Of a DNA stretch of 64,000 nucleotides, positions 1-64,000 are shown one piece after another. The stretch comes from an uncultured bacterium. GTDB lineage: Bacteria > Krumholzibacteriota > Krumholzibacteriia > LZORAL124-64-63. The notes beneath the pieces were generated by a model, which was not told the origin of the DNA, did not search any database, and saw only the letters and a program-made list of their open reading frames with translations. Location: positions 1 through 64,000 of the forward strand of contig CALEMW010000068.1 of the NCBI GenBank assembly GCA_937910695.1, written 5' to 3'. The position numbers were made by a program, and so were the translations under genes. Within the stretch, counting starts at the first letter, position 1; each line of letters opens with the position of its first letter.

Positions 1-3000
1 GCTGGAGGCGCATGTGGTCACAGGTGCTGCCAGACAGGTAACCTACGCTGACCACCGTGTACTTTCCCTTGGCGGCCGCGTCGTTGTCCGTGTCCAAGGA
101 GGTGGGGAACCCCAAGACAGCGTTGGCAGAACCCGTCGCCCGCAGAGTGAACGCGAAGTCTGCCTCGAGGCGGAGGTACTGCTTCCCGGCGTCCGTGTCG
201 TCCTCCTTGTACGCTACCGTGCTGCCCAGCCGGCTGTTGATCTCCGTGATCAAGTTATCCACAGAGGTGGAAGAGCTGGTGAGCGTCACCGACACGTTCG
301 GTCCGTTCTCCAAGGAGAAGATCAGGGTCTTGTTCTGCACCGCCGTCGGGTAGGTCAGGGCCGAGAGGTCCACCGTGCCCTGCACCGGCTGGTATGTGAT
401 CTTCACCACGTCACCAGCGCGTACCTCCCTCTTGTAGAAATCCACCTCATTCCCGCGCGAATACTTGCCCGGGATGGCCAGGTTTGTGGCGAGCTTCTCG
501 CTCACCACCATGTCAGAACCAGACGTCACGACCAGGTTGTTCGGGGGGCTCTCTGAGGATGCCGGGACCACCGTGTGGTTCAGCTCCGGGTCCGGGACGA
601 ACGTCATGTAGGCCGACTCGTCCCCGAAGACATCGTAGCGGAACTCAGCCCAGTCCTCATCCTCCTCTGAGAAGGATCCAAGGACGCTGTTAGGTGGATG
701 CGCGTATGCTCCAGCAGAAGGCAGCGCCGGCGGCCGGTAGGCACCGCGGACCTCAAAAGACGTGGGGGAGAGGAAGTAGCAGCGAGTACGTCCCAAAGAC
801 CTGGTGCCCACGCGCACCGTGGCTCGGACATCCGGCAGGGGGAAGACAGCCTTCCTGTCCTCTCCCACCCAGGATACAAGCAGGCGGCCGGGGGACAGGA
901 CGTCCAGGTGCCAAAAGCCGATGTTGTCCCCCGTGAGGACGTACACGGAACTCTTCTTCTCCACGGCCACCTTGTCCCACGCCACCATGTCCTCCGAAAC
1001 GATCTGGCGGTTGTCCATGTTGTAGGTGGTGGAGAACCCAAAGAAGCTGCTCGCCGTAGACAGCGCATACTGGAGAACGAGCCACCTGGTGGAAGACCGC
1101 AAGGCCAAGAACTCCTTGCCATCCTTTACCACCAGCCCGCCGATGCCTGGGGAGACTGCGTTGATCACGGCCAAGATCTGGTCCCGAGACAGCGTTCCGC
1201 TGAAGTTGTAGATGAGGGGTACACCACCATCGAAAGAAAGGTGCAGAGTGAAGGGGCCCGCCCCAAAGCTCAGACCAGAAGAGATGTCCACCGTCCCCAC
1301 GATCCCAATAACCGCGTCGCCCACCGTCTCGGTGGTCCCCACCCCAGTGTTCACGAACTCAGTGGCCCGGCAGTCCACAGGCTCCGAGTAGGGGATATCA
1401 TATCCGGTGCTCTTCTTGGACGAGTCGAGGAGACCAACGGAGGTCATCCGCAAGAAGGGGAGCTCCACTCCCCCGTACAGGGTGAACAGCTCCCAGTGCT
1501 CCGTGGAGCTGGTCCTCTTCATGGGCGTCTTGAGGACCAAGTACTTACCCCCCGTCCCCGTCACCGCGTCCACGATGTGGTCGCCCTTGTTGGGCGTCTC
1601 CCCCGTGATGCGCAAGACGTCCCCATTGGCGGCCCCGAGGTCTGTCCAGTTGGTCCCCGATGCGGTCAAGACCTGCCTCGAATGGAGGATCGTGCGGAGG
1701 TCTACCCCGCTGCCCTTGGGCAACTTCGGCTCGTCCACCGTCACGTCGATCTCGTCCACGATGTCGTAGATGAGCTTCTCCCCCCAGGCGCCAGGGGCCG
1801 GGGACACAATCAGCTCGGTCCCGGTGGGTTGTACGTGCAGGATGGTGTAGTACCCCGCCACGGGGGCTGACTTGATGCGCAAGGTCATTCCTGGCTTCAC
1901 CTTGCGCTTCTTGAAGTCGTTCGCTGACGTCAGAGACAGATCTCGCACGACCTCCGTGGGGCCACCCGCCAGCTGTGTCTCCAACTTGGTCCCCGACATC
2001 AAGGGAGACTCGTCGTACACCCTGGGTGTAGCGGTCATCTCATCCCCAGGCTCTCCCCCACGGACGAGCAGGTCCATGCAGCCCCCGATGTGCACCTCGT
2101 TCGGCTTGATCACCACAGAGCCATTTGGCCCGTTGGGCTCCAGGATCCCTCCTGGGATCTTGGAGAGGGTCAACTGCTCCCTCCTCACGTAGAACTCCAT
2201 CCCGGTGAGGTTGTCCGCCAGAGTGGAAGCCTTCCTGTCCCACTCGACGATGCGGATGCCCTCCGCAGATTCCACACTTGTGACCCGGTAGTCGACCCCC
2301 TCCACCGTCAGCACGAAGCCCGTGACCGCCCCCACGCTCCCGATCTTCGTCGTGAACGCGGCCGTGGCACTGTAGAACAGCTCGGACCTCCCGTCCCCAT
2401 CACCATCGTCAGCGGTGTAGCCGTCCGTCCCGTAGATGAGCACCGGGCCGAGACTGCCCCCTGAGATAATGTCGCGCTTCATCTCAGGATCTCCATGCCC
2501 CACAGTCTGGAGGTGCAGAAGATCTGAGAAGGTCGTGCCCATCTTGGCGAAGGCGCCCCTCATGTTGTTGATGCTGCGCTCCGAGAGGCTCTTCTCCGTC
2601 CTGGACAGGAGGTCCGAGGGGGTCTCCGTGGGCAGGCCGCTGCGGAAACGAGCCAGGTTGGTGACGCGCACCGCTGAGGACATCCCCGCGATGGACGTGA
2701 GCAGCCCCTTCGCGATGTTGTACTCCTTGCCTGCCTTCTCCGCGATGTAGGCCACGTCCACGTAGTAGAGGCTCCCAGCGTTGTTGAGCATCATCTGCTC
2801 AGCTGTGATGCTCTGGGGGACGGTGGGGTAGAACTTCAGCCCCCCAGTCGTCGAGACGATGTTGCTGGCAGCGAACGTAACCGCCCGCGGCTGAGAGAAG
2901 AACACCCGAGCGGTCCCCCTGGAGAACTCTCCCTTCCGGTGCTCAACAAACTGGTTCGCGGCCAGGGCCTCAGCCTCCTCCGTGGCCAAGATGTCGACGT

Positions 3001-3304
3001 TGGCGAAGCTCTGGTTCTGCTGGAGGTAGCGCACCTCCCGCACGATGGGATCCAGGAGAGCCTCTCCTCCCTTCAGGAGGATGTCGGCCATGGGCTCGGG
3101 GTCCTCCAGGTTCAGTTCTGGGTGGGACTGTGCCAGGCGGGCTCGGATGAACAGCGGGACATCCATCGCGAAGGCGTCCGGCTCAAACCTCCGCACGATC
3201 CTATTTACCACCTGCGTCTGCGCTGGAGATCCCTCCGACAGGTCCACGTCAGGGTCCCACTCAAAAAGTACCTGCTCCACGAAGCTCTTGTCGTTCTGGG
3301 CCAT
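1..3304 (-). CDS. Baseplate J-like / wedge structural protein, partial (runs off left edge)
   Basis: Manual reverse-strand translation from ATG at 3304 (MAQNDKSFVEQVLFEWDPDVDLSEGSPAQTQVVNRIVRRFEPDAF...) stays open to window edge; N-terminus resembles baseplate J/gp6-like proteins; not in ORF track because it is truncated. Confidence 0.55.
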   Translation of the reverse strand, partial: MAQNDKSFVEQVLFEWDPDVDLSEGSPAQTQVVNRIVRRFEPDAFAMDVPLFIRARLAQSHPELNLEDPEPMADILLKGGEALLDPIVREVRYLQQNQSFANVDILATEEAEALAANQFVEHRKGEFSRGTARVFFSQPRAVTFAASNIVSTTGGLKFYPTVPQSITAEQMMLNNAGSLYYVDVAYIAEKAGKEYNIAKGLLTSIAGMSSAVRVTNLARFRSGLPTETPSDLLSRTEKSLSERSINNMRGAFAKMGTTFSDLLHLQTVGHGDPEMKRDIISGGSLGPVLIYGTDGYTADDGDGDGRSELFYSATAAFTTKIGSVGAVTGFVLTVEGVDYRVTSVESAEGIRIVEWDRKASTLADNLTGMEFYVRREQLTLSKIPGGILEPNGPNGSVVIKPNEVHIGGCMDLLVRGGEPGDEMTATPRVYDESPLMSGTKLETQLAGGPTEVVRDLSLTSANDFKKRKVKPGMTLRIKSAPVAGYYTILHVQPTGTELIVSPAPGAWGEKLIYDIVDEIDVTVDEPKLPKGSGVDLRTILHSRQVLTASGTNWTDLGAANGDVLRITGETPNKGDHIVDAVTGTGGKYLVLKTPMKRTSSTEHWELFTLYGGVELPFLRMTSVGLLDSSKKSTGYDIPYSEPVDCRATEFVNTGVGTTETVGDAVIGIVGTVDISSGLSFGAGPFTLHLSFDGGVPLIYNFSGTLSRDQILAVINAVSPGIGGLVVKDGKEFLALRSSTRWLVLQYALSTASSFFGFSTTYNMDNRQIVSEDMVAWDKVAVEKKSSVYVLTGDNIGFWHLDVLSPGRLLVSWVGEDRKAVFPLPDVRATVRVGTRSLGRTRCYFLSPTSFEVRGAYRPPALPSAGAYAHPPNSVLGSFSEEDEDWAEFRYDVFGDESAYMTFVPDPELNHTVVPASSESPPNNLVVTSGSDMVVSEKLATNLAIPGKYSRGNEVDFYKREVRAGDVVKITYQPVQGTVDLSALTYPTAVQNKTLIFSLENGPNVSVTLTSSSTSVDNLITEINSRLGSTVAYKEDDTDAGKQYLRLEADFAFTLRATGSANAVLGFPTSLDTDNDAAAKGKYTVVSVGYLSGSTCDHMRLQ

Positions 3305-3955
3305 CTACATCTCCAGGTTGACCACGGCGGCCTTCCCTGACCGGGAGCGCAACAACACGCGCGCGATGAGGGATGTGGTCCTTGGGTCAAATACAGACTC
3401 CAGGATGATGGCTGCTGCCAAAGCCCCGTCGTCCTTGATACTTGTGTTCCTCGTCTGCATGGAGACCAGTTGGGATTTTGTTCTGCGAACACACATGGCA
3501 AACTGGGCGGTCACTCCCCCCGCGTTCTGCTTGGAGAAGTTCTTCCCGATCATCTCCTGTAGACCTCCCCCCGTTCCTTGACTCCAGGCGTCCGTGCCAG
3601 GAGATCGAAGCAGGAGCATGACGAAGGTCTGGACCATGCGCTGGATGCCGGAGACCACTCGTGGGTTATCCGTCAGCTCGAAGGAGAGCCTGCTCGCCTC
3701 TGTCGCGGTGAACTCGCTGCTCAGCACGGAGATGGACAGGATGGTCGCGTCGACCTGTCCAGGAGGCACCTGGGCTAGCAGCCGCGTAGAGCTGGCCACC
3801 ACGAAGCTGGGGGACTCCTCCTCGTTCAGGAAGACCTTGTCCACACTCCGGAAGTCCTCCCCGATGATCTCCACGGTCCTGGGCTCCATACCCGGCACGT
3901 TCTGGGCCGAGTTGATCGGGAGCACATCGTTCATGTAGACGACCTGGAGGTCCAT
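3305..3955 (-). CDS. Structural protein, possibly baseplate gp25/W-like with IPT/TIG-like N-terminus
   Basis: 216-aa ORF abutting baseplate J-like gene; MLLLRSPGTDAWSQGTGGGL segment. Confidence 0.4.
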   Translation of the reverse strand: MDLQVVYMNDVLPINSAQNVPGMEPRTVEIIGEDFRSVDKVFLNEEESPSFVVASSTRLLAQVPPGQVDATILSISVLSSEFTATEASRLSFELTDNPRVVSGIQRMVQTFVMLLLRSPGTDAWSQGTGGGLQEMIGKNFSKQNAGGVTAQFAMCVRRTKSQLVSMQTRNTSIKDDGALAAAIILESVFDPRTTSLIARVLLRSRSGKAAVVNLEM

Positions 3956-3956
3956 G

Positions 3957-4397
3957 CTAAATTCCCAAATCTTCTGCGGTGGTGGGCTTGGTCAGTGATA
4001 CCCCTTGAGAATCATTTCCCATCCCGGAACCTTCCGCCGTGTTGACATTTGTATCCTTGGCCTTGGACTCCTCTTCCTTTAGTTCAAAGGAGGACGGGTC
4101 CATCTTCTTGGCGGCCGCTACTGCGCTCTTGACATTCTCCTTGATCTGCTTCACCCGAGTCAACTTCGACGGCCGGAGGGGAGACTGGTCCTTCGTGATG
4201 TCGTCGATGTGCCTCTGCGCCAGGTCAGTGATGCCCAGGGCGAGAGCCGTGCGAGAGTAGTTGCCCCCCATCACAGCTGAGTAACCCTGCTGGACAGCCT
4301 TCCTGATCTTCAGGAGCTCCGCCTGCCTCTTCGCCTCCTTCGTTTTAGCCTTCTCAGCCACCGGCCCAGTCCTCTTCGTCGGGGTAGTCGTCCCCAA
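3957..4397 (-). CDS. Hypothetical virion-module protein
   Basis: 146-aa ORF collinear with neighbours. Confidence 0.5.
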   Translation of the reverse strand: MGTTTPTKRTGPVAEKAKTKEAKRQAELLKIRKAVQQGYSAVMGGNYSRTALALGITDLAQRHIDDITKDQSPLRPSKLTRVKQIKENVKSAVAAAKKMDPSSFELKEEESKAKDTNVNTAEGSGMGNDSQGVSLTKPTTAEDLGI

Positions 4398-7158
4398 CCA
4401 TTAGGTCAGTCTCGTCGTCCTGATCTGAGAAGTCCACATTGGCGTCCGTCGTTGTGGCCTCACCCTCCTCATACTGGTCATCGTGGTCACTCTCTCGGGA
4501 CGCCGGGAGGTCGTTCTGCACAAGGGCCTTGGCCGCGGCGGCATACTGGCCCTCGTAGGAGGAGCCATCCCGAGAGATCTGGAAGAAGTCGGCCAGCTTC
4601 CCGGAGACGAGGAGATCGTAGGCGCGGTCCATCCCCTTCTCCTTCAGGAACTTCAGGATGCTGTCCACGTTCTGATTCACAGGGATCTGCATCACCAGGG
4701 CGGCCTGGAGGGTGGTGTAAAGGGCATCCAGCTCTTGCAGGACAGTCGTGGCACCGAGGACCGCTCCGGGGTCGGGCTGTTTGTTGTCCACCAGCCTGCC
4801 CACCTGGCGGTCCACTTCATCCAAGCTGGTCGCGAAGGTACTCGCCGACAAGGACGTGCTCCATGTGGTCAAGGCCGCTTTGAGGATCCTCCATGCGGCG
4901 AGGCCGGCGCTCTCGATGATAAACAGGTGCGCCAGGGCATCGTTGCTCACCTCCGGGGTGACCTCCACGTAGCTGTCCCCCACCTCAGTGACCGTGTGGA
5001 CACTTGTCCTCGTAGGGCCCTTGAGTGTGATGGTGTCCGTGACCTCGACGTAGAACGGCGCCAAGATCACAGGCTTCCCTGTGCTCGTGTTGACAAAGGT
5101 GAGCCGGCTCACCGTGCCCCGGACAGTCCCCACGGAGAGACCAACCACTGAGTTGGCCGAGGCCGCGAGCACACCAATCGAAGATGAGAGATCTGTCGCG
5201 GTGCTCACCAGGGTCAGGGCGTCCCGCCTCACAGTCCACTCCTGGTTGTCGGCCGCCGTGGAAGGGCTGACCTCGAGGAAGGGCCTATTCACCGTGAGGT
5301 AGTCGTACGTGGCATCCTGCGTGACGGCTGTGATGCTGTAGTTCCCCTTGTTCTCCCCCGCAGACAGAAGGAGGGTGTCCAACGCCTGCGCTCCGGACCC
5401 CTTCTGAATGCGTAGCTGGTAGGCCGAGCCCACTTTTAGCGCGGTGCCTCCAGGCCCTTGTGCCACAACCTCCTGGGAGAGCGTTGGGGCGGCCCCTGAC
5501 AGGGGCTTGATCTGTCGAAGCAGCTCCTGGCCGTCCATGTCCTTGCCCCGGGCATCGTCTGTTACGAACCCCACAGCGGTCATGGCTTCATCATGTACAG
5601 CAGTGGTCGGTGCCAGCTCCACGGCGCCGGCGGCGCCGGGAGTCGTAGACCAGACCTTGACCCGCTCAGGAGAGCCCGTGTTCAGGGCCCTCAATGAAGC
5701 GTGCCCGTTATCAATTTCCTCCGCCAGACCCATGGGGGTCTTGGTTGTGCTGGTGGTCAGGGTAATTTCCACGGGGGTCATCTTGTCCAGGAGGAAGCGC
5801 AACTTGTTGTTGGCGTCCACCCCCCGCGTCGTGCTGCCCGATTCGCTGGTCTGGTCATCCGAGAAGCCGATGACTGCGTTCAAGGCCCCCGCCCCGATCA
5901 AGATCTCCCCATCACCCAGGGTCTTGTGCTCCAACCTCACCTTGTCCCCTGTAGCCCCCAGGACGGTTAGCACAGTGGAGAGGTAATTCCCGTCCTTGTC
6001 CACGGAGTTGCCCAGGTAGGAGAGCATCTGCCCGAGAGTCGCAGCACCTGTGGGTACAGTGGTGGTAAACCTGGTCCCATCCACGTAGATCTCGAAGGGA
6101 CCGTCCAGAGCCAAAACAGTGAAGGGCCCCGCTGCCGTCCCGGTCAGGTTTGCCTTCTGTGCAGCATGGATGTCATAGGGCCCGGGGCCCCCATTCTCCA
6201 GGTAGGGGAGGTCCGGCGGTGTGAGCGAGCGCACAGCAGGCGTCCCGTTGATCACCAGAGACAGGTCTTTGGCCAGTGTGGTCACCCCAAAGGGTGCGCT
6301 GGTTGTGCCCGTGACCTGTGCTGCCGTCGCCTTCTTCGCCGCAGCTGACACAGACGCGCGGTAGGTGTTTGCACTCGTCCCCTGCAACCGGGGCAGCTCG
6401 GGATCCCGTGCAGTCAACAGGGATGCCCCAGCCGCCTTGGCTGCTTGGAGCTTGAGGAAGGCATCCCGAGAGAGCGCAACCTGCGCGTCAGGAGTCTCTG
6501 CCTCCTCGTAACTCTTCTTCAGCCCCACCAAGCTGATCCTTGCCTTGCGCAAGGTGGTCTTGGCACCCAGGAGCCCCAGGTCCAGGCTCTTGAACACGGT
6601 GAGCATCCCCAAAATCCGGGTCACATCGGCCAAGATGGGCGCGTGGGCGCTCTTCACTCCAGCCAACCCCGCCGGCAACCCGGCGCGAGCTTCCGGAGGA
6701 GACCTGCGCAGCTGCCCGCCCGATCTGATGTTGGGGGCCAGGGATCTCTGTGTGAAGTTATCCACAGCTTCGTCAAAAGCTGTGGATTGTGCAGAAGGTA
6801 TGGCCCCTTTGTTAGTACGAACGTCGTCCATGCGCTCTATTGCGAAGACGGCGTCATGCAAGGAAGACAGGTTATCAACAGGGTGTGTGAAGCGCCCGGA
6901 GTCCTGCACCAGCTCGATGAGGTCCTCCAGAGCCGTCCTGGCTGCGGTCACCTTCTGGCTTGAGAGGTTGGCTGCCAGAGACACCAAGTAGAACACCCCG
7001 TCGGAGTCTCGCGCCAGGGCGGCCCCCGCCAGCTCCATCGTCTGGGAGAACGCCGTGTCCACATCCACGGTTCCCAGGGCATCCCTTTTTGGGGTCACGT
7101 CCCCCAGGGCCACTGCATCAACCGCAGCTTCCAGCTCGGTGTCCTTGAACCCACTCAT
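4354..7158 (-). CDS. Large structural protein, acidic C-terminus
   Basis: 934-aa ORF in structural module. Confidence 0.6.
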   Translation of the reverse strand: MSGFKDTELEAAVDAVALGDVTPKRDALGTVDVDTAFSQTMELAGAALARDSDGVFYLVSLAANLSSQKVTAARTALEDLIELVQDSGRFTHPVDNLSSLHDAVFAIERMDDVRTNKGAIPSAQSTAFDEAVDNFTQRSLAPNIRSGGQLRRSPPEARAGLPAGLAGVKSAHAPILADVTRILGMLTVFKSLDLGLLGAKTTLRKARISLVGLKKSYEEAETPDAQVALSRDAFLKLQAAKAAGASLLTARDPELPRLQGTSANTYRASVSAAAKKATAAQVTGTTSAPFGVTTLAKDLSLVINGTPAVRSLTPPDLPYLENGGPGPYDIHAAQKANLTGTAAGPFTVLALDGPFEIYVDGTRFTTTVPTGAATLGQMLSYLGNSVDKDGNYLSTVLTVLGATGDKVRLEHKTLGDGEILIGAGALNAVIGFSDDQTSESGSTTRGVDANNKLRFLLDKMTPVEITLTTSTTKTPMGLAEEIDNGHASLRALNTGSPERVKVWSTTPGAAGAVELAPTTAVHDEAMTAVGFVTDDARGKDMDGQELLRQIKPLSGAAPTLSQEVVAQGPGGTALKVGSAYQLRIQKGSGAQALDTLLLSAGENKGNYSITAVTQDATYDYLTVNRPFLEVSPSTAADNQEWTVRRDALTLVSTATDLSSSIGVLAASANSVVGLSVGTVRGTVSRLTFVNTSTGKPVILAPFYVEVTDTITLKGPTRTSVHTVTEVGDSYVEVTPEVSNDALAHLFIIESAGLAAWRILKAALTTWSTSLSASTFATSLDEVDRQVGRLVDNKQPDPGAVLGATTVLQELDALYTTLQAALVMQIPVNQNVDSILKFLKEKGMDRAYDLLVSGKLADFFQISRDGSSYEGQYAAAAKALVQNDLPASRESDHDDQYEEGEATTTDANVDFSDQDDETDLMVGDDYPDEEDWAGG

Positions 7159-7478
7159 CGAACCAGATCCTTCCTGCGCAGCTTCAACACTGTCTCGCGC
7201 GCATGGTCTGGGTCGAGGTCAAGGATCATGCAGATATACTCGAAGGTGGCGAACCTGTCGATGTCCTCCTCCACGACTGGGGGGAGGAAGATCCACTTGT
7301 GTGCATCCCGAAAGATAGCCGCCTTCTTCCCACTGCGGTAGTGCCTGTAGAGGGCGAAGTCCCACGCCGCGCGGCGCAACATCGCTGCCGCCCATGCCCG
7401 GACGCGCTGCATCTCCTCCTCAGCAATGGAGAGGCCCTCTTCCTGCGCCTCCAAAACAATTTCCACCGCTGCGCTCAC
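7155..7478 (-). CDS. Hypothetical protein
   Basis: GTG start overlaps stop of upstream gene (GTGA); SAAVEIVLEAQEEGLSIAEEEMQRVRAWAAAMLRRAAWD... Confidence 0.5.
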   Translation of the reverse strand: MSAAVEIVLEAQEEGLSIAEEEMQRVRAWAAAMLRRAAWDFALYRHYRSGKKAAIFRDAHKWIFLPPVVEEDIDRFATFEYICMILDLDPDHARETVLKLRRKDLVR

Positions 7479-8407
7479 GACACTGTGATGGGAACTGGCG
7501 TGTACTCGAGTGGCGTGGCCGGGACCTTGACCAGTGTTTCCTCCGCCCGGGCAGCCAAGAGCTGTGCCGACCCCGCCTTGACCCCCTGCACCCGCACGAC
7601 CGTGTCCATCACCATGACCATCATGACAGCTTCGTCCGAGCTCGTGTAGGTCACGTCGTCCCCCGAGGCGCCGGTAAGGGTCCTGCCATCCGAGGCCACC
7701 ACAGTGGGGGTGGTGTCCACAACCGCACCCACCCCCACGGAGAGGGCTGTTGGCGCGAAGGTGATCTTCTTCACCCAAGGGAACAGCAGGTCAAGGAGGT
7801 TGGCGGAGGGGGCATCCGGCACCCGCACATGGCGGACCTCATCCGCGAAGCCTGACAGCTGCGCGGTCACCTTGGCCGTGCGGTACAGGTCCACCACAAC
7901 CCAACCGTTCGCGTCTGTCTGGGCGTACACAGGCCCCAGGGAGACCATGGCCTCGTCCACCTGGATGGGGGAGGCTGCCGAGCGGAAGATGAGGCGAAGG
8001 TTCTTCACGGCCTTGCCCGACAGGTCCCGGAAGAAGGCCGACGCGCGGCACAGGCGGGGATCTGTGGCCGCCGGCCGGGAGAAGTTCTGCCCCTGCACGG
8101 TGAAGTCGTTCTTGCCTGTGGGGGCCCCAGCAGCCGGGCTGTAGATCTTCGCCAGCTGGGGCGTCTTGCTGTCATCCCCCAAGGTGCCATCGAAGGCCAC
8201 CCCCGTCTTGGACAGCCTGAGCTGCACGTCCAGGGGAGAAGAGGCCACGGGGATGGTGAGCTCCGCGATGGCGTCCGACCCTACCAAGCTGCTCTGGTTC
8301 TGGGTGATCAGGGTGGTTCCCGTGACATCGTAAGCACGCACCATCACACCGGCCAGGGCGGCCCCCAACTCATCAGTGGTATATATTTTTACAAGCTCAT
8401 CAGCCAC
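7475..8407 (-). CDS. Structural protein with BIG2/Ig-like domain
   Basis: 310 aa; PTVVASDGRTLTGASGDDVTYTSSDEAVMMVMVMDTVVRVQGVKAGSAQLLA resembles BIG2. Confidence 0.6.
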   Translation of the reverse strand: MADELVKIYTTDELGAALAGVMVRAYDVTGTTLITQNQSSLVGSDAIAELTIPVASSPLDVQLRLSKTGVAFDGTLGDDSKTPQLAKIYSPAAGAPTGKNDFTVQGQNFSRPAATDPRLCRASAFFRDLSGKAVKNLRLIFRSAASPIQVDEAMVSLGPVYAQTDANGWVVVDLYRTAKVTAQLSGFADEVRHVRVPDAPSANLLDLLFPWVKKITFAPTALSVGVGAVVDTTPTVVASDGRTLTGASGDDVTYTSSDEAVMMVMVMDTVVRVQGVKAGSAQLLAARAEETLVKVPATPLEYTPVPITVS

Positions 8408-8416
8408 GACAACCTC

Positions 8417-8908
8417 CTACGCGAACGCCATGCCAGTGCCCATCTGGGACCGCCTAGGGGCGTTGCGCACCTGGTCTTGAACAGACGGCGTAGCCTTGCG
8501 CACCGCCGAGCCCACTGCCCCCGCAGCACGCTTGGCTGCTGGCGTTAGTGCGGGAATCACCTCAGGAGCAAGGTGCAGCGCGGCCGCCCCCAGGGATCCA
8601 CCCTTTGCAGCTCCAGCCATGGCCGCGTGAGGCAGGCCCCGCGCGATCTCCCCACCGTGATGGCCATACCGCCCAGACCCGGCCATCGCAGATCCCAACT
8701 CGGTCTGGGCCGCGTTGTAGGCGCTCCGCGTGCCGTCCACCACCTTCCGGTAAAGGCCCGCCTGCTTCAACAACTCGTACACGACCTCGTTGGTCTCAGC
8801 CAGCTTGTGTAGCTCGTCCAAGGGCAAACCGAGTGAAGCCAACCTCCGCGTCGCCGCGATCTTTACCATCTCATCCTGGAAGGCCCCCAACATCACTGTA
8901 TTCATCAT
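8417..8908 (-). CDS. Hypothetical protein with N-terminal LGAFQDEMVKIA tag-like motif
   Basis: 163-aa ORF; Gly/Ala-rich C-terminal part. Confidence 0.55.
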   Translation of the reverse strand: MMNTVMLGAFQDEMVKIAATRRLASLGLPLDELHKLAETNEVVYELLKQAGLYRKVVDGTRSAYNAAQTELGSAMAGSGRYGHHGGEIARGLPHAAMAGAAKGGSLGAAALHLAPEVIPALTPAAKRAAGAVGSAVRKATPSVQDQVRNAPRRSQMGTGMAFA

Positions 8909-10665
8909 TTTTTGTCCCTCGAGTAAGCCAGCACGTGCTTGACCTTGTGGCTTTCCATGAAATCGTGAGGCCTCATCACCAACGGGTTGCGCTTCGACAA
9001 TGGTGCCTTCTCATAAGCCGCCCCCACGATCCCCGTGCACACCGCGTCTGAGAAGTCCTCCCCAGGACCCAAGAGGCCCCCCGTCCGTGCGAGGTTGGCC
9101 AAGTACCGTGGGGCCGGCATCTTCACCCCCGAGTCCGCAATCTGACCGATCCTCTTCACAGCATCTTGAGTTCCCGAGCGCGGGCGCAGAGCAACCATGT
9201 CATACCCCGACTTGTCAAATAGGGAGATCCTGCTCCGCCCAACCTGGGGGATCTGTTTGATAACTCGCTCATTCTTCGCGAGCTTCTTGTCATCCAGATG
9301 CGCGACCTCCCCCCTGCCTGTGTGTACAGCGGCGTGAATCCACCCAGGATGTTTCGCCCCCACCAAAGCGTCGTGAGCTCGGACGATGGGGGTGAGGATG
9401 CTCTTCCCTGAACTCCCCGGCTTGGTCATGATGATGTCCCCCGGGCGTAAGCGTGCCTGGAAATCTCGGAGGGAGTGTGTCGTGGGCGTCCCTCTCCTCA
9501 CGTCTCCCTGCTCGATGGACGCCGTCTTGAGGATGTGACTCACCACCTGATCAGCTGGGTTTCCCATCCGACGCTTGGCGGCCCGAGCCAGGCGCAGATG
9601 CTTCTGATCCTTCTGCGCAACCTCACCAACTGCTGCCGGGATGCTTCCCAAGCCAATGGCGGCAGGATGCCTCACTGTCTTCTGCCCGAAAAGGGCCGTT
9701 TCCTTCGTGAGTTTCCCCTGGTAGTCCAACATATTGGTATCCGGGGCGTAGTAGACTGCCGGCTTCCCACTGGCCACGGTCTCCGCGAAAGTAGTCCCGT
9801 GCGCGCGGATGACGTTGATGTCTGCCTCCTGCATCATGGCACCCAGCGGGGCAAACCCATGTACCTGAACACGGGAGTCCTTCTTCGCCAAGGCGTCCAG
9901 ACGCCTCTTCAGGCCCTTGTTCCTGCCAGCCACCGCGTGGATCACAGCGTTGGGAGGGAGGTCCGCCTGGAGCACCTGGTGCGTCATGGGGAGCACCTCG
10001 AGCCCAAGGGCCCCGCCCGAGACCGTGATGTTGTGATCCTTCCGGGCCATCAAGCCCGTGCGCTTCTTCCTGGCCAAGACGTCTGGGTGAACCGGGAGAC
10101 CCGTGATCGTCCGTGTTTCCCTGGCCAAGGGAAGGCTGCCCACAACCTGCTTCGTGCCAATGTGAATGCGCCGCCCTGAAGACACCAGGCTCCTATCATA
10201 CTCGCCCGTCCACTTTTCAGGGTCTGTGTGCACAATGTGGATGGGCTTGTCCACGTTTCTCACAGCCATCTGGAGATGGGGCATCGTCATGACAACAGGA
10301 CCATCGTGGGCGTCGAAGTACCTCTTGACCTTATCCTTGTCCACTCCCCGCAAGTAGTAGTTCTCATGGTCAAACGCCAAGCGGGCACCTGACTTCAGGT
10401 TCTTCTCTTTGAGATGGTTGGAGACGCTGCGCTCGTAGGAGCGGAGCTTGTCCTTCTTGCCAAAGAGCTCGTGGAAGTCCACGAGCTCCGATTGGACACC
10501 CCTCTTCTCCGCCGCCGCCGCGATGGCCTTGGCCTGGGAGATGTGCCCAGCACCAAAACCGGTGCCCACATACATGATCTTCAGGGGAGCCCCCGAGAAG
10601 CTACTACGAGCGCCGGATGGCGTAGGGGGTATTAGCTTTTTTGATCTCGAAGGGGTCATGGGCAA
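8905..10665 (-). CDS. MurG/GT28-like glycosyltransferase fused to C-terminal NlpC/P60-like (permuted papain-fold) domain
   Basis: 586 aa; KIMYVGTGFGAGHISQAKAIAAAA... HGFAPLGAMMQEADINVIRAHGTTFAETVASGKPAVYYAP; then LRPGDIIMTKPGSSGKSILTPIVRAHDALVGAKHPGWIHAAVHTGRGEVAHLD...FSDAVCTGIVGAAYEKA. Confidence 0.65.
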   Translation of the reverse strand: MPMTPSRSKKLIPPTPSGARSSFSGAPLKIMYVGTGFGAGHISQAKAIAAAAEKRGVQSELVDFHELFGKKDKLRSYERSVSNHLKEKNLKSGARLAFDHENYYLRGVDKDKVKRYFDAHDGPVVMTMPHLQMAVRNVDKPIHIVHTDPEKWTGEYDRSLVSSGRRIHIGTKQVVGSLPLARETRTITGLPVHPDVLARKKRTGLMARKDHNITVSGGALGLEVLPMTHQVLQADLPPNAVIHAVAGRNKGLKRRLDALAKKDSRVQVHGFAPLGAMMQEADINVIRAHGTTFAETVASGKPAVYYAPDTNMLDYQGKLTKETALFGQKTVRHPAAIGLGSIPAAVGEVAQKDQKHLRLARAAKRRMGNPADQVVSHILKTASIEQGDVRRGTPTTHSLRDFQARLRPGDIIMTKPGSSGKSILTPIVRAHDALVGAKHPGWIHAAVHTGRGEVAHLDDKKLAKNERVIKQIPQVGRSRISLFDKSGYDMVALRPRSGTQDAVKRIGQIADSGVKMPAPRYLANLARTGGLLGPGEDFSDAVCTGIVGAAYEKAPLSKRNPLVMRPHDFMESHKVKHVLAYSRDKK

Positions 10666-11542
10666 CCAAGCTGTCGTCCAGCAGATCGAACGAGGTGCCC
10701 GTTGAAGGAACCGTTATCCGCCGAACGATTGAAGTTCCCTCAAATACTACGTCAACGACCGCGCCTTTCACAAGGTTCGTCTCCGCCTCCCCAGCCATGT
10801 CCGTGACGATCCGAATGGCAGGCCCCAGCAGGGAGTAGTCGTCCTTCTTCACCACCTGCCCCACAGGAGAAATTGTGATCCCCCGGTTGTAGAGCCCCTT
10901 CCCGTCCTGGGTGGACAGCTTGGCCTTGGCCAAGATGAGGTTCCCCGCGGCCACAGCGTCAGATGCCGTGACCATCCAGTCCGACCACTGGCTGAAGATG
11001 AAGGTCGCCGTGTTGAAGTACCTGATGCGGTAGTAGTTGGTGGAGAGCCCGCCCCCATCCACGTAGACATAAGTGGAGATCCCGGCCTGGAGGGGCACAT
11101 GCGCGTCCTCTCCGCAGTCCTTCTGTCCCTGGGTGAACCCCAACGCGGAGAGAGCCGTCCCCCCCGTGAGCTCCAAGGAGCCATCACTACCCGAGTTGTC
11201 CCCCTCGATCTTGAGTTTCCCCGAGCTGTCCGACCCCGTCGCCCCTGTGATCCCCGCGTTGAAGTCCTCCACGACAGCCACGATGGCGTTCGGGTCCGCC
11301 TTCGCGAAGAGCAGCACCTGCTCTGACCCCCCGTCTGTCTTGAGCTTGAGAGTCAGCCCCTGCAAGGTGTAGGCACCCTCCTTCGTGCCCGTCAGGGAGG
11401 GCTTGGCCGAGGACGCAGCTGTGATCAGCAGAGCATCGCTGTAGTTGGGGGGCCCGAGGACGCTGCGCTGCACCTGCATGGCGTTGTAGTTCGCCAGAAT
11501 CGTTGCAATGTCCTCAACATAGATGGTGATGCTGGCTGACAT
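10604..11542 (-). CDS. Structural protein
   Basis: 312-aa ORF in tail module. Confidence 0.5.
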   Translation of the reverse strand: MSASITIYVEDIATILANYNAMQVQRSVLGPPNYSDALLITAASSAKPSLTGTKEGAYTLQGLTLKLKTDGGSEQVLLFAKADPNAIVAVVEDFNAGITGATGSDSSGKLKIEGDNSGSDGSLELTGGTALSALGFTQGQKDCGEDAHVPLQAGISTYVYVDGGGLSTNYYRIRYFNTATFIFSQWSDWMVTASDAVAAGNLILAKAKLSTQDGKGLYNRGITISPVGQVVKKDDYSLLGPAIRIVTDMAGEAETNLVKGAVVDVVFEGTSIVRRITVPSTGTSFDLLDDSLVAHDPFEIKKANTPYAIRRS

Positions 11543-11716
11543 CTACTTCACCGACTTGATCGTGGGTTTGTCTGGAGTGGTCGCCCCCGCTGAGCGGATC
11601 TTGGGCTTCACATGCACGATGGTCGGGATCTTGGGGCTCTCCGCCGTGTAAGGCTGGGGGACGATCTCCGTCTCAGCAACCATGCCTCGCGTCAGAAGGG
11701 AGATGGACAAACTCAT
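11543..11716 (-). CDS. Small hypothetical protein (57 aa)
   Basis: Manual translation MSLSISLLTRGMVAETEIVPQPYTAESPKIPTIVHVKPKIRSAGATTPDKPTIKSVK; fits gap between neighbours. Confidence 0.5.
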   Translation of the reverse strand: MSLSISLLTRGMVAETEIVPQPYTAESPKIPTIVHVKPKIRSAGATTPDKPTIKSVK

Positions 11717-12252
11717 GAGGACCTCACCATGCGGTACGTCTTCATCTTACCAGAGGACTCGAGGTCAGACACGATGTTGTACGTCGCGTTGAGCCCTGCG
11801 GTCTCCGAGCCACCATCTGTGGCAGCCTCCGCGTTGGCCTTGCTGTTGAACACCCGGAGCCTGGCGCTGATCAAGTGGCCACCGCTGTACACGGTGTCGT
11901 CGATGAAGGCGTTCTCGTGAAGCAATCCCATGGCCCGAACCACCAGAGCGGCCAGGTCATCCACATCCTGCTGAGTCGCTATGATCTGCTCCGAGACCCG
12001 AGAGTACACCAAGCTCTCGATGGAGTGCTGTGCGTCCGCGTAGGTGATGAAGAGGGCCACGTAGACCCCCGTAACGGAGGGTGTCCAGGTCCCGTGGTAG
12101 ATGCCTTTGTCCGTGTGGACGAGGCTTACGGTAGCCTGGGGTGAGCTGGCGCCAGCCAGGTACACCAGGGCCTGGGGGTATGCTGTCTCATTGCCGTCAG
12201 CCAGGTTGAGTTCGAGGTTGACGACGTTGCCTATTGTGGCTGGGATCGCCAT
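11713..12252 (-). CDS. Structural protein
   Basis: 179-aa ORF. Confidence 0.5.
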   Translation of the reverse strand: MAIPATIGNVVNLELNLADGNETAYPQALVYLAGASSPQATVSLVHTDKGIYHGTWTPSVTGVYVALFITYADAQHSIESLVYSRVSEQIIATQQDVDDLAALVVRAMGLLHENAFIDDTVYSGGHLISARLRVFNSKANAEAATDGGSETAGLNATYNIVSDLESSGKMKTYRMVRSS

Positions 12253-12290
12253 GGGGAAATCCTATCACGGAGGGCCTGGGGGCCGGAAAC

Positions 12291-12324
12291 AAAAAACCCG
12301 GGGGGCCTCGCGGCCCCCCGGGGG
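12291..12324 (-). terminator. Rho-independent terminator
   Basis: Minus strand CCCGGGGGGCCGCGAGGCCCCCCGGG followed by TTTTTTG, just after fiber gene stop. Confidence 0.85.
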
Positions 12325-12351
12325 AATTAACCTACTGCATCAGCCAACGGC

Positions 12352-14682
12352 TTACGCGAAGCTCATCGGCTCGCCGACACTGATGTCCATCTTGACTGCC
12401 CCGCCGCCGCCGACGGCGACGTAGCCCATGCGGAGGCGAACACCGCCGGAGGGGCTCGGGGGAGTGATGGTCAGCTTCCCCACGGTGGCGGACAGGTAGA
12501 CCCGCTTGCCAACGTCGGTGACGGCCGGGAGGGCGTCCCAGATGGCGTCAGGAATGCTCACCTGACCGGACAGCTGGTAGTCTCCCGGGTTGCCAGAGGT
12601 GATGGAGCTGGGAGCGATGGCGTAGGCGTCCTGCCTGCGGCCAGTGCCGTCGGCGTCCCCGTGGTACAGCTTGGGGGTACCGGCGTCATCCTGGATGCAG
12701 ACGGGGGCTCCAGCAGAGATGGCCTCACCGGCCGTCTTGGTCAGCGTGCCGCCCGCGGCGTGCCCGTGCAGCGAGTCGGCGTTGCTGCCGTCGGTGAGGG
12801 TGTTGAGGTCCGCCGCCAGCGTGGTGCTGGTGGTGGCGACGTAGCCGGAACCGCTGTCGTTGAACTTCACGTACTGCGGCAGGTTCAGGCTGTCCACCGG
12901 AGACAGGGTGATGTCGCCGGCGGTGGTGGTGGAGAGGTCAAGGGCCCCGTTGTCGATGGTCAGGGAGCTGTTGCCCACGCCGTCGATGGTGACAACCCCC
13001 GTGGCGTCCACGTCGAACATCGCGCAGTTCACGTCCAGGGTCGCCGCGCTCTGAAGCACGAGGTTCCCGCTGGTGACGGTCTGAAGCGTGAGGTTCGCAG
13101 AGGTGAGGGAGATGTTGTGGGCGAGGCTCTCCTTGAAGACGAGGTTGTTGACCAGCACGCCGACGAAGTTCATCTCGTCAGCGGCCGCGTCGCCGAACTG
13201 CACGTTGTCCTGGAAGGTGGTGCTGCCCACCACCGTCTCAATACCGGAGACCGAGAGGTCGCCCGCGACGGTGGTGGTCACGCCGGTCTGGCCGATGGTG
13301 ATGGCCGAGGCGTTGGTGACACCCAGCTGCACGACACCGTCGGTGCCCGCAACGGAGGTCCCGCTGCCGATGGCCCCGCCCGCGCCCGCATCGAGCACGA
13401 GGTTGGCGCCAGCGCCGCCGTTCTGGTTCAGAGCACCAGCACCGCCCTGTCCGGCGGTGAGATCCAGGCTGCCGCCCGCGCCGCCAGCGGAGGTGTCGTC
13501 CACGCCGGCAGCGCCGGCACCGGACTCGATGGCGAAGGTGCCGCCAACGCCGGCGTCAGCGTCCAGCACGCCGATGCCCCGACCGTTGTTCTCGAAAGTC
13601 AGGTCCGTGGTGATGAGACCATTGACCTCGACGTCGTTGTTGGTGTTGGTGCCCAGGGTGACGTTGCCGTCCACCACCAGGGCGCCGGCCACGTCCACCG
13701 TGCCGCTGCCGAAGAAGTTGTAGTCGGGGTTGGTGGTAGCGTTGCCGAACGTGAACTGCTCGCTGCCGTTCACGGTGTCGATGGCGAGGTAGTTGTTGAC
13801 GTCCTGGCCCATGCTGAAGGCGGGGCCGAGGTTGTCCGACAGGTCGATACCGATCATCTGCCCGGCGTCCATGGCCAGATCGAAAGTCCCGGTCGGGTCC
13901 AGGTCGATGTTGCTGCCGGAGAAGGTGAAGGCCCCGCCGGTCACGGTGAGCGCAGCCGCGGCGGTCAGCGCGTTGGTGGTCACGTCCAGACCAGCAGCGG
14001 CGTCCACGTTGCCCGCGAAGGAAACCTGGCCGGAACCGAGCTGGGTGAACAGGGGGTTGTCGGTGGCGTTGCCGAAGATGATCGCATCGGTCTGGTTGTT
14101 GACCCGGATGTAGTCCACACCACCCGCGTCCACGACGAAGGCACCATCGGCGTCGTTGTTCAGGTGGATCTCGAACGGGGAACCCGCGCCCATGGCCAGG
14201 TCCACGTCGGTCAGCGCCGTACCCGTGATGGCCTGCGAGTCCACGGTGAGGGCCGCGCCAGTCACATCGAGGCCAGCCTCGGCGTTGACGTTGCCACTCA
14301 CGCCCAGAACACCCGAGATGCCGACGATGCCCGTCAGGTTCAGGGTATCCGCGTTGAGCGCGAGGATCCCATCGCCGGCACCCGCGTTGCTGGCGGTGAT
14401 GCCGATGGACTTGTCATCGGCGCTGTTGGCCGCCAGGCCGATGCTCAGGCTGTTGGTGGCGTCGATGGAGGGATCGGAGCCGTCGATGTCGACGGAGCCG
14501 CTCAGGGTAACGAGGCCGGCGGCGTTGACAGCTCCGGTCAGCGTGATGGCCTGTCCGTTGCCATCAATGCTCAAGGCACCGGATCCGGCCCCCTGGATCC
14601 CGGCGCCCACGCCGAGGGTGTCAGCCGCGGCCAGCTGCTTGAGGCCTTCGGTTTGGATTGAGAGTGCTTGCTGAAGTGCCAT
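12352..14682 (-). CDS. Repetitive Gly/Ala/Asp/Val-rich fiber or beta-helix-like structural protein
   Basis: 776 aa; repeated NVDAAAGLDVTTNALTAAAALTV / FGNATDNPLFTQLGSGQVSFAGN-type segments. Confidence 0.6.
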   Translation of the reverse strand: MALQQALSIQTEGLKQLAAADTLGVGAGIQGAGSGALSIDGNGQAITLTGAVNAAGLVTLSGSVDIDGSDPSIDATNSLSIGLAANSADDKSIGITASNAGAGDGILALNADTLNLTGIVGISGVLGVSGNVNAEAGLDVTGAALTVDSQAITGTALTDVDLAMGAGSPFEIHLNNDADGAFVVDAGGVDYIRVNNQTDAIIFGNATDNPLFTQLGSGQVSFAGNVDAAAGLDVTTNALTAAAALTVTGGAFTFSGSNIDLDPTGTFDLAMDAGQMIGIDLSDNLGPAFSMGQDVNNYLAIDTVNGSEQFTFGNATTNPDYNFFGSGTVDVAGALVVDGNVTLGTNTNNDVEVNGLITTDLTFENNGRGIGVLDADAGVGGTFAIESGAGAAGVDDTSAGGAGGSLDLTAGQGGAGALNQNGGAGANLVLDAGAGGAIGSGTSVAGTDGVVQLGVTNASAITIGQTGVTTTVAGDLSVSGIETVVGSTTFQDNVQFGDAAADEMNFVGVLVNNLVFKESLAHNISLTSANLTLQTVTSGNLVLQSAATLDVNCAMFDVDATGVVTIDGVGNSSLTIDNGALDLSTTTAGDITLSPVDSLNLPQYVKFNDSGSGYVATTSTTLAADLNTLTDGSNADSLHGHAAGGTLTKTAGEAISAGAPVCIQDDAGTPKLYHGDADGTGRRQDAYAIAPSSITSGNPGDYQLSGQVSIPDAIWDALPAVTDVGKRVYLSATVGKLTITPPSPSGGVRLRMGYVAVGGGGAVKMDISVGEPMSFA

Positions 14683-14751
14683 GTCTTTATCTCCTGGAGT
14701 TTTTTACGTCTGTCGGGTCACCCCCAGGTGCTTCCAGGGCCGCGTCATGCC

Positions 14752-14973
14752 CTACACCCGGCGAAACCGGGGATCAGCGTCGAGGTGGCGCGCAGCGCGC
14801 TCATCATCCACCGTGAGCGAGTCGCCCACCTTCCAGTGCTCCCCGTTGGGAGGCAGGAGCTCAACCCGAGCCCCGTCCTTCTGGTGCAGTCGGATCTTCG
14901 TGACCACACCCATGTTCTTCACCAGGCCGGGCCGGTCCTTGAGCCCGACGAACTCGAACTTTGCCATGAGCAA
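14752..14973 (-). CDS. Hypothetical protein (start probably MAKFEF at 14967)
   Basis: 73-aa ORF. Confidence 0.5.
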   Translation of the reverse strand: MLMAKFEFVGLKDRPGLVKNMGVVTKIRLHQKDGARVELLPPNGEHWKVGDSLTVDDERAARHLDADPRFRRV

Positions 14974-15062
14974 ATCTCCTTCGCGAAAGTGACAATATTA
15001 TCCGCTATCCTGGGGGATAAAAGAATACCGAAAGACAGAATGGGGGGATTACGGGGGGGTTA

Positions 15063-15407
15063 CTACTTGCTGCGGGTCATCGTCATCTTGTCGAGATCCA
15101 CGGCCCAGTTCACCCCACCAGTGGGGTCGATGCCGTGCTTCAAGGCGAAGTCACTCACCGCCTCATTGAGAGCCTTCTCCTCTGCTTGCAGAGAAATCAA
15201 GCGCTCGTTGGCCTGCGCCCGAGCCCTGCGGAAGATGATCTCCGCATCGGCATACGCCAACTTGGCCGTGGTGATGTCCTCCCGCTGCTTGCGGAGAACC
15301 ACCTGCTGATGCCTGGTGAACTTGATCACCGGGGGCAGGCTGTTCTGACTTTTGGTGGTGGGCTTGCTCACCACGGGCTTTTTCTTCGCGGGCTTCCTGG
15401 CTGCCAT
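15063..15407 (-). CDS. Hypothetical protein, lysine-rich N-terminus
   Basis: 114-aa ORF. Confidence 0.5.
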   Translation of the reverse strand: MAARKPAKKKPVVSKPTTKSQNSLPPVIKFTRHQQVVLRKQREDITTAKLAYADAEIIFRRARAQANERLISLQAEEKALNEAVSDFALKHGIDPTGGVNWAVDLDKMTMTRSK

Positions 15408-15427
15408 AGCGTCCTCCTCGTCGCGTG

Positions 15428-15832
15428 TTAGGCGCCGACCAAAATGAGCGGAGCCTCGGTCTGCACTAGAATAGATGTGGAGGATATAACAAATGCGACG
15501 GTCTGCCTATACACTTGCCCTGTCACCGGGCGTGCTGGCGGCGTCTCTGTGAGTGTGCCATCCGCGGCCACAAACATGCTCTTGTTGGGGGTGAGTCCCG
15601 AGTAGATTCCTCCCCCCACCACGCCGGCCATCTGCACGATGCAGACCGTCCCTGCCTTCTTCACGATGACTCCCCGAGCGGGCATCTTGGCCGGATTGGT
15701 CCTGTCCACCTTCCTCACGGCTGGACGCCCGTTGGACGTTCCAGAGATGTAAACCGCGTCTCCAACAGCCTCGGCCGCAGAGCACTCGCCCACCAGATAC
15801 TTCTCTGCCCCAACAGGAAACGCGGTTGCCAT
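15428..15832 (-). CDS. Small structural/decoration-like protein
   Basis: 134 aa; EKYLVGECSAAEAVGDAVYISG...ARGVIVKKAGTVCIVQMAGVVGG. Confidence 0.45.
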   Translation of the reverse strand: MATAFPVGAEKYLVGECSAAEAVGDAVYISGTSNGRPAVRKVDRTNPAKMPARGVIVKKAGTVCIVQMAGVVGGGIYSGLTPNKSMFVAADGTLTETPPARPVTGQVYRQTVAFVISSTSILVQTEAPLILVGA

Positions 15833-15835
15833 GGG

Positions 15836-16057
15836 TCACCCCGTGAGGAATTGGTTGATGTTGCCCACGAGCAGCTTCGAGACGTCGGTGGTGTTCTGTG
15901 CCGCCGCGGAGGCTCCCCCTGAGTTCTTCACCACCTTGAGGAACTTCACTTCGGCGTTCAGGCGCTTCTCTTCCTTATCCGCCCAGTCGTTCACTGCGGT
16001 CTCCAGGGCGTCAAGCCGCGCGTCTCTGGCTGCCTTGCTCACGTGTACTGCTTCCAC
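15836..16057 (-). CDS. Hypothetical protein
   Basis: 73-aa ORF. Confidence 0.4.
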   Translation of the reverse strand: MEAVHVSKAARDARLDALETAVNDWADKEEKRLNAEVKFLKVVKNSGGASAAAQNTTDVSKLLVGNINQFLTG

Positions 16058-16821
16058 TTGTTCGCGATGGACAGCTTCAACCGAGACACCTTAGGCGCGC
16101 TCATCCCCAGCCTCCCTGCGATCTGATTCGTCCCGAGCTGGGGTTTCCCCTGCGTCCCGTAGACGTACTGGAACACCTTGTTCTCATCTGGGTCCAACTC
16201 CTGCGGGAGCAGAGACAAGATCTCCTTCGTCTTCGACGGGGAGGTGGACGCGGGGTCAAGGCTGAACTGGCCCGTGGGGTACGCCTTGCGCAGCTCCTTA
16301 CGCAGCCTGGAGGTTTCCGTCGTGGACCAGCCCATTGACTTGGCCAACTCCCCATCGGTGGGCTCCCGGCCAAGGGTGCGCTCTAACTTCTCCTGAGCTG
16401 CCTTCATGGGTGTGATACCTGACAGCCTGGTCTCCACGATGCGGCCGGGGTTCTGGTACGTGTTGACAAACCTTCGCGCCCTCTTGAGCTGATGCTTGAG
16501 GTGTGTGGAGAGCAGGGCGCCTCGGTTGGGATCGTAAGAGGAGATGCCGCGCACGAGGTGGTCCTCAAACTCCGACCGGACAACATCTGGGGGGATGTCC
16601 CGCAGTCGCCTCTCGTAGACACGTCTTTGCTGCGCCACGAAGGGCTCCAAGGACTGCATGAGGGGCTCGAGTTTCTTCGGCTTCCGGCCATTTTGGTCCC
16701 AGTCCTGCCACATCTGGGCTTCCCGAGACTGCTGCTGCTGGCGACGCGCGAGGGTGTTGGGCTTCCTCTGAGCGAAGGCCGTCTTCTCGAGGGCCTCGAG
16801 AGCCTCGTCAACAGGGTTCAT
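16039..16821 (-). CDS. Sigma-70 family-like transcription factor
   Basis: 260 aa; YDPNRGALLSTHLKHQLKRARRFV, EKLERTLGREPTDGELAKSMGWSTTETSRLRKELR, LDPDENKVFQYVYG...LGTNQIAGRLGMSAPKVSRLK (region 2/3/4-like). Confidence 0.7.
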   Translation of the reverse strand: MNPVDEALEALEKTAFAQRKPNTLARRQQQQSREAQMWQDWDQNGRKPKKLEPLMQSLEPFVAQQRRVYERRLRDIPPDVVRSEFEDHLVRGISSYDPNRGALLSTHLKHQLKRARRFVNTYQNPGRIVETRLSGITPMKAAQEKLERTLGREPTDGELAKSMGWSTTETSRLRKELRKAYPTGQFSLDPASTSPSKTKEILSLLPQELDPDENKVFQYVYGTQGKPQLGTNQIAGRLGMSAPKVSRLKLSIANKWKQYT

Positions 16822-17441
16822 CAGATCCCCAGATCTGCCGCGGTGGTTTTGCCTCCGATGGCCGACCCTTGGGAGTCCAGGCCCAAGCCGCCAGAGGGAG
16901 GCTTGATCGGAGGGGGCGCTGCCTGCGTGGCAGATGCCGCTGACGTGGCGGCCCCCGCCCCAGCGGCGGCCGCGGGGGATGCTATGGGGGGAGGTGGCGC
17001 CGTCGCCCCCTCTGGGCTGCTCCCACCGCCCAGAGGTGGCGCCGTCGCCCCCTCTGGGCTGCTCCCACCGCCCAATCCCAGGTTGGATGCAGTTGCTGGC
17101 CCCGGATTCTCAGGGGCAGCCCCTGTGGCCAAAGGCTTGTTTCGCGGGTTCTCCGGACTAAGTAAAGACCCTGGGTCACTCGGGCTGGACATCTTCTCCA
17201 GCTCATCGAGGAAGGCTCCCAGCATCACGGAGGACTTCTTCTCCTGTCCTCCCCGACCAAACCCAGCCTTCATCGCGGAGAGAACTGTGTGATCCTTGCG
17301 CCGGTCGAGCTGCTTATGGGCTTTCACCCGTTTATAGGCACTCTCCAGGGTGGCCATCCCTCGTAGGTTGGAGTACAGCCGGGGGTCACGAATCTCTTTG
17401 CTCGCCCGTGCCCGGTCCTCTTTGGAGAGGAAGATTGACAT
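16821..17441 (-). CDS. Hypothetical protein with internal MLGAFLDELEKM motif and Gly/Pro-rich linker
   Basis: ATGA overlap with upstream gene; MSIFLSKEDRARASKEIRD... Confidence 0.5.
   Translation of the reverse strand: MSIFLSKEDRARASKEIRDPRLYSNLRGMATLESAYKRVKAHKQLDRRKDHTVLSAMKAGFGRGGQEKKSSVMLGAFLDELEKMSSPSDPGSLLSPENPRNKPLATGAAPENPGPATASNLGLGGGSSPEGATAPPLGGGSSPEGATAPPPPIASPAAAAGAGAATSAASATQAAPPPIKPPSGGLGLDSQGSAIGGKTTAADLGI
16991..17074 (-). repeat. Two in-frame 42-nt tandem repeats (14-aa GGGSSPEGATAPPL unit)
   Basis: GAGGTGGCGCCGTCGCCCCCTCTGGGCTGCTCCCACCGCCCA repeated at 16991 and 17033. Confidence 0.85.
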
Positions 17442-18232
17442 CAGCCTGCTCCTTGAGCGGCCAGCACCCGCCTGGCCAACTTCTTTCGCTTGTTCTTGGC
17501 CGCCCACTGCTTCAACCCCACGTCGGCTGTGCCCAGAGTGGCCCCAAAAGCTGCCAACCCCTTGGCCAGCTTGTACCCATGACCGGCCTTGTTGCCCCCA
17601 AGCACACCCCCAAGGAGAGCTCCAGGCACTGCGCCGGTCACAGCACCCTTCACATAGGGCCTGGCCGCCACAAAGCCCTCCATGGCCTTCTCCTGCTTGT
17701 CGGAGACGTTGGCCCTCTTGGACAGCGTTCCATTCTCCCGCTCCTTCTTCAAGAGGGTCCCCACCCGGATGGGCCTGCGCCCAGAGCGGGTCTGCTGGTA
17801 GGACGTTCCCTTGCAGGACGCGCCGATCTTCTCCAGTTCATCGAGCATGGACGCGATCACTGCGGCCTCCTTCGTGCGTTCATGCCAGGGTATCGCGGCG
17901 AGAATGTTGTTGACAAGCCCATTGGTGTCCCCCTCGAAGCGCATGGCCCTGTCGTCGAGGTACACGTCCGCGAAGATCTTCGGGCTGCTCGAAGGGGGGC
18001 CCTCGGGGTTGGTGTTGATGTGGTCGTAGGGGATCTCTCGCTGGTTCAGGTGTTCTTGGAGCTCCGGGGAGTTCGGCCGGCACGTCCAGATCACAATCTT
18101 CCATCCGGCCGCCTTGACCTGGTTGAGCACGTCCACCATCCCGGGGTTCGGCTCTCCAAAGGCGAGGCCCTCCCCGGGGCTCTCAAGAAGGGTGCCGTCG
18201 AGATCAACGGCAAGTACGGGTGTTCGTTCCAT
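17441..18232 (-). CDS. HAD-like phosphatase with internal MLDELEKI motif and Gly-zipper C-terminus
   Basis: MERTPVLAVDLDGTLLESPG...VIWTCRPNSPELQEHL...DVYLDDRA; then AAVIASMLDELEKIGASC; then GAVTGAVPGALLGGVLGG. Confidence 0.65.
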   Translation of the reverse strand: MERTPVLAVDLDGTLLESPGEGLAFGEPNPGMVDVLNQVKAAGWKIVIWTCRPNSPELQEHLNQREIPYDHINTNPEGPPSSSPKIFADVYLDDRAMRFEGDTNGLVNNILAAIPWHERTKEAAVIASMLDELEKIGASCKGTSYQQTRSGRRPIRVGTLLKKERENGTLSKRANVSDKQEKAMEGFVAARPYVKGAVTGAVPGALLGGVLGGNKAGHGYKLAKGLAAFGATLGTADVGLKQWAAKNKRKKLARRVLAAQGAG

Positions 18233-18235
18233 TTA

Positions 18236-21200
18236 TTACCCCAGTAGTCCCCCAGAACCAAGCAGCTCCGCCACATATGATCGTACCACGGCCCGCCGGC
18301 GGGCGCGCACATCCAGTCGGGAGGCGATCTTCTTCCTGCTCCGAGAGAGGCCCAGCACGCGCTTGACCGTGGGGTTGACCAGGCCAAACAAGTCCGCCTT
18401 GTCCCCGAAGGCGCGACTGTGGAAGCCCTCCTTCCCCTTCACCTCATACACCGACTTGGTCACCACCTTGCTCGTCGTCTTCGTGTAGATCTCACTGGGG
18501 AGGTTCTCTATGCTTTGACCCACGAGGAGCCCCGCCAGCGTGGGATCTTTGGCGCCCTTGACGATCCTCCGATGCTTCGTCTTCACCGCAACCGTGTGTG
18601 AGACCTCCCTCTTCTCTATGCTGAGGTCTGACGCCCCGAGGATGTCCACCATCGTGGCCACGGGCCGCCAGATGTAGACGTTGATGTAGTCCCCCATGTC
18701 CATGTCGTTGACTCGCGCGTAGCTGTACGTCCGGACCAGCTTGTCCACGGTCCCCTCCACCGTGTTGCCCCCGCTGACCAGCTCTGCAACCTCGTCCTCC
18801 GTCGTGATGTCGGTCAACGGGCCGACGTGGGTCTTCACTCCCACGATGGAGGACGTACCAAACATCTCAGCGTAGGTATCCGTGATGTGAGGATTCTTCC
18901 ACCCCTTCCAGATCCAGGGAGGGGCGATGGCCTCCTCGATGGGGATGTCCACCGTGCTCTTCGAGTACTTCGCGCTGACCACCTTCCCTGTGGTCAGTCC
19001 CTTCGCTCGTGCAGAGACCCTACTCAGCAACTTCCTGAGCTTCACATAATCAGCAGGGAGCTTCGCATCTCCTACGGGCTGCGCCTTGATGATGTCCTGC
19101 GCCGCCTTTATATCCTTCTGCAAGGCGACGGTGCTCTTCCCCTTGTTGTCCGCACTCTCCAATGAGGTCGCCGACCCAGAAAGAGCTTTGAAGGAGCTGT
19201 TGAACACGACACGCCTTTTTTTGGCCTCTCCCCAGTGGCTCTGTGACCGTGTTCCCGTGGCCACCTTCACCACGTTGGACCAGGCGGTGAGCTTCGCGAT
19301 GGCAACATCCGCCTGCGCAGCGCACGTCCCGGCCGCCTTGATCGCGGACGCGCTCACCACCGTAGTGGTCGAGCTCTCCAAGACAGAGATCTCCTTCTTG
19401 TCCACGCCGAGGAACTCCGTGGACTCCCTGTGCACCCGGGCGTGCATGAACTGGTAGGCCGTGTTTCCACCCTGCTGCGTCACAGAATGGGTCAGGCCGG
19501 CGCACACGCCCAGATACTGCACGCCCACCTTCTTGGAGAGCTGCTCTGCGGTGGCATCTTCCGGGAGGTCCGTGAGCTGAGCCGCTGTGAGAGGCCTATC
19601 CAGGAGAAGCCCAGGCAGCCCGGGGATGAACATCGGGTTGAAGCGTCCCGAGGCGGTCATGGCCCGGGCGGCAAAGCGGTGCTTGAAGTACATATAGTTG
19701 ACCGCCCGCTGCGCGTAGGGATCTCGCACGGCGGCGCTTTGGGCCCGCCCGGACTGCATCGCGTAGATGTTAGCCTCGGACATCGTCTCAAACATCGGGA
19801 TGATCCCCGTGTACAGCTCATGCTCCATGATCGTACGGGCGTACCGCTTGGCGCTCAACTTCACACCAGAACGGACATCAGCGACGTTGGGGGCGTAGTA
19901 CCTGCCGTTGAACAGCGCGTGAGCCCCCAGGACCTCGTTGGTCGTCTGGAGCTCCATGCGGCTCACCTCCCGCATAAAATTACGCTGGAACTGAAACTGG
20001 TCGTACAGCTCCGGGAAGAGCACATTGCACCGCGGCGGAGGAGAGAAATAGATGTCCGGTCGGAAGATCTGGTTGTGCACTCGAGATGGAACGGTCTCAT
20101 CCTTGGAACCCTTGCGGGCAGACACCGTCCCCCCCGACAACGACTTGGCCAACGTCTCGATCTTGTCGAGCCTCTTTTTGAGACTCGCGTGGTTCGAGGG
20201 GAGGTTCGCGTGCTCTGACGGATGCGCCTTGATGATCCGCTGTGCCGACTTGATGTTCGCCCACAGCGTTTTAATCTGCCCCTGGCCCCCACCCTTGGCC
20301 TTGTCTATGTTGATCTTCAGCGCCGCAGCAGCCGCGATCAGCGAGTTGAAGGAGTCGTGGTACACCCCCCGACGGTTGCGCGCTTGAGTCCACCGCCCAC
20401 TACTCGTGGTCCCCTTAGCAGAAGATACAACCTTCTCCCAGGTAGCATAGTCGGCCACCGCCTTCTGCGCCTTCGCATGGCACACCGCCGCGTCCTTGGC
20501 CAGAGACTCATCGAGCTTCACAGACGTGTAGGTGGGCACGCGGCGCGTCGAGGGCGCTGTGTAATACGCCACGGGGCAGGGGTAGCACTCATGGTAGATG
20601 TACTGGAAGAGCATCTTGGTCAGGCCCCGGAAGCTCACCATCTGCCCCAAGCTGCCCATCTTGCCGCCCATCCACGAGTTGAATGTCTTGCGGGCGAAGA
20701 GCTTCGCGCTGCTGTCATCCGACTCCGCCGCCGCGATCTGCTGGAGCACCTTCAACCGGAGCTCCGCGATGGAGGTGAAGTCGTTGCACCCCCTGAAGGC
20801 CGACTTCCCGTAGTAGCTCCCCCCAATAGCCTCCAACATCCGGACGATCCCCGCCAACAACCCCTTCAGCTTGGGGAAGTTCTTCGACTTCCCACTGAGC
20901 AACCGGCTCACATCCCCCGTCCCGTGGCCCAGCGGGCTCGTGAAGAAGTTGGAGTTCGCCCCGATGAACGCCGCGCGGGCCCGGCCCCCAAACAAGCTGC
21001 CCCCAAAGTTGTACTGGAAGGTGGTGTCCCAATAGTTGCTGAAATCCACACAGCTCAAAACAGCCGACCGGTTCCCGTGCCCCTTCTGGAACGCCACGGC
21101 CTGGAGCTCCCCCATGAACAAGAGCTTGTACTCCCGATTGTCTCGGTCTGATGCGGTGTCACCATCATCCGCGGACTCGAACATCTTGGGGTCCAACACG

Positions 21201-21400
21201 GGATTCCCGGCCGCGACGTGATCGTGGAAGAACAGGTGGACCACCGTCCTGGGGAAGAGCTCCAACACCTTATCCGTGGCCACCACCTGGATGGATGCGG
21301 TCGCGGGGGTGTTCGCCGCCACCTGGATTGTGGCAGAGATGACCGGCACCTCGAGGCCCTCAAGGAACAGCCGGAGGCGGAGTGCTTTTGCCTCAGCCAC
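18236..21400 (-). CDS. Large tail/baseplate (hub-like) structural protein
   Basis: 1054-aa ORF in tail module. Confidence 0.55.
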   Translation of the reverse strand: MAEAKALRLRLFLEGLEVPVISATIQVAANTPATASIQVVATDKVLELFPRTVVHLFFHDHVAAGNPVLDPKMFESADDGDTASDRDNREYKLLFMGELQAVAFQKGHGNRSAVLSCVDFSNYWDTTFQYNFGGSLFGGRARAAFIGANSNFFTSPLGHGTGDVSRLLSGKSKNFPKLKGLLAGIVRMLEAIGGSYYGKSAFRGCNDFTSIAELRLKVLQQIAAAESDDSSAKLFARKTFNSWMGGKMGSLGQMVSFRGLTKMLFQYIYHECYPCPVAYYTAPSTRRVPTYTSVKLDESLAKDAAVCHAKAQKAVADYATWEKVVSSAKGTTSSGRWTQARNRRGVYHDSFNSLIAAAAALKINIDKAKGGGQGQIKTLWANIKSAQRIIKAHPSEHANLPSNHASLKKRLDKIETLAKSLSGGTVSARKGSKDETVPSRVHNQIFRPDIYFSPPPRCNVLFPELYDQFQFQRNFMREVSRMELQTTNEVLGAHALFNGRYYAPNVADVRSGVKLSAKRYARTIMEHELYTGIIPMFETMSEANIYAMQSGRAQSAAVRDPYAQRAVNYMYFKHRFAARAMTASGRFNPMFIPGLPGLLLDRPLTAAQLTDLPEDATAEQLSKKVGVQYLGVCAGLTHSVTQQGGNTAYQFMHARVHRESTEFLGVDKKEISVLESSTTTVVSASAIKAAGTCAAQADVAIAKLTAWSNVVKVATGTRSQSHWGEAKKRRVVFNSSFKALSGSATSLESADNKGKSTVALQKDIKAAQDIIKAQPVGDAKLPADYVKLRKLLSRVSARAKGLTTGKVVSAKYSKSTVDIPIEEAIAPPWIWKGWKNPHITDTYAEMFGTSSIVGVKTHVGPLTDITTEDEVAELVSGGNTVEGTVDKLVRTYSYARVNDMDMGDYINVYIWRPVATMVDILGASDLSIEKREVSHTVAVKTKHRRIVKGAKDPTLAGLLVGQSIENLPSEIYTKTTSKVVTKSVYEVKGKEGFHSRAFGDKADLFGLVNPTVKRVLGLSRSRKKIASRLDVRARRRAVVRSYVAELLGSGGLLG

Positions 21401-22673
21401 CTCCCGTCACCTCAGACAGGAAGTTCTTCCCCCCAGGCTCCTGGCGGGCGCTGTCCCTTTCCTGGGCACCCTGCTGGGCTAACGGCCCGAGGGATTGTCC
21501 CAGGAGGACACCCACAGCATTGTCCACCCCTGTGAGCTCCCCCACACCACCCTCAGTGCTCATGCCCAAGCTGACGATAGAGGAGGACATCTTATCCGGA
21601 TTCAGCGCTTCCCCAAGCTTCCGCGAGTCAGACAAGTCCGCGCCGGCCCTGTTCAGGGTGGTCAGGTTTGCCTGCTCCACACCCTTCTTCGAGAGGTTCG
21701 CCTGGCTCTGCTGCGTGGTCCCCGCTGAGGTATCCACCGGGCTGTAGTTGATGTACTCGTCCGCGTTGTCTGAGATCTTACTTCGCAGAGGAAGAGACGC
21801 GACAGAGACACCCCCGGAGGCGCTCTTGTACAGGATGCTGCTGGCGGCAGACAGGACACCATCCACGGCGGGATCTTGCACACCACTCAGCAAGGCCGAC
21901 ACGAGGGTGCTCGAGCCGAAGCCTGTGTTGGCTGCCGCGCGCTGAACGGCGTCCACGGAGCTTTGGTGTTGAAGTGGGTCTGTGGCAGATGTCTTCTTGA
22001 CCTCGCCTCCGCTGATTTTCTTCCGAAGTTCATCCACGGGGACAGTCACCCCTGCGCTGACAGGGTACTGGCTGTCGTCCGTGAGGATCTCCCCCAAGGG
22101 GATGTGGGCCGTCACGAACATCGTGAAGTTGAACGGGACGTGGTAGGGCTGCTGCGCGTCCTGTGTTGCTGACGCCCCAAACAGGTAGCCCTCCACCAGC
22201 TGCTCCTCGTAGTAGAGGTACACCCGCGCGTTCATCTCCACCAGGCGCGTCCCCCGAAGGTACTTCTCGTAGTTCCTCCAGAACTCATCCTTCCAGTTGA
22301 AGTCGACGGTGTTCAGCAGGGTGCCGCTGACCTGGAGCATCCGGGGACGCTCCCCGAAGAAGAAGATGTAGGGCTCTCCAAAGTTCTCAATGACCTGAGC
22401 CTTCTCACTGCGGCTCTCGGTGATATTGCTGATGATGAAGTTCGCGTAGTCGAAGGTGGCCCCATGCTCCACCTCTTGATCCTTGGCCTGCTTAACCGGC
22501 CGTGAGTCGATGAGAGGGATCTCGGTGCCGTCGGACTGGATGACGCGGATCACAGCGTAGGTGTCGTCCCGGATCTCGATGCCGCGAAGAGGGCGCCGGA
22601 CTTTGGCTGTGTACCCGCCCGTCGCGCGCGCCTTCTTCCACTTGTTGGTGTGCATCGTGACGTAGACGGCCAT
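21393..22673 (-). CDS. Tail structural protein
   Basis: Probable start MAVYVTMHTNKWKK at 22673; DYANFIISNITESRSEKAQVIENFGEPYIFFFGERPRMLQVSGTLLN. Confidence 0.55.
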   Translation of the reverse strand: MAVYVTMHTNKWKKARATGGYTAKVRRPLRGIEIRDDTYAVIRVIQSDGTEIPLIDSRPVKQAKDQEVEHGATFDYANFIISNITESRSEKAQVIENFGEPYIFFFGERPRMLQVSGTLLNTVDFNWKDEFWRNYEKYLRGTRLVEMNARVYLYYEEQLVEGYLFGASATQDAQQPYHVPFNFTMFVTAHIPLGEILTDDSQYPVSAGVTVPVDELRKKISGGEVKKTSATDPLQHQSSVDAVQRAAANTGFGSSTLVSALLSGVQDPAVDGVLSAASSILYKSASGGVSVASLPLRSKISDNADEYINYSPVDTSAGTTQQSQANLSKKGVEQANLTTLNRAGADLSDSRKLGEALNPDKMSSSIVSLGMSTEGGVGELTGVDNAVGVLLGQSLGPLAQQGAQERDSARQEPGGKNFLSEVTGGG

Positions 22674-22674
22674 G

Positions 22675-22908
22675 CTAGATCTCCACGCTCGTCTTGATGA
22701 GGGCGTTCTTGATGGACCTCGGGGTGACCGCGCCCCTGTACGACCCGCCGGCCCTCTTCTGCTCCAGCAGGGCGTGCACACCCACCATGAAGGGGATCTC
22801 CGGCACGACGGCGTCGCGGTAGGTGTACGTGACCTGCGTCCCGTCCTTCAGGTAGTAGACCCGCTCGAACTCAACAAGGACGGGTACCTTATTTGCTCCC
22901 CACTTCAT
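22675..22908 (-). CDS. Hypothetical tail protein
   Basis: 77-aa ORF. Confidence 0.5.
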   Translation of the reverse strand: MKWGANKVPVLVEFERVYYLKDGTQVTYTYRDAVVPEIPFMVGVHALLEQKRAGGSYRGAVTPRSIKNALIKTSVEI

Positions 22909-25900
22909 CAGCCAGCCTGCTTTGCGGGCTTCACAACGCCACCACCCCCGCCCTTATCCTTGGCCAGGGCCGAAATGTTCTTGTCGATACTCTCCAGCGC
23001 TGTGAGCTGTGCTGCCATGAGCTGATTTGGATTCCTCTGCCCCAGTTCATTCAAACGAGCGGTGGCGTCCTCGTTGTACCCAAACTGCTTGGCTGCCTTC
23101 CCACTCATCACGGAGATTCCCCCGGCCGCCGCGGCACGCTTCACGTTGTCCCCCATCTCCTCCTTCGTGAAGCCGCCTTTCGCCTGGGCGATGAACTTGT
23201 CTGTTGCATCCTGCGCCTCTTTCGGGCTCCGCGTGATGGCCTCGTAGTGCGCGCGCAGCTTCGCCCTGAGTGCATCATCTGCCTTCCCACGGATGAGCTT
23301 GTTGACCTCATCATTTTTGAGTGCAGCGTCCCCCGTCATCCTCTGCATCCTCCCGAGCTCTCTGACCCCTCTCCTCGCTGCCCCGAGTCCCCCACCGCGG
23401 CCAGCAGTTAGACCAGCCTCCTGCTCGGAAGACACTGTCCCCTTCCGCATGGTCCCCTCTGCCTCAAGGGCCCCCCGCAAGGTGTGCTCCAGATCTCCGC
23501 CCCCCTCAGTCCCTGCGATGCCTGCAAGGAGCTTCCCAGCACCATCCGCATCACCCATCGCGGCGCCTGCCAATTTGATCAGGGCGTCTCTCCTCTTCGT
23601 GGGATCGGTGGCGCTCATCGCTGCGTTCATGGCGTCCCCGAGCTCCCCCTTCAGTCCCTCAACAGCCCCCAGCCGATCCCCAAGAGCCGTACGAAATCGG
23701 GTCATGCGCGACCCAGCGATCCTCTTGAACGCCGCGTCCTGAGTAGATTGTGCGTTCTGACCCGCGCCCACCAGAGCTGCCATGCCAGCCTTATTAGCCT
23801 CGGTGAGACGGCCGATCACAGAGAGCCCCTGGCGAACATCCTCACTTACATCCTTGTTTGTGGCGCCCATCTTGGTGATCATTGCTTGGCCGCGCTTTAT
23901 GTCCTCCGGTTTGCCACTCGCCATGATGGTCAGGGCCAGTTGCCCCTCGGGGTTGCCTTTGAGGAACTCCATCGCTGACTGGGCTTGCTCGCGCGCTTTG
24001 TTCCCTTGCATGGCACGCAAGGGACTCGACAACCCCTGCACCAAGCGTCCCCCAATACTCCCATTCCCAGACACGTCAAATCCAGCAACGTCGTCCTTGA
24101 CCGCGTTCCCGAGAGCACCCTTCTGCTCCTCCCAGTCGCTCTCTCTCCCTGCGGCATCTCCCAGGCCCGCGCGAACTCCTGTGAGGCCCTCCGATCCCGT
24201 GACAAACCCCCGCGCCTTGCCGCTCTGAAGGGCCATGACACGAGCACTGGCGGCAACACCTTCGGACCCCGCCAACGCCTTCTTGAGGGTGTCATACCCC
24301 TCCCCCTGCTGGATGAGACCTGCGTACCGGCCAAACAGCTCCTGCTGCTGCGTCTGGTTCAACTCTGCGTCACCTGTCTCGTACCGCATGTCCTGCCGAG
24401 CCCGCAGCGCCTCCTTCGAGACCAAGAATTTGTCCAACTCCTTGGATGCGCCACCCTTCCGGTAGCTCGCAACTTGGTCAGTTGTCCACCCGAGCGCCCC
24501 CGCCTCTTCCGTGCCCAGCATTCCGCGGGTTGCGCGCGACACCGTATTCATCTTCTTGATATCGGCCGCGGAGTAATCTGCCTTCCCTGTGTCTGTTCCC
24601 GTCCACTTTTGCAGCCCGTGAATCATTCCCGCTATGGGCAGCCCAACTATTGAGCCACCTATGTATCGTTTTGCTTGAGTCAGCCCCGTTGCTCGCTCAT
24701 TTGTGCCCCTGAAACCTGAAGCCTCCATCAGGGATCGAGAGTCGCCTGAGAAGGTGGTGGTGCCCCCCATCTCCCGTGTAACCGGGCCGGTACCGAAGGC
24801 CCTCTCCGCAAGGCTGTTTTGGCCGAGCATGGCGGACGCGGCGAGGTCGCTGACCGCTCCCCCGCTCAGCCCCTGATTCTCTCCAGGTCTATCCCAGTAC
24901 CAGTCAGCCAACTTCTGCGTGGACCTGCCCAGCTCGGAACTGAAGTCGGCCCCCATCTTGCGCCACACGCTGGTGACGTTCTGGTCGTACCACTTGCCCA
25001 TCTTGCGCTTCCACGCCTCCATGCTGTGGCTCATGGTCTCGTCGCGCGTCCTGGCCTGGGCGTCCATCATCTCTTCTGTGCGGGCCGTGTGCATGCGCTG
25101 GATGGCGGGCATCTCCCGCGCGTACTTGGCGATCATGCGGGCCTGCTTGCGGTCCCCCCCAAAGAATCTACGTGTGATCCTCTCAGTGATCCTCTTGTCT
25201 CGATCGCTGGTCCCATGAAGGTCCCCACCTGACCGGCGGATGATAGTTTGCAGCATGCCCGTCATGGCGGCCGGGCCCTGCGCAGCCAGCTGTCCCCTCA
25301 AGTCGTGCTCGTTGTTCACGAACTTGAGGGCATTCCCCCGACCGGCCACGTTCCTTCTCGCAGAGCTCTCGATCTCACCCAGGTCCATGCCCCCGGAGGT
25401 GAACCGCTGGAGCTTGGCCGCGTCGAGGTTACCGTCCTTGCCCATCATGGAGGCCAACGCCCACCGACCCACCTTGCTCCGAGCGAAGCGAGCCGTTCCC
25501 CCAGCCATGAACTGCGCGAAGTTCGAGACGCCCTCTCTGCCCGTACCGAAACCAGCCTCGCCCAGCTCCTCACTGGAGATGAGCCCTGCCCACTTTCCTG
25601 TACCTGCCATGTTCATGGACTGGCCCATCATCTGGGCGCCCTGCGCCCCCGATGCGCCGATGGACCTACCCATCTGGGCGCCAACGCCCATCATCTGAGA
25701 GGCCTGACTCGTGCTCATCCCCGTAGCGTAGGCAGAAGAGTGGACGTCCTGGGCGTACTTGGTGATGTCCTGCGGCGTCCAGAAGCCCTGGGCCCGGGCC
25801 TCCTTGAACAAGGGCATGGCCTCTGTCAGCGAGGTGTTCATCTCCTTGGCGATTCCCTTGAGGGTCGTCACCATCTTCTTGAAGCGAGAGCTGAACTCCT

Positions 25901-26660
25901 TGGCCTCCTCCGCACCGTCAAATAGCCCTGTTGAGACGCCCTGCTTCATCAGACCGAACAACTCTTTCGAGTTAGTCCACATGTCGGCGTCGCCCATCTC
26001 CCGGACCATCCCCCCGATTTGCTGTCTGTCCCCGGACGTGAAGCCATGCCCCGAGGAGGACATGGGGTTGGCGAAGCGCATCTGGTTCTGAAGGAAACCT
26101 CCCACCTGGTTCTGGAAGTGGGCGCCCTCCATCATCTGTCCACCCGCCCACTTCATCGCCTCGTAACCGGCCATGATGGGTGCGGCCGCAACAGCTCCAG
26201 CAGCCAGACCCCGGGCACCCATGGTGAGCCCGCCACGAAGGCCTTGGGAGGTGAACCTCCCAATATTCGCGCCGAGATTGCCACTCGGGCTGAAGCCCAT
26301 CATGCCGCCGCCGGCGTCCCACCCCACTGACTTTCCAAAAGCGCTGATGCCGGCGGTGAACGGGTCCAACGTGCGGCCAACCGCCCCACCTGCGAGCATC
26401 CCCGCACCCATCATTATGGGGGGTGCGTAGTGGGTCATTCCCCCGATCATGTTGGAGCCCATCTGCGCGCCGGCGTTGTAGGCCTCCCCCCCAGGAGGTG
26501 GTGGCGCTGCGAAGGGGGACTGCATCTGGCCGCCGGGGGCCATGGGCTGGTGCTGGCCTCCCCCGAACGGGGAGATGTTCGCGGAGTAGGCCGCGACGTT
26601 GCCGAAAGCAGCTTGTTGGCTGCTAATCAGGCCCCCGATTTCTTGGCTGGAAACAGGCAT
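22908..26660 (-). CDS. Tail tape-measure-like protein
   Basis: 1250 aa, Ala/Gly/Met-rich, long helical segments, hydrophobic Gly-rich stretches; position in tail module. Confidence 0.55.
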   Translation of the reverse strand: MPVSSQEIGGLISSQQAAFGNVAAYSANISPFGGGQHQPMAPGGQMQSPFAAPPPPGGEAYNAGAQMGSNMIGGMTHYAPPIMMGAGMLAGGAVGRTLDPFTAGISAFGKSVGWDAGGGMMGFSPSGNLGANIGRFTSQGLRGGLTMGARGLAAGAVAAAPIMAGYEAMKWAGGQMMEGAHFQNQVGGFLQNQMRFANPMSSSGHGFTSGDRQQIGGMVREMGDADMWTNSKELFGLMKQGVSTGLFDGAEEAKEFSSRFKKMVTTLKGIAKEMNTSLTEAMPLFKEARAQGFWTPQDITKYAQDVHSSAYATGMSTSQASQMMGVGAQMGRSIGASGAQGAQMMGQSMNMAGTGKWAGLISSEELGEAGFGTGREGVSNFAQFMAGGTARFARSKVGRWALASMMGKDGNLDAAKLQRFTSGGMDLGEIESSARRNVAGRGNALKFVNNEHDLRGQLAAQGPAAMTGMLQTIIRRSGGDLHGTSDRDKRITERITRRFFGGDRKQARMIAKYAREMPAIQRMHTARTEEMMDAQARTRDETMSHSMEAWKRKMGKWYDQNVTSVWRKMGADFSSELGRSTQKLADWYWDRPGENQGLSGGAVSDLAASAMLGQNSLAERAFGTGPVTREMGGTTTFSGDSRSLMEASGFRGTNERATGLTQAKRYIGGSIVGLPIAGMIHGLQKWTGTDTGKADYSAADIKKMNTVSRATRGMLGTEEAGALGWTTDQVASYRKGGASKELDKFLVSKEALRARQDMRYETGDAELNQTQQQELFGRYAGLIQQGEGYDTLKKALAGSEGVAASARVMALQSGKARGFVTGSEGLTGVRAGLGDAAGRESDWEEQKGALGNAVKDDVAGFDVSGNGSIGGRLVQGLSSPLRAMQGNKAREQAQSAMEFLKGNPEGQLALTIMASGKPEDIKRGQAMITKMGATNKDVSEDVRQGLSVIGRLTEANKAGMAALVGAGQNAQSTQDAAFKRIAGSRMTRFRTALGDRLGAVEGLKGELGDAMNAAMSATDPTKRRDALIKLAGAAMGDADGAGKLLAGIAGTEGGGDLEHTLRGALEAEGTMRKGTVSSEQEAGLTAGRGGGLGAARRGVRELGRMQRMTGDAALKNDEVNKLIRGKADDALRAKLRAHYEAITRSPKEAQDATDKFIAQAKGGFTKEEMGDNVKRAAAAGGISVMSGKAAKQFGYNEDATARLNELGQRNPNQLMAAQLTALESIDKNISALAKDKGGGGGVVKPAKQAG

Positions 26661-26704
26661 CTAGGGGCAGATTATCACGCGCCCGAAATCAGTACCAGAT
26701 CCGA

Positions 26705-26712
26705 GGCATAAG
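26705..26712 (+). promoter_or_regulatory. GGNATAAG promoter-like motif (GGCATAAG)
   Basis: Upstream of ATG at 26738. Confidence 0.55.
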
Positions 26713-26737
26713 AAGGAGAGACCAACAAGGAGGATAC

Positions 26738-27160
26738 ATGATTCTCGAAGGATTGGCCATTGCCGCCCTGATCGGCGGCGAGGCCCTCCTCGGTTACGTG
26801 TTCGCGGATGGCCTTGGCAAAGCCATCCTCGGAGATGATGAGGAGACGAAGACGACCGCCGAGGTCGAGATTGACCTCGACGGGAAGAAATACCGAGCCC
26901 ACGCCGAGCTGACGCGGGAGGGAACCCCACAGGATGCCGCCCTGTGGAACAACCAGAACACGGGGGGCCTGTCCCGGATGTCACGGGCTGAGCTGGGCGT
27001 AGTGATCAACGGTGAACGCCTCATGGAGGCAATCACCGAACAGGGCCTGGAGGCGGAGGACACGAAGGTTTACTCCGTCAACGCGGCCCACCAAGCGAGA
27101 GAACTCCGCGAAGAGATTGAGAACTCTCGCTTCAGGGACGTGGAGGTGGTGGAGGACTAG
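26738..27160 (+). CDS. Membrane-anchored hypothetical protein
   Basis: 140-aa ORF preceded by AAGGAGG; hydrophobic N-terminus. Confidence 0.7.
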   Translation: MILEGLAIAALIGGEALLGYVFADGLGKAILGDDEETKTTAEVEIDLDGKKYRAHAELTREGTPQDAALWNNQNTGGLSRMSRAELGVVINGERLMEAITEQGLEAEDTKVYSVNAAHQARELREEIENSRFRDVEVVED

Positions 27161-27171
27161 GGCAAAAATTC

Positions 27172-27229
27172 GCCGGTCCTTGGGATAAGGCATTTGGTCG
27201 AGAGACTGGGTGCGCACCCGAGGTCCGGC
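27172..27229 (+). other. Possible structured RNA/DNA element
   Basis: GCCGGTCC pairs with GGTCCGGC (one mismatch) enclosing perfect palindrome GGGTGCGCACCC. Confidence 0.35.
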
Positions 27230-27304
27230 GGATGATGCCCGCATTCTGCGGAGAAAGGATCCACCGGAGGTCCCCAGAGGACCAGCCTCTTTTTAGCCCA
27301 TGGA

Positions 27305-27355
27305 GGGAACGCCACGGAGTGTTTTTGATGAAGACCTCATTTTTAGGGCGTTCCC
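27305..27355. repeat. 9-bp perfect inverted repeat GGGAACGCC...GGCGTTCCC
   Basis: Directly upstream of GCTATAAG motif at 27357. Confidence 0.7.
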
Positions 27356-27356
27356 C

Positions 27357-27364
27357 GCTATAAG
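27357..27364 (+). promoter_or_regulatory. GGNATAAG-like promoter motif (GCTATAAG)
   Basis: Upstream of ATG at 27392. Confidence 0.55.
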
Positions 27365-27391
27365 GAAGGCAACTTAAACAGGAGGTTACGC

Positions 27392-28768
27392 ATGAGCAAG
27401 CTCGTTGAGCTGATTCAACATGGAGGAAAGGGCAAGCCCCGGATCTGGCGGATCTGGGTTGAGGGTGACCGTGTGTTCACGGAGTACGGCTCGCAGGGAG
27501 GGAAGATGGTCCCCACGGAGGACGTCCCCGGGTCCAAGGGGAAGAAGGGCACCAAAGCCTATATCTCCCCGGAGGAGCAGGCTGCCCTGGTCATGGAGAG
27601 GAAGGTGAAGCGCCAGCGTGCCCGCGGGTACGTGGGCCTGGATGAGGAACCTGTCTCGGACATCGAGTGGGATGGCCCCCTGCCCTCCTCTCTGCGCTTC
27701 GCCAAGCCGATCAACAACGCCCCCAAGGGCTTCCTCGAGGAGAACGCGGAGAAGATCCTCTGGACGCCGAAGAAGAATGGGATGTGCCACCTGGTGACCC
27801 GCATCGGCCCCAGGATCTACATCCAGACCCGTGACAAGATGCACGACGTGGGGGACTGGTTCCCCCATCTGAAGCGGGAGTTCTTCGACGTGATGCCCTC
27901 CATGTCCATCGTGATGGCGGAGATCGTCGTGGGTCGGGGCCGGACCAAGAAGGACTTCCTGGCCATGGGCAGCATCAGCCGCTCCAAGGCAGAGCGCGCC
28001 CAGCTGATCCAACGCGACAACGGCGGAGTCAACGCCTACATCTTCCGCGTCCCCTTCTGGCGCGGCGTGCACCTCGAGGCGGACGTCTCCTGCGCCGGGC
28101 TCCTGGAGCACATGGCCAAGCTGCCGGAGACCGAGCACATCTCGGCGGCGCCGGTCTTCCAGGGGAACTACAAGGAGGTCTGCAAGGAGCTGCTCAAGCG
28201 GCGCTACGAGGGCTTCGTGGGCTACTTGGCGAAGGGGGTCTACGGAGATGAGAGCTACAACTTCAAGGGCCGGGAGGACCGCCCCAAGGTGGCCTGGAAG
28301 CTGCGGTTGTCGCAGGTCCAGGGTGGTCGAGCCACGGAGGACGACTTCGTGGCCTGCTGGAACCCGGCGGGTAAGGGCATGCACTGCTCGTCCAGCTGCC
28401 ACTACCCCAGCACTGGGGACCAGAGTGAGAGTGAGAGTCTGGGCCGCTGTGGCGTCTGCAAGAAGAAGCTGGTGCCTGACGGGACCTGGGGCACAGGGCG
28501 CTACATGGAGAAGGTGGGGTCGCTCTCCCTGTACCAGTATGATGAGGAGGGGGTGAGCCAGTACATTGGGGATGTCTCCAGCGGGCTGACCGCCGCGGAC
28601 AAGACGAAGCTGGCGGACCCAGAGCTCTACCCCCTCTGCGTGAGGGTCTCCTACAAGGACAGGGACTACGTCACGGATGGTGGGCGGTCCAACGCCCTGG
28701 CGCATCCCACCTTTGAGGGCGTGCGCAAGGACAAGGAATGGACGGAGTGCGTCAACCCAGATCTGTGA
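27392..28768 (+). CDS. WGR-domain ATP-dependent DNA ligase-like protein
   Basis: N-term WGR-like (KPRIWRIWVEGDRVFTEYGSQGGKMV); ligase-like motifs KKNGMCH, VMAEIVVG, EGFVGYLAKG, VAWKLR. Confidence 0.65.
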   Translation: MSKLVELIQHGGKGKPRIWRIWVEGDRVFTEYGSQGGKMVPTEDVPGSKGKKGTKAYISPEEQAALVMERKVKRQRARGYVGLDEEPVSDIEWDGPLPSSLRFAKPINNAPKGFLEENAEKILWTPKKNGMCHLVTRIGPRIYIQTRDKMHDVGDWFPHLKREFFDVMPSMSIVMAEIVVGRGRTKKDFLAMGSISRSKAERAQLIQRDNGGVNAYIFRVPFWRGVHLEADVSCAGLLEHMAKLPETEHISAAPVFQGNYKEVCKELLKRRYEGFVGYLAKGVYGDESYNFKGREDRPKVAWKLRLSQVQGGRATEDDFVACWNPAGKGMHCSSSCHYPSTGDQSESESLGRCGVCKKKLVPDGTWGTGRYMEKVGSLSLYQYDEEGVSQYIGDVSSGLTAADKTKLADPELYPLCVRVSYKDRDYVTDGGRSNALAHPTFEGVRKDKEWTECVNPDL

Positions 28769-29285
28769 TGCCAGGAGGTGTCACTCCCCCGAAGGTATCG
28801 GGGGAGGCGGGGCCCCCCTCAGGGGCCTCGTTTTTATCTCCGACACCGGGATCCTCCAGATCTTCTTCGGGCCCGGCCGGGAACATGGCGATCACCTGCT
28901 CGGCGTAGAAGTCCCAGTCGACCACCTTGACCGTGACCAGCCCGCCAGCCCCATCATCCCGCTCCTCCTCGATGGTGTGGGGGCCCACGCCTGCCACCGC
29001 ATCGTTGATGACCAGCCTGACCGCGAAGTTGTGCAGCTGCTGGATGCGCAGGCTCTCCTGCAACGCCTGCTCGTTCTGCCAGCGGTTGCCCATCTCCCTG
29101 TCGATGCCCGCACCCATGTCCTGGATCACACCAAGGAGCTCGGCTCGCAGCGCGATATAGGGGGCTGGCACGTCCGGGACGTCAGACAGCTTTCTTGGGC
29201 CGGCGCCTGGCGGGCGTGCGCTTTGGGGCCTTCCTGACTGGGGCTTTTTTCTCGGCCGCTTTTTTGGGGGCTGCTTTTTTACCAC
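28752..29285 (-). CDS. Hypothetical protein, basic N-terminus
   Basis: 177-aa ORF. Confidence 0.5.
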   Translation of the reverse strand: MVKKQPPKKRPRKKPQSGRPQSARPPGAGPRKLSDVPDVPAPYIALRAELLGVIQDMGAGIDREMGNRWQNEQALQESLRIQQLHNFAVRLVINDAVAGVGPHTIEEERDDGAGGLVTVKVVDWDFYAEQVIAMFPAGPEEDLEDPGVGDKNEAPEGGPASPDTFGGVTPPGITDLG

Positions 29286-29562
29286 TGGTCTTCCTCCTGG
29301 GGGTCAGCTTGGTGGTTAAGATCTGCGCTTCCTGCTCCTCGAGCCCTCCCACGGAGGACTCCCTCACCTCCTGAATGACCTCTCGGATTTGTTCCTGGGG
29401 GACAACGTCCCCCGTCTCGGGCACCCTGATGCCCTGCTTCGGCTGGTAGGAGTCCGTGGACACGAACAGCTCGAGGTGCTCGATGACCTGGAGCCACACC
29501 GCCTTCTTCGTCCGGACCCTGACCAGCTCTCTTTGTGCTCCCTGTACGTCTTCCATGGTCAC
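29182..29562 (-). CDS. Hypothetical protein with histone H1-like Lys/Ala/Pro-rich C-terminal tail
   Basis: 126 aa; KKAAPKKAAEKKAPVRKAPKRTPARRRPKKAV. Confidence 0.6.
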   Translation of the reverse strand: MTMEDVQGAQRELVRVRTKKAVWLQVIEHLELFVSTDSYQPKQGIRVPETGDVVPQEQIREVIQEVRESSVGGLEEQEAQILTTKLTPRRKTSGKKAAPKKAAEKKAPVRKAPKRTPARRRPKKAV

Positions 29563-30215
29563 GCCTTCACGAGCGCCTCAAAACGCCCCAGAATGTCCGC
29601 CCCAGCCCCCGTATCCTTGATGATCCTCTCCAAAGAGTACATCAGCGGGCGCCGGGCCTCACGCGCCTTGTAGATGGCATCGCCCCCCATCCCCCTCCTC
29701 ACCTCCATCTTGTTCGCCTCCCGGATGTCCGACGGGTGGTACTTGAGATAGATATCCGCGTCTCCACCGACGCGCCGGTAGGCCTTGTAGATGGCCACGG
29801 CCCAGTTCTGCTCAGTCAGCTTGTAGAAGCGTTCCCCTACCAAGTCAGGACAGCCTCCCTGCCACCCGCACTGGTGACACACGGCATACCCACCCTCGAT
29901 GGCCCTGGGGTGCACCAGGGCCTCGCAGCGGTTGCACTCGTAGACCTTCTCGTCACCATCACCGCTGAGCTTGCTGCCGCTGAGCCAGATGCTGATGGCC
30001 CCCTGGAAAGGCTGCTTGTTGGAGCGCGCCTTGCCAAACGTGACCTCAACCTTGAACTGCGCCTTGATGACAGCGTCCATCTGACGCTTCATCTCCTCCA
30101 TGCGCTTTTCAATGATGACCATGTCGGAAGCACTCAGAGTAGGCAGGGGCTTCCCCGCGGCCTCGCGCGCCTTCATGTCCAGCTGGTACTGCCTACTTTG
30201 TGCCGGTGTGTACAT
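29559..30215 (-). CDS. Zinc-ribbon hypothetical protein
   Basis: 218 aa; CNRCEALVHPRAIEGGYAVCHQC. Confidence 0.6.
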   Translation of the reverse strand: MYTPAQSRQYQLDMKAREAAGKPLPTLSASDMVIIEKRMEEMKRQMDAVIKAQFKVEVTFGKARSNKQPFQGAISIWLSGSKLSGDGDEKVYECNRCEALVHPRAIEGGYAVCHQCGWQGGCPDLVGERFYKLTEQNWAVAIYKAYRRVGGDADIYLKYHPSDIREANKMEVRRGMGGDAIYKAREARRPLMYSLERIIKDTGAGADILGRFEALVKA

Positions 30216-30217
30216 AC

Positions 30218-30682
30218 CTACCCTCGAATGGCCTGCGCGCCCTTCTGCTTGTACCCGGTTGCCCTGGGGTTGATGGGTCCCTCAGGGGCGTTGCGGTCGC
30301 TGCTTCCATCCAGGGGGTAGGAAGCCAGCCGCACACCCCTGGTGGAGGACTTGGAGGTCGCCTCCAGGATGAATTTGGTGAGGAGGGGCTCCCACTCCGC
30401 CCGGGGGTTATCCGACTGCACGTTGATGGTCCAGGTGTACTGAAGCTCATCCGTGTCCGCGAGGAAGTAGTGCTTGCACGCGTGGAAGCGCATCCCCGTC
30501 TTTCCGCGCTTGGCCCTGATAAGGAAGTAGCGCATCACAGACAGCCAGGTCCCCAGGCTGCGTTTGGCCACCCTGTGCACGATGCGCAAGGAGGTGTCCC
30601 CCCGCGTCACGGCGATAACTTCACACCCGCGCGCACTGTCGATAGCCTTTTTTATGGGGTCGGTTTTCAGCGCCTCGTCCAT
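30218..30682 (-). CDS. Hypothetical protein
   Basis: Probable start MDEALKTDPIKK. Confidence 0.5.
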   Translation of the reverse strand: MDEALKTDPIKKAIDSARGCEVIAVTRGDTSLRIVHRVAKRSLGTWLSVMRYFLIRAKRGKTGMRFHACKHYFLADTDELQYTWTINVQSDNPRAEWEPLLTKFILEATSKSSTRGVRLASYPLDGSSDRNAPEGPINPRATGYKQKGAQAIRG

Positions 30683-30683
30683 C

Positions 30684-31058
30684 TCATTCTCCCGTACGGT
30701 CGTCCACCTCGATCTTCTGCTGTTCCGGCTTCCCCAGGCTCTTCGGCTGGGGGTGGCGTCGAGACACGCTTCTCGAAGGCCGCCGGTCCTCGTCTCGGAG
30801 CACACGCTCCTCCCTGGCGCGAAGGAACTCCTCCTTGGTCTTGGAGATCTTCACCTCCGCCCCGGCCACGTCGAGGGACAGCTCAAACCTGTAGTCCTCC
30901 CCGTCGTTGACGGAGAACACCGTGAGCTGAAACACCTTCTTCTCTTTGTCTGCCATGTTTGCCTCCCGGCTGCGTCGTTTCCCCCTGCATAGAATACAGA
31001 TCCCTTCAACCAAGTCCTCGGCCGGAGTGGACCCCTTGCACGAAGCGCAAGAAGGCAT
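30684..31058 (-). CDS. Hypothetical protein with CxxC N-terminus (MPSCASCKGS...)
   Basis: ATGA overlap with upstream gene. Confidence 0.5.
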   Translation of the reverse strand: MPSCASCKGSTPAEDLVEGICILCRGKRRSREANMADKEKKVFQLTVFSVNDGEDYRFELSLDVAGAEVKISKTKEEFLRAREERVLRDEDRRPSRSVSRRHPQPKSLGKPEQQKIEVDDRTGE

Positions 31059-31510
31059 CAGCCTGTCACCGGACCGACGTAAACCATCAGGTACGTCGGC
31101 GTCTCGTCCTTGTAGATGGGCTGCACCTTGGTCACCTTGTAGAAGGCAGAAGGTGGTTCCCATTTCTCATCACCGTTGTCGTTCCTCTTGCAGTCCGTGG
31201 ACTCCTTGATCAGTGATCCAGCACGCACAGCCTCGCCGACCACCTCGTAGTATCTCGGGTCCATCCGCAGGCTGATCATGTAGTTCAGCATCCGGTCCTT
31301 GCCCGCATGCACGATGAGCTCCCGGCCCTCCTCTGGAACGAAGTGGAGGAGAACCGTGTTCGCCATGATGTCCTCATCGTCCAGGACAGTCTCGTGCAGC
31401 GAAGACATGTCCCCGGACTCTCGAACCTCCGTGCGCCACTGCTCCATCTGCGCGAGAGCCTCGCGCGGGATGGCACCAGAGTTCTTCAGCTCCTCGAACT
31501 TATTGCTCAT
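31058..31510 (-). CDS. Hypothetical protein
   Basis: 150-aa ORF. Confidence 0.55.
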   Translation of the reverse strand: MSNKFEELKNSGAIPREALAQMEQWRTEVRESGDMSSLHETVLDDEDIMANTVLLHFVPEEGRELIVHAGKDRMLNYMISLRMDPRYYEVVGEAVRAGSLIKESTDCKRNDNGDEKWEPPSAFYKVTKVQPIYKDETPTYLMVYVGPVTG

Positions 31511-32016
31511 GTGACCAGGTGCACCTTGAACGCCACGGTGGTCTCTTCCAACCGCCCGTCCATGAAGGGGCCGGCGAAGATGATCAAGGCGTCGTTGGGG
31601 ACGTCCGCGTCCTTGAGCAGCTCCGCACCCAGCAGCGATGACATGCCTCCGTGCAGAATGGGGTCCAAGTCCAGGGCGGCCCAGAGATCACTCTCCACAC
31701 CCACCGCGGCGTGGGTGATAAACAGGTCTCGGGCATCTGAAGCCTGATAGGCCCGGAACAGCGCGCGCAAGGCGTCGTTATCCTCTATCTCAAGCATGGA
31801 GACATTCCGCGCCTTCTCTCCAGCCGTGACGCCCCCCGAGTCCTCCTCGCCGCGCACCCACATCGTGTACCGGATGGGCTTCCCCTCCTCGATGTGGACG
31901 GAGTGGATCCTCCCTTCGGAGTAGATGTGACTCAAGGCGGCCTGTGCGTCCACCACGCTCTTGGGCTCGTCTCGCGTCTTGATCAAGAGCGACCAGCCAT
32001 TCGTTCCGTGTTTCAT
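31507..32016 (-). CDS. Hypothetical protein
   Basis: 169-aa ORF. Confidence 0.55.
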   Translation of the reverse strand: MKHGTNGWSLLIKTRDEPKSVVDAQAALSHIYSEGRIHSVHIEEGKPIRYTMWVRGEEDSGGVTAGEKARNVSMLEIEDNDALRALFRAYQASDARDLFITHAAVGVESDLWAALDLDPILHGGMSSLLGAELLKDADVPNDALIIFAGPFMDGRLEETTVAFKVHLVT

Positions 32017-32177
32017 GCTTGCCTCGCGTCCTGCTTCTTTTCTTCTCTCGCGACGAGCCTGCGGAGGTAGTTCACCACCAGGGACGTAAGAGTGGTCCCC
32101 TTGCTTTCCGCCACGTCCTGGGCGGCCTCTTTCAGCTCCGGATCAAGCCGGAACCCCAGTCTCGCCGTCTTGGCCAT
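32013..32177 (-). CDS. Ribbon-helix-helix (CopG/Arc-like) small DNA-binding protein
   Basis: MAKTARLGFRLDPELKEAAQDVAESKGTTLTSLVVNYLRRLVAREEKK. Confidence 0.65.
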   Translation of the reverse strand: MAKTARLGFRLDPELKEAAQDVAESKGTTLTSLVVNYLRRLVAREEKKQDARQA

Positions 32178-33289
32178 CAGTCCTCCAGCTGGAACATCTT
32201 CAGCCGCTTGAGCAGCGCGCGACGCGTCTTGGGACCAGGGATCTTGTCCGGGTTGCCACACCGCTCCTTACCTGCGCACTTCTGGAACATCCACACCGCG
32301 GTCTTTGCCTCCTCGGTGTAGTCCGTGCTCGGGCTGTGCGTGACGTAGTAGCCCAGCTCATGCAGGCCCAGCAGCACCTTCGGGAGGTGTGTGGACCACT
32401 TACCTCCCTCGATGAGCGTGGCCATGTTGTCGTCCAGCTCCGGCTCGTCCTCACCATCCTCGTCCCGGTAGTTGATGTCCCGAGCGAGCATGTCATCTAC
32501 GAACGCCTGCTCCTCCTGCTCCTCCAAGGCCCCCAACGCGATGTCCGGCGCCGCCTGGTACTGCTTGAGCCACGGCAGCTCCCACGGGTCAATACCCGAG
32601 GGATCTCCTGGGCCGTAGCTGGTAGAACCCGCGCCACGGACCAGGTTCATCGGGAAGGCGCGGCCGGTGTCGGTCTTGCCCCAGGCCACCGCCGAGTGCG
32701 GGATGATCCACCGTGGGTCAAAGGGATGCTCCTCCTCACGGTAGGCAGCGACCAACAGCCGGGTCAGCCAGATGTTGCTCACGAGCTGCTCGGCCGTGTA
32801 GGGCTCGTACCACCTGCCGTCGATCTCCACAGGCTTCTTGCCCATCTTCTCGACGTCGAACTCCCGCGCCCACCAGAAGAACTTGTCGCCCTTCTTGCAC
32901 AGCGGGCCTGCGTTGCGGTTCTCTACGCCCACGGTGATGCCGTTGGTCCAGTTGCCGTGCCAGTGACCCCTGTCCAGGTCGGACAGCATGACTGCGGTCA
33001 CGCACATGTACTTGGAGACCAGGTCAGGCATGGGCTTGATGCCATCCAGGACACGGTCCCCCACGACGATGGGGAAGGAGCACTTGTCGTTGCTCTCGGA
33101 GTTACCCCACCGGCAGGTGCCGATGAGCCCGGTCCCCGCGGTGAAGTGCTTCATCTCGCCCACGGGGTTACCCCGGTTCCAGCTCCGGCGGTTGTCCGTG
33201 TTGGTGGGGATGCCCCATGCCTCGAGGACCTCGACGGACCACCCGCGCCACTGCTCGAAGAACTCTTTGGCCTCTTGGGTATCAATCAT
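32177..33289 (-). CDS. Endolysin: N-acetylmuramoyl-L-alanine amidase-like with C-terminal peptidoglycan-binding-like domain
   Basis: MKHFTAG, GHWHGNWTNGITVGVENRNAG, IPHSAVAWGKTDTG; C-term LLGLHELGYYVTHSPSTDYTEEAKTAVWMFQ. Confidence 0.7.
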   Translation of the reverse strand: MIDTQEAKEFFEQWRGWSVEVLEAWGIPTNTDNRRSWNRGNPVGEMKHFTAGTGLIGTCRWGNSESNDKCSFPIVVGDRVLDGIKPMPDLVSKYMCVTAVMLSDLDRGHWHGNWTNGITVGVENRNAGPLCKKGDKFFWWAREFDVEKMGKKPVEIDGRWYEPYTAEQLVSNIWLTRLLVAAYREEEHPFDPRWIIPHSAVAWGKTDTGRAFPMNLVRGAGSTSYGPGDPSGIDPWELPWLKQYQAAPDIALGALEEQEEQAFVDDMLARDINYRDEDGEDEPELDDNMATLIEGGKWSTHLPKVLLGLHELGYYVTHSPSTDYTEEAKTAVWMFQKCAGKERCGNPDKIPGPKTRRALLKRLKMFQLED

Positions 33290-33653
33290 TGAGCTTCTCC
33301 GCGACCAACTCGTCACCCCCCACCAACAGTATATCGTCGGGGCCGAGGATGATGAGGTCAGGTCCAAGGACCTCACGCAACGACTTGTGCGTGTGAGTCT
33401 CCTTGACGAACTTGATGAAGGCCACCTTCTCCCCTACCTCCACGCCCTGAACGCGCACCACACCCTTCTTCGTCGTGCGCCCCGTCCCCAGCTTCAGGAC
33501 CCGGCCGCACGCGTACACGTGCTCTTCCGAGTCGTCAGGAAGGTAGAGGGTGCCAGATGCCGTCATGCGCATCTCCTCATCCATCCTCACGAGGATGCGC
33601 TCGCCCAGGAGCTTGAACGTCTCGGGGTTGACGTTGTGCTTCTCGTCGCTCAT
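33282..33653 (-). CDS. GroES/Cpn10-like co-chaperonin
   Basis: FKLLGERILVRMDEE...SGTLYLPDDSEEHVYACGRVLKLGTG...VEVGEKVAFIKF...DLIILGPDDILLV. Confidence 0.75.
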   Translation of the reverse strand: MSDEKHNVNPETFKLLGERILVRMDEEMRMTASGTLYLPDDSEEHVYACGRVLKLGTGRTTKKGVVRVQGVEVGEKVAFIKFVKETHTHKSLREVLGPDLIILGPDDILLVGGDELVAEKLND

Positions 33654-33925
33654 CAGGAGCTTTCCGGGAGGTCGGTCACCTCTTCCTCGGGGATCACAGG
33701 CTCGGGGGCCACCTGGCCCAACTTCCTCCGGATGGACTCCTTGAGCCAGATAGCAGGCTGCCTCAGCTCAGAATCCTGCTTCTCCGGATGGAGGTAAATC
33801 AGGTTGCCGCCGAACGAAGCGACAAACCGCGTGTCGGCCTTGCCGTGGCCGTCCGTGAAGGTCGCGACGTACAGCTCAACAGGCACGAGCTTGGTCAAGG
33901 TTCTCAGGTCTTCATCTCCTACCAT
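33653..33925 (-). CDS. Hypothetical protein
   Basis: 90-aa ORF. Confidence 0.5.
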   Translation of the reverse strand: MVGDEDLRTLTKLVPVELYVATFTDGHGKADTRFVASFGGNLIYLHPEKQDSELRQPAIWLKESIRRKLGQVAPEPVIPEEEVTDLPESS

Positions 33926-33936
33926 CTGCTTCTCCT

Positions 33937-34434
33937 TTACGCTTGGGAGGCATCGTCCTCATCCTCCTCGTCATCATCTTCATACACCGCGAACGCTACC
34001 CCTTGGACTACAGGGTTACCCATGTCATCCATCTGCACGACGGCCCTGGGCCTGGGTGCGGGGGCTGCGGTAAAACCCTCCATAAGGATGTCCCTGCGGT
34101 GATTCGCCACGGGGGGAGGGGCTGGCGAAGCGGCTTGCTGGAGGGAGTCCGGAGAGTGCTCCACGGGGTTGTAATCACCGCCGAACACCTCAGCCTCCTC
34201 GGGAACGGGAACCCTATCCCGCGGGGGGTGGACCTCCTGGCGGGGTTGGGAACGAGCCTCTCGCGGTTGTGGCTGCGCCACCCCCGCACGAGCCCGGACC
34301 AGCGCCTGGACGTCCTCTTCATCCACCGCGGCCGTGATGGCCGTGCCATCCGGCAGAATGAGCTCAACCTGATGTGAGTACTCCCCCGACTCCATGTCCA
34401 TGTACTGCGAGACACCTCTGAGGAACAGCTGCAT
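33937..34434 (-). CDS. Hypothetical protein, acidic C-terminus
   Basis: Start MQLFLRGVSQY; EDDDEEDEDD tail. Confidence 0.5.
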   Translation of the reverse strand: MQLFLRGVSQYMDMESGEYSHQVELILPDGTAITAAVDEEDVQALVRARAGVAQPQPREARSQPRQEVHPPRDRVPVPEEAEVFGGDYNPVEHSPDSLQQAASPAPPPVANHRRDILMEGFTAAPAPRPRAVVQMDDMGNPVVQGVAFAVYEDDDEEDEDDASQA

Positions 34435-34739
34435 CACTTCACCTCCGGTGGGGGCGCCTGAGCGGCCATGCGGGATAGCTGCACCACCCCCTCGGTCGTG
34501 CGCCTGGCGTCCTGTGCCAGACTCCTGGCCACGTTGAGGAACTTGCACGAGCTGAACCCGTCACGATCCTGTCGCTCATCCCAGGCCACACAATCCCCCG
34601 AGCAGGGCCGGGCCCCGTCCATCCAACAGTAGAGCGGTACCTCTTCCAGGGCGTCCTCCTCCGGGAGCCAGCCGCAGGCGAGGCAGACGTCCGTATCTCC
34701 CGCACGGACCAGCATTGATTGGCAGCTGGGGCACTTCAT
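34434..34739 (-). CDS. Small zinc-ribbon protein
   Basis: MKCPSCQSMLVRAGDTDVCLACGW. Confidence 0.6.
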   Translation of the reverse strand: MKCPSCQSMLVRAGDTDVCLACGWLPEEDALEEVPLYCWMDGARPCSGDCVAWDERQDRDGFSSCKFLNVARSLAQDARRTTEGVVQLSRMAAQAPPPEVK

Positions 34740-35113
34740 CAGTTGTCTCCATCCTTCTCGGCGGCCTGCGCGGCCTTGCCCAACCGCTCGGCCTCCTCAA
34801 GGATGGCCTTATGTGCGCCGAGGGTCCCCGCCTTGATCAGCGAAGTAAGAGCCTGGACATCCTTCACATCGCACACGCCGGCGGCCACGATGGACTGGCC
34901 AACACCGTGTGACGCCTTCTCTCGGAGGATGTACAGGAGGGCCTGTGACACCTGTAGAGCCACCGCCAGCGCCGCGTCAGGGGTGTCCGCCTCGAGGGCA
35001 ATGGCGAGGACATCGTCGCGAGACCCAGCCCACTCACACGAGGTGCACGCGGCGTACTGGTCACGGTACTTCAACTTGCCCGAGCCGCAGCTGGGGCAGA
35101 CGCTGGTCATCAT
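34739..35113 (-). CDS. Small zinc-ribbon protein
   Basis: CPSCGSGKLKYRDQYAACTSCEW. Confidence 0.6.
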   Translation of the reverse strand: MMTSVCPSCGSGKLKYRDQYAACTSCEWAGSRDDVLAIALEADTPDAALAVALQVSQALLYILREKASHGVGQSIVAAGVCDVKDVQALTSLIKAGTLGAHKAILEEAERLGKAAQAAEKDGDN

Positions 35114-35116
35114 GGG

Positions 35117-35455
35117 CTACTCCTTGCTCTTCAACTTGTCCCGCAGGACCGCCATCTTGCTCTGAACCATGGGCGCCAAGGCAGATATTGCCAACGGCCC
35201 CTCCTCGATGGCCTGCTTCAAAGCATCCATGGCGTCGCTGTCTGACTTCTGCGTTTCCGCCTCATGGTGGGGGAACAGCGCATTGCGGAACCTCTTCCAT
35301 GCAGCCTGTACCGCATCACCATCCTCTGGGTTTGCCGTCGCCTGAACAAGAACGTGATGGGCGTAGAAGCCGATCTCCTGCTTCATCTGCCACACCATCA
35401 CCATGACCAACTCCGCGGGTGAGCCCGGCGGCGGCATATCGGCCTTCTCTAACAA
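35117..35455 (-). CDS. Hypothetical protein
   Basis: 112-aa ORF. Confidence 0.5.
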   Translation of the reverse strand: MLEKADMPPPGSPAELVMVMVWQMKQEIGFYAHHVLVQATANPEDGDAVQAAWKRFRNALFPHHEAETQKSDSDAMDALKQAIEEGPLAISALAPMVQSKMAVLRDKLKSKE

Positions 35456-35487
35456 GAGATTGGCCTTGGCCCACCCCCACGAAGTCT

Positions 35488-36516
35488 TCAGCCATTTTTT
35501 ACTTCACCCATGTCCACGAAGAGGTCTTCGGTGCGGTCATGAAACCAGGAGTAGTTGATGCTCAAGCTGGCCATCATCACCACGGGGTAGCGCATGACCA
35601 TCTTGAGCTTCTCGCTGAACAGGTCGGCGTCGAAGTAGCCTTCTTTCAGGTGCGTCGGGAGTGGCCTCTCGTTGATGGAGAACAGCCCCGCCGCGAGCTG
35701 GAGGATGCTGAACTTCTCCCTCACGTAGGCCTCGCCGTACAGGTCATTGAACATCATCCGGCGCAGCTCCAGATTCTCTCCGGCGCTGATCGTGCGGAAC
35801 ACGACGGAGAGGCCCTTGACCTTCTGCGTGGTGCGACGGATCTCCACCGCCTGCCGCGCCTCTCCATCCTCCATAAGCTGGTCGAAATCCAGCGGAGTAC
35901 AGCGGAGCTCGATGGCCTTGCGCAGAGCAGCGTTGGCCAACTTGTTACTGGCCATCTCGTTCTTGAACTGCTCCAGGAGATCTTCGTCCTCGATGCCGGC
36001 CTGGGCCAGCATCTCCCGCACGGGATCTGACCTCTGCGCTGCACGAGCGTCGTCCACGACCTTCTTCTGATGGGCCTCCGCGGCCTCCTGGAAGTTGGCC
36101 AGGGCGTGCAGCCCATCAGACGTCTCTGGGCTGAGGATGCCACTCTGGGCCCGGCCACTCTGAAGGTCTGGCTGGTTCCCACTGACCATGGCTCCGGCCC
36201 CCGGCCGAAATCCCGGCTGGGAGCGCGCTGCTTCCGGCAGCACCGTGAGGGGCTGCCTCGTCCGTGCGGCCGGCGGACGTGGAGACCCCTGGGGCGGCGG
36301 CGGATGTGCCGCAGCGGCCGAGGGGTCGTACATGGGGCTCAGCGGGTTGGTGGGGTCTGTCAGGATGGCGGCCTGTTCTGACATCGACAGGGGCTCATCA
36401 TTCTCCCCGAGGATTGGCTGTGCCCCGAGGGGAGGAATCCTCACGGGGGGGACGCCCCCGCGGGGGCGCGACCGCCCTTTTACTTCGTCCATATCAGGAG
36501 GTTTGTTATCGCTCAT
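35488..36516 (-). CDS. Hypothetical protein, Pro-rich N-terminal half
   Basis: Start MSDNKPPDMDEVKGRSRP. Confidence 0.55.
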   Translation of the reverse strand: MSDNKPPDMDEVKGRSRPRGGVPPVRIPPLGAQPILGENDEPLSMSEQAAILTDPTNPLSPMYDPSAAAAHPPPPQGSPRPPAARTRQPLTVLPEAARSQPGFRPGAGAMVSGNQPDLQSGRAQSGILSPETSDGLHALANFQEAAEAHQKKVVDDARAAQRSDPVREMLAQAGIEDEDLLEQFKNEMASNKLANAALRKAIELRCTPLDFDQLMEDGEARQAVEIRRTTQKVKGLSVVFRTISAGENLELRRMMFNDLYGEAYVREKFSILQLAAGLFSINERPLPTHLKEGYFDADLFSEKLKMVMRYPVVMMASLSINYSWFHDRTEDLFVDMGEVKNG

Positions 36517-36794
36517 CCGCTCGCCTTCCCGAACACGGTGGGTGGGGTGTGTCCGGGCGCCAGCGTTGCGATGCCCTCCACGAAACCCAAAGCCAATATC
36601 CGGTAGAAGTGGTCTCGGAACGCATCTCTCTGCACATGAGAGAGGAGTCCGTGTGACCTGCAATAGTGATAAAAATCATCCACTTTGAACTTGACACCAC
36701 GCCCCTCCCAGTATTCGAGAAGCTTCACTTCGTCCATAAGAGACTTGTCTGGGAGTGGTGTGGATTCGATGCTCACTCCCCCATCTGTACCCAC
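36513..36794 (-). CDS. Hypothetical protein
   Basis: 93-aa ORF. Confidence 0.5.
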   Translation of the reverse strand: MGTDGGVSIESTPLPDKSLMDEVKLLEYWEGRGVKFKVDDFYHYCRSHGLLSHVQRDAFRDHFYRILALGFVEGIATLAPGHTPPTVFGKASG

Positions 36795-36811
36795 ACTGTT
36801 GGTACAGTCAA

Positions 36812-37171
36812 CTAAATTTTTGACATGGTGTCCAGGTAGGCTTGCTCATGATTTTCAAGAGAGGGACTTCCCTGAATGAAAACCAGGGATCTCGCAACAA
36901 CTTCCCCTCGATCTTTTTCTCTGCGGCCGTGTATCAGGGAGAACGCTCCGAGGTCACGTGAGTCCACAAAAATGTGACAGCTCTTCAGCAAGCTGGCCAA
37001 CGGGGTGCCTTGAGCGAAGTGGAACTTGACAATGGGTCCCAGGGACGCGCGGGGGATGTAGACGGCTTGGGAGGTCTCCCCCTGCACTAAGATCTCCGCT
37101 CGTGCGGGAGTCCAGGAAGACTCTACCGCAGCCAGGACCTGCCCATCCTTTGTGATCTCAATCCGTGGCAT
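36812..37171 (-). CDS. Hypothetical protein
   Basis: Start MPRIEITKDGQV. Confidence 0.5.
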   Translation of the reverse strand: MPRIEITKDGQVLAAVESSWTPARAEILVQGETSQAVYIPRASLGPIVKFHFAQGTPLASLLKSCHIFVDSRDLGAFSLIHGRREKDRGEVVARSLVFIQGSPSLENHEQAYLDTMSKI

Positions 37172-37173
37172 GG

Positions 37174-37211
37174 CTAAAAAAGAGGGCCCCAGGCCGAAAC
37201 CTGGGGCCCCC
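37174..37211 (-). terminator. Rho-independent terminator
   Basis: GGGGCCCCAGGTTTCGGCCTGGGGCCCTCTTTTTTAG on minus strand. Confidence 0.85.
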
Positions 37212-37276
37212 CGACGCAGACCCTGGACGCTACCAGGGGGAAGCACACACAGCTTAACCCCCAGTAGGAGCGCATG

Positions 37277-37576
37277 TCAACGGCCTCGCCACCCGGCCAG
37301 GCGCCCAGCCAAGTCGGCCATCTCCTCCGCAGTGGGGGGTGCTGTGTCCCCCTCCTTCACGATGATGTTCTGCCTGAACTTCCCAGAGGCCAGCGCGACA
37401 CGGATGGACTCCTTGAACACGACCCGCAGTTCCGCGAACGTCCTCTCCGCCTGGTCCATGGAGGCGATGGCCAGGCGCTCGCATTCGGAGCAGACGACCA
37501 CGCCCTCGAACGTGTTGCCACGGGAGGCGGAGCCACAGTTGAGGCACACGCCCGGGCCGTGTTTCAGGTCAAGCAT
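37277..37576 (-). CDS. Small zinc-finger protein
   Basis: CLNCGSASRGNTFEGVVVCSEC. Confidence 0.6.
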   Translation of the reverse strand: MLDLKHGPGVCLNCGSASRGNTFEGVVVCSECERLAIASMDQAERTFAELRVVFKESIRVALASGKFRQNIIVKEGDTAPPTAEEMADLAGRLAGWRGR

Positions 37577-37811
37577 GGGGGCTCCTCCAGACGTCTTCGG
37601 TCCCCACCATCCCCACCTCCTTGATGATGGCCACGCGCAGGACGAGGGTTGACTGGCTCAAGTTGGCCAGCGTGACCAGGTCACTCCTGTCCGAGCTGTT
37701 CAGCCCCTCCAAGAAGAGAGACAGCTGCTGCTCCGTCACGTCTGGGATCCTGTAGATGGACCCTTGTGTTGTCTTGATCCAGACCGCGAAGAAGGGATCA
37801 GGACTTGTCAT
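37569..37811 (-). CDS. Hypothetical protein
   Basis: 80-aa ORF. Confidence 0.5.
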   Translation of the reverse strand: MTSPDPFFAVWIKTTQGSIYRIPDVTEQQLSLFLEGLNSSDRSDLVTLANLSQSTLVLRVAIIKEVGMVGTEDVWRSPHA

Positions 37812-38298
37812 CCGGGTTCACCATTCCGAGTGTCTCCCGCGTTTCCGGACGCATCTTCCCCTTGGGGAACCTGTAGTCCAGGTACGCACCGATGTAGTCG
37901 GCCACGCTGGTGGTCGTCACGTAGGGCTTGTTCCCCTCTGCCATGCCCACCGGGGCCCCCAAGACCTTGCCGAACGGACCAAACCTGGTCCGCCGCATCT
38001 TGGAGGTGATGGACTCCAGCGGGACGCCCCACTGCAACGCGATGGAGATGGACATGGCCAGCGCGTCCAGCAGGCCTCTGATGAAGGTCCCCTGCCCTGA
38101 GTGGACGATGAAGATCTCTCCGAGGGTTCCATCCTCCTGCACGCCTCCCGTGATGTAGGCGTCGATGTGAGGCGACGTGGGGAAGGCGTGCATCTCAGCT
38201 CCGCACTCGGCGCACTTCTGCACCTCTCCTGGGATCTCGAAGTGGTGCGTTACAGCCTCGCGCTCATTGGGGAGCTTTCTTCTTGACATTGGATTCAT
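37798..38298 (-). CDS. Stand-alone TSCPD-domain protein (class II ribonucleotide reductase-associated type)
   Basis: GEIFIVHSGQGTFIRGLLDALAMSISIALQWGVPLESITSKMRRTRFGPFG...SVADYIGAYLDYRF. Confidence 0.65.
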   Translation of the reverse strand: MNPMSRRKLPNEREAVTHHFEIPGEVQKCAECGAEMHAFPTSPHIDAYITGGVQEDGTLGEIFIVHSGQGTFIRGLLDALAMSISIALQWGVPLESITSKMRRTRFGPFGKVLGAPVGMAEGNKPYVTTTSVADYIGAYLDYRFPKGKMRPETRETLGMVNPDDKS

Positions 38299-38885
38299 GG
38301 TCTCCTTGCCTCCAGGACCGCTTTGATCGGTTTGTAGCCGGTGCGGTGGAGGTCACATATTCCGTGGGTCTCCAGAGCTTCCCGGTGTTGAGATGTTCCG
38401 TACCCGTGGTGCTGATCGAAGCCGTACTCAGGGTGGCGTTGGTCTGCCACCCACATCGACCAGAGCTGCTCATCTTTTGCCACGATGGAGGCCGCCCCAA
38501 CGACCGGGATGGTCTTGTCTGCGCGAGGCACACAACGGCCCATTCGGCCAGGTACAGGGCGGTTTCCGTCGATGATCACCTCGAGGTTTGCGTCCAGGCG
38601 CTCTACTCTGCCCAACAGCGTCTTCATCGCTCTCTGCCAGGCATTCCAGATGCCCAGGTCGTTGATGAGACGGACGGAAGCCCTCTCCACGAAGATGTGC
38701 GCCGCGGACCTTTGGACGACCGCGCGGGCCATCCGAATGTCCGAGACGCACTTCGAGTCCTTCACGCACTCCGGAAGAATTACCCCCCGGTCAATGGCGA
38801 CAGCGGCCACAAAGCAGCAGCCTGCCCAGCATCCCACGCCGGCCTCGTCGACCCCGACTATGAGGTCAGCAGTCGAAGTCGGCAT
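38295..38885 (-). CDS. rnhB: Ribonuclease HII
   Basis: VGVDEAGVGCWAGCC...IIDGN...ADKTIPVVGAASIVAKDEQ...HHGYGTSQHREALETHG. Confidence 0.88.
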   Translation of the reverse strand: MPTSTADLIVGVDEAGVGCWAGCCFVAAVAIDRGVILPECVKDSKCVSDIRMARAVVQRSAAHIFVERASVRLINDLGIWNAWQRAMKTLLGRVERLDANLEVIIDGNRPVPGRMGRCVPRADKTIPVVGAASIVAKDEQLWSMWVADQRHPEYGFDQHHGYGTSQHREALETHGICDLHRTGYKPIKAVLEARRP

Positions 38886-39111
38886 AGTTCTCCATGTGGT
38901 GGTTCTGGAAGGTGGTCCTGATGTGGTAGCCGGTTTCCGGCACGTCGAACATCTCCTGTAGCGTCAAGTCCTTCAGGCCGAACAGATCGGTCTGAAGTGC
39001 GTCCATGACTATCATCTCCTCTGACTCACCCGCACTGCAACCCCCAGATGACAGCCACTCGCCATAAGTGTGGGCGGCCCAGTCCTCAAGACCCCGCTTC
39101 TCGGGAGCCAT
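38866..39111 (-). CDS. Hypothetical protein
   Basis: 81-aa ORF. Confidence 0.45.
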   Translation of the reverse strand: MAPEKRGLEDWAAHTYGEWLSSGGCSAGESEEMIVMDALQTDLFGLKDLTLQEMFDVPETGYHIRTTFQNHHMENYADFDC

Positions 39112-40211
39112 CAGGGCCTCAGCGGCATGATCACCGCGCCGAAACCAGGGGAGCTCACGCCCACGGGGCTGATGTTCTCCTCCCCGAAAGTCAGCGTGGC
39201 CAGCTTCCCACCTGGGATGGAGAAGGCCTCCAACAGATACTTGAGGTTCAACAAGATCCGAAAGGTACCCGAAGGTGCGCGCCTCTCCGCCTTCACCTTC
39301 ACTCGGGCCACCTCTGTGTGGTCCTCGAGCTTACCCACGAATCGCAATGACTCCCTGCGCGACGTGAGCTGCACGATTTCGGCCTTGGCTTTCTGTAGCT
39401 CCTGCAAGATGTCCAAGACCACGGGGACCATCACTTCGATGCGGACGTGCTTGTCTACGAGGTCCGGTGTGGCCTGTGCCTGCCTCATGTCCTGGTAGTC
39501 CGGCTGGTAATTCCTGTTGACCCACACCTCCTTGTCCCCGTAATGCCACGCCCACCTGTCCTCGGACTCGAACAACAACACCTCATCATCCTTGGACAGC
39601 GTGTCCTTCATGAACCAGGCAGCCGTGGTAGGGAGGCGCCCTGCGCCGCGACACCACCCGCTCAGGGCTGCGAAGTGTGCCCTGTGGCCATCCGTCGTGA
39701 GGAGGCGTTTTCGCGTCACCTCAATGCCATAGATGTTCCTCCGGAGGTGTTCACTGGGCGGGAGACAGGCGGGGAGCACATACCGCAGTGCCTCCAGGAA
39801 GCTCTCTCCGGACCACTTCCCAACCTCCTGCATGCTCGCGTCGGGGGGCAGGTCGAAGAATGGCTCTCCCATGACAAGGCCCTCTCGCTGGACATGAACG
39901 CTGTCCCTTCCTCGCGTGATGACAGCTGACTTCCCGTTCACCACGGACAGCTCAACCATCTCCTCCTTCCTCGGCTGGAGCAGGGCGGAGCCCAGCTCCT
40001 TTCCGATGAGGTACATCTCCTCCAGGTCTCCATCCCCATCGAGAGGGAACACAACACGAGAAGCACCATCCGATGCTTCCAGTGACGCGTCTCCATCGAA
40101 AGCGACGAGACGCAACCTGTCTGTGAAAAATGAGCACTCGTTGTTCACTCGAGCAACACGCCGTGCAGCGCGCACAGCTCGAGAGAACTGCTGTGCCCCA
40201 AGACGCAACAT
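39111..40211 (-). CDS. dnaN-like: DNA polymerase III beta (sliding clamp)-like protein
   Basis: 366 aa, three-repeat clamp-like pattern, C-terminus FGAVIMPLRP. Confidence 0.7.
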   Translation of the reverse strand: MLRLGAQQFSRAVRAARRVARVNNECSFFTDRLRLVAFDGDASLEASDGASRVVFPLDGDGDLEEMYLIGKELGSALLQPRKEEMVELSVVNGKSAVITRGRDSVHVQREGLVMGEPFFDLPPDASMQEVGKWSGESFLEALRYVLPACLPPSEHLRRNIYGIEVTRKRLLTTDGHRAHFAALSGWCRGAGRLPTTAAWFMKDTLSKDDEVLLFESEDRWAWHYGDKEVWVNRNYQPDYQDMRQAQATPDLVDKHVRIEVMVPVVLDILQELQKAKAEIVQLTSRRESLRFVGKLEDHTEVARVKVKAERRAPSGTFRILLNLKYLLEAFSIPGGKLATLTFGEENISPVGVSSPGFGAVIMPLRP

Positions 40212-40241
40212 AAGACCACCTCCGTTGTTAGTTATGCTTTG

Positions 40242-40249
40242 CTTATACC
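40242..40249 (-). promoter_or_regulatory. GGTATAAG promoter-like motif
   Basis: Upstream of clamp gene start 40211. Confidence 0.55.
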
Positions 40250-40250
40250 G

Positions 40251-40805
40251 TCACCGGGCTCGTTTTCCCCGGCGGCGCCGGAACACCTTCCGCGCCCGCG
40301 CGATCTCACTGAAGGAGGTGATGATCACGATGTTGGACATGCAGCGCATCCCAGCCCTCCTCACAGGAAGGGTCATGTCAGCGACACCCCGCCACCTCCC
40401 AGGATCTCTTGGCCCGGAGAGGCGCTTGGGCCGCTTCACACACCAGCCCTTCTTTCGGCCTTTCCCTGGCTCGCGGCAGTAGATGTGCCCCCTCTTCCGC
40501 CAACCGATAGCGCCGTAGGGCCCCCGACCCCCCACGATGGCTGCCGCCGAGCGCCCGGTCTTCTTGTTGTACAGGAGGACATGCGTTCCGCAGGGCAACG
40601 ACCTGTGTGCGATCAGGGGATCGGAGGGGAGGTACTTGTACCGGAACCAGTTGCAGTAGGGCTTGATGCCATTGCTGACCTGAACCCTCCTGCCGTTCTT
40701 CTCCATGTACTGTTCCTTCCACGGGCTGTAACAGCTCGCCAAGCCCTCCTCCATGTAGATACTCCCACCCCACATGAAGTAGAGAAGGAACAACACGGGC
40801 ACCAT
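40251..40805 (-). CDS. RlpA-like double-psi beta-barrel protein with N-terminal hydrophobic segment
   Basis: GLASCYSPW...AHRSLPCGTHVLLYNKKTGRSAAAIVGGRGPYGAI...ADMTLPVRRAGMRCMSNIVI. Confidence 0.7.
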   Translation of the reverse strand: MVPVLFLLYFMWGGSIYMEEGLASCYSPWKEQYMEKNGRRVQVSNGIKPYCNWFRYKYLPSDPLIAHRSLPCGTHVLLYNKKTGRSAAAIVGGRGPYGAIGWRKRGHIYCREPGKGRKKGWCVKRPKRLSGPRDPGRWRGVADMTLPVRRAGMRCMSNIVIITSFSEIARARKVFRRRRGKRAR

Positions 40806-41047
40806 CAGGGCACCTTCTTCAGCAGAAGTGACCCCTTGAGGCTGAGTGTGTACTTGCCTCTCTCCAGCTTGTCTGTGAGGCCCTCCTTCGCGGGCCGGCG
40901 CAGCGCGTTCCGAGCCGTCCGGATCTGCTCGGGGGTCGGGTCGGGCTGGCCGAACATCTGTGCGGCCGCCTCCTTCGCGGTGAGTGGTGTGTCCCCCGCC
41001 GCGCGCAGCGCGCGCAACAAGGTTTTCTCATTGTCGTTCAATTCCAT
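40805..41047 (-). CDS. Winged-helix-like small protein
   Basis: MELNDNEKTLLRALRAAGDTPLTAKEAAAQMFG. Confidence 0.5.
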   Translation of the reverse strand: MELNDNEKTLLRALRAAGDTPLTAKEAAAQMFGQPDPTPEQIRTARNALRRPAKEGLTDKLERGKYTLSLKGSLLLKKVP

Positions 41048-41084
41048 GGACTTCTTCCTCCGTGTCAAGAGTTGCCTCCCCAAT

Positions 41085-41092
41085 GGTATAAG
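41085..41092 (+). promoter_or_regulatory. GGTATAAG promoter-like motif
   Basis: Upstream of ATG 41114. Confidence 0.55.
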
Positions 41093-41113
41093 GTTTCAAA
41101 AGGAGGCACGATT

Positions 41114-41425
41114 ATGAATGACGCAGATCCCGGCGCGGCCCCGGATGAAGAAGCCTTGCGCCAAGAAGCGCAGATTAACCAGCTGAGAGTACCAGGGCAA
41201 CTGCTCGCCCTGGTGGAGCTGCTGTTCCGCAAGGGCATCCTCTCCGCAGAAGATCTTCGGCGGTGGGAGGGTGCAGGAGACGAGTTCGCGGTGCTGCTCT
41301 CCCGCAGCTACGGGGAGAACAACCTTGAACGCGTAGAGGCGCTCATTGAAGTTGCCAGACGATTGGGAGCAAGTGATGAGGACCTCTCAGAGCTCATGGA
41401 TGTTCGCGAAACCCTCGCTCCCTGA
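41114..41425 (+). CDS. Hypothetical protein
   Basis: MNDADPGAAPDEEALRQ; RBS AAAAGGAGG. Confidence 0.65.
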   Translation: MNDADPGAAPDEEALRQEAQINQLRVPGQLLALVELLFRKGILSAEDLRRWEGAGDEFAVLLSRSYGENNLERVEALIEVARRLGASDEDLSELMDVRETLAP

Positions 41426-41762
41426 GATCGTCCGGGAGGTCTACTTTCTCCCTGGAGACAGGCTGGATTGGCTTCACCCAAGCCATGGACCGCTCCCCCA
41501 CCTTGCAGTGGAGGTCCTCTACGAGAACCACACCTTCGTCGTGGCGGTGTGGGACAGGACGGACGGCAACTGTGAGACCGCTGTGGACGGCCCAGAGGTC
41601 TGGGACCGGTGGCACAACGGCATCCTGCTTACCCGGTTGTGGTTCTGCTGGCAGGGCTACGCCCGGGCGGGCGGGATAAAGGTAAAACTGCCCCAGGACT
41701 CCTGGGGCAGGTGGTGCACCCTGGCCATCGCAGCGGTCCAGGACTACACCTCAGAAGGGTAG
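41400..41762 (+). CDS. Hypothetical protein
   Basis: MFAKPSLPEIVREVYFLPGDRLDWLHPSHGPL... Confidence 0.6.
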   Translation: MFAKPSLPEIVREVYFLPGDRLDWLHPSHGPLPHLAVEVLYENHTFVVAVWDRTDGNCETAVDGPEVWDRWHNGILLTRLWFCWQGYARAGGIKVKLPQDSWGRWCTLAIAAVQDYTSEG

Positions 41763-41764
41763 TG

Positions 41765-41793
41765 GAGGGGGCCTCGCGGCCCCCTCCTTTTTA
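41765..41793 (+). terminator. Rho-independent terminator
   Basis: GAGGGGGCCTCGCGGCCCCCTCCTTTTT. Confidence 0.85.
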
Positions 41794-41803
41794 ACCACAA
41801 CAC

Positions 41804-42730
41804 CTACTTGAAAGGGCGGACGTCCGTCTGATACCCGGCGGCGCCGACGTGCCCTCCACCCTTCCCATCGTAGGAGAGATATTTAGCCAGCTCGCCCAGA
41901 TGCAACTTGCTGGACGGGGTGCCGTAGAGGCGCACGTCCCAGATCCCACGCTTGTTGAGCCAGAACAGCACCATGAACGCGTGCCGGTCGGGGTTGAACA
42001 CAGGCTCCAGGGCGGCGCTGTTGCCTCCCGAGTTCTGGGCGATGACCCCGTGGCCCTGGAGCACCGCCTCGAAGGCCATGCCCGCGGCCTTGATGCGGTT
42101 CTGCTCCTCCACGTAGTACTGCACGTGGCAACCCGCCTCGAGGATGTTGGCCATGCGCCTGGCGATGTCCTCCGGGTGCGCCACCGTCTTGGGATCTCCG
42201 GCCTTGGCCGGGAAGGGGATGACCTCATCCCAGATCTCCTCGGCCGGCTCGTTGGGGACGCTCTCCATGCCGTACTTGAACGTCATGATCTCCGGCTCGT
42301 CAGCGAAGTCCCACACGTCGAAGCGGCCCAGGCGGCGCACGGCCTCCGGGACCTTCGTGCCGAACAGGTAGGCCCAGGTCAGCTCACACCCGGCGGTGCC
42401 ATCCACCCGGGCCCCGCGCAAGGCCTTGAGGACCTCGTTGCCCTGCTCCATCTTGATCTGCGTCGCGTGGTGATCGAGCCACACCAGCTTCTCCGCGCCG
42501 ACCAGGCCCACCAGGCGCTCCATGTCCTCCTCGGGCAGGCTGAAGTCCACCATGTGTACGAGCTCCCCGGCCTCAAACCGACCCCAGGGGAAGTCCCACC
42601 CGTAGTTCATGGGGATCAGCTCCACGGCGGTGCAGTCCTTGTTGCCCGCCCTTCTCTCCAGGCGCGCCCACCGAAGAGAGATTGCGGCGGCGCAGTGCCC
42701 GTCCAGGTCTGTGTGATAGATGATTTTCAT
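41804..42730 (-). CDS. DHH/DHHA1-family phosphoesterase
   Basis: HTDLDGHCAAA...VWLDHHAT...GKGGGHVGAAG. Confidence 0.85.
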   Translation of the reverse strand: MKIIYHTDLDGHCAAAISLRWARLERRAGNKDCTAVELIPMNYGWDFPWGRFEAGELVHMVDFSLPEEDMERLVGLVGAEKLVWLDHHATQIKMEQGNEVLKALRGARVDGTAGCELTWAYLFGTKVPEAVRRLGRFDVWDFADEPEIMTFKYGMESVPNEPAEEIWDEVIPFPAKAGDPKTVAHPEDIARRMANILEAGCHVQYYVEEQNRIKAAGMAFEAVLQGHGVIAQNSGGNSAALEPVFNPDRHAFMVLFWLNKRGIWDVRLYGTPSSKLHLGELAKYLSYDGKGGGHVGAAGYQTDVRPFK

Positions 42731-42829
42731 CCTTGCTTCCTCCTTGGTTGTGTACAGCTAAAGTGATGTGTCGCTCTGGCGTCTCGCACCAGCCCTCGAC
42801 ATCCGTTGGAGTGATTCCCAACTACTCCC

Positions 42830-42837
42830 CTTATCCC
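42830..42837 (-). promoter_or_regulatory. GGGATAAG promoter-like motif
   Basis: Upstream of DHH gene. Confidence 0.5.
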
Positions 42838-42855
42838 CGCAAGTGCTTATTTTTT

Positions 42856-43323
42856 TCAGGCCCACGGAGGCTTCCGAAAGATGTCCCGGGTGTCCATGAG
42901 CAGCTCACCGAGACGGTTGCGCCCCAGGTTTGGTTCCTCTGCGCGACGCAAGTAGCACTTGCCACAAAAACAACGCCCCCAGTAGTTGTCACACCAGTTG
43001 TTTCCTTCAACAAGTGCGTCGTCGTTCGTGGAAAGCAGCCTCTCGAGCAGCTCCGGGTTCTGCCGGAACTTCTCGAACAGGATGTCCGCCATGATCTTGT
43101 CCTTCACCTCCTCCCAGTCCCGGCGGAGAACAACCCGCCGGCCGACTCTCTTGGCCTCTCCAGGAGTATGTGCCAAGCGCACCTCCTCCTGCTGCTCCTT
43201 GTTCCTGGTCTTCATCGCCTGGAACACGTGCTCAGCCGAGTCCCACTCCCGACGGTCATATCGAATCACGCTGGGAGAAAAGTTGCTCAAAAAGTAGAAC
43301 TGGCCGGCGAAGTTGAGCACCAT
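42856..43323 (-). CDS. NADAR/YbiA-family protein
   Basis: YFLSNFSPSVIRYDRREWDSAEHVFQAMKTRN...HTPGEAKRVGRRVVLRRDWEEVKDKIMADILFEKF...NRLGELLMDTRD. Confidence 0.88.
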   Translation of the reverse strand: MVLNFAGQFYFLSNFSPSVIRYDRREWDSAEHVFQAMKTRNKEQQEEVRLAHTPGEAKRVGRRVVLRRDWEEVKDKIMADILFEKFRQNPELLERLLSTNDDALVEGNNWCDNYWGRCFCGKCYLRRAEEPNLGRNRLGELLMDTRDIFRKPPWA

Positions 43324-43679
43324 CACTCTGTAGCCTTCCAGATCCGAACATGCCCCTGGAACTGGCTGGCGCTCTCCATGCCCACCGCCAAGGGTCCATG
43401 CTCCTTCAACATCCTGCGCAGACGATCCAAGAACTGCTCCTGGGTGTCGGCACGCTCGTGAGGTGCACCCCACCCGCTGTGGTCCACCATGACCACGGCC
43501 AGCTCCTCCAGCTGGACAGCATCGCACCCCTCTTCACACAGCATCGGGACCCGCAGGTTCTCGGGGAGGATGTCCTCCTCCGTCTCGATCACCGCAGGAA
43601 GCAGCATGTCGTCGTTCTTCCTCGCCTGCCTCTCACAGGCCTCGTTGTTGAGCCTCTTGATTGTTTCCAAACTCCACAT
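43323..43679 (-). CDS. Hypothetical protein
   Basis: 118-aa ORF, ATGA overlap with NADAR gene. Confidence 0.55.
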   Translation of the reverse strand: MWSLETIKRLNNEACERQARKNDDMLLPAVIETEEDILPENLRVPMLCEEGCDAVQLEELAVVMVDHSGWGAPHERADTQEQFLDRLRRMLKEHGPLAVGMESASQFQGHVRIWKATE

Positions 43680-43706
43680 AAGTTCGCCTCCTCTGTAATT
43701 ACCCTG

Positions 43707-43714
43707 CTTATCCC
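43707..43714 (-). promoter_or_regulatory. GGGATAAG promoter-like motif
   Basis: Upstream of start 43679. Confidence 0.55.
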
Positions 43715-43741
43715 CAAAAACGATCAGTCCTTCGGGGGACA

Positions 43742-43763
43742 GCTAAAAAGGCGCCGAAGCGCC
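43742..43763 (-). terminator. Rho-independent terminator (UUCG loop)
   Basis: GGGCGCTTCGGCGCCTTTTTAGC on minus strand. Confidence 0.85.
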
Positions 43764-43780
43764 CAATCCCCCCCCCACAC

Positions 43781-44305
43781 CTACTGCGCAGGTATTGCCT
43801 GAGCACGAGCAGCCCACTGCACAGAGAAGAACTCCTGCGCGTCTGCCTCCAGCCGAGAAATGATGTCCGACTTCGACAAGTGCATGTCCTCATTCACGCC
43901 GAACGTCCGCGGAAGATCTCTGTCCTCCAGTCCGTCCAGGACGCGGGAGAACAGCAACGCCTCAGCATCCACATCGTCCGACAGCTCCAGAGCCTTGAGC
44001 TTGGTCCCCATCGAGAACAGCACGAGGGGGTAGAGCTCCAAGGCGCTCTCCGTCCAGGGCAGCTGCATCTGGCAGCTGGCGACGCGCCGGAGCGCGTCCA
44101 TATGATCCCCGACCACCTTCTCTCCGTCAGCCAAGAGCAACCGCTTCAGCCCCATGACGAGGTGGGCGTTGGATCGCCGCATCCCCTTGATGACCTCAGC
44201 GAGCACGTCCTGCATGTCAATGCAGATTCGATACCCCACGCCCGTGACGTTCCTCACCTGCTTGCTGTAGCCCCACCACAAGATGTCTTTCATCAGGGTG
44301 ACCAC
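43781..44305 (-). CDS. Hypothetical protein
   Basis: 174-aa ORF. Confidence 0.55.
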   Translation of the reverse strand: MVTLMKDILWWGYSKQVRNVTGVGYRICIDMQDVLAEVIKGMRRSNAHLVMGLKRLLLADGEKVVGDHMDALRRVASCQMQLPWTESALELYPLVLFSMGTKLKALELSDDVDAEALLFSRVLDGLEDRDLPRTFGVNEDMHLSKSDIISRLEADAQEFFSVQWAARAQAIPAQ

Positions 44306-44323
44306 CCTGCTCTTGTTGGAGCT

Positions 44324-44569
44324 TCAGCGAAATCCCCCAGAGAAGTGCTCTCGCACGCCGGGGGCATCCAGAAGCTGCGGGACTGTGAACAACTCCTCAC
44401 TCTCAGCGTTCCGCGTGAGGAAGAAGACCATCCCGTACGCCGGGATGAAGAATCTCCTCCCAACGACGCGGAGCACGTCGTCGTGGGGCCGCCCACCGGG
44501 GCGGCGGCCCCACCTCTGCGCGGAGAACCATTCCAGGTTCTCTTCGCGCCGAGCGTTGCGCTCACTCAC
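44324..44569 (-). CDS. Hypothetical protein
   Basis: GTG start overlapping upstream stop. Confidence 0.5.
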   Translation of the reverse strand: MSERNARREENLEWFSAQRWGRRPGGRPHDDVLRVVGRRFFIPAYGMVFFLTRNAESEELFTVPQLLDAPGVREHFSGGFR

Positions 44570-45087
44570 AGCAGCTCCAAGACCGTCTCGATGGACCGGA
44601 TCTCCTGGTTCAGCTTCTCCACCTGAGGCATGAGCTGCTGGAACCGGGCCTTCTTCTTGTCGAGGAGAGCCTGGAGCGACTGCTGCGGGCTGGCAGCGGG
44701 CTTGGCCTTCTTGGCCTTCTTCTTGTGGGCGCCCTTCCCCCCGGCCACCACCACGCGCTTCTCCGCCACCGACCGCCGCCGATCCCGCTCGATCTTGTTC
44801 GCGCACTCCCGGCACGTCGCGGACCGGCCAAACCTGTCATGCCCCTTTGCCCTGTCCACGTTGAACGCGGCGACAGGGAAAGTGCCCCCACACTTGTTGC
44901 ACGGGAGGGTGGCACCCTCGGCGTCGCTGGCCTGCTCGCGCAACTTCTGGGCCGCCTCTTCCGTCGGGAGGGCCCACAGGACATCCTCTCCGAATCTCTC
45001 CTGTGGAGTCCCCTTCGGGATAAGCCCGTCGAGAACCCCCACCGGAACGTGAACCCCGTTTGGGGCTGCTTCACTCTGCGTCTGCAT
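44566..45087 (-). CDS. Zinc-finger (CxxC...CxxC) protein with basic linker and C-terminal coiled coil
   Basis: CNKCGGTFPVAAFNVDRAKGHDRFGRSATCREC; KKKAKKAKPAA. Confidence 0.6.
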   Translation of the reverse strand: MQTQSEAAPNGVHVPVGVLDGLIPKGTPQERFGEDVLWALPTEEAAQKLREQASDAEGATLPCNKCGGTFPVAAFNVDRAKGHDRFGRSATCRECANKIERDRRRSVAEKRVVVAGGKGAHKKKAKKAKPAASPQQSLQALLDKKKARFQQLMPQVEKLNQEIRSIETVLELL

Positions 45088-45118
45088 AACTTCCTCCAGT
45101 GTTGTTGGTACTGACTCT

Positions 45119-45126
45119 CTTATGCC
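45119..45126 (-). promoter_or_regulatory. GGCATAAG promoter-like motif
   Basis: Upstream of start 45087. Confidence 0.55.
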
Positions 45127-45182
45127 GCTCAGAGGTTGCCGTTTTCACAGGAGTGTCGGAACATAGAGGGCTGGAGGAGCCC

Positions 45183-45890
45183 ATGACAGACCAAGAGATT
45201 TTTGAGAAACTGCCCCTTGAGGCAGAGAAAGCCGGCCTCGTCAAGAAGATCAAGACGGGCAAGAAGTCCAGCTTCTGGTACCACGCCTTGTTCAACTTCC
45301 TGCTCAACCTCGTCTACCCCAAAGACCGCAAGGACTCCTACCTGGAGCGGTACTGGACCACCATCGGCTACTCCATCGCCTGGCCAGACAAGTATGGGGA
45401 CAGGCCAGAGCAGTGGCAGACCATGGCTCATGAGCTGAAGCATGCACAGCAGGCCAAGAAGTGGTCCCGACCGCTGTTCAGCTACCTCTACCTGTGGCCC
45501 ATGTCCCAAGGCGCCCTGCTCATCCTGCTCGGGTGGGTGCCCCTGTTCTGGGTGCCTGGGTTCTGGAAGATCCTCTACGTGGCGCTGTGGCTCATCATCT
45601 CCGGCGCCCACTTCATCCCCCAGCTCCCTGACCCCTGGCGCAAGCACTGGGAGCTCCAGGCGTACACCATCAGCATGTACTTTCACATCCAGCAGTACGG
45701 TCGTCTGGAGGGTTGGTACAAGACCTCCATCGTGGAGAACTTCTGCTCAATGGCCTACTTCATGATGGCCACCAGCCGAGAGAAGATGACCAAGGAGGTG
45801 GTGAGGATCGCTCGGGAGATCATGCTGGGGGAGCACAAGGTCAAGGATGAGCCCATCGTCAAGATCGTGGAGAAGCTGAAAAATGGATGA
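45183..45890 (+). CDS. Membrane protein with HExxH-type zincin motif
   Basis: TMAHELKHAQQAKKW; hydrophobic GALLILLGWVPLFWVPGFWKILYVALWLIISGAHF. Confidence 0.65.
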   Translation: MTDQEIFEKLPLEAEKAGLVKKIKTGKKSSFWYHALFNFLLNLVYPKDRKDSYLERYWTTIGYSIAWPDKYGDRPEQWQTMAHELKHAQQAKKWSRPLFSYLYLWPMSQGALLILLGWVPLFWVPGFWKILYVALWLIISGAHFIPQLPDPWRKHWELQAYTISMYFHIQQYGRLEGWYKTSIVENFCSMAYFMMATSREKMTKEVVRIAREIMLGEHKVKDEPIVKIVEKLKNG

Positions 45891-45951
45891 GGTGACTCTG
45901 GCGGCCTTCGCCGACGAGATGCAAAAGATCGCCCGGGTGGAGTACGAATGA
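45883..45951 (+). CDS. 22-aa micro-ORF consisting of the FxDExxKIA motif
   Basis: ATG at 45883: MDEVTLAAFADEMQKIARVEYE*, overlapping both neighbours. Confidence 0.4.
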   Translation: MDEVTLAAFADEMQKIARVEYE

Positions 45952-47804
45952 TGCTCCCCAGCTTCTTCGACGAGCTGGAGAAGATCTCCGCGCGCGGGCA
46001 CGTCCTGGTCACGGGCCTCCCCGGCGCCGGGAAGACCACCGAAGCGAGGCGCATCTCCTCCGAGACGGGCCTCCCTCTCCTGAACCTGGACGGCGTCCCT
46101 GCCCCCAAGGGCAAACAGTGGGCCGGCACCGCGGAGGCGCGCGCCTTCATCAACAAGAACATCGACCGCCCACACGTCATCGAGGGCACCCACATCCTGG
46201 GATTCAAGGACAGGGACTTGCGAGGCAACCAGGTCTTCTACGTGGACCAACCCCGCGAGGTCATTGTGGGCAGGCTAGTAAAACGGGGCCTCTATGACAA
46301 GAGAGGAACCCACCTCCAGGGAGAGGGCGCGCGCCGGCGCCTTGAGCAAGAACACGACCGCCTCTCAGGAGCCGGTGAGCAGTTCAAGCAACGCTTCCAG
46401 CCTGAGATCCTCTCCCCCATGGAGAAGAAGGCTGCGGCCAGGGTCAAGACCCGCCTCATGCCCCACCAGAAGCGGGTGGTGGAGCGCATGAAGGGGCAGC
46501 CTGGCCTGGTTGTGGCCCACGGCCTGGGCAGCGGCAAGACGCTCACCTCCATCGCGGCCGCGGTCAAGCTGCGGCCGAATAAGACCACCGTGTTGGTGCC
46601 GGCCGCCTTGCGCGCCAACTATGAGAAGGAGGTTGCCAAACACGTCACGGGGTGGCCCCCCATGGAGATCGGGAGCCTTCAGCGGGCCGCCTTGAAGGGC
46701 ATCAAGCCCACCGACATGCTCATCGTGGACGAGGCACACCGCGCGCGGGATCCCAAGTCCAAGACGCACCAGGAGCTCCGCAAGGCCCTGGCCAACAAGC
46801 GGATGCTCCTGACGGCCTCACCGGTCTACAACAAGCCGGAGGACGTGGCGCCGCTGGTCAACATCGCCGCGGGAGACCGGGTCCTGCCCACTGGCAAGGC
46901 GTTCAACGACAAGTACGTGGCGCAGCCTCCCACTGGTTGGACAGCCTTCATGCCCTGGTCTCGCAAGAAGCCAGAGCTGGTCCGCAAGGAGGAGCTGGGT
47001 GAGACCCTCAGGACCTGGGTGGACTATCACCAGAGCCAGGGGGGGAACTTCCCCTCACGGACGGACAAGACCATCACCGTTCCCATGACGGAGAGGCAGA
47101 CCAAGCTGCACGACTACGCCTGGGGACAGCTGCCCTTCGACGTCCGCGCGCGCCTGCGCGCTGGCCTTCCGCCCGGGAAGAAGGACCTCCCCTCCCTCAA
47201 CGCCTTCCAGAGCCAGGTGAGGCAGATTTCCAACACCGAGGGCCCCTTCGGTGGGCCCCAGGGCTCCCCGAAGGTGCAGCGCGCTGTGAAGGACTTTGAG
47301 AAGCGCCGAGAGGACAACCCGCGACACAAGGGGGTCATCTACTCCAACTACCTGGACACCTTGGGCGTCTACGGCCGAGAGCTGGAGAAGAAGAAGGTGC
47401 CTCACGCCTACTTCACCGGCCAGGTGGGGGCTGACGAGCGCAAGCGCATCGTCCAGGACTACAACAAGGGGAAGATCAAGGCGCTGCTGGTCTCCTCCGC
47501 CGGCGGAGAGGGGTTGGACCTGAAAGGGACACGCCAGGTCCAGGTGCTCGAGCCCCACTGGAACGATGAGAAGGTCAACCAGGTCATCGGTCGGGCCATC
47601 CGCCATGAGTCCCACGCGCACCTCCCCAAGAAGGAGCGCACTGTGGAGGTGCAGAGATTTGAGTCACACCCACAGTCAGGCTTCCTGCGCCGCATCTTCA
47701 CTTCCAAGCCGCGGGAGGGCATCGACCAGGTGCTGCGCAACCTCTCCACGAACAAGGAGCAGCTCAACCAGCAGGTCCGCGACCTGATGCAGGAGAAGCG
47801 ATGA
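45948..47804 (+). CDS. P-loop kinase-like domain fused to SNF2-family helicase, N-terminal FFDELEKIS motif
   Basis: VLVTGLPGAGKTTEARRIS; then LVVAHGLGSGKTLTSIAAA, LIVDEAHRARD, LLTASPVYN, VSSAGGEGLDLKGTRQVQVLEPHWNDEKVNQVIGRAIR. Confidence 0.85.
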   Translation: MMLPSFFDELEKISARGHVLVTGLPGAGKTTEARRISSETGLPLLNLDGVPAPKGKQWAGTAEARAFINKNIDRPHVIEGTHILGFKDRDLRGNQVFYVDQPREVIVGRLVKRGLYDKRGTHLQGEGARRRLEQEHDRLSGAGEQFKQRFQPEILSPMEKKAAARVKTRLMPHQKRVVERMKGQPGLVVAHGLGSGKTLTSIAAAVKLRPNKTTVLVPAALRANYEKEVAKHVTGWPPMEIGSLQRAALKGIKPTDMLIVDEAHRARDPKSKTHQELRKALANKRMLLTASPVYNKPEDVAPLVNIAAGDRVLPTGKAFNDKYVAQPPTGWTAFMPWSRKKPELVRKEELGETLRTWVDYHQSQGGNFPSRTDKTITVPMTERQTKLHDYAWGQLPFDVRARLRAGLPPGKKDLPSLNAFQSQVRQISNTEGPFGGPQGSPKVQRAVKDFEKRREDNPRHKGVIYSNYLDTLGVYGRELEKKKVPHAYFTGQVGADERKRIVQDYNKGKIKALLVSSAGGEGLDLKGTRQVQVLEPHWNDEKVNQVIGRAIRHESHAHLPKKERTVEVQRFESHPQSGFLRRIFTSKPREGIDQVLRNLSTNKEQLNQQVRDLMQEKR

Positions 47805-48700
47805 CTAGAGTACTGCGCTCTTTCCTAGATGAGATGGAGAAAATCGCGCTACAACGCATAGCCAAGTCGAAGAAAGCCCGCGAGCTGATGTTGGAAGCAA
47901 TTGAAAGGAGGGGGTGGTCCAGTACAGGAATGACCCCACACGGCAAGCACCCAATTGATTTGAAGCGCGCTTTCCGATCCACGTCTCGGGAATCTCGCGG
48001 ATCTGAGCTGCCGATTAAAGAGCGCCTAAAAAATTACCGGAAGTGGAAAAAGTCTGAGACCGGAGAACTCCCGGAGATTGAACGACCTGGAACCATGGTC
48101 GACGGACGCTGGCGCGAAAAAGCGCCACGGGTATCTGACACAAGGGGGTCCGACGTATACCACACGAGGTCGAGTGAGCTTGTGCCCGTACAGACAGGCG
48201 GGACAGCGGAAGGGTTGGCCGCGGCACAGTCTGAGTTTGGGAGCCGCGCAGGACGTGAGTTCCTCGTGCCGGGACAGACAAAAACGAGTGTGAGAGGCAT
48301 GTGGCTTCACCCCCAAGGGCAGCTTGACGATAGGGTGAGAGATTATGCCGTGAGCCGCGCAGGGGGTGACATCGCCCACCGGGGGGGCACCCCCGCAGTA
48401 GGAAAGGCAAAGATCAAGAAGAAGAACTTGGTGCACATCGGGGGTGGATCTGGGACAGAGTTGATGGCGCCTGAACAGGTGTTCGCGATGAACCGCCCGC
48501 GACTCGATGTTACCCCGATTGCCCCCAACAACCGGGCCGAAATGCTGAAACAGTATGGCCCCCTCCCAAAACACCCGTTACCTGTGGCAGAAACAAGTGG
48601 ACCCATGAGTAAATACCACTATGACCGATATGAGCGCGCTCAGGGATTGGTAAGGGCGGGGAAAGCCACCCCGAGGGAGTTGGGACTCACCGTAAAATAG
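47801..48700 (+). CDS. Hypothetical protein with N-terminal FLDEMEKIA motif
   Basis: 299-aa ORF, ATGA overlap with helicase gene. Confidence 0.65.
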   Translation: MTRVLRSFLDEMEKIALQRIAKSKKARELMLEAIERRGWSSTGMTPHGKHPIDLKRAFRSTSRESRGSELPIKERLKNYRKWKKSETGELPEIERPGTMVDGRWREKAPRVSDTRGSDVYHTRSSELVPVQTGGTAEGLAAAQSEFGSRAGREFLVPGQTKTSVRGMWLHPQGQLDDRVRDYAVSRAGGDIAHRGGTPAVGKAKIKKKNLVHIGGGSGTELMAPEQVFAMNRPRLDVTPIAPNNRAEMLKQYGPLPKHPLPVAETSGPMSKYHYDRYERAQGLVRAGKATPRELGLTVK

Positions 48701-48752
48701 GTGTCCGAGCTAAAACCCGGGGTCTCCCCCGGGCGGGCCCCCGAGAGGGCCC

Positions 48753-48932
48753 CTACTTCTTCAACACCACACGACATCCCATCATCGTCAAGATCTCCCG
48801 AAGTCGAGAGTCGTCCAGCACAGTGCCGAGAGAGAGCTTCGTCACGTCGTTTGGCCGTTCAACCTCGAAGGTCTTGAGGTAGTCGATGTCCATCTCCAGC
48901 AGCTGCGGATAATCCTCCCAGGTGTCAGGCAT
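48753..48932 (-). CDS. Small hypothetical protein (59 aa)
   Basis: Manual translation MPDTWEDYPQLLEMDIDYLKTFEVERPNDVTKLSLGTVLDDSRLREILTMMGCRVVLKK. Confidence 0.5.
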   Translation of the reverse strand: MPDTWEDYPQLLEMDIDYLKTFEVERPNDVTKLSLGTVLDDSRLREILTMMGCRVVLKK

Positions 48933-49647
48933 GATCCCACGTCACCTGTGGCTTGCTCGCCTTCCCCTCGGCGCCGCAGAATCGGCAGCTGAAGATGGCG
49001 TGCTTCCCGTTCCAAACGACGTGGTTCCCCGGCTCGTGTTGGCATGGAATCGCCTTGACGTAGAGCATGGCCGGGATGCTCATCATGTCCTCCTCGCCCT
49101 CAGAGGTGATCGTGAGGAGGTCCACGTTGTTCTTGGTGCCCCCGGCCGCCGTGATGTGCAGAGGCTCCCCGGCGTCACCAACGACGAGGATGTCACCCTC
49201 CTTCAGGTCCGAAGCCAACACCTGCTTGGCCTTCTCGTGCAGGACCTCCCGCATGAACCAGATTGACTCTTCAGGTTCCTGCGCCGCAGCCTCCTCCTCA
49301 ACCTCCTCCTCCGGCGGAGGGGCCTCCTCGATCTCCTCCTCCGTGGGCGGGAGGTAGTTGTCCAGAAGATCCACCCAGGGGCCCGTCCTGCTGAACTGAG
49401 CCAAGACGAAAGGGATCCCTTCCTTCTTGAGGTCCCGGCACACGGCTGTGGGGTGGGCACCATGCACCGTGGCCACGATGGCCACATCACAGGACGTGGG
49501 GATGTCCTTGTTGCCATAGCTGGACCCGGATTCCCAGTGCTTGTAGATGTAGGCCCCCCGGGTCTCTCGGAGCCACGCGTCTAACTCATCTCGCCGGTCC
49601 TTTGGGAACCCGACGAGAAACACCTTCCTTGCAGGCCTTTTAGCCAT
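48925..49647 (-). CDS. Hypothetical protein with acidic linker and CxxC
   Basis: 240-aa ORF. Confidence 0.6.
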   Translation of the reverse strand: MAKRPARKVFLVGFPKDRRDELDAWLRETRGAYIYKHWESGSSYGNKDIPTSCDVAIVATVHGAHPTAVCRDLKKEGIPFVLAQFSRTGPWVDLLDNYLPPTEEEIEEAPPPEEEVEEEAAAQEPEESIWFMREVLHEKAKQVLASDLKEGDILVVGDAGEPLHITAAGGTKNNVDLLTITSEGEEDMMSIPAMLYVKAIPCQHEPGNHVVWNGKHAIFSCRFCGAEGKASKPQVTWDHA

Positions 49648-49694
49648 TCTCTCCTCCTTTGGTTGTAGAGATACGTGCAGGGGTAGTTGCTTCT

Positions 49695-49702
49695 CTTATG
49701 CC
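49695..49702 (-). promoter_or_regulatory. GGCATAAG promoter-like motif
   Basis: Upstream of start 49647. Confidence 0.55.
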
Positions 49703-49720
49703 CTGCACGCGAGAAAGATT

Positions 49721-49742
49721 GCTAAAAAGCCGGCGAACCGGC
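49721..49742 (-). terminator. Rho-independent terminator
   Basis: AGCCGGTTCGCCGGCTTTTTAGC on minus strand. Confidence 0.85.
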
Positions 49743-49991
49743 TCAGTTGTTGCCATCCACCTTTTTATCGGGGATGACGACAAGCTCCTGCGTGGGCTGG
49801 GCTTCCTCCACCTTGACGGGGATCACACCCAACTTGGTCCCGTTGACCACAATCTGCTCTGGCGTCTCGTTCCAGTTGAGTCCTGAACAAGACCAGGACC
49901 TCGCCTCCGTGACGCCATCGGCGTACTTGAAGCGGATCTCTATCTCGATGGACAGGGGCTTTCCTCTCTGGACTGGCCGGTCAGCCATCAC
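49743..49991 (-). CDS. Hypothetical protein
   Basis: 82-aa ORF. Confidence 0.55.
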   Translation of the reverse strand: MMADRPVQRGKPLSIEIEIRFKYADGVTEARSWSCSGLNWNETPEQIVVNGTKLGVIPVKVEEAQPTQELVVIPDKKVDGNN

Positions 49992-50023
49992 GATCCTCCC
50001 GGGGTCTGCGAGGAGCTATCCTA

Positions 50024-50512
50024 CTACGCCGGCTCTTCGTTCTCCAGTTGTGGCCAGATCATGCCCGGCCGGTGGTGTGGGCGCTTACTGCGACGCCAGG
50101 CTCTTCTTGCTTCCTCTCCTTCCGGCCCCCGCGCGCGAGCGCGGTAGTGGCCCTCCACGTCGAAGCTCGTCGAGGTGCTGTGCCAGGGGCGGCGCGCCTT
50201 CCTCTTCGCATCCCGGTAGAGGATGATGGCGTCCCTCTCGATGGTCTCCCAGATGTTGGTGGGGTCCACCTTCCACGTCCTGGCGTCGTCCGGCGGCCAC
50301 ACGTAGTCGTCGTAGGCCCGCCGCCGCACCGGGTCCCCCAGGGTGTGGTAGGCGTTCGAGCACACCTTGAACCTCTCCTCTGCCTCTTGGTCGCCCGGGT
50401 TCTTGTCCGGGTGCCACCGCAGCGCGCACTTCTTCCAAGCCTCCCTCACTTCAGCGTCCGTAGCCCCCGGGGGCACCCCCAGGACGCCGTACAGATCATC
50501 CAGGACCAGCAT
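50024..50512 (-). CDS. DnaJ-domain protein
   Basis: DDLYGVLGVPPGATDAEVREAWKKCALRWHPDKNPGDQEAEERFKVCSNAYHTLGDPVRRRAYDDYV. Confidence 0.88.
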   Translation of the reverse strand: MLVLDDLYGVLGVPPGATDAEVREAWKKCALRWHPDKNPGDQEAEERFKVCSNAYHTLGDPVRRRAYDDYVWPPDDARTWKVDPTNIWETIERDAIILYRDAKRKARRPWHSTSTSFDVEGHYRARARGPEGEEARRAWRRSKRPHHRPGMIWPQLENEEPA

Positions 50513-50750
50513 CACGCTCTCGCTTCTCCACCTCGGCGGCCACGGCCTTGTCCACCACGCCCCGGCCCAGCTCGGTGAGCACTGCCTGCCCATCCCTCTT
50601 CTGCACGTAGCGCATGCGCCGCAGGGAGGCCAAGGCCCTCTGGACCAGGGGCCGGGGGACGCTCGTCATGGCGGCCAGGGCCACAGACCCTTGACCCGGC
50701 CTCATGTACAGGGCCCGCATCACCGCCCACTGCTCACCCGTGACAATCAT
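50496..50750 (-). CDS. Winged-helix (MarR-like) small protein
   Basis: MIVTGEQWAVMRALYMRPGQGSVALAAMTSVPRPLVQRALASLRRMRYVQKRDGQAVLTELG. Confidence 0.55.
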   Translation of the reverse strand: MIVTGEQWAVMRALYMRPGQGSVALAAMTSVPRPLVQRALASLRRMRYVQKRDGQAVLTELGRGVVDKAVAAEVEKRERDAGPG

Positions 50751-51253
50751 GAATGGACTGACCAGTCCTTCTCCTCCGGGCTGTAGTGGAGACCGAAGAC
50801 GTAGGGCGTCTTGCCCACGACGCACACGAAACCGTGCTCGCCCATGTCCGCAGACGGGATGATCTCGTGCGCCTCGTCGCTTCTGCCCCAGAGGTCGCAG
50901 TAGTCCATCCAGCCCTCCCACCGAACCAGGATGCCCTCCTTGGCGGCCCAGAGGCGGTGCTCCTCCATGTGCTCCGAGTTCCGCACCGTCAGGACGTCAA
51001 AATCGAAGCCCCCCGCAACCCGGACTGCCGTGCGCGGGTCCAACCCGATCTGCGCCTCCAGCGCGAGCAGGAAGCCCGCGAGATAAATCTCGTAGAGCGT
51101 TGCGCGCGGCTCCATGTCGCGGAGGCGGCTCACCACATTCGCGAACTCCTCCAGCGTGCTCGCGCGGCTCTTCGCGTAGCCCACCAGCTGCATGAGCTCC
51201 TTGTGCGCAGACTTGGTAAGACCAAAACCTTCCAACATTTCCCTCGTGTTCAT
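50747..51253 (-). CDS. Hypothetical protein
   Basis: 168-aa ORF. Confidence 0.55.
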   Translation of the reverse strand: MNTREMLEGFGLTKSAHKELMQLVGYAKSRASTLEEFANVVSRLRDMEPRATLYEIYLAGFLLALEAQIGLDPRTAVRVAGGFDFDVLTVRNSEHMEEHRLWAAKEGILVRWEGWMDYCDLWGRSDEAHEIIPSADMGEHGFVCVVGKTPYVFGLHYSPEEKDWSVHS

Positions 51254-51281
51254 TTCAAACCTCCCAGGTTAAGTTGCTCTC

Positions 51282-51289
51282 CTTATACC
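51282..51289 (-). promoter_or_regulatory. GGTATAAG promoter-like motif
   Basis: Upstream of start 51253. Confidence 0.55.
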
Positions 51290-51298
51290 CGGGTCATG

Positions 51299-51328
51299 GC
51301 TAAAATGAGCGCCCGGGAAGGGCGCTCA
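51299..51328 (-). terminator. Rho-independent terminator
   Basis: GAGCGCCCTTCCCGGGCGCTCATTTTAGC on minus strand. Confidence 0.8.
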
Positions 51329-51449
51329 GCAGCTCTGCAACCACAGAACTGCGGTCCCCACCGCGATGGCGAAGCACCACAGGGAAACCTCCAACGTGCG
51401 GGGAGGAGTGCCCCCCGCACGCTGGATTCCAAACCTGAGAGACCTGCCC

Positions 51450-52055
51450 TTACGCGGATGCGGGGGCAGATTGAGCGGCCCTGTACCACGCATGGAGCTC
51501 TCCAGCGACCTTCGCCAGCTGGCCTGTCGTCTCCTCCAGGGACTTCTCATCACCCGGAGAGATGTTCTTCTTGAGGCAGTCGGCCACGAAGGCGTGCGCC
51601 AGCCGGTGCTCAATGCCATCCTTCTCGTAGCCGGCGCTCATGATGAAGGTGTCCACCAGCCTGCCCATGTTGGTGGACAGCTTCCCCGCCTGGGCCCGCA
51701 AGCTGCTGACCGTGCGAGGCACAACCTTCAGCGGCACAGGGGAGAAGTCGTCCAGCTCGGCGCCCGCCGCCTCGACGTTCTTCAGGAAGGTGTCCACGTC
51801 TCCCCCGCCCCGGCCGTCCAAGGCCATGGCGCACTGCTCAGCCGAGTCAGCGAAGGCGTCCAGCAGCGACCGCGCCTGCGCCACGTACCCCAGATACCGC
51901 TTCTTGAGCACGTCCCCGTGCTTCGTCCCCCCAAGCACCTTCAGCAGGGCCAGATGCTCGGCCTGCATCTCCATCAGCAGGCTCTCGACAGCCTTCTGAA
52001 ACCTGTTTGTGTCCGCGGCCTGCGCGAGGGCCTGCATCCTTGCTGCGTCGTTCAT
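51450..52055 (-). CDS. Hypothetical protein
   Basis: 201-aa ORF. Confidence 0.6.
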   Translation of the reverse strand: MNDAARMQALAQAADTNRFQKAVESLLMEMQAEHLALLKVLGGTKHGDVLKKRYLGYVAQARSLLDAFADSAEQCAMALDGRGGGDVDTFLKNVEAAGAELDDFSPVPLKVVPRTVSSLRAQAGKLSTNMGRLVDTFIMSAGYEKDGIEHRLAHAFVADCLKKNISPGDEKSLEETTGQLAKVAGELHAWYRAAQSAPASA

Positions 52056-52134
52056 CTACTCCTCCTTTAGCGTCCAGTTGTTGAGATGTGGTGGCCCCCT
52101 TGCGTCCAATCAAAGGGCTCCCACGACTTCCCCC

Positions 52135-52142
52135 CTTATATC
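52135..52142 (-). promoter_or_regulatory. GATATAAG promoter-like motif
   Basis: Upstream of start 52055. Confidence 0.4.
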
Positions 52143-52542
52143 AATCCTTTCGGGCTTTTCGCAGGGCGGCGGAGAACTTGGGATACAGGGCTGTGGAGAG
52201 ATGCAGGGTGGCCAACTCCTCCCCGCCCTCTTCCGGGGGGTCGATAAAGATGAGACCGAGGAGCCCAGCCAGGCCATCCTGATTGGCGAAACCCTGGTCG
52301 TGCCAAGCTGAAAGGTTCACCACGCGCCCGGTCACTATCCCCTGCAACCGAGGGATCCTTTGCTTCCCCATGGGCCGGATGACCCGCAGCAACTCCGAGA
52401 TCTTGTACACGTCCTGGTGCTCTTCCCTCGACACGTCCAGAAGATCCACCAAATCAGGCGCGACCGTGAACCTCGTGATAGCCAATCCCATCTTCTTCAA
52501 AACAGAGACAGCCAAGTCTGCTTCCTGAACTGTTCTGCGCAT
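52141..52542 (-). CDS. Hypothetical protein
   Basis: Start MRRTVQEADLAVSVLKKMG. Confidence 0.55.
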   Translation of the reverse strand: MRRTVQEADLAVSVLKKMGLAITRFTVAPDLVDLLDVSREEHQDVYKISELLRVIRPMGKQRIPRLQGIVTGRVVNLSAWHDQGFANQDGLAGLLGLIFIDPPEEGGEELATLHLSTALYPKFSAALRKARKD

Positions 52543-52576
52543 CCGGGAGCCTCCTTCCCCGCCGATCCTATCACAA

Positions 52577-52612
52577 CTAAAAAAGGGCCCGCACACCGAA
52601 GTGGCGGGCCCC
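52577..52612 (-). terminator. Rho-independent terminator
   Basis: GGGGCCCGCCACTTCGGTGTGCGGGCCCTTTTTTAG on minus strand. Confidence 0.85.
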
Positions 52613-52628
52613 ACCGGCCAGGCCGGCA

Positions 52629-53240
52629 CTACTTCTTGACGACGTTCAGCTCCTCACCGTTGGCCAGCCTCACCGCCAGGCCCATCATGGCGCCCATCGG
52701 CCTCCAGTCCATCGGGGGGAGCTCCCCAGTGCACAGGCGGAGGAACTTCATATCCTCCACCATGGCCTGAGCCTTCAGAGGGCCGCTGTTCCACCAGGCT
52801 ACCTGGTGGTCCTTGCAGCAGTGCTCCATGGGCGTGGTGACGAAGTACGCCCGACAGGACAGCGGCGCCACGTCATACCCGAAGCACTGCCCCTTGCGGC
52901 GCAGGACGCACTCCTCGTCCCGCTCCACCCACGCCGCCGTCCTCGCATCCGACCCCTCCGCCGCGGGGTCACCCAAGACCAGGTCCATCTCGTTGCCCTG
53001 GTCGATGAGGCGGTTGACCAGGCCCGGGCGGTTCTGGAACCGCACGAGCATCACCACGGCCTCAAACATCAAGGCCAGGGGGATGGTCTTGCAGCACCCG
53101 TGGTGGTCACAGGCATCACAAGACGGCGGCGGATGGACGCTTCTCATGGTGGCGGCCCAGATGTTCCGGGCCTCGTCGTAGCGAGCCTTCAGGTCCATGG
53201 CCCGCTGAATGAACTCCTCGCTGGGGACGATGAGTTTCAT
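52629..53240 (-). CDS. YkgJ-like cysteine-cluster protein
   Basis: CDACDHHGCCK...GQCFGYDVAPLSCRAYFV. Confidence 0.65.
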   Translation of the reverse strand: MKLIVPSEEFIQRAMDLKARYDEARNIWAATMRSVHPPPSCDACDHHGCCKTIPLALMFEAVVMLVRFQNRPGLVNRLIDQGNEMDLVLGDPAAEGSDARTAAWVERDEECVLRRKGQCFGYDVAPLSCRAYFVTTPMEHCCKDHQVAWWNSGPLKAQAMVEDMKFLRLCTGELPPMDWRPMGAMMGLAVRLANGEELNVVKK

Positions 53241-53893
53241 GATTCCACCATGAGAAGCTGAGCCACGTCCGCCGCGGACATGCGGTAGACGTCCTGGAAG
53301 CCCATCCCCGGGATGCAGGTGTTCCAGGGCTGCGCGGGGACCAGGATGGCCCGGGCCAGGTTGGAGGAGGCCAGCCTGGCAATCGTGATGGGATCGTCCT
53401 CAAGAACCACCACGTCGCCCTCCTTGGACAGCTCCTCCAAGACAGCGAGCTTGTCCTTCCCCCAATGAAACTCGGGGGTGATCCCCTTGAGCATCCCCAA
53501 CCAGTACATCTGGCTGGCCGTGCTCATGCACACCTCCTCGCCAGTCCTGGCCGAGGCGTAGTGCAGCGGGCGCATCTTGTACGCCCACAAGGACAGTGCC
53601 TTCCAAAGCGGCTCGATAACTCCCGCCATGCTCAGGCACTGCTGCCAGTCGCGCAGCTGGCTCTGCACATTCCGGAGGTGATCCTCCGTGATGTGCGCGC
53701 CCCGCCCCTGCTCCCGCCCCTTTCGGACAATGAGCCGGGAGAAGCGCTCCTCCCCGTGGACGTCCGGGGAGAAGTCGTCCGTCTCCAACATGATGGCAGT
53801 GGTTCTCCAGACCACTGCCTTCAGAAGAGGAAGGATGTCAAACACGACCCCGTCCAGGTCGCTCTGGATGATGCACTTTTTGTGCACGATCAT
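53237..53893 (-). CDS. HAD-like hydrolase (5'-nucleotidase-like)
   Basis: CIIQSDLDGVVFDILP...VVVLEDDPITIARLA. Confidence 0.6.
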   Translation of the reverse strand: MIVHKKCIIQSDLDGVVFDILPLLKAVVWRTTAIMLETDDFSPDVHGEERFSRLIVRKGREQGRGAHITEDHLRNVQSQLRDWQQCLSMAGVIEPLWKALSLWAYKMRPLHYASARTGEEVCMSTASQMYWLGMLKGITPEFHWGKDKLAVLEELSKEGDVVVLEDDPITIARLASSNLARAILVPAQPWNTCIPGMGFQDVYRMSAADVAQLLMVES

Positions 53894-54111
53894 ATCCGCA
53901 CCTCAATCTCGACGATGAGGAGGTCGTCGATCCTGTAAATGTCAAACCCCGGTCGCTTATCCTCGTGCGGGGTTGGGCAGCACACTACCTCAAGATCATC
54001 TCCCTGGCCGGCCAGAACCTCATGGTCCTGCATGTGCTGCCCGCACGCGCCGCAAAGGGAGTCGCCGCATCTGCATTTCTGCAAAACGCGAACACTAGAA
54101 TCACCAGTCAT
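53890..54111 (-). CDS. Small Cys-rich protein
   Basis: CRCGDSLCGACGQHM. Confidence 0.5.
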   Translation of the reverse strand: MTGDSSVRVLQKCRCGDSLCGACGQHMQDHEVLAGQGDDLEVVCCPTPHEDKRPGFDIYRIDDLLIVEIEVRI

Positions 54112-54140
54112 ATTGCCTCCTTGAGTGGGTGACTACCCCT

Positions 54141-54148
54141 CTTATCCC
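54141..54148 (-). promoter_or_regulatory. GGGATAAG promoter-like motif
   Basis: Upstream of start 54111. Confidence 0.55.
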
Positions 54149-54168
54149 CACCTCGAAGGCGTGTTTGT

Positions 54169-54200
54169 GCTAAAATACCGGCCCCGCGAGGGGGCCGGTC
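54169..54200 (-). terminator. Rho-independent terminator
   Basis: ACCGGCCCCCTCGCGGGGCCGGTATTTTAGC on minus strand. Confidence 0.85.
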
Positions 54201-54215
54201 CGGCCCGAAGGCCGC

Positions 54216-54509
54216 CTACTCGGAGTCCGCAGGCTCCGGGACAAACCCGAGCTTCTTCAGCTCGACGTCCAGCTCCTCCACTTCATGCTTCACCAGCATC
54301 TTCTCGATCCACTTGTCAGGGATCTTCTCCAGCACCCCACGCTCCAGGGTACAGATCATGATCTCCCCGCCGGGGTTGATCCCCAGCTCCCACGTGCGCC
54401 TCACAGCCAGGTCCACGTTGTAAGCCCTCACCAGGCAAGCACCGAGGAATCCCATCTCGTTCGCGAAGCTCATCCAGAATAGCTCATCCGACTTCTTGCT
54501 GAGTGTCAT
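54216..54509 (-). CDS. Hypothetical protein
   Basis: 97-aa ORF. Confidence 0.5.
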   Translation of the reverse strand: MTLSKKSDELFWMSFANEMGFLGACLVRAYNVDLAVRRTWELGINPGGEIMICTLERGVLEKIPDKWIEKMLVKHEVEELDVELKKLGFVPEPADSE

Positions 54510-54784
54510 CGGAAGAACCTCGCTCTCGGGCAGCTCTCCAAGACCTTGGCCTTGGCCGCGCCCCGTGAATGTGCCCGCACGTAGAGGGCCCGGCCATCAG
54601 AGTCCCACGCGCACCACATGGTGTCCGGCGCGCCCCAGTACGCCCCGCCCTTGTCGTAGCAGCCGTCGTACAACCGCATGCGCCGCAAGTACAGCTTCTC
54701 AGTTGTGTCCTCCGGCAGGTCGCTGACCCTTCCCATGGGGGCGCCCCGCGAACCACCAACCCCCGCCTCGTAGGGAGCGCCCAT
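54506..54784 (-). CDS. Hypothetical protein
   Basis: Start MGAPYEAGVGG. Confidence 0.45.
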   Translation of the reverse strand: MGAPYEAGVGGSRGAPMGRVSDLPEDTTEKLYLRRMRLYDGCYDKGGAYWGAPDTMWCAWDSDGRALYVRAHSRGAAKAKVLESCPRARFFR

Positions 54785-54981
54785 CACGCACCCTCCCCTG
54801 GCAGTATGCCCCCCGGGGCATGGTAGCGCTTGGACAGCTCTGCCCACACCTCCGGCCAGGCCCGCTGTAGCAGGGCCTTGTTCTCGTCATCGGCCTGCCG
54901 CATGGCCGCCATGATCAGCGCGTAGAAGGGCGCCATCGCGAGCTCCTTGTTCTGGCTGTACCTGTAGTCGTAAAGGCTCAC
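54784..54981 (-). CDS. Hypothetical protein
   Basis: GTG start overlapping upstream stop; (V)SLYDYRYSQNKELAMAPFYALIMAAMRQ. Confidence 0.5.
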   Translation of the reverse strand: MSLYDYRYSQNKELAMAPFYALIMAAMRQADDENKALLQRAWPEVWAELSKRYHAPGGILPGEGA

Positions 54982-55160
54982 TGGGACACCTCCGTCCCGC
55001 CGTGCAGAGGTGGATTTGTGCAGGGGTGCTCCAGCAGCTCCCTGTTCCACAGCTCGACCACATCATCGTTGGCGTGGCTGAAGGGGGGGTTGCACGCCGC
55101 CAAGACGGCACGCTGGATCCTCCCCAGCTTCTTGCAGTTGATGCACTCACCGCACCTCAT
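54978..55160 (-). CDS. Small Cys protein
   Basis: MRCGECINCKKLGRIQRAVL. Confidence 0.5.
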   Translation of the reverse strand: MRCGECINCKKLGRIQRAVLAACNPPFSHANDDVVELWNRELLEHPCTNPPLHGGTEVSQ

Positions 55161-55329
55161 CGTCGTCCTCCTTGGGCTTCAGCGCCAGGCCGTACTTCCC
55201 CCAGTAGATCCCCTTCTTGGCATCGGCCAGCTGCGCCGCTTTGTACCGCTCGCTATCGTCCGCGGGGAAGCGCACGGAGGCATTTATGTGCAGGCACGAC
55301 GGAAGGCTCCCATTTCTACCCCGCTTCAT
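55147..55329 (-). CDS. Hypothetical protein
   Basis: 60-aa ORF. Confidence 0.4.
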   Translation of the reverse strand: MKRGRNGSLPSCLHINASVRFPADDSERYKAAQLADAKKGIYWGKYGLALKPKEDDDEVR

Positions 55330-55771
55330 TGGCGTCCTCCTTCACAGCGTCGCAGGGGTTCCCGCGCTCGAGGACCTCCACCAGCCGCATGCCCTCGCCG
55401 TCCTTCTCAGCCCGGATGACCAGGCCGTGCGCGCGGGGGACCATCTCCTCCCCCACCCGGATCGCCTTGGTCTCCTCGTCCTCGAGGAAGGGGACGAAGG
55501 CCACCAGCTTGCGTTCAGCCCCCTCCACGATCTTCCCGGCCGCCAGGCGCCCCGCGTACTTCTCGCTGGACTTGTACATCCCCACGAACGCGCAGAACTC
55601 GCAGTGCTGGTCCGGGATGGCCACCCGCATCGGTCCGGTGTAGCGGACCTTGTCGGAACTTGGCCCCCGCATCTTGAGCAGCACAGAGGGCATGTACGCT
55701 CCGCAGATGCTGCACGCCTGCATGACGGCTGTCCCCAAGGGGGCCTCCTTGAAATTGTCGGTGCGCTTCAC
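55316..55771 (-). CDS. Hypothetical protein with two CxxC pairs
   Basis: CSICGAYMP...CEFC. Confidence 0.55.
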   Translation of the reverse strand: MKRTDNFKEAPLGTAVMQACSICGAYMPSVLLKMRGPSSDKVRYTGPMRVAIPDQHCEFCAFVGMYKSSEKYAGRLAAGKIVEGAERKLVAFVPFLEDEETKAIRVGEEMVPRAHGLVIRAEKDGEGMRLVEVLERGNPCDAVKEDANEAG

Positions 55772-56619
55772 TCCTTCCTCCTGTCTTCCAGGGCGCCGGA
55801 CAGGTCAATCCTGTTAGTCGCCTCCTCGTCGTTGATGTCAGCCCAGACGTGCAGGCGCCACTTGCCCTCGTGGTGCTCCAAGAAGATCGGCGCGCCGGCC
55901 CCATCCTCAGAGGTGCAGTCCCCCAACCCCTCAGGTACGATGACCAATCCCGCGGCCTCCTCGATGATCTGAACCGCGCGGGGCACCCGGTCATCACCGC
56001 TCACCTTGTAGGGCGGCTCAGTGCTCACGCTGTTCCAGGTCTTCCCCAGGAGAGGCTTCTTGATCATCGGCTTCTTGGGCTTGCCGATGGCCGGCTTGTC
56101 CATGCGCTGGAAGCCCACGAAGCGGGTCTCCTTCTCCCCCTCCGCGCGCGTGTGCAGCGCGCAGAGGTAGTCGCCGCCGAGGGCCACGTTGAGCACCTTC
56201 TGGATGCCCAGGCCGCCCCAGGCCACCTGGCGCGAGCTCATGTCGAGGATCCGCACGAAGGTCAAGGCCTCCATCTCCTGCCGCCGGTGGGCCACCAGCT
56301 TGTTGAGCCGCTCGATGGCCTGGTCCGGGTAGGTGGGCTTCTCCTCCTCGGGGCACGCGGCCCCACACTCCCCACGGCACTTGACCCAGCCGGCCACGTG
56401 CTCCACCGTGCCCTGCCTGCACAGGGGGCATTCATCTCCGTGGTTCGTGTTGCGCAGCTCCTGCACCTCCCTCACCGAGTAGCAGAGGTCCCCACAGTGG
56501 CTGCACTCCCCATGGGGCACGACCTCCCCGGGCTTCACAAGCTCATGAAGCCTCCCGGTGACCGGGAGAATCTGGGTCTCGTCCAGGAGGTCTTCGCAGC
56601 CCCTGCACTTGAAGATCAC
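55768..56619 (-). CDS. Multi-zinc-ribbon protein, translationally coupled to the Tnp_20-like gene
   Basis: GTG start at 56619 overlaps TGA of upstream gene; CRGCEDLL, CSHCGDLC, CPLCRQG, CRGECGAAC. Confidence 0.6.
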   Translation of the reverse strand: MIFKCRGCEDLLDETQILPVTGRLHELVKPGEVVPHGECSHCGDLCYSVREVQELRNTNHGDECPLCRQGTVEHVAGWVKCRGECGAACPEEEKPTYPDQAIERLNKLVAHRRQEMEALTFVRILDMSSRQVAWGGLGIQKVLNVALGGDYLCALHTRAEGEKETRFVGFQRMDKPAIGKPKKPMIKKPLLGKTWNSVSTEPPYKVSGDDRVPRAVQIIEEAAGLVIVPEGLGDCTSEDGAGAPIFLEHHEGKWRLHVWADINDEEATNRIDLSGALEDRRKE

Positions 56620-57485
56620 GACGCACCCCCGGAGTGGGGGGCCATGCCCAGCTTCTCCACGGCGTAGGACTCCCGCACAGGCAGGCCCTCGATGGTCCGC
56701 CACTGCTTCCACAGCTCGAGCAGGAACATCTTGACCATGTAGCGCGTGGCATCCAGGTGCCGGTGCTTGTCGTCCCGGCCCCAGGGCGCCGGCCCGCCGG
56801 TGCCCCCGCAGTTCCAGCACTCCACCTCCTTGCCCTTCTCCTCCGTCTTGCCGTCCTCACCCTTGATGATGCCCTTACGCCGGCCCGTTCCTCCGCAGCC
56901 CATGCACAATGCCACCATCTGATGCTGCCGGCGGTGCTTGCGGCCGTCGTAGACCTTCTTCCAGGCGTCGTTGGCCTTCGTCAGGCAGCCGCCCATAACA
57001 TACAAGACCTTGGCCTTGCGCTTGGGGTCGTAGTCGGCCCGCTGGCCCTTGAACCTCCTGTCGGCCTGGCCCACGGTGCCCTTGCCCTGGCAGACAGAAC
57101 ACTTGTTGCCAGGCTTGCCGCCGCAGAAGGGGCAGTTCTTGACCACCACCTTCAGGCCCATCCAGCTCCAGAGCTGCGAGGCCGTCTCGCACTTCTCGAT
57201 GTTGATCTCCGCCACCAAGAAGGCGCTGATGGCCGGCCCGATGCCCAGCTGCGCATCCAGCCACTCCTTCCAGATGGGGATCCCTTTCAGGATCCGCTTC
57301 ATGGCCTTGAGGGAGGACTTCTCCAGCACCTCCAGGCCATTCCCCATCCCCTCGAAGAACACCTTGTCAGCGTCGTCGAGGACCACCTCATCGGTGGTGT
57401 TCCTGTTTCCGCTTTGAATGCGCAGCTTCTGGAGATCCTGAAATCCCCTGTACATCATCCGCAGCTTTGTCATTTCTGGCGTCAT
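56616..57485 (-). CDS. IS110/IS116/IS902 Tnp_20-like protein with four inserted CxxC(x)G zinc motifs; no RuvC-like DEDD domain
   Basis: AQLGIGPAISAFLVAEINIEKCETASQLWSWMGLKV (HhH, Tnp_20 pattern) ... YDPKRKAKVLYVMGGCLTKANDAWKKVYDGRKHR ... KHRHLDATRYMVKMFLLELW; inserted CPFCGGKP, CSVCQGKG, CMGCGGTG, CWNCGGTG; RBS AGGAGG before ATG 57485. Confidence 0.65.
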   Translation of the reverse strand: MTPEMTKLRMMYRGFQDLQKLRIQSGNRNTTDEVVLDDADKVFFEGMGNGLEVLEKSSLKAMKRILKGIPIWKEWLDAQLGIGPAISAFLVAEINIEKCETASQLWSWMGLKVVVKNCPFCGGKPGNKCSVCQGKGTVGQADRRFKGQRADYDPKRKAKVLYVMGGCLTKANDAWKKVYDGRKHRRQHQMVALCMGCGGTGRRKGIIKGEDGKTEEKGKEVECWNCGGTGGPAPWGRDDKHRHLDATRYMVKMFLLELWKQWRTIEGLPVRESYAVEKLGMAPHSGGAS

Positions 57486-57559
57486 GGTACAACCTCCTGT
57501 GTGCACGAAAATGTATAGTGGGTGACTAGTGTCATAGTCGTGCTGCCTATAACCCTTTG

Positions 57560-57567
57560 CTTATAGC
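57560..57567 (-). promoter_or_regulatory. GCTATAAG promoter-like motif driving Tnp_20-like gene
   Basis: Same GGNATAAG family, between array terminator and gene. Confidence 0.5.
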
Positions 57568-57595
57568 TAAAAAGGCGCCTGTATAAGCGCGCCAA
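57567..57595 (-). terminator. Rho-independent terminator between array and Tnp_20-like gene
   Basis: Minus strand GGCGCGCTTATACAGGCGCCTTTTTAGC; stem GGCGC/GCGCC then TTTTT. Confidence 0.65.
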
Positions 57596-57603
57596 CTTTT
57601 TAA

Positions 57604-58508
57604 GGGTGTCCCGCAGCGTATGGCTCGCTATCGTCATTTGGGTGTCTGGGATCAGAAGGCTCGCTTGTGCATCTCGTGTGTACAAGTAATCTTGGCTCGC
57701 CCGTCCTTTCGGGGTGACTGATCGAAATGGGGCTCGCTTCGTTGATATAGGGTTTCTCAGCACCTATGGCTCGCTTCGCATGTAGGGGTGTCTGCTCACA
57801 TTCGGCTCGCTCGTAGTGCATGGTTGTCCTGAGACCGTAAGCTCGCTGCCCACGGAGGGGTGTCCAGTTGATTGTGGCGCGCTCTGATGAGCGGGTGTCA
57901 AATATGATATGGCGCGCTTCTCGTGAAGGGGTGTCTTGTTGTTCGAGGCACGCTGGGCTTGTGAGTGCGTACAACGTCAAGTGGCTCGCTATATATGTCA
58001 GGGTGTCTATATCACTTGGGCTCGCTTTTCTCCGGGTGTCTTGGAGGTTTACGGCTCGCTAACGTTCAAAGGGTGACCAGCCTGGATAGGCTCGCTCTCT
58101 TGTACGGGGTGTCTATACGCTTTAGGCCCGCTCTCCTGGGAGGGTATCTCGATATGAGGCTCGCTTCGACCTTTAGGGTGTCCAGATCTGAGTGGCCCGC
58201 CGTTTGTTTCGGGTGTCACCTATACTCAGGCTCGCTGATGTAGCTAGGGTGTCTCGTCGAGATTCGGCTCGCTTCCTGTTCAAGGGTTATCTGCGCCACA
58301 AGGCTCGCTCATCGAAGAAGGGTGTCCAGTGTAGCTCGGCTCGCTGTTTAGTCTCGGGTGCACCACCGTTCTATGGCTCGCTCAACGGGTCGGGGTGTCC
58401 TTGTCAGAATGGCTCGCTGTGGTGTCTGGGGTGTCCATCTAGGTCAGGCGCGCAGTCTCGGTAAGGGTGTCTTTCCACGGGCGGCTCGCATAAGGATCTA
58501 GGGTGTCT
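57604..58508. repeat. Alternating short-motif array: 26 x A (GGGTGTCY) and 25 x B (GGCNCGCT) separated by 50 unique ~10-nt segments, period 18/36 nt; candidate non-coding RNA locus
   Basis: A at 57604, 57640, 57676 ... 58501 and B at 57622, 57658, 57694 ... 58483 counted by hand; 40/50 intervening segments exactly 10 nt; ORFs here are short and broken in all frames. Confidence 0.95.
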
Positions 58509-58514
58509 CACCGT

Positions 58515-58859
58515 CTACGGCTTAACCCTCACAGGAGGACAGAGCTGCGTCAAGTGCGCCTCCTCCCGAAAATGCCTCTTCAGCCAGGCCCTCCCACAAA
58601 GGGGGCCGGCCAGGACACGCACGGTGTCCTTTATCTCCTCAGCACCATCCCGCAAGGCCTGAGCATAGTTGCCCAACCTCACCGCGCGACGCAGCGCGCC
58701 CTCAGCGTCCTCCTGGGGCAGGTCCTCCTCCTCGATGTCCCTCAAGATCAAGGCCCGCTCCTCTTCGAGAAGGCCGATGAGCTCGAAGTCACTCATCGGT
58801 TGAGTTGGGCCTGTCTCCAACTTGGTGCTGAACAGGTCCATCGGGTCCTTTTTTGCCAT
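58515..58859 (-). CDS. Hypothetical protein
   Basis: 114-aa ORF; stop codon at edge of array. Confidence 0.65.
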   Translation of the reverse strand: MAKKDPMDLFSTKLETGPTQPMSDFELIGLLEEERALILRDIEEEDLPQEDAEGALRRAVRLGNYAQALRDGAEEIKDTVRVLAGPLCGRAWLKRHFREEAHLTQLCPPVRVKP

Positions 58860-58947
58860 TTTGATGCCTCACGTTGATGACGATGAAGGTCACGATGCCT
58901 CCAAGAATCATCGCACAGAGGGCCAGGTTGCCCAAGAGGTCGAGCAT
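58789..58947 (-). CDS. Small membrane protein (52 aa)
   Basis: Manual translation MLDLLGNLALCAMILGGIVTFIVINVRHQNG...; ATGA overlap with upstream gene. Confidence 0.5.
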   Translation of the reverse strand: MLDLLGNLALCAMILGGIVTFIVINVRHQNGKKGPDGPVQHQVGDRPNSTDE

Positions 58948-59249
58948 CAACTTTCTTCTCCTGCCAACAGCAGCTCCATCAGCGGGCGCACAATCTGCGC
59001 GACCCTGATGAGCTCGGAGAAGTCCTTGATGAAGAAGTCATGGTTTTCAAAAACCACGTCCACGCAGAGGTAATACCTCTCGCCATCCTCGTGCTTGTAG
59101 AGATCGAACCCGAAGAACTCACCCCCGGTAATGTGCATGTACCCGTGGTCACTCACAATCTTCTGCCAATCCTTGTCCTCATCCTGTTCTTCCCAGGGGT
59201 GCGCGACGGCCACCACCCGGCCCTGTTCATCAATTTGGTATGCCTTCAT
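58947..59249 (-). CDS. Hypothetical protein
   Basis: 100-aa ORF. Confidence 0.55.
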   Translation of the reverse strand: MKAYQIDEQGRVVAVAHPWEEQDEDKDWQKIVSDHGYMHITGGEFFGFDLYKHEDGERYYLCVDVVFENHDFFIKDFSELIRVAQIVRPLMELLLAGEES

Positions 59250-59494
59250 CCTTCATCTCCTCCTGGGTCTTGGATCTTCCCTTTATCAGGGGCCCAGATC
59301 AACTTGGGGTTGCGCACGAAGGGACTGCGCCACATCTCGGGCTCGTCCGCCGGGTCGAGAATCACACACCAGGCCGTCTTGCCTGACAAGACGTTCTGGT
59401 ACTCATAGATGGCCAAGGGCGGGTCGTCCTCCTTGTAGACGCCGTTGTTGTCCACCATCTCCTGCACGGTGCTCCTGTCTGTGTAGGTGGCCAT
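59246..59494 (-). CDS. Hypothetical protein
   Basis: 82-aa ORF. Confidence 0.55.
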   Translation of the reverse strand: MATYTDRSTVQEMVDNNGVYKEDDPPLAIYEYQNVLSGKTAWCVILDPADEPEMWRSPFVRNPKLIWAPDKGKIQDPGGDEG

Positions 59495-59896
59495 CTAGTC
59501 CTCCCTCCTGCTCTCGTCGAGCACCGCCTGGACGTGCTCAAGGCACTTCAAACCCTTGCCCCCAACGTGCCAGCTGGTGATCTGGCTCGGGAGCTTGCCC
59601 GCGTCACCGAGGTAGGCACGCCCGTTCTTCCAGTTGTAGACCCAGGCCATCGTCCCGTCGTCGAACAGGATATCCCACTCGACGTCCGTCTTGTGGTCGC
59701 TCGACCCGGGCCCGGGGGGGCCGAAAAGACCCACCAGGCGGTCAAAACTGGCCTTCACCTCCCCCACCAAGCCCCCATCGGGGAAAGGCAGCTCCCCATC
59801 GTTGTGGGTCTTGTAGCCCGGGGGCTTCATGTAGTCCTCGGCGAGCAAGCTCTTCGTCGAGAGCTCGCTGGGGGGCACAATTCGCGTTTTCGCCAT
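59495..59896 (-). CDS. Hypothetical protein
   Basis: 133-aa ORF. Confidence 0.6.
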   Translation of the reverse strand: MAKTRIVPPSELSTKSLLAEDYMKPPGYKTHNDGELPFPDGGLVGEVKASFDRLVGLFGPPGPGSSDHKTDVEWDILFDDGTMAWVYNWKNGRAYLGDAGKLPSQITSWHVGGKGLKCLEHVQAVLDESRRED

Positions 59897-59909
59897 AATC
59901 TTCTCCTCG

Positions 59910-60197
59910 TTAATGTACCCCCCTTATACCGAAGAGTTGGGGGTCTTGTACGAACGCCTCCTTCTGCTTGTGGGAGAGCTGCTTGATACCGCATTCCAGC
60001 TTTTGGGCGGCGGAGCGGGTATCAGGCAGCTTCGAGACCCACTCCAGCACGACAGGGCGCTGCCCTCGAAGGGCCTTGGCGCCGCCGGCGAGCTCGCCGT
60101 TGTGCTGGCGGATCCTGCGCGCCACGTCCTGGGACACCCCACAGTAGAGGTGGCCTCTGGACGTCCGGACGATGTAGGTGAACCAGCCCGCGGGCAT
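59910..60197 (-). CDS. GIY-YIG nuclease-domain protein
   Basis: FTYIVRTSRGHLYCGVSQDVARRIRQHN...GAKALRGQRPVVLEWVSKL. Confidence 0.88.
   Translation of the reverse strand: MPAGWFTYIVRTSRGHLYCGVSQDVARRIRQHNGELAGGAKALRGQRPVVLEWVSKLPDTRSAAQKLECGIKQLSHKQKEAFVQDPQLFGIRGVH
59933..59940 (-). promoter_or_regulatory. GGTATAAG promoter-like motif
   Basis: Upstream of start 59896; overlaps 3' end of GIY-YIG gene. Confidence 0.5.
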
Positions 60198-60809
60198 CTA
60201 CGGGGTCTTGGAGGGGGGCCGGGCCGCGGGTGAGGTAGTTGGGGCCCTGGAGGGCAGGGCCGCGGGGGTCCTGGAGGCCTTCAGCAGTGAGACCTCGTGG
60301 ATCAGCTTGTTCTGGGTGTCCACCATCGTCTTGAAGTTGGTGGCCTGCTTGACGGACCACAACCAACCACCGCCCAGGACGGTCAGGAGGCTGATGAGGG
60401 CGAGGACGAAGGAGATCTTCTCCTTCAGCAGCTTGTACCAGGGCTGCGCGGACGTCTCGACGTCCGGCGGGGGGCCGGGGACCATCTCCAGCTCCCCCTC
60501 ACTACTCACGTGGGCACGAATGGGGTCCATCTCGTCCACCACAGCGCCCAGAACTTCATCCAGAATCTTGTGGCGCGCGTTGCAGTCTTCCTCCCTGATG
60601 TACTTCTTCAGGGCATCTGCAAGATCCTCAAGATTCTTGTTGACTCTGTCCAGCTTCTTGTGGGCGACCGCGTTGCTCTTCACCAACCACTTCAGGTAGT
60701 GAGTCGCGTGGAGGGCCCATGAACGCAAGAGGCCTCCTTCCGGCCCAGATCCTTCAGGGATGGGCGGGAAGGGTAACTCTTCCGGGCGGATATCTTCACT
60801 GTCGGACAC
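60198..60809 (-). CDS. Single-TM protein (possible spanin/holin-like)
   Basis: ISFVLALISLLTVLGGGWLWSV; GTG start. Confidence 0.45.
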   Translation of the reverse strand: MSDSEDIRPEELPFPPIPEGSGPEGGLLRSWALHATHYLKWLVKSNAVAHKKLDRVNKNLEDLADALKKYIREEDCNARHKILDEVLGAVVDEMDPIRAHVSSEGELEMVPGPPPDVETSAQPWYKLLKEKISFVLALISLLTVLGGGWLWSVKQATNFKTMVDTQNKLIHEVSLLKASRTPAALPSRAPTTSPAARPPSKTP

Positions 60810-61473
60810 CGGGGTACCCCTTTATAGGTGGTGAGCCGATAGCTAGATATCGGCAATCCTTCAACGCTTCAGCAGCATGCACCACCCCAGGCCCCACGCT
60901 GCGCGCCTGCGCAGCTGACAGAGCCGTAGACCGGACTACTCCGCCCTCTTCCACGTCCAACCGCATTGCACCTGCCAACATCAGGAAAAGCTCTGTCTCC
61001 TTTTTGTGATCGTGGGGGGGAACGTAGGCTCCCTTGGACATCCAGACAAGTTGGATCGCGAACTCGTGGTTGACGTACAGCTCCACCCCGACGCATGTCC
61101 CCTTGGTGACGTTGTAGTGGATCGTCTCCCGTTCCGGGACAGGTTTACCTCCCATGGACATGACCAGCTTGTCCAGCTGGTGCAAGCCGTCCTCCATCAC
61201 ACGGCAGAACAGGTTGGCGACGCCCGGATTCTCCAACACCCGGAGATTTTCGGGAAGCTCGGGCAGGCCTACGGGTGTCAGTGCACCCTCATCTGAGAGG
61301 TCCGAATCCTCAAGGGAGGAGTCACTTACAGGAGACAACTGGTTCATTTCTTCCTCTCCACCCCCATCCTCGCGCTTCTCCGGCTCAGTTCGTCTGCTCA
61401 TGGCGATCTCTAGTGCACCGGCGGGCTCGCATGTGAACTCCTCCGTCGAGTAAATTACCTCGAGGGCCATCAT
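60796..61473 (-). CDS. Cupin-domain protein (true start may be internal)
   Basis: VPPHDHKKETELFLMLAGAMRLDVEEG...RSVGPGVVHAAEALKDCRYLAIGSP. Confidence 0.65.
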   Translation of the reverse strand: MMALEVIYSTEEFTCEPAGALEIAMSRRTEPEKREDGGGEEEMNQLSPVSDSSLEDSDLSDEGALTPVGLPELPENLRVLENPGVANLFCRVMEDGLHQLDKLVMSMGGKPVPERETIHYNVTKGTCVGVELYVNHEFAIQLVWMSKGAYVPPHDHKKETELFLMLAGAMRLDVEEGGVVRSTALSAAQARSVGPGVVHAAEALKDCRYLAIGSPPIKGYPGVRQ

Positions 61474-61527
61474 ACACGCTACCCCATGCAGCAGGAAAGG
61501 CCCTCAGTCAACCTCAAGTGTAGCATG

Positions 61528-61553
61528 GCTAAAAGGGGGGCTTGCGCCCCCCA
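61528..61553 (-). terminator. Rho-independent terminator
   Basis: GGGGGGCGCAAGCCCCCCTTTTAGC on minus strand. Confidence 0.85.
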
Positions 61554-61569
61554 GAACAGCTTCAACACC

Positions 61570-61899
61570 TCAGTCCCAGAAGTGGCCCCACCACAAGAAC
61601 AGCATGTAGCGCATCTGCTCCACTTCAATCTCCTCGTCCTCCCCCCAGGACGCCTGCTCCGCCTCCGGGAGCGTGCACATCTCCTCCTTGATGCTCTTGT
61701 CCAGCCAGAAGCAGATGTGCTCGAGAATGCCCTTCCACTGCTCCAAGGACAGGTCCAGAGGGTACGAGTGGACGCGCGCCCGGAAATCCTCCAGCGCGTG
61801 CAAGATGATCTGGTCCAACATCGTGTTGGGGGCCCAGTAGTCGCTGCCCTCCGTCGCGATGTTGCACACCCCTGTGTCGTTGTTCACGTAGGCCAGCAT
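61570..61899 (-). CDS. Hypothetical protein
   Basis: Start MLAYVNNDTGVCNIATEG. Confidence 0.55.
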   Translation of the reverse strand: MLAYVNNDTGVCNIATEGSDYWAPNTMLDQIILHALEDFRARVHSYPLDLSLEQWKGILEHICFWLDKSIKEEMCTLPEAEQASWGEDEEIEVEQMRYMLFLWWGHFWD

Positions 61900-61900
61900 C

Positions 61901-62371
61901 TCATTTCCTCCTGATGGCTCCGTTGAGCGCCTCTTGCACGTCCCGCCGGTGCCCTGCCTCGCGGATGTCGTTCTGCTTGTCCTTGAGGAACTCCAGAAAT
62001 CTCCGACAGTCCTTGTCGGAGATGTACACAATCACCCCCGGGAACCTGGAGAGGCGCCGGTAGTTGCGCCCTGCGTGCATCTTCTTCGGGGCGGCCTGGA
62101 GAAGGGTCAGCACACCACCCACCTGGTGCTCCCAACACGAGATGTACCTCTGGGTGCCGAGTTGGAGGCGCACAGAGGGCTCGTTGAGCATCATCATCCC
62201 ACCCAGGTCAATGTGGTTGTTCTCCGTGTGCTGCACCTTCAGCACCGCGGCCCCATACCTCTCGGCCATGTAGGCTGTGCGCGCCCGCGCGAAGTGCGGG
62301 TGGCACAAAGACGGGGCGTAGGAGGTCTTGGGGACCTTTGAATCCTCATATGTCATGTAGATCCACTGCAT
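61901..62371 (-). CDS. Hypothetical protein
   Basis: Start MQWIYMTYEDSKVPKTSY; ATGA overlap. Confidence 0.55.
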   Translation of the reverse strand: MQWIYMTYEDSKVPKTSYAPSLCHPHFARARTAYMAERYGAAVLKVQHTENNHIDLGGMMMLNEPSVRLQLGTQRYISCWEHQVGGVLTLLQAAPKKMHAGRNYRRLSRFPGVIVYISDKDCRRFLEFLKDKQNDIREAGHRRDVQEALNGAIRRK

Positions 62372-63018
62372 CAGAACATCCTCCCCAGCCCACGGGACAG
62401 GGCCTCCAAGAAGTCGTTGTTCATGCCGTGGATCCTCCGCGTCTTGGCCTCTGGGAACCTCTCGGTCATCCAGATCATCTCGCGCATGGCCATCCCGACC
62501 AGGGAGGGGCCATCCCCGACGAACAAATCGAAGAAGACCCCGTCGAAGTCCCGTTCCCTGGCCTCCGTGACGTCCGGGAAGTCGTGCCAGTCCATCACCA
62601 CGACCTCGATGGGGGTGTCCAGCTCGTCCAGAGAGGGCAGGACCAGGTCCACAACATCCTGCGACCTCTCCACCACCACGATGTCCTCCACATGCTCCTC
62701 GGCGTCCAGGGCGTGGAGGATGAGCCCCAGGCCCAGGCCAGCCACGAGCACCCGGCCGGAGTAGTACTCCGCGTGCTTCTTCATCATCCACCAGTGGGGC
62801 GGGTCATCCACCATCACCGTCTTGCCACCCACCTTCAGCACCGTGATGGGCAGCCTCTCCACCGCCTCGTACAGCGCATGCTCCTCTCCGTCCGGGTCCG
62901 GGACGTGGTACAGCTCGTAGGGGCCCGGCTCGTAGAACTCCGTCACGACCTCCGCCTCCCCCACCTTCTTGCGGGGGAGGCGGTGGGCTGGGGTCTCCCA
63001 GCTACTCAGGCGTTGCAT
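62371..63018 (-). CDS. Spermidine synthase/methyltransferase-like Rossmann protein
   Basis: GRVLVAGLGLGLILHALDAEEHVEDIVVVERSQDVVDLVLP...VVVMDWHDFPD...DFDGVFFDLFVG. Confidence 0.65.
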   Translation of the reverse strand: MQRLSSWETPAHRLPRKKVGEAEVVTEFYEPGPYELYHVPDPDGEEHALYEAVERLPITVLKVGGKTVMVDDPPHWWMMKKHAEYYSGRVLVAGLGLGLILHALDAEEHVEDIVVVERSQDVVDLVLPSLDELDTPIEVVVMDWHDFPDVTEARERDFDGVFFDLFVGDGPSLVGMAMREMIWMTERFPEAKTRRIHGMNNDFLEALSRGLGRMF

Positions 63019-63349
63019 CCGGCACCTCCGGCGCGAAGTCGAACACCTCCTGCTCCCCGTCGGGGGAGACCACCACCAGGGGGTTGAGGCGAAAGAGACC
63101 CCCGCCGGCGTAGTTGCAGCCGTTGGTGTTGTCGTCACCCTTCTCCTGGTACTGCTTGCCTTCGAGCCACCTGCCGATGCAGGAGAAGCCCACGGCTGTC
63201 TCCGGGGCCCCCGAGTCCTTGAACTCCTGGATGGACTGCACGCGGGCGCACACGGGGCAGATGAACTTCCACTGCATCGGGTCCTCGCCGAAGCGCTTGC
63301 GCATCTCGGCGCCCCACTCGTCCTGGGTCATGCGCTTCTTACTCATCAT
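63002..63349 (-). CDS. Hypothetical protein with CxxC
   Basis: WKFICPVCARVQSIQEF. Confidence 0.55.
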   Translation of the reverse strand: MMSKKRMTQDEWGAEMRKRFGEDPMQWKFICPVCARVQSIQEFKDSGAPETAVGFSCIGRWLEGKQYQEKGDDNTNGCNYAGGGLFRLNPLVVVSPDGEQEVFDFAPEVPDATPE

Positions 63350-63590
63350 CGCCTCCGTAGAGCTTCACCTTCTTCAGCGCCGCGAGGTTCACAACACCGA
63401 CCCCCATCTCCTCAACCACCCGACCCTCCTTGATGGCATCCCGGACCTCCAGCAGGTTGTCATGGCCGCACTCCGGGCAGATGAAGGACTTCTGATCGTA
63501 GTGCGCCACGGCACAGCCCTCGCGGCCGTCGGGGCACGGAGTGAGCTTTGACTGGAAGCTCGCCCCACACCCGAAGCATTTAATCTGCAT
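63339..63590 (-). CDS. Small zinc-ribbon protein
   Basis: MQIKCFGCGASFQSK...FICPECGHDNLLEV. Confidence 0.6.
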   Translation of the reverse strand: MQIKCFGCGASFQSKLTPCPDGREGCAVAHYDQKSFICPECGHDNLLEVRDAIKEGRVVEEMGVGVVNLAALKKVKLYGGDDE

Positions 63591-63993
63591 CACGGTCCTC
63601 CAAGATCTCCTTCTTCTGCTCGGCGATGTCGAACTCCTCCTCGCCGCAGACGGTGCAGGTCCAGGGGGTGTAGGTCTTGTGGATCGCATCCACCAGCAGC
63701 ATCGCCGCGAGCACCACCTCCTTGGGGTATTCACTGCCCCCCATCTCACCGTCGGGATCTCCGTACTCGTCGTCGAGGTTCTCGTAGATGGGCTCGAGGA
63801 TGCCGAGGTGGTTCACCTCGTCCCCCATCTTCGTGCGCCGCCAGGCGTAGACCGTGATCTTGTCCGGCAGCTCCTCGATCTCCTTGTAGGTCATCCCGTC
63901 CATCATCTCGCCGACCGCCTCCGCCGGGTCCTCGTGAGACAGGCGCTCCTCGTCCTTGCTGACCGAGAAGAAGGTGGGCGGATCGGGCTCCAC
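63580..63993 (-). CDS. Hypothetical protein with CxxC (may extend past right edge)
   Basis: TCTVCGEEEFDIAEQ. Confidence 0.5.
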   Translation of the reverse strand: MEPDPPTFFSVSKDEERLSHEDPAEAVGEMMDGMTYKEIEELPDKITVYAWRRTKMGDEVNHLGILEPIYENLDDEYGDPDGEMGGSEYPKEVVLAAMLLVDAIHKTYTPWTCTVCGEEEFDIAEQKKEILEDRDAD

Positions 63994-64000
63994 CTCGGGG

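What the first reader, a model, noticed from the sequence alone, without database searches (positions are those of the whole stretch)
57604..58508. Undescribed alternating-motif array: (GGGTGTCY-N10-GGCNCGCT-N10) x ~25
Seen directly: 905 nt in which two different 8-nt motifs strictly alternate. Motif A has 26 copies, 17 of them with exact GGGTGTC. Motif B has 25 copies, 24 of them GGCNCGC and 16 of them GGCTCGCT exactly. They are separated by 50 different intervening segments, 40 of exactly 10 nt. Half-period is 18 nt and full period 36 nt. It looks like a CRISPR-like logic (short fixed, unique variable) but with repeats far too short for CRISPR and with two alternating repeat types. The region sits in an otherwise very gene-dense phage genome and is not coding. 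Eighteen nt is not an integral number of DNA helical turns, which favours an RNA (or strand-read) function over a phased protein-binding array. Inference: an array of many small guides or modular RNA units.
Basis: seen in the sequence. Interest (0 to 1): 0.97.

Follow-up and report, generated by a model that had tools for sequence, protein, structure and literature searches.

The report
Phage TIGR guide-RNA array with TasA
This stretch of a large phage genome is an array of about 25 small two-part guide RNAs beside the gene for the protein that should carry them to matching DNA; it is a new member of the TIGR-Tas family of RNA-guided systems first described in 2025, and what it aims at is still unknown.

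Summary
The reading "array of many small guides" is right in kind, but "undescribed" is wrong. This is a TIGR (tandem interspaced guide RNA) array, transcribed from the minus strand (edge RGACACCC, loop AGCGAGCC). It lies upstream of tasA (56616-57485, minus). TasA passes NCBI's curated TIGR-Tas model (138 bits, cut-off 100), has solved TasH-tigRNA and TasR-tigRNA complexes as its best structural matches, and has no nuclease domain. The experimentally validated TIGR array of Salicola phage CGphi29 carries nearly the same repeats (AGACAACC / AGCGAGCC). I found 391 related genes in viral contigs; 36-nt periodic arrays occur in 66 of 78 newly fetched loci. The repeats show box C/D-like pair covariation. 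Predicted product: 25 tigRNAs of ~36 nt that guide nuclease-free TasA to bind and bend DNA. Targets were sought and not found in the phage, 25 relatives' own contigs, the binned host genome or sequenced phages. Mildly unusual: a zinc-ribbon insert in TasA, relaxed box C, AT-rich spacers, and one relative whose array lies in frame inside tasA. New member of a known kind.

The parts
57604..58508 (-). TIGR dual-repeat array, RNA sense = minus strand: 26 edge repeats (RGACACCC) alternating with 25 loop repeats (AGCGAGCC), 50 spacers of about 10 nt, giving 25 predicted tigRNAs
   Evidence: begins and ends with an edge repeat
57575..57590 (-). intrinsic-terminator-like hairpin GCGCTTATACAGGCGC + CTTTTTAGCT directly 3' of the last edge repeat on the minus strand
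   Evidence: consensus match; the hairpin energy is not unusual against shuffles
56616..57485 (-). tasA, 289 aa: Nop-domain (coiled-coil + RNA-binding) Tas protein, no HNH or RuvC nuclease domain
   Evidence: NCBIfam NF052498 138.2 bits, cut-off 100; PDB 9mty TasR E=3.5e-43 and TasH E=8.3e-29 by profile; AlphaFold pTM 0.83, best folds TasH/TasR-tigRNA complexes
57090..57134 (-). first CxxC pair in TasA (C118..C132), low-confidence loop, not seen in the closest relative
56808..56906 (-). second CxxC pair (C194..C226) around a beta hairpin: zinc-ribbon-like insert shared with L028, L053 and L056
58515..58859 (-). upstream gene in the same direction (114 aa, unknown) ending at the array start; the array may be the 3' part of its transcript
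   Evidence: no sigma-70 promoter-like site found
55768..56619 (-). downstream gene overlapping the tasA stop by 4 bases (283 aa, cysteine-rich N-terminus); not conserved beside tasA in relatives

Best explanation
The array is a TIGR array and, with the adjacent tasA gene, forms a TIGR-TasA system of a large phage. The minus strand is transcribed into a precursor. TasA and an unknown host RNase process it within the edge repeats into about 25 tigRNAs of ~36 nt, each carrying two ~9-10-nt spacers held between box D (AG) and box C (CC) anchors. A TasA dimer binds each tigRNA and uses spacer A on one DNA strand and spacer B on the other strand of an adjacent site to bind, unwind and bend the target. 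Having no nuclease domain, it should act by occupying DNA (blocking transcription or replication) rather than cutting. Shown here: array, protein family, fold, same strand as tasA, pair covariation, conservation in relatives. Inferred from Faure et al.: processing, dual-strand targeting, bending. Guessed: that the targets are competing mobile elements or host genes (roughly 50%), since no self-targets were found.
For: TasA passes the curated TIGR-Tas equivalog cut-off; sequence and fold searches return TasR and TasH complexes first. The array has the architecture of Faure et al.: two alternating 8-12-nt repeats, 9-12-nt spacers, 36-nt unit. The validated SpTIGR array of Salicola phage CGphi29 reads AGACAACC / AGCGAGCC against AGACACCC / AGCGAGCC here. 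391 relatives in viral contigs; a 36- or 37-nt period in 66 of 78 newly fetched loci. The box D first base changes together in edge and loop (AG/AG, CG/CG, TG/TG). Loop positions 2 and 7 covary, G-C 676 / A-T 281 / G-T 103 of 1133 units; in the window's own edges two units are T-A where 22 are G-C. In the relatives inspected the arrays lie on the strand of tas. Close relatives keep the repeats but gain, lose or duplicate spacers.
Against: Expression and processing are not observed. No target was found for any tigRNA. The third base of box C (A in about 84% of units across relatives) is not conserved here, and 10 of 50 spacers are irregular in length, so some units may be inactive. The terminator is only a consensus match.
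Confidence: 0.94

Rival explanations
1. A double-stranded DNA protein-binding array (iterons, parS-like or operator sites) with two half-sites, for replication, partition or regulation.
For: Short fixed motifs with strict spacing in an intergenic region; Faure et al. note occasional ParB-like partners of TasA.
Against: Sits beside a Tas gene in relatives; repeat positions 2 and 7 covary as RNA pairs, and G-T (103) outnumbers A-C (32), as expected for wobble pairs on the tas strand only; no ParB family among the 71 proteins scanned.
Confidence: 0.03
2. A degenerating, no longer functional TIGR array: units still recognisable but box C and spacing have drifted.
For: 10 of 50 irregular spacers and no conserved A after CC.
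Against: Loop repeats still 94% and edge 86% identical to consensus, similar to relatives; compensatory T-A edge pairs; tasA is intact; other relatives (L080, L081, L018/L025) share the relaxed base.
Confidence: 0.12
3. An IS110-type bridge RNA locus of a transposon.
For: Pfam and PHROGs label the protein an IS110-like transposase; shared Nop-like domain.
Against: No DEDD transposase domain; 138 bits to TIGR-Tas, no IS110 match reported for the window protein; a 25-unit array instead of one bridge RNA; no element ends seen.
Confidence: 0.01

Closest known systems
TIGR-TasH of Salicola phage CGphi29 (SpTIGR; Faure et al. 2025)
   Same: Same loop repeat AGCGAGCC and nearly the same edge repeat (AGACAACC vs AGACACCC), 36-nt unit, Tas gene adjacent; proteins homologous, E=1e-9
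   Different: CGphi29 protein carries an N-terminal HNH nuclease; ours is Nop-only with zinc-ribbon-like inserts; our array is longer, has 10-nt variable segments and lies upstream of tas
TIGR-TasA with dual-repeat array (e.g. Flavonifractor plautii FpTIGR)
   Same: Solo Nop-domain Tas protein plus dual-repeat array of 36-nt units
   Different: FpTIGR repeat letters were not available to compare; ours has 25 units where 5-15 is usual
IS110/IS621 transposase with bridge RNA
   Same: Related Nop-like RNA-binding fold, dual guide loops
   Different: No transposase domain, array instead of a single guide RNA
Box C/D snoRNP (Nop5)
   Same: Box C/D-like anchors flanking two guides; Nop domain
   Different: TIGR binds DNA rather than RNA, no methyltransferase partner known; only weak fold similarity here (1nt2, E=2)
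CRISPR array
   Same: Fixed repeats separated by variable spacers
   Different: Two alternating 8-nt repeats, ~10-nt spacers, no cas genes seen

Membership tests
TIGR-Tas | Tas protein with Nop domain | tested here: met
   NF052498 138.2 bits, cut-off 100; PDB profile and fold matches to TasR/TasH
TIGR-Tas | Array of two distinct alternating 8-12-nt repeats with 9-12-nt spacers, ~36-nt unit, next to tas | tested here: met
   array ends 118 nt upstream of the tasA start
TIGR-Tas | Box C/D-like motifs shared and covarying between edge and loop repeats | tested here: met
   xG....CC in both repeats; first base covaries among relatives; pair 2-7 covaries. Third base of box C (A) met in relatives, not in the window
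TIGR-Tas | Array starts and ends with a (truncated) edge repeat and is followed by a terminator | tested here: inconclusive
   starts and ends with an edge repeat and a terminator-like hairpin lies at 57590-57575; truncation of the end repeats was not resolved, and T-runs after arrays were not clearly enriched across relatives (7 of 80 against 4.3 expected)
TIGR-Tas | Processing into 36-nt tigRNAs bound by Tas | not testable with these tools
   needs RNA sequencing
TIGR-Tas | Spacer pair directs binding to opposite strands of a DNA target | tested here: inconclusive
   no target found in own phage, relatives or binned host
TasA subtype | No nuclease domain fused to the Nop domain | tested here: met
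   protein begins at the coiled coil; no HNH or RuvC in Pfam
TasH / TasR subtypes | N-terminal HNH or RuvC nuclease | tested here: not met
IS110 transposon | DEDD transposase domain plus bridge RNA | tested here: not met
CRISPR-Cas | Single repeat type of about 25-36 nt and cas genes | tested here: not met

The most novel reading that the evidence does not exclude
The window belongs to a zinc-ribbon TasA subfamily (window, L028, L053, L056) with relaxed box C and looser spacing. In one relative (L028) a guide array lies in frame inside the tasA gene, between two halves of the zinc ribbon, so the same DNA encodes both guides and a protein linker. The zinc ribbon would recruit an effector in place of a nuclease.
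Probability: 0.2. Interest if true: 0.55.

Novelty: new member of a known kind. Interest (0 to 1): 0.33.

Why it matters
TIGR systems are new (2025), and the natural targets, the origin of the spacers and the role of nuclease-free TasA are open questions. This locus adds a 25-unit array in a phage contig binned with a bacterial genome, and a wide comparative set. It removes one simple answer for this family: 382 tigRNAs from 25 viruses do not match their own contigs more than shuffled pairs do. It also gives a clue: spacers are AT-richer than the surrounding DNA in 72 of 75 arrays.

Tried and rejected
Self-targeting: spacer-pair targets (A then reverse complement of B, gap 0-2; geometry deduced from the 8-nt 3' overhangs) give no excess over permuted pairs in the 97-kb contig, in held viral loci or in the contigs of 25 viruses. 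Host targeting: best match in the G000 bin is 16 contiguous bases, chance level. Sequenced phages: none (sensitive only to near-perfect matches). Coding repeat: no open frame. Whole-array RNA structure: not more stable than shuffles. Rfam: nothing. PADLOC: nothing. Conserved partner gene: none of the flanking genes recurs beside tas in relatives, except one short gene (g074) with a match in L044. A second 36-nt periodicity at 13404-14378 is a repetitive fibre-like protein gene, not an array. A scan of named species genomes with the exact motif found nothing. One region-fetch call failed on length and was not repeated, so the L018, L025, L026 and L017 contigs were left out of the self-target test. 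Spacer A/B complementarity within a unit: none beyond chance.

Full report
What is there. The array is as described: 26 and 25 copies of two 8-nt motifs, 50 spacers, 40 of exactly 10 nt. It is not chance: 14 exact paired matches against 0.00 expected in shuffles. It is not coding.

The neighbour settles the identity. The next gene (56616-57485, minus strand, its start 118 nt from the array) hits PHROG 4285 "transposase" and, weakly, the IS110 C-terminal domain. Against solved structures its best sequence hit is 9mty, the TIGR-TasR complex, followed by TasH. A profile of ten relatives reaches E=3.5e-43 for TasR, 8.3e-29 for TasH and 1.8e-7 for IS621. NCBI's own TIGR-Tas model matches at 138.2 bits against a cut-off of 100. 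The AlphaFold model (pLDDT 86.7, pTM 0.83) has TasH-tigRNA and TasR-tigRNA complexes as its best fold matches. The protein begins at the coiled coil and has no nuclease domain, so it is a TasA.

What is known. Faure et al. [quoted passage not shown] The two spacers pair with opposite DNA strands. Box D and box C motifs in the two repeats covary. TasA lacks a nuclease and its role is unclear.

Strand. In the relatives inspected the array motif lies on the strand of tas as RGACACCC / AGCGAGCC. In the window a terminator-like hairpin follows the last edge repeat on the minus strand. The array therefore reads on the minus strand: 26 edges, 25 loops, 25 tigRNAs.

RNA-level evidence. Loop positions 2 and 7 are G-C (676), A-T (281) or G-T (103) in 1060 of 1133 units. 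G-T, a wobble pair on this strand, outnumbers A-C (32), which would be the wobble on the other strand. In the window's own edges 22 units are G-C and two are T-A, both changed on both sides. The box D first base changes in edge and loop together among relatives: A, C or T. Many of these sequences are related, so the counts are not independent events.

Relatives. Exact repeats recur in 26 viral stretches. An alignment search finds 391 tas relatives; 80 loci were kept, 78 of them new. A period of 36 or 37 nt occurs in 66 of those 78. The validated array of Salicola phage CGphi29 reads AGACAACC / AGCGAGCC, one base from ours. Close relatives share part of their spacers and differ in the rest, with duplicated blocks within arrays.

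How it probably works. By direct analogy: precursor RNA, processing within edges, TasA dimer with one tigRNA, dual-strand DNA binding with sharp bending, no cutting. The likeliest use is silencing or blocking of DNA of other mobile elements or of the host. This last step is a guess.

Targets. The target order (spacer A, gap 0-2, reverse complement of spacer B) was deduced from the 8-nt 3' overhangs reported for TasR. No excess of matches over permuted spacer pairs was found in the window's 97-kb contig, in 863 tigRNAs against 0.9 Mb of viral loci, or in 382 tigRNAs against their own contigs from 25 viruses. The binned host gives only chance-level matches, and that binning is itself unproven. 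Spacers are AT-richer than the surrounding DNA in 72 of 75 arrays; in the window 45% GC against 62% for the contig and 60% for its other intergenic DNA. That fits targets in AT-rich DNA, or selection for easy unwinding; it argues against spacers copied at random from the phage.

What is unusual. The window TasA carries four CxxC motifs. The second pair flanks a beta hairpin and is shared with L053, L056 and L028; the first pair is missing in the closest relative, L053. The A after CC (about 84% of units across relatives) is missing here, and spacer lengths are less regular. In L028 one of three arrays lies inside the tasA frame between two CxxC motifs, with all 17 spacers exactly 10 nt and no stop codon; shuffled spacers keep the frame open in only 3% of trials, or 0.7% with the composition of the neighbouring arrays. 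It is a single contig, so an assembly oddity is not excluded.

Verdict.

Noticed in passing
L028:1449-1762 within L028:911-1984: TIGR array nested in frame inside the tasA coding sequence (12-codon period, ETPxxxERAxxx), between two CxxC halves of a zinc ribbon; all 17 spacers exactly 10 nt.
   Followed up: partly
L134:3385-3748 (Rhodococcus phage Peregrin) and L133:3623-3829 (Arthrobacter phage Talia1610): Cultured actinophages with TIGR-Tas genes (205 and 189 bits) preceded by palindromic stem pairs of 11-25 nt with 31-44 nt between the arms, resembling the stem-loop type of TIGR array; workable laboratory models.
   Followed up: partly
L131:4636-4990 (Microcystis phage Mvi-JY20): Cultured cyanophage with a TIGR-Tas gene and a dual-repeat array (GAAACCC / TGCGAGCC) downstream, annotated only as hypothetical.
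   Followed up: partly
L027:455-606 and the adjoining tas in L019: Array open in frame with the 5' end of tas; the true start codon is unclear, so it may be coding leader or untranslated.
   Followed up: no
75 arrays in the loci fetched: Spacers are on average 8.6 GC points lower than their own locus; lower in 72 of 75 arrays.
   Followed up: yes
window 55768-56619: Gene overlapping the tasA stop by 4 bases, cysteine-rich N-terminus, no family match; possible partner of this TasA but not found beside tas in relatives.
   Followed up: partly
window 12352-14682: Highly repetitive 776-aa protein with partial 12-residue periodicity, likely a fibre protein.
   Followed up: partly
G049 (L044:1390-2325, arrays 3018-3728): A genome of the same class carries a Tas relative with a dual-repeat array on a single-contig assembly, perhaps an integrated element.
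   Followed up: no
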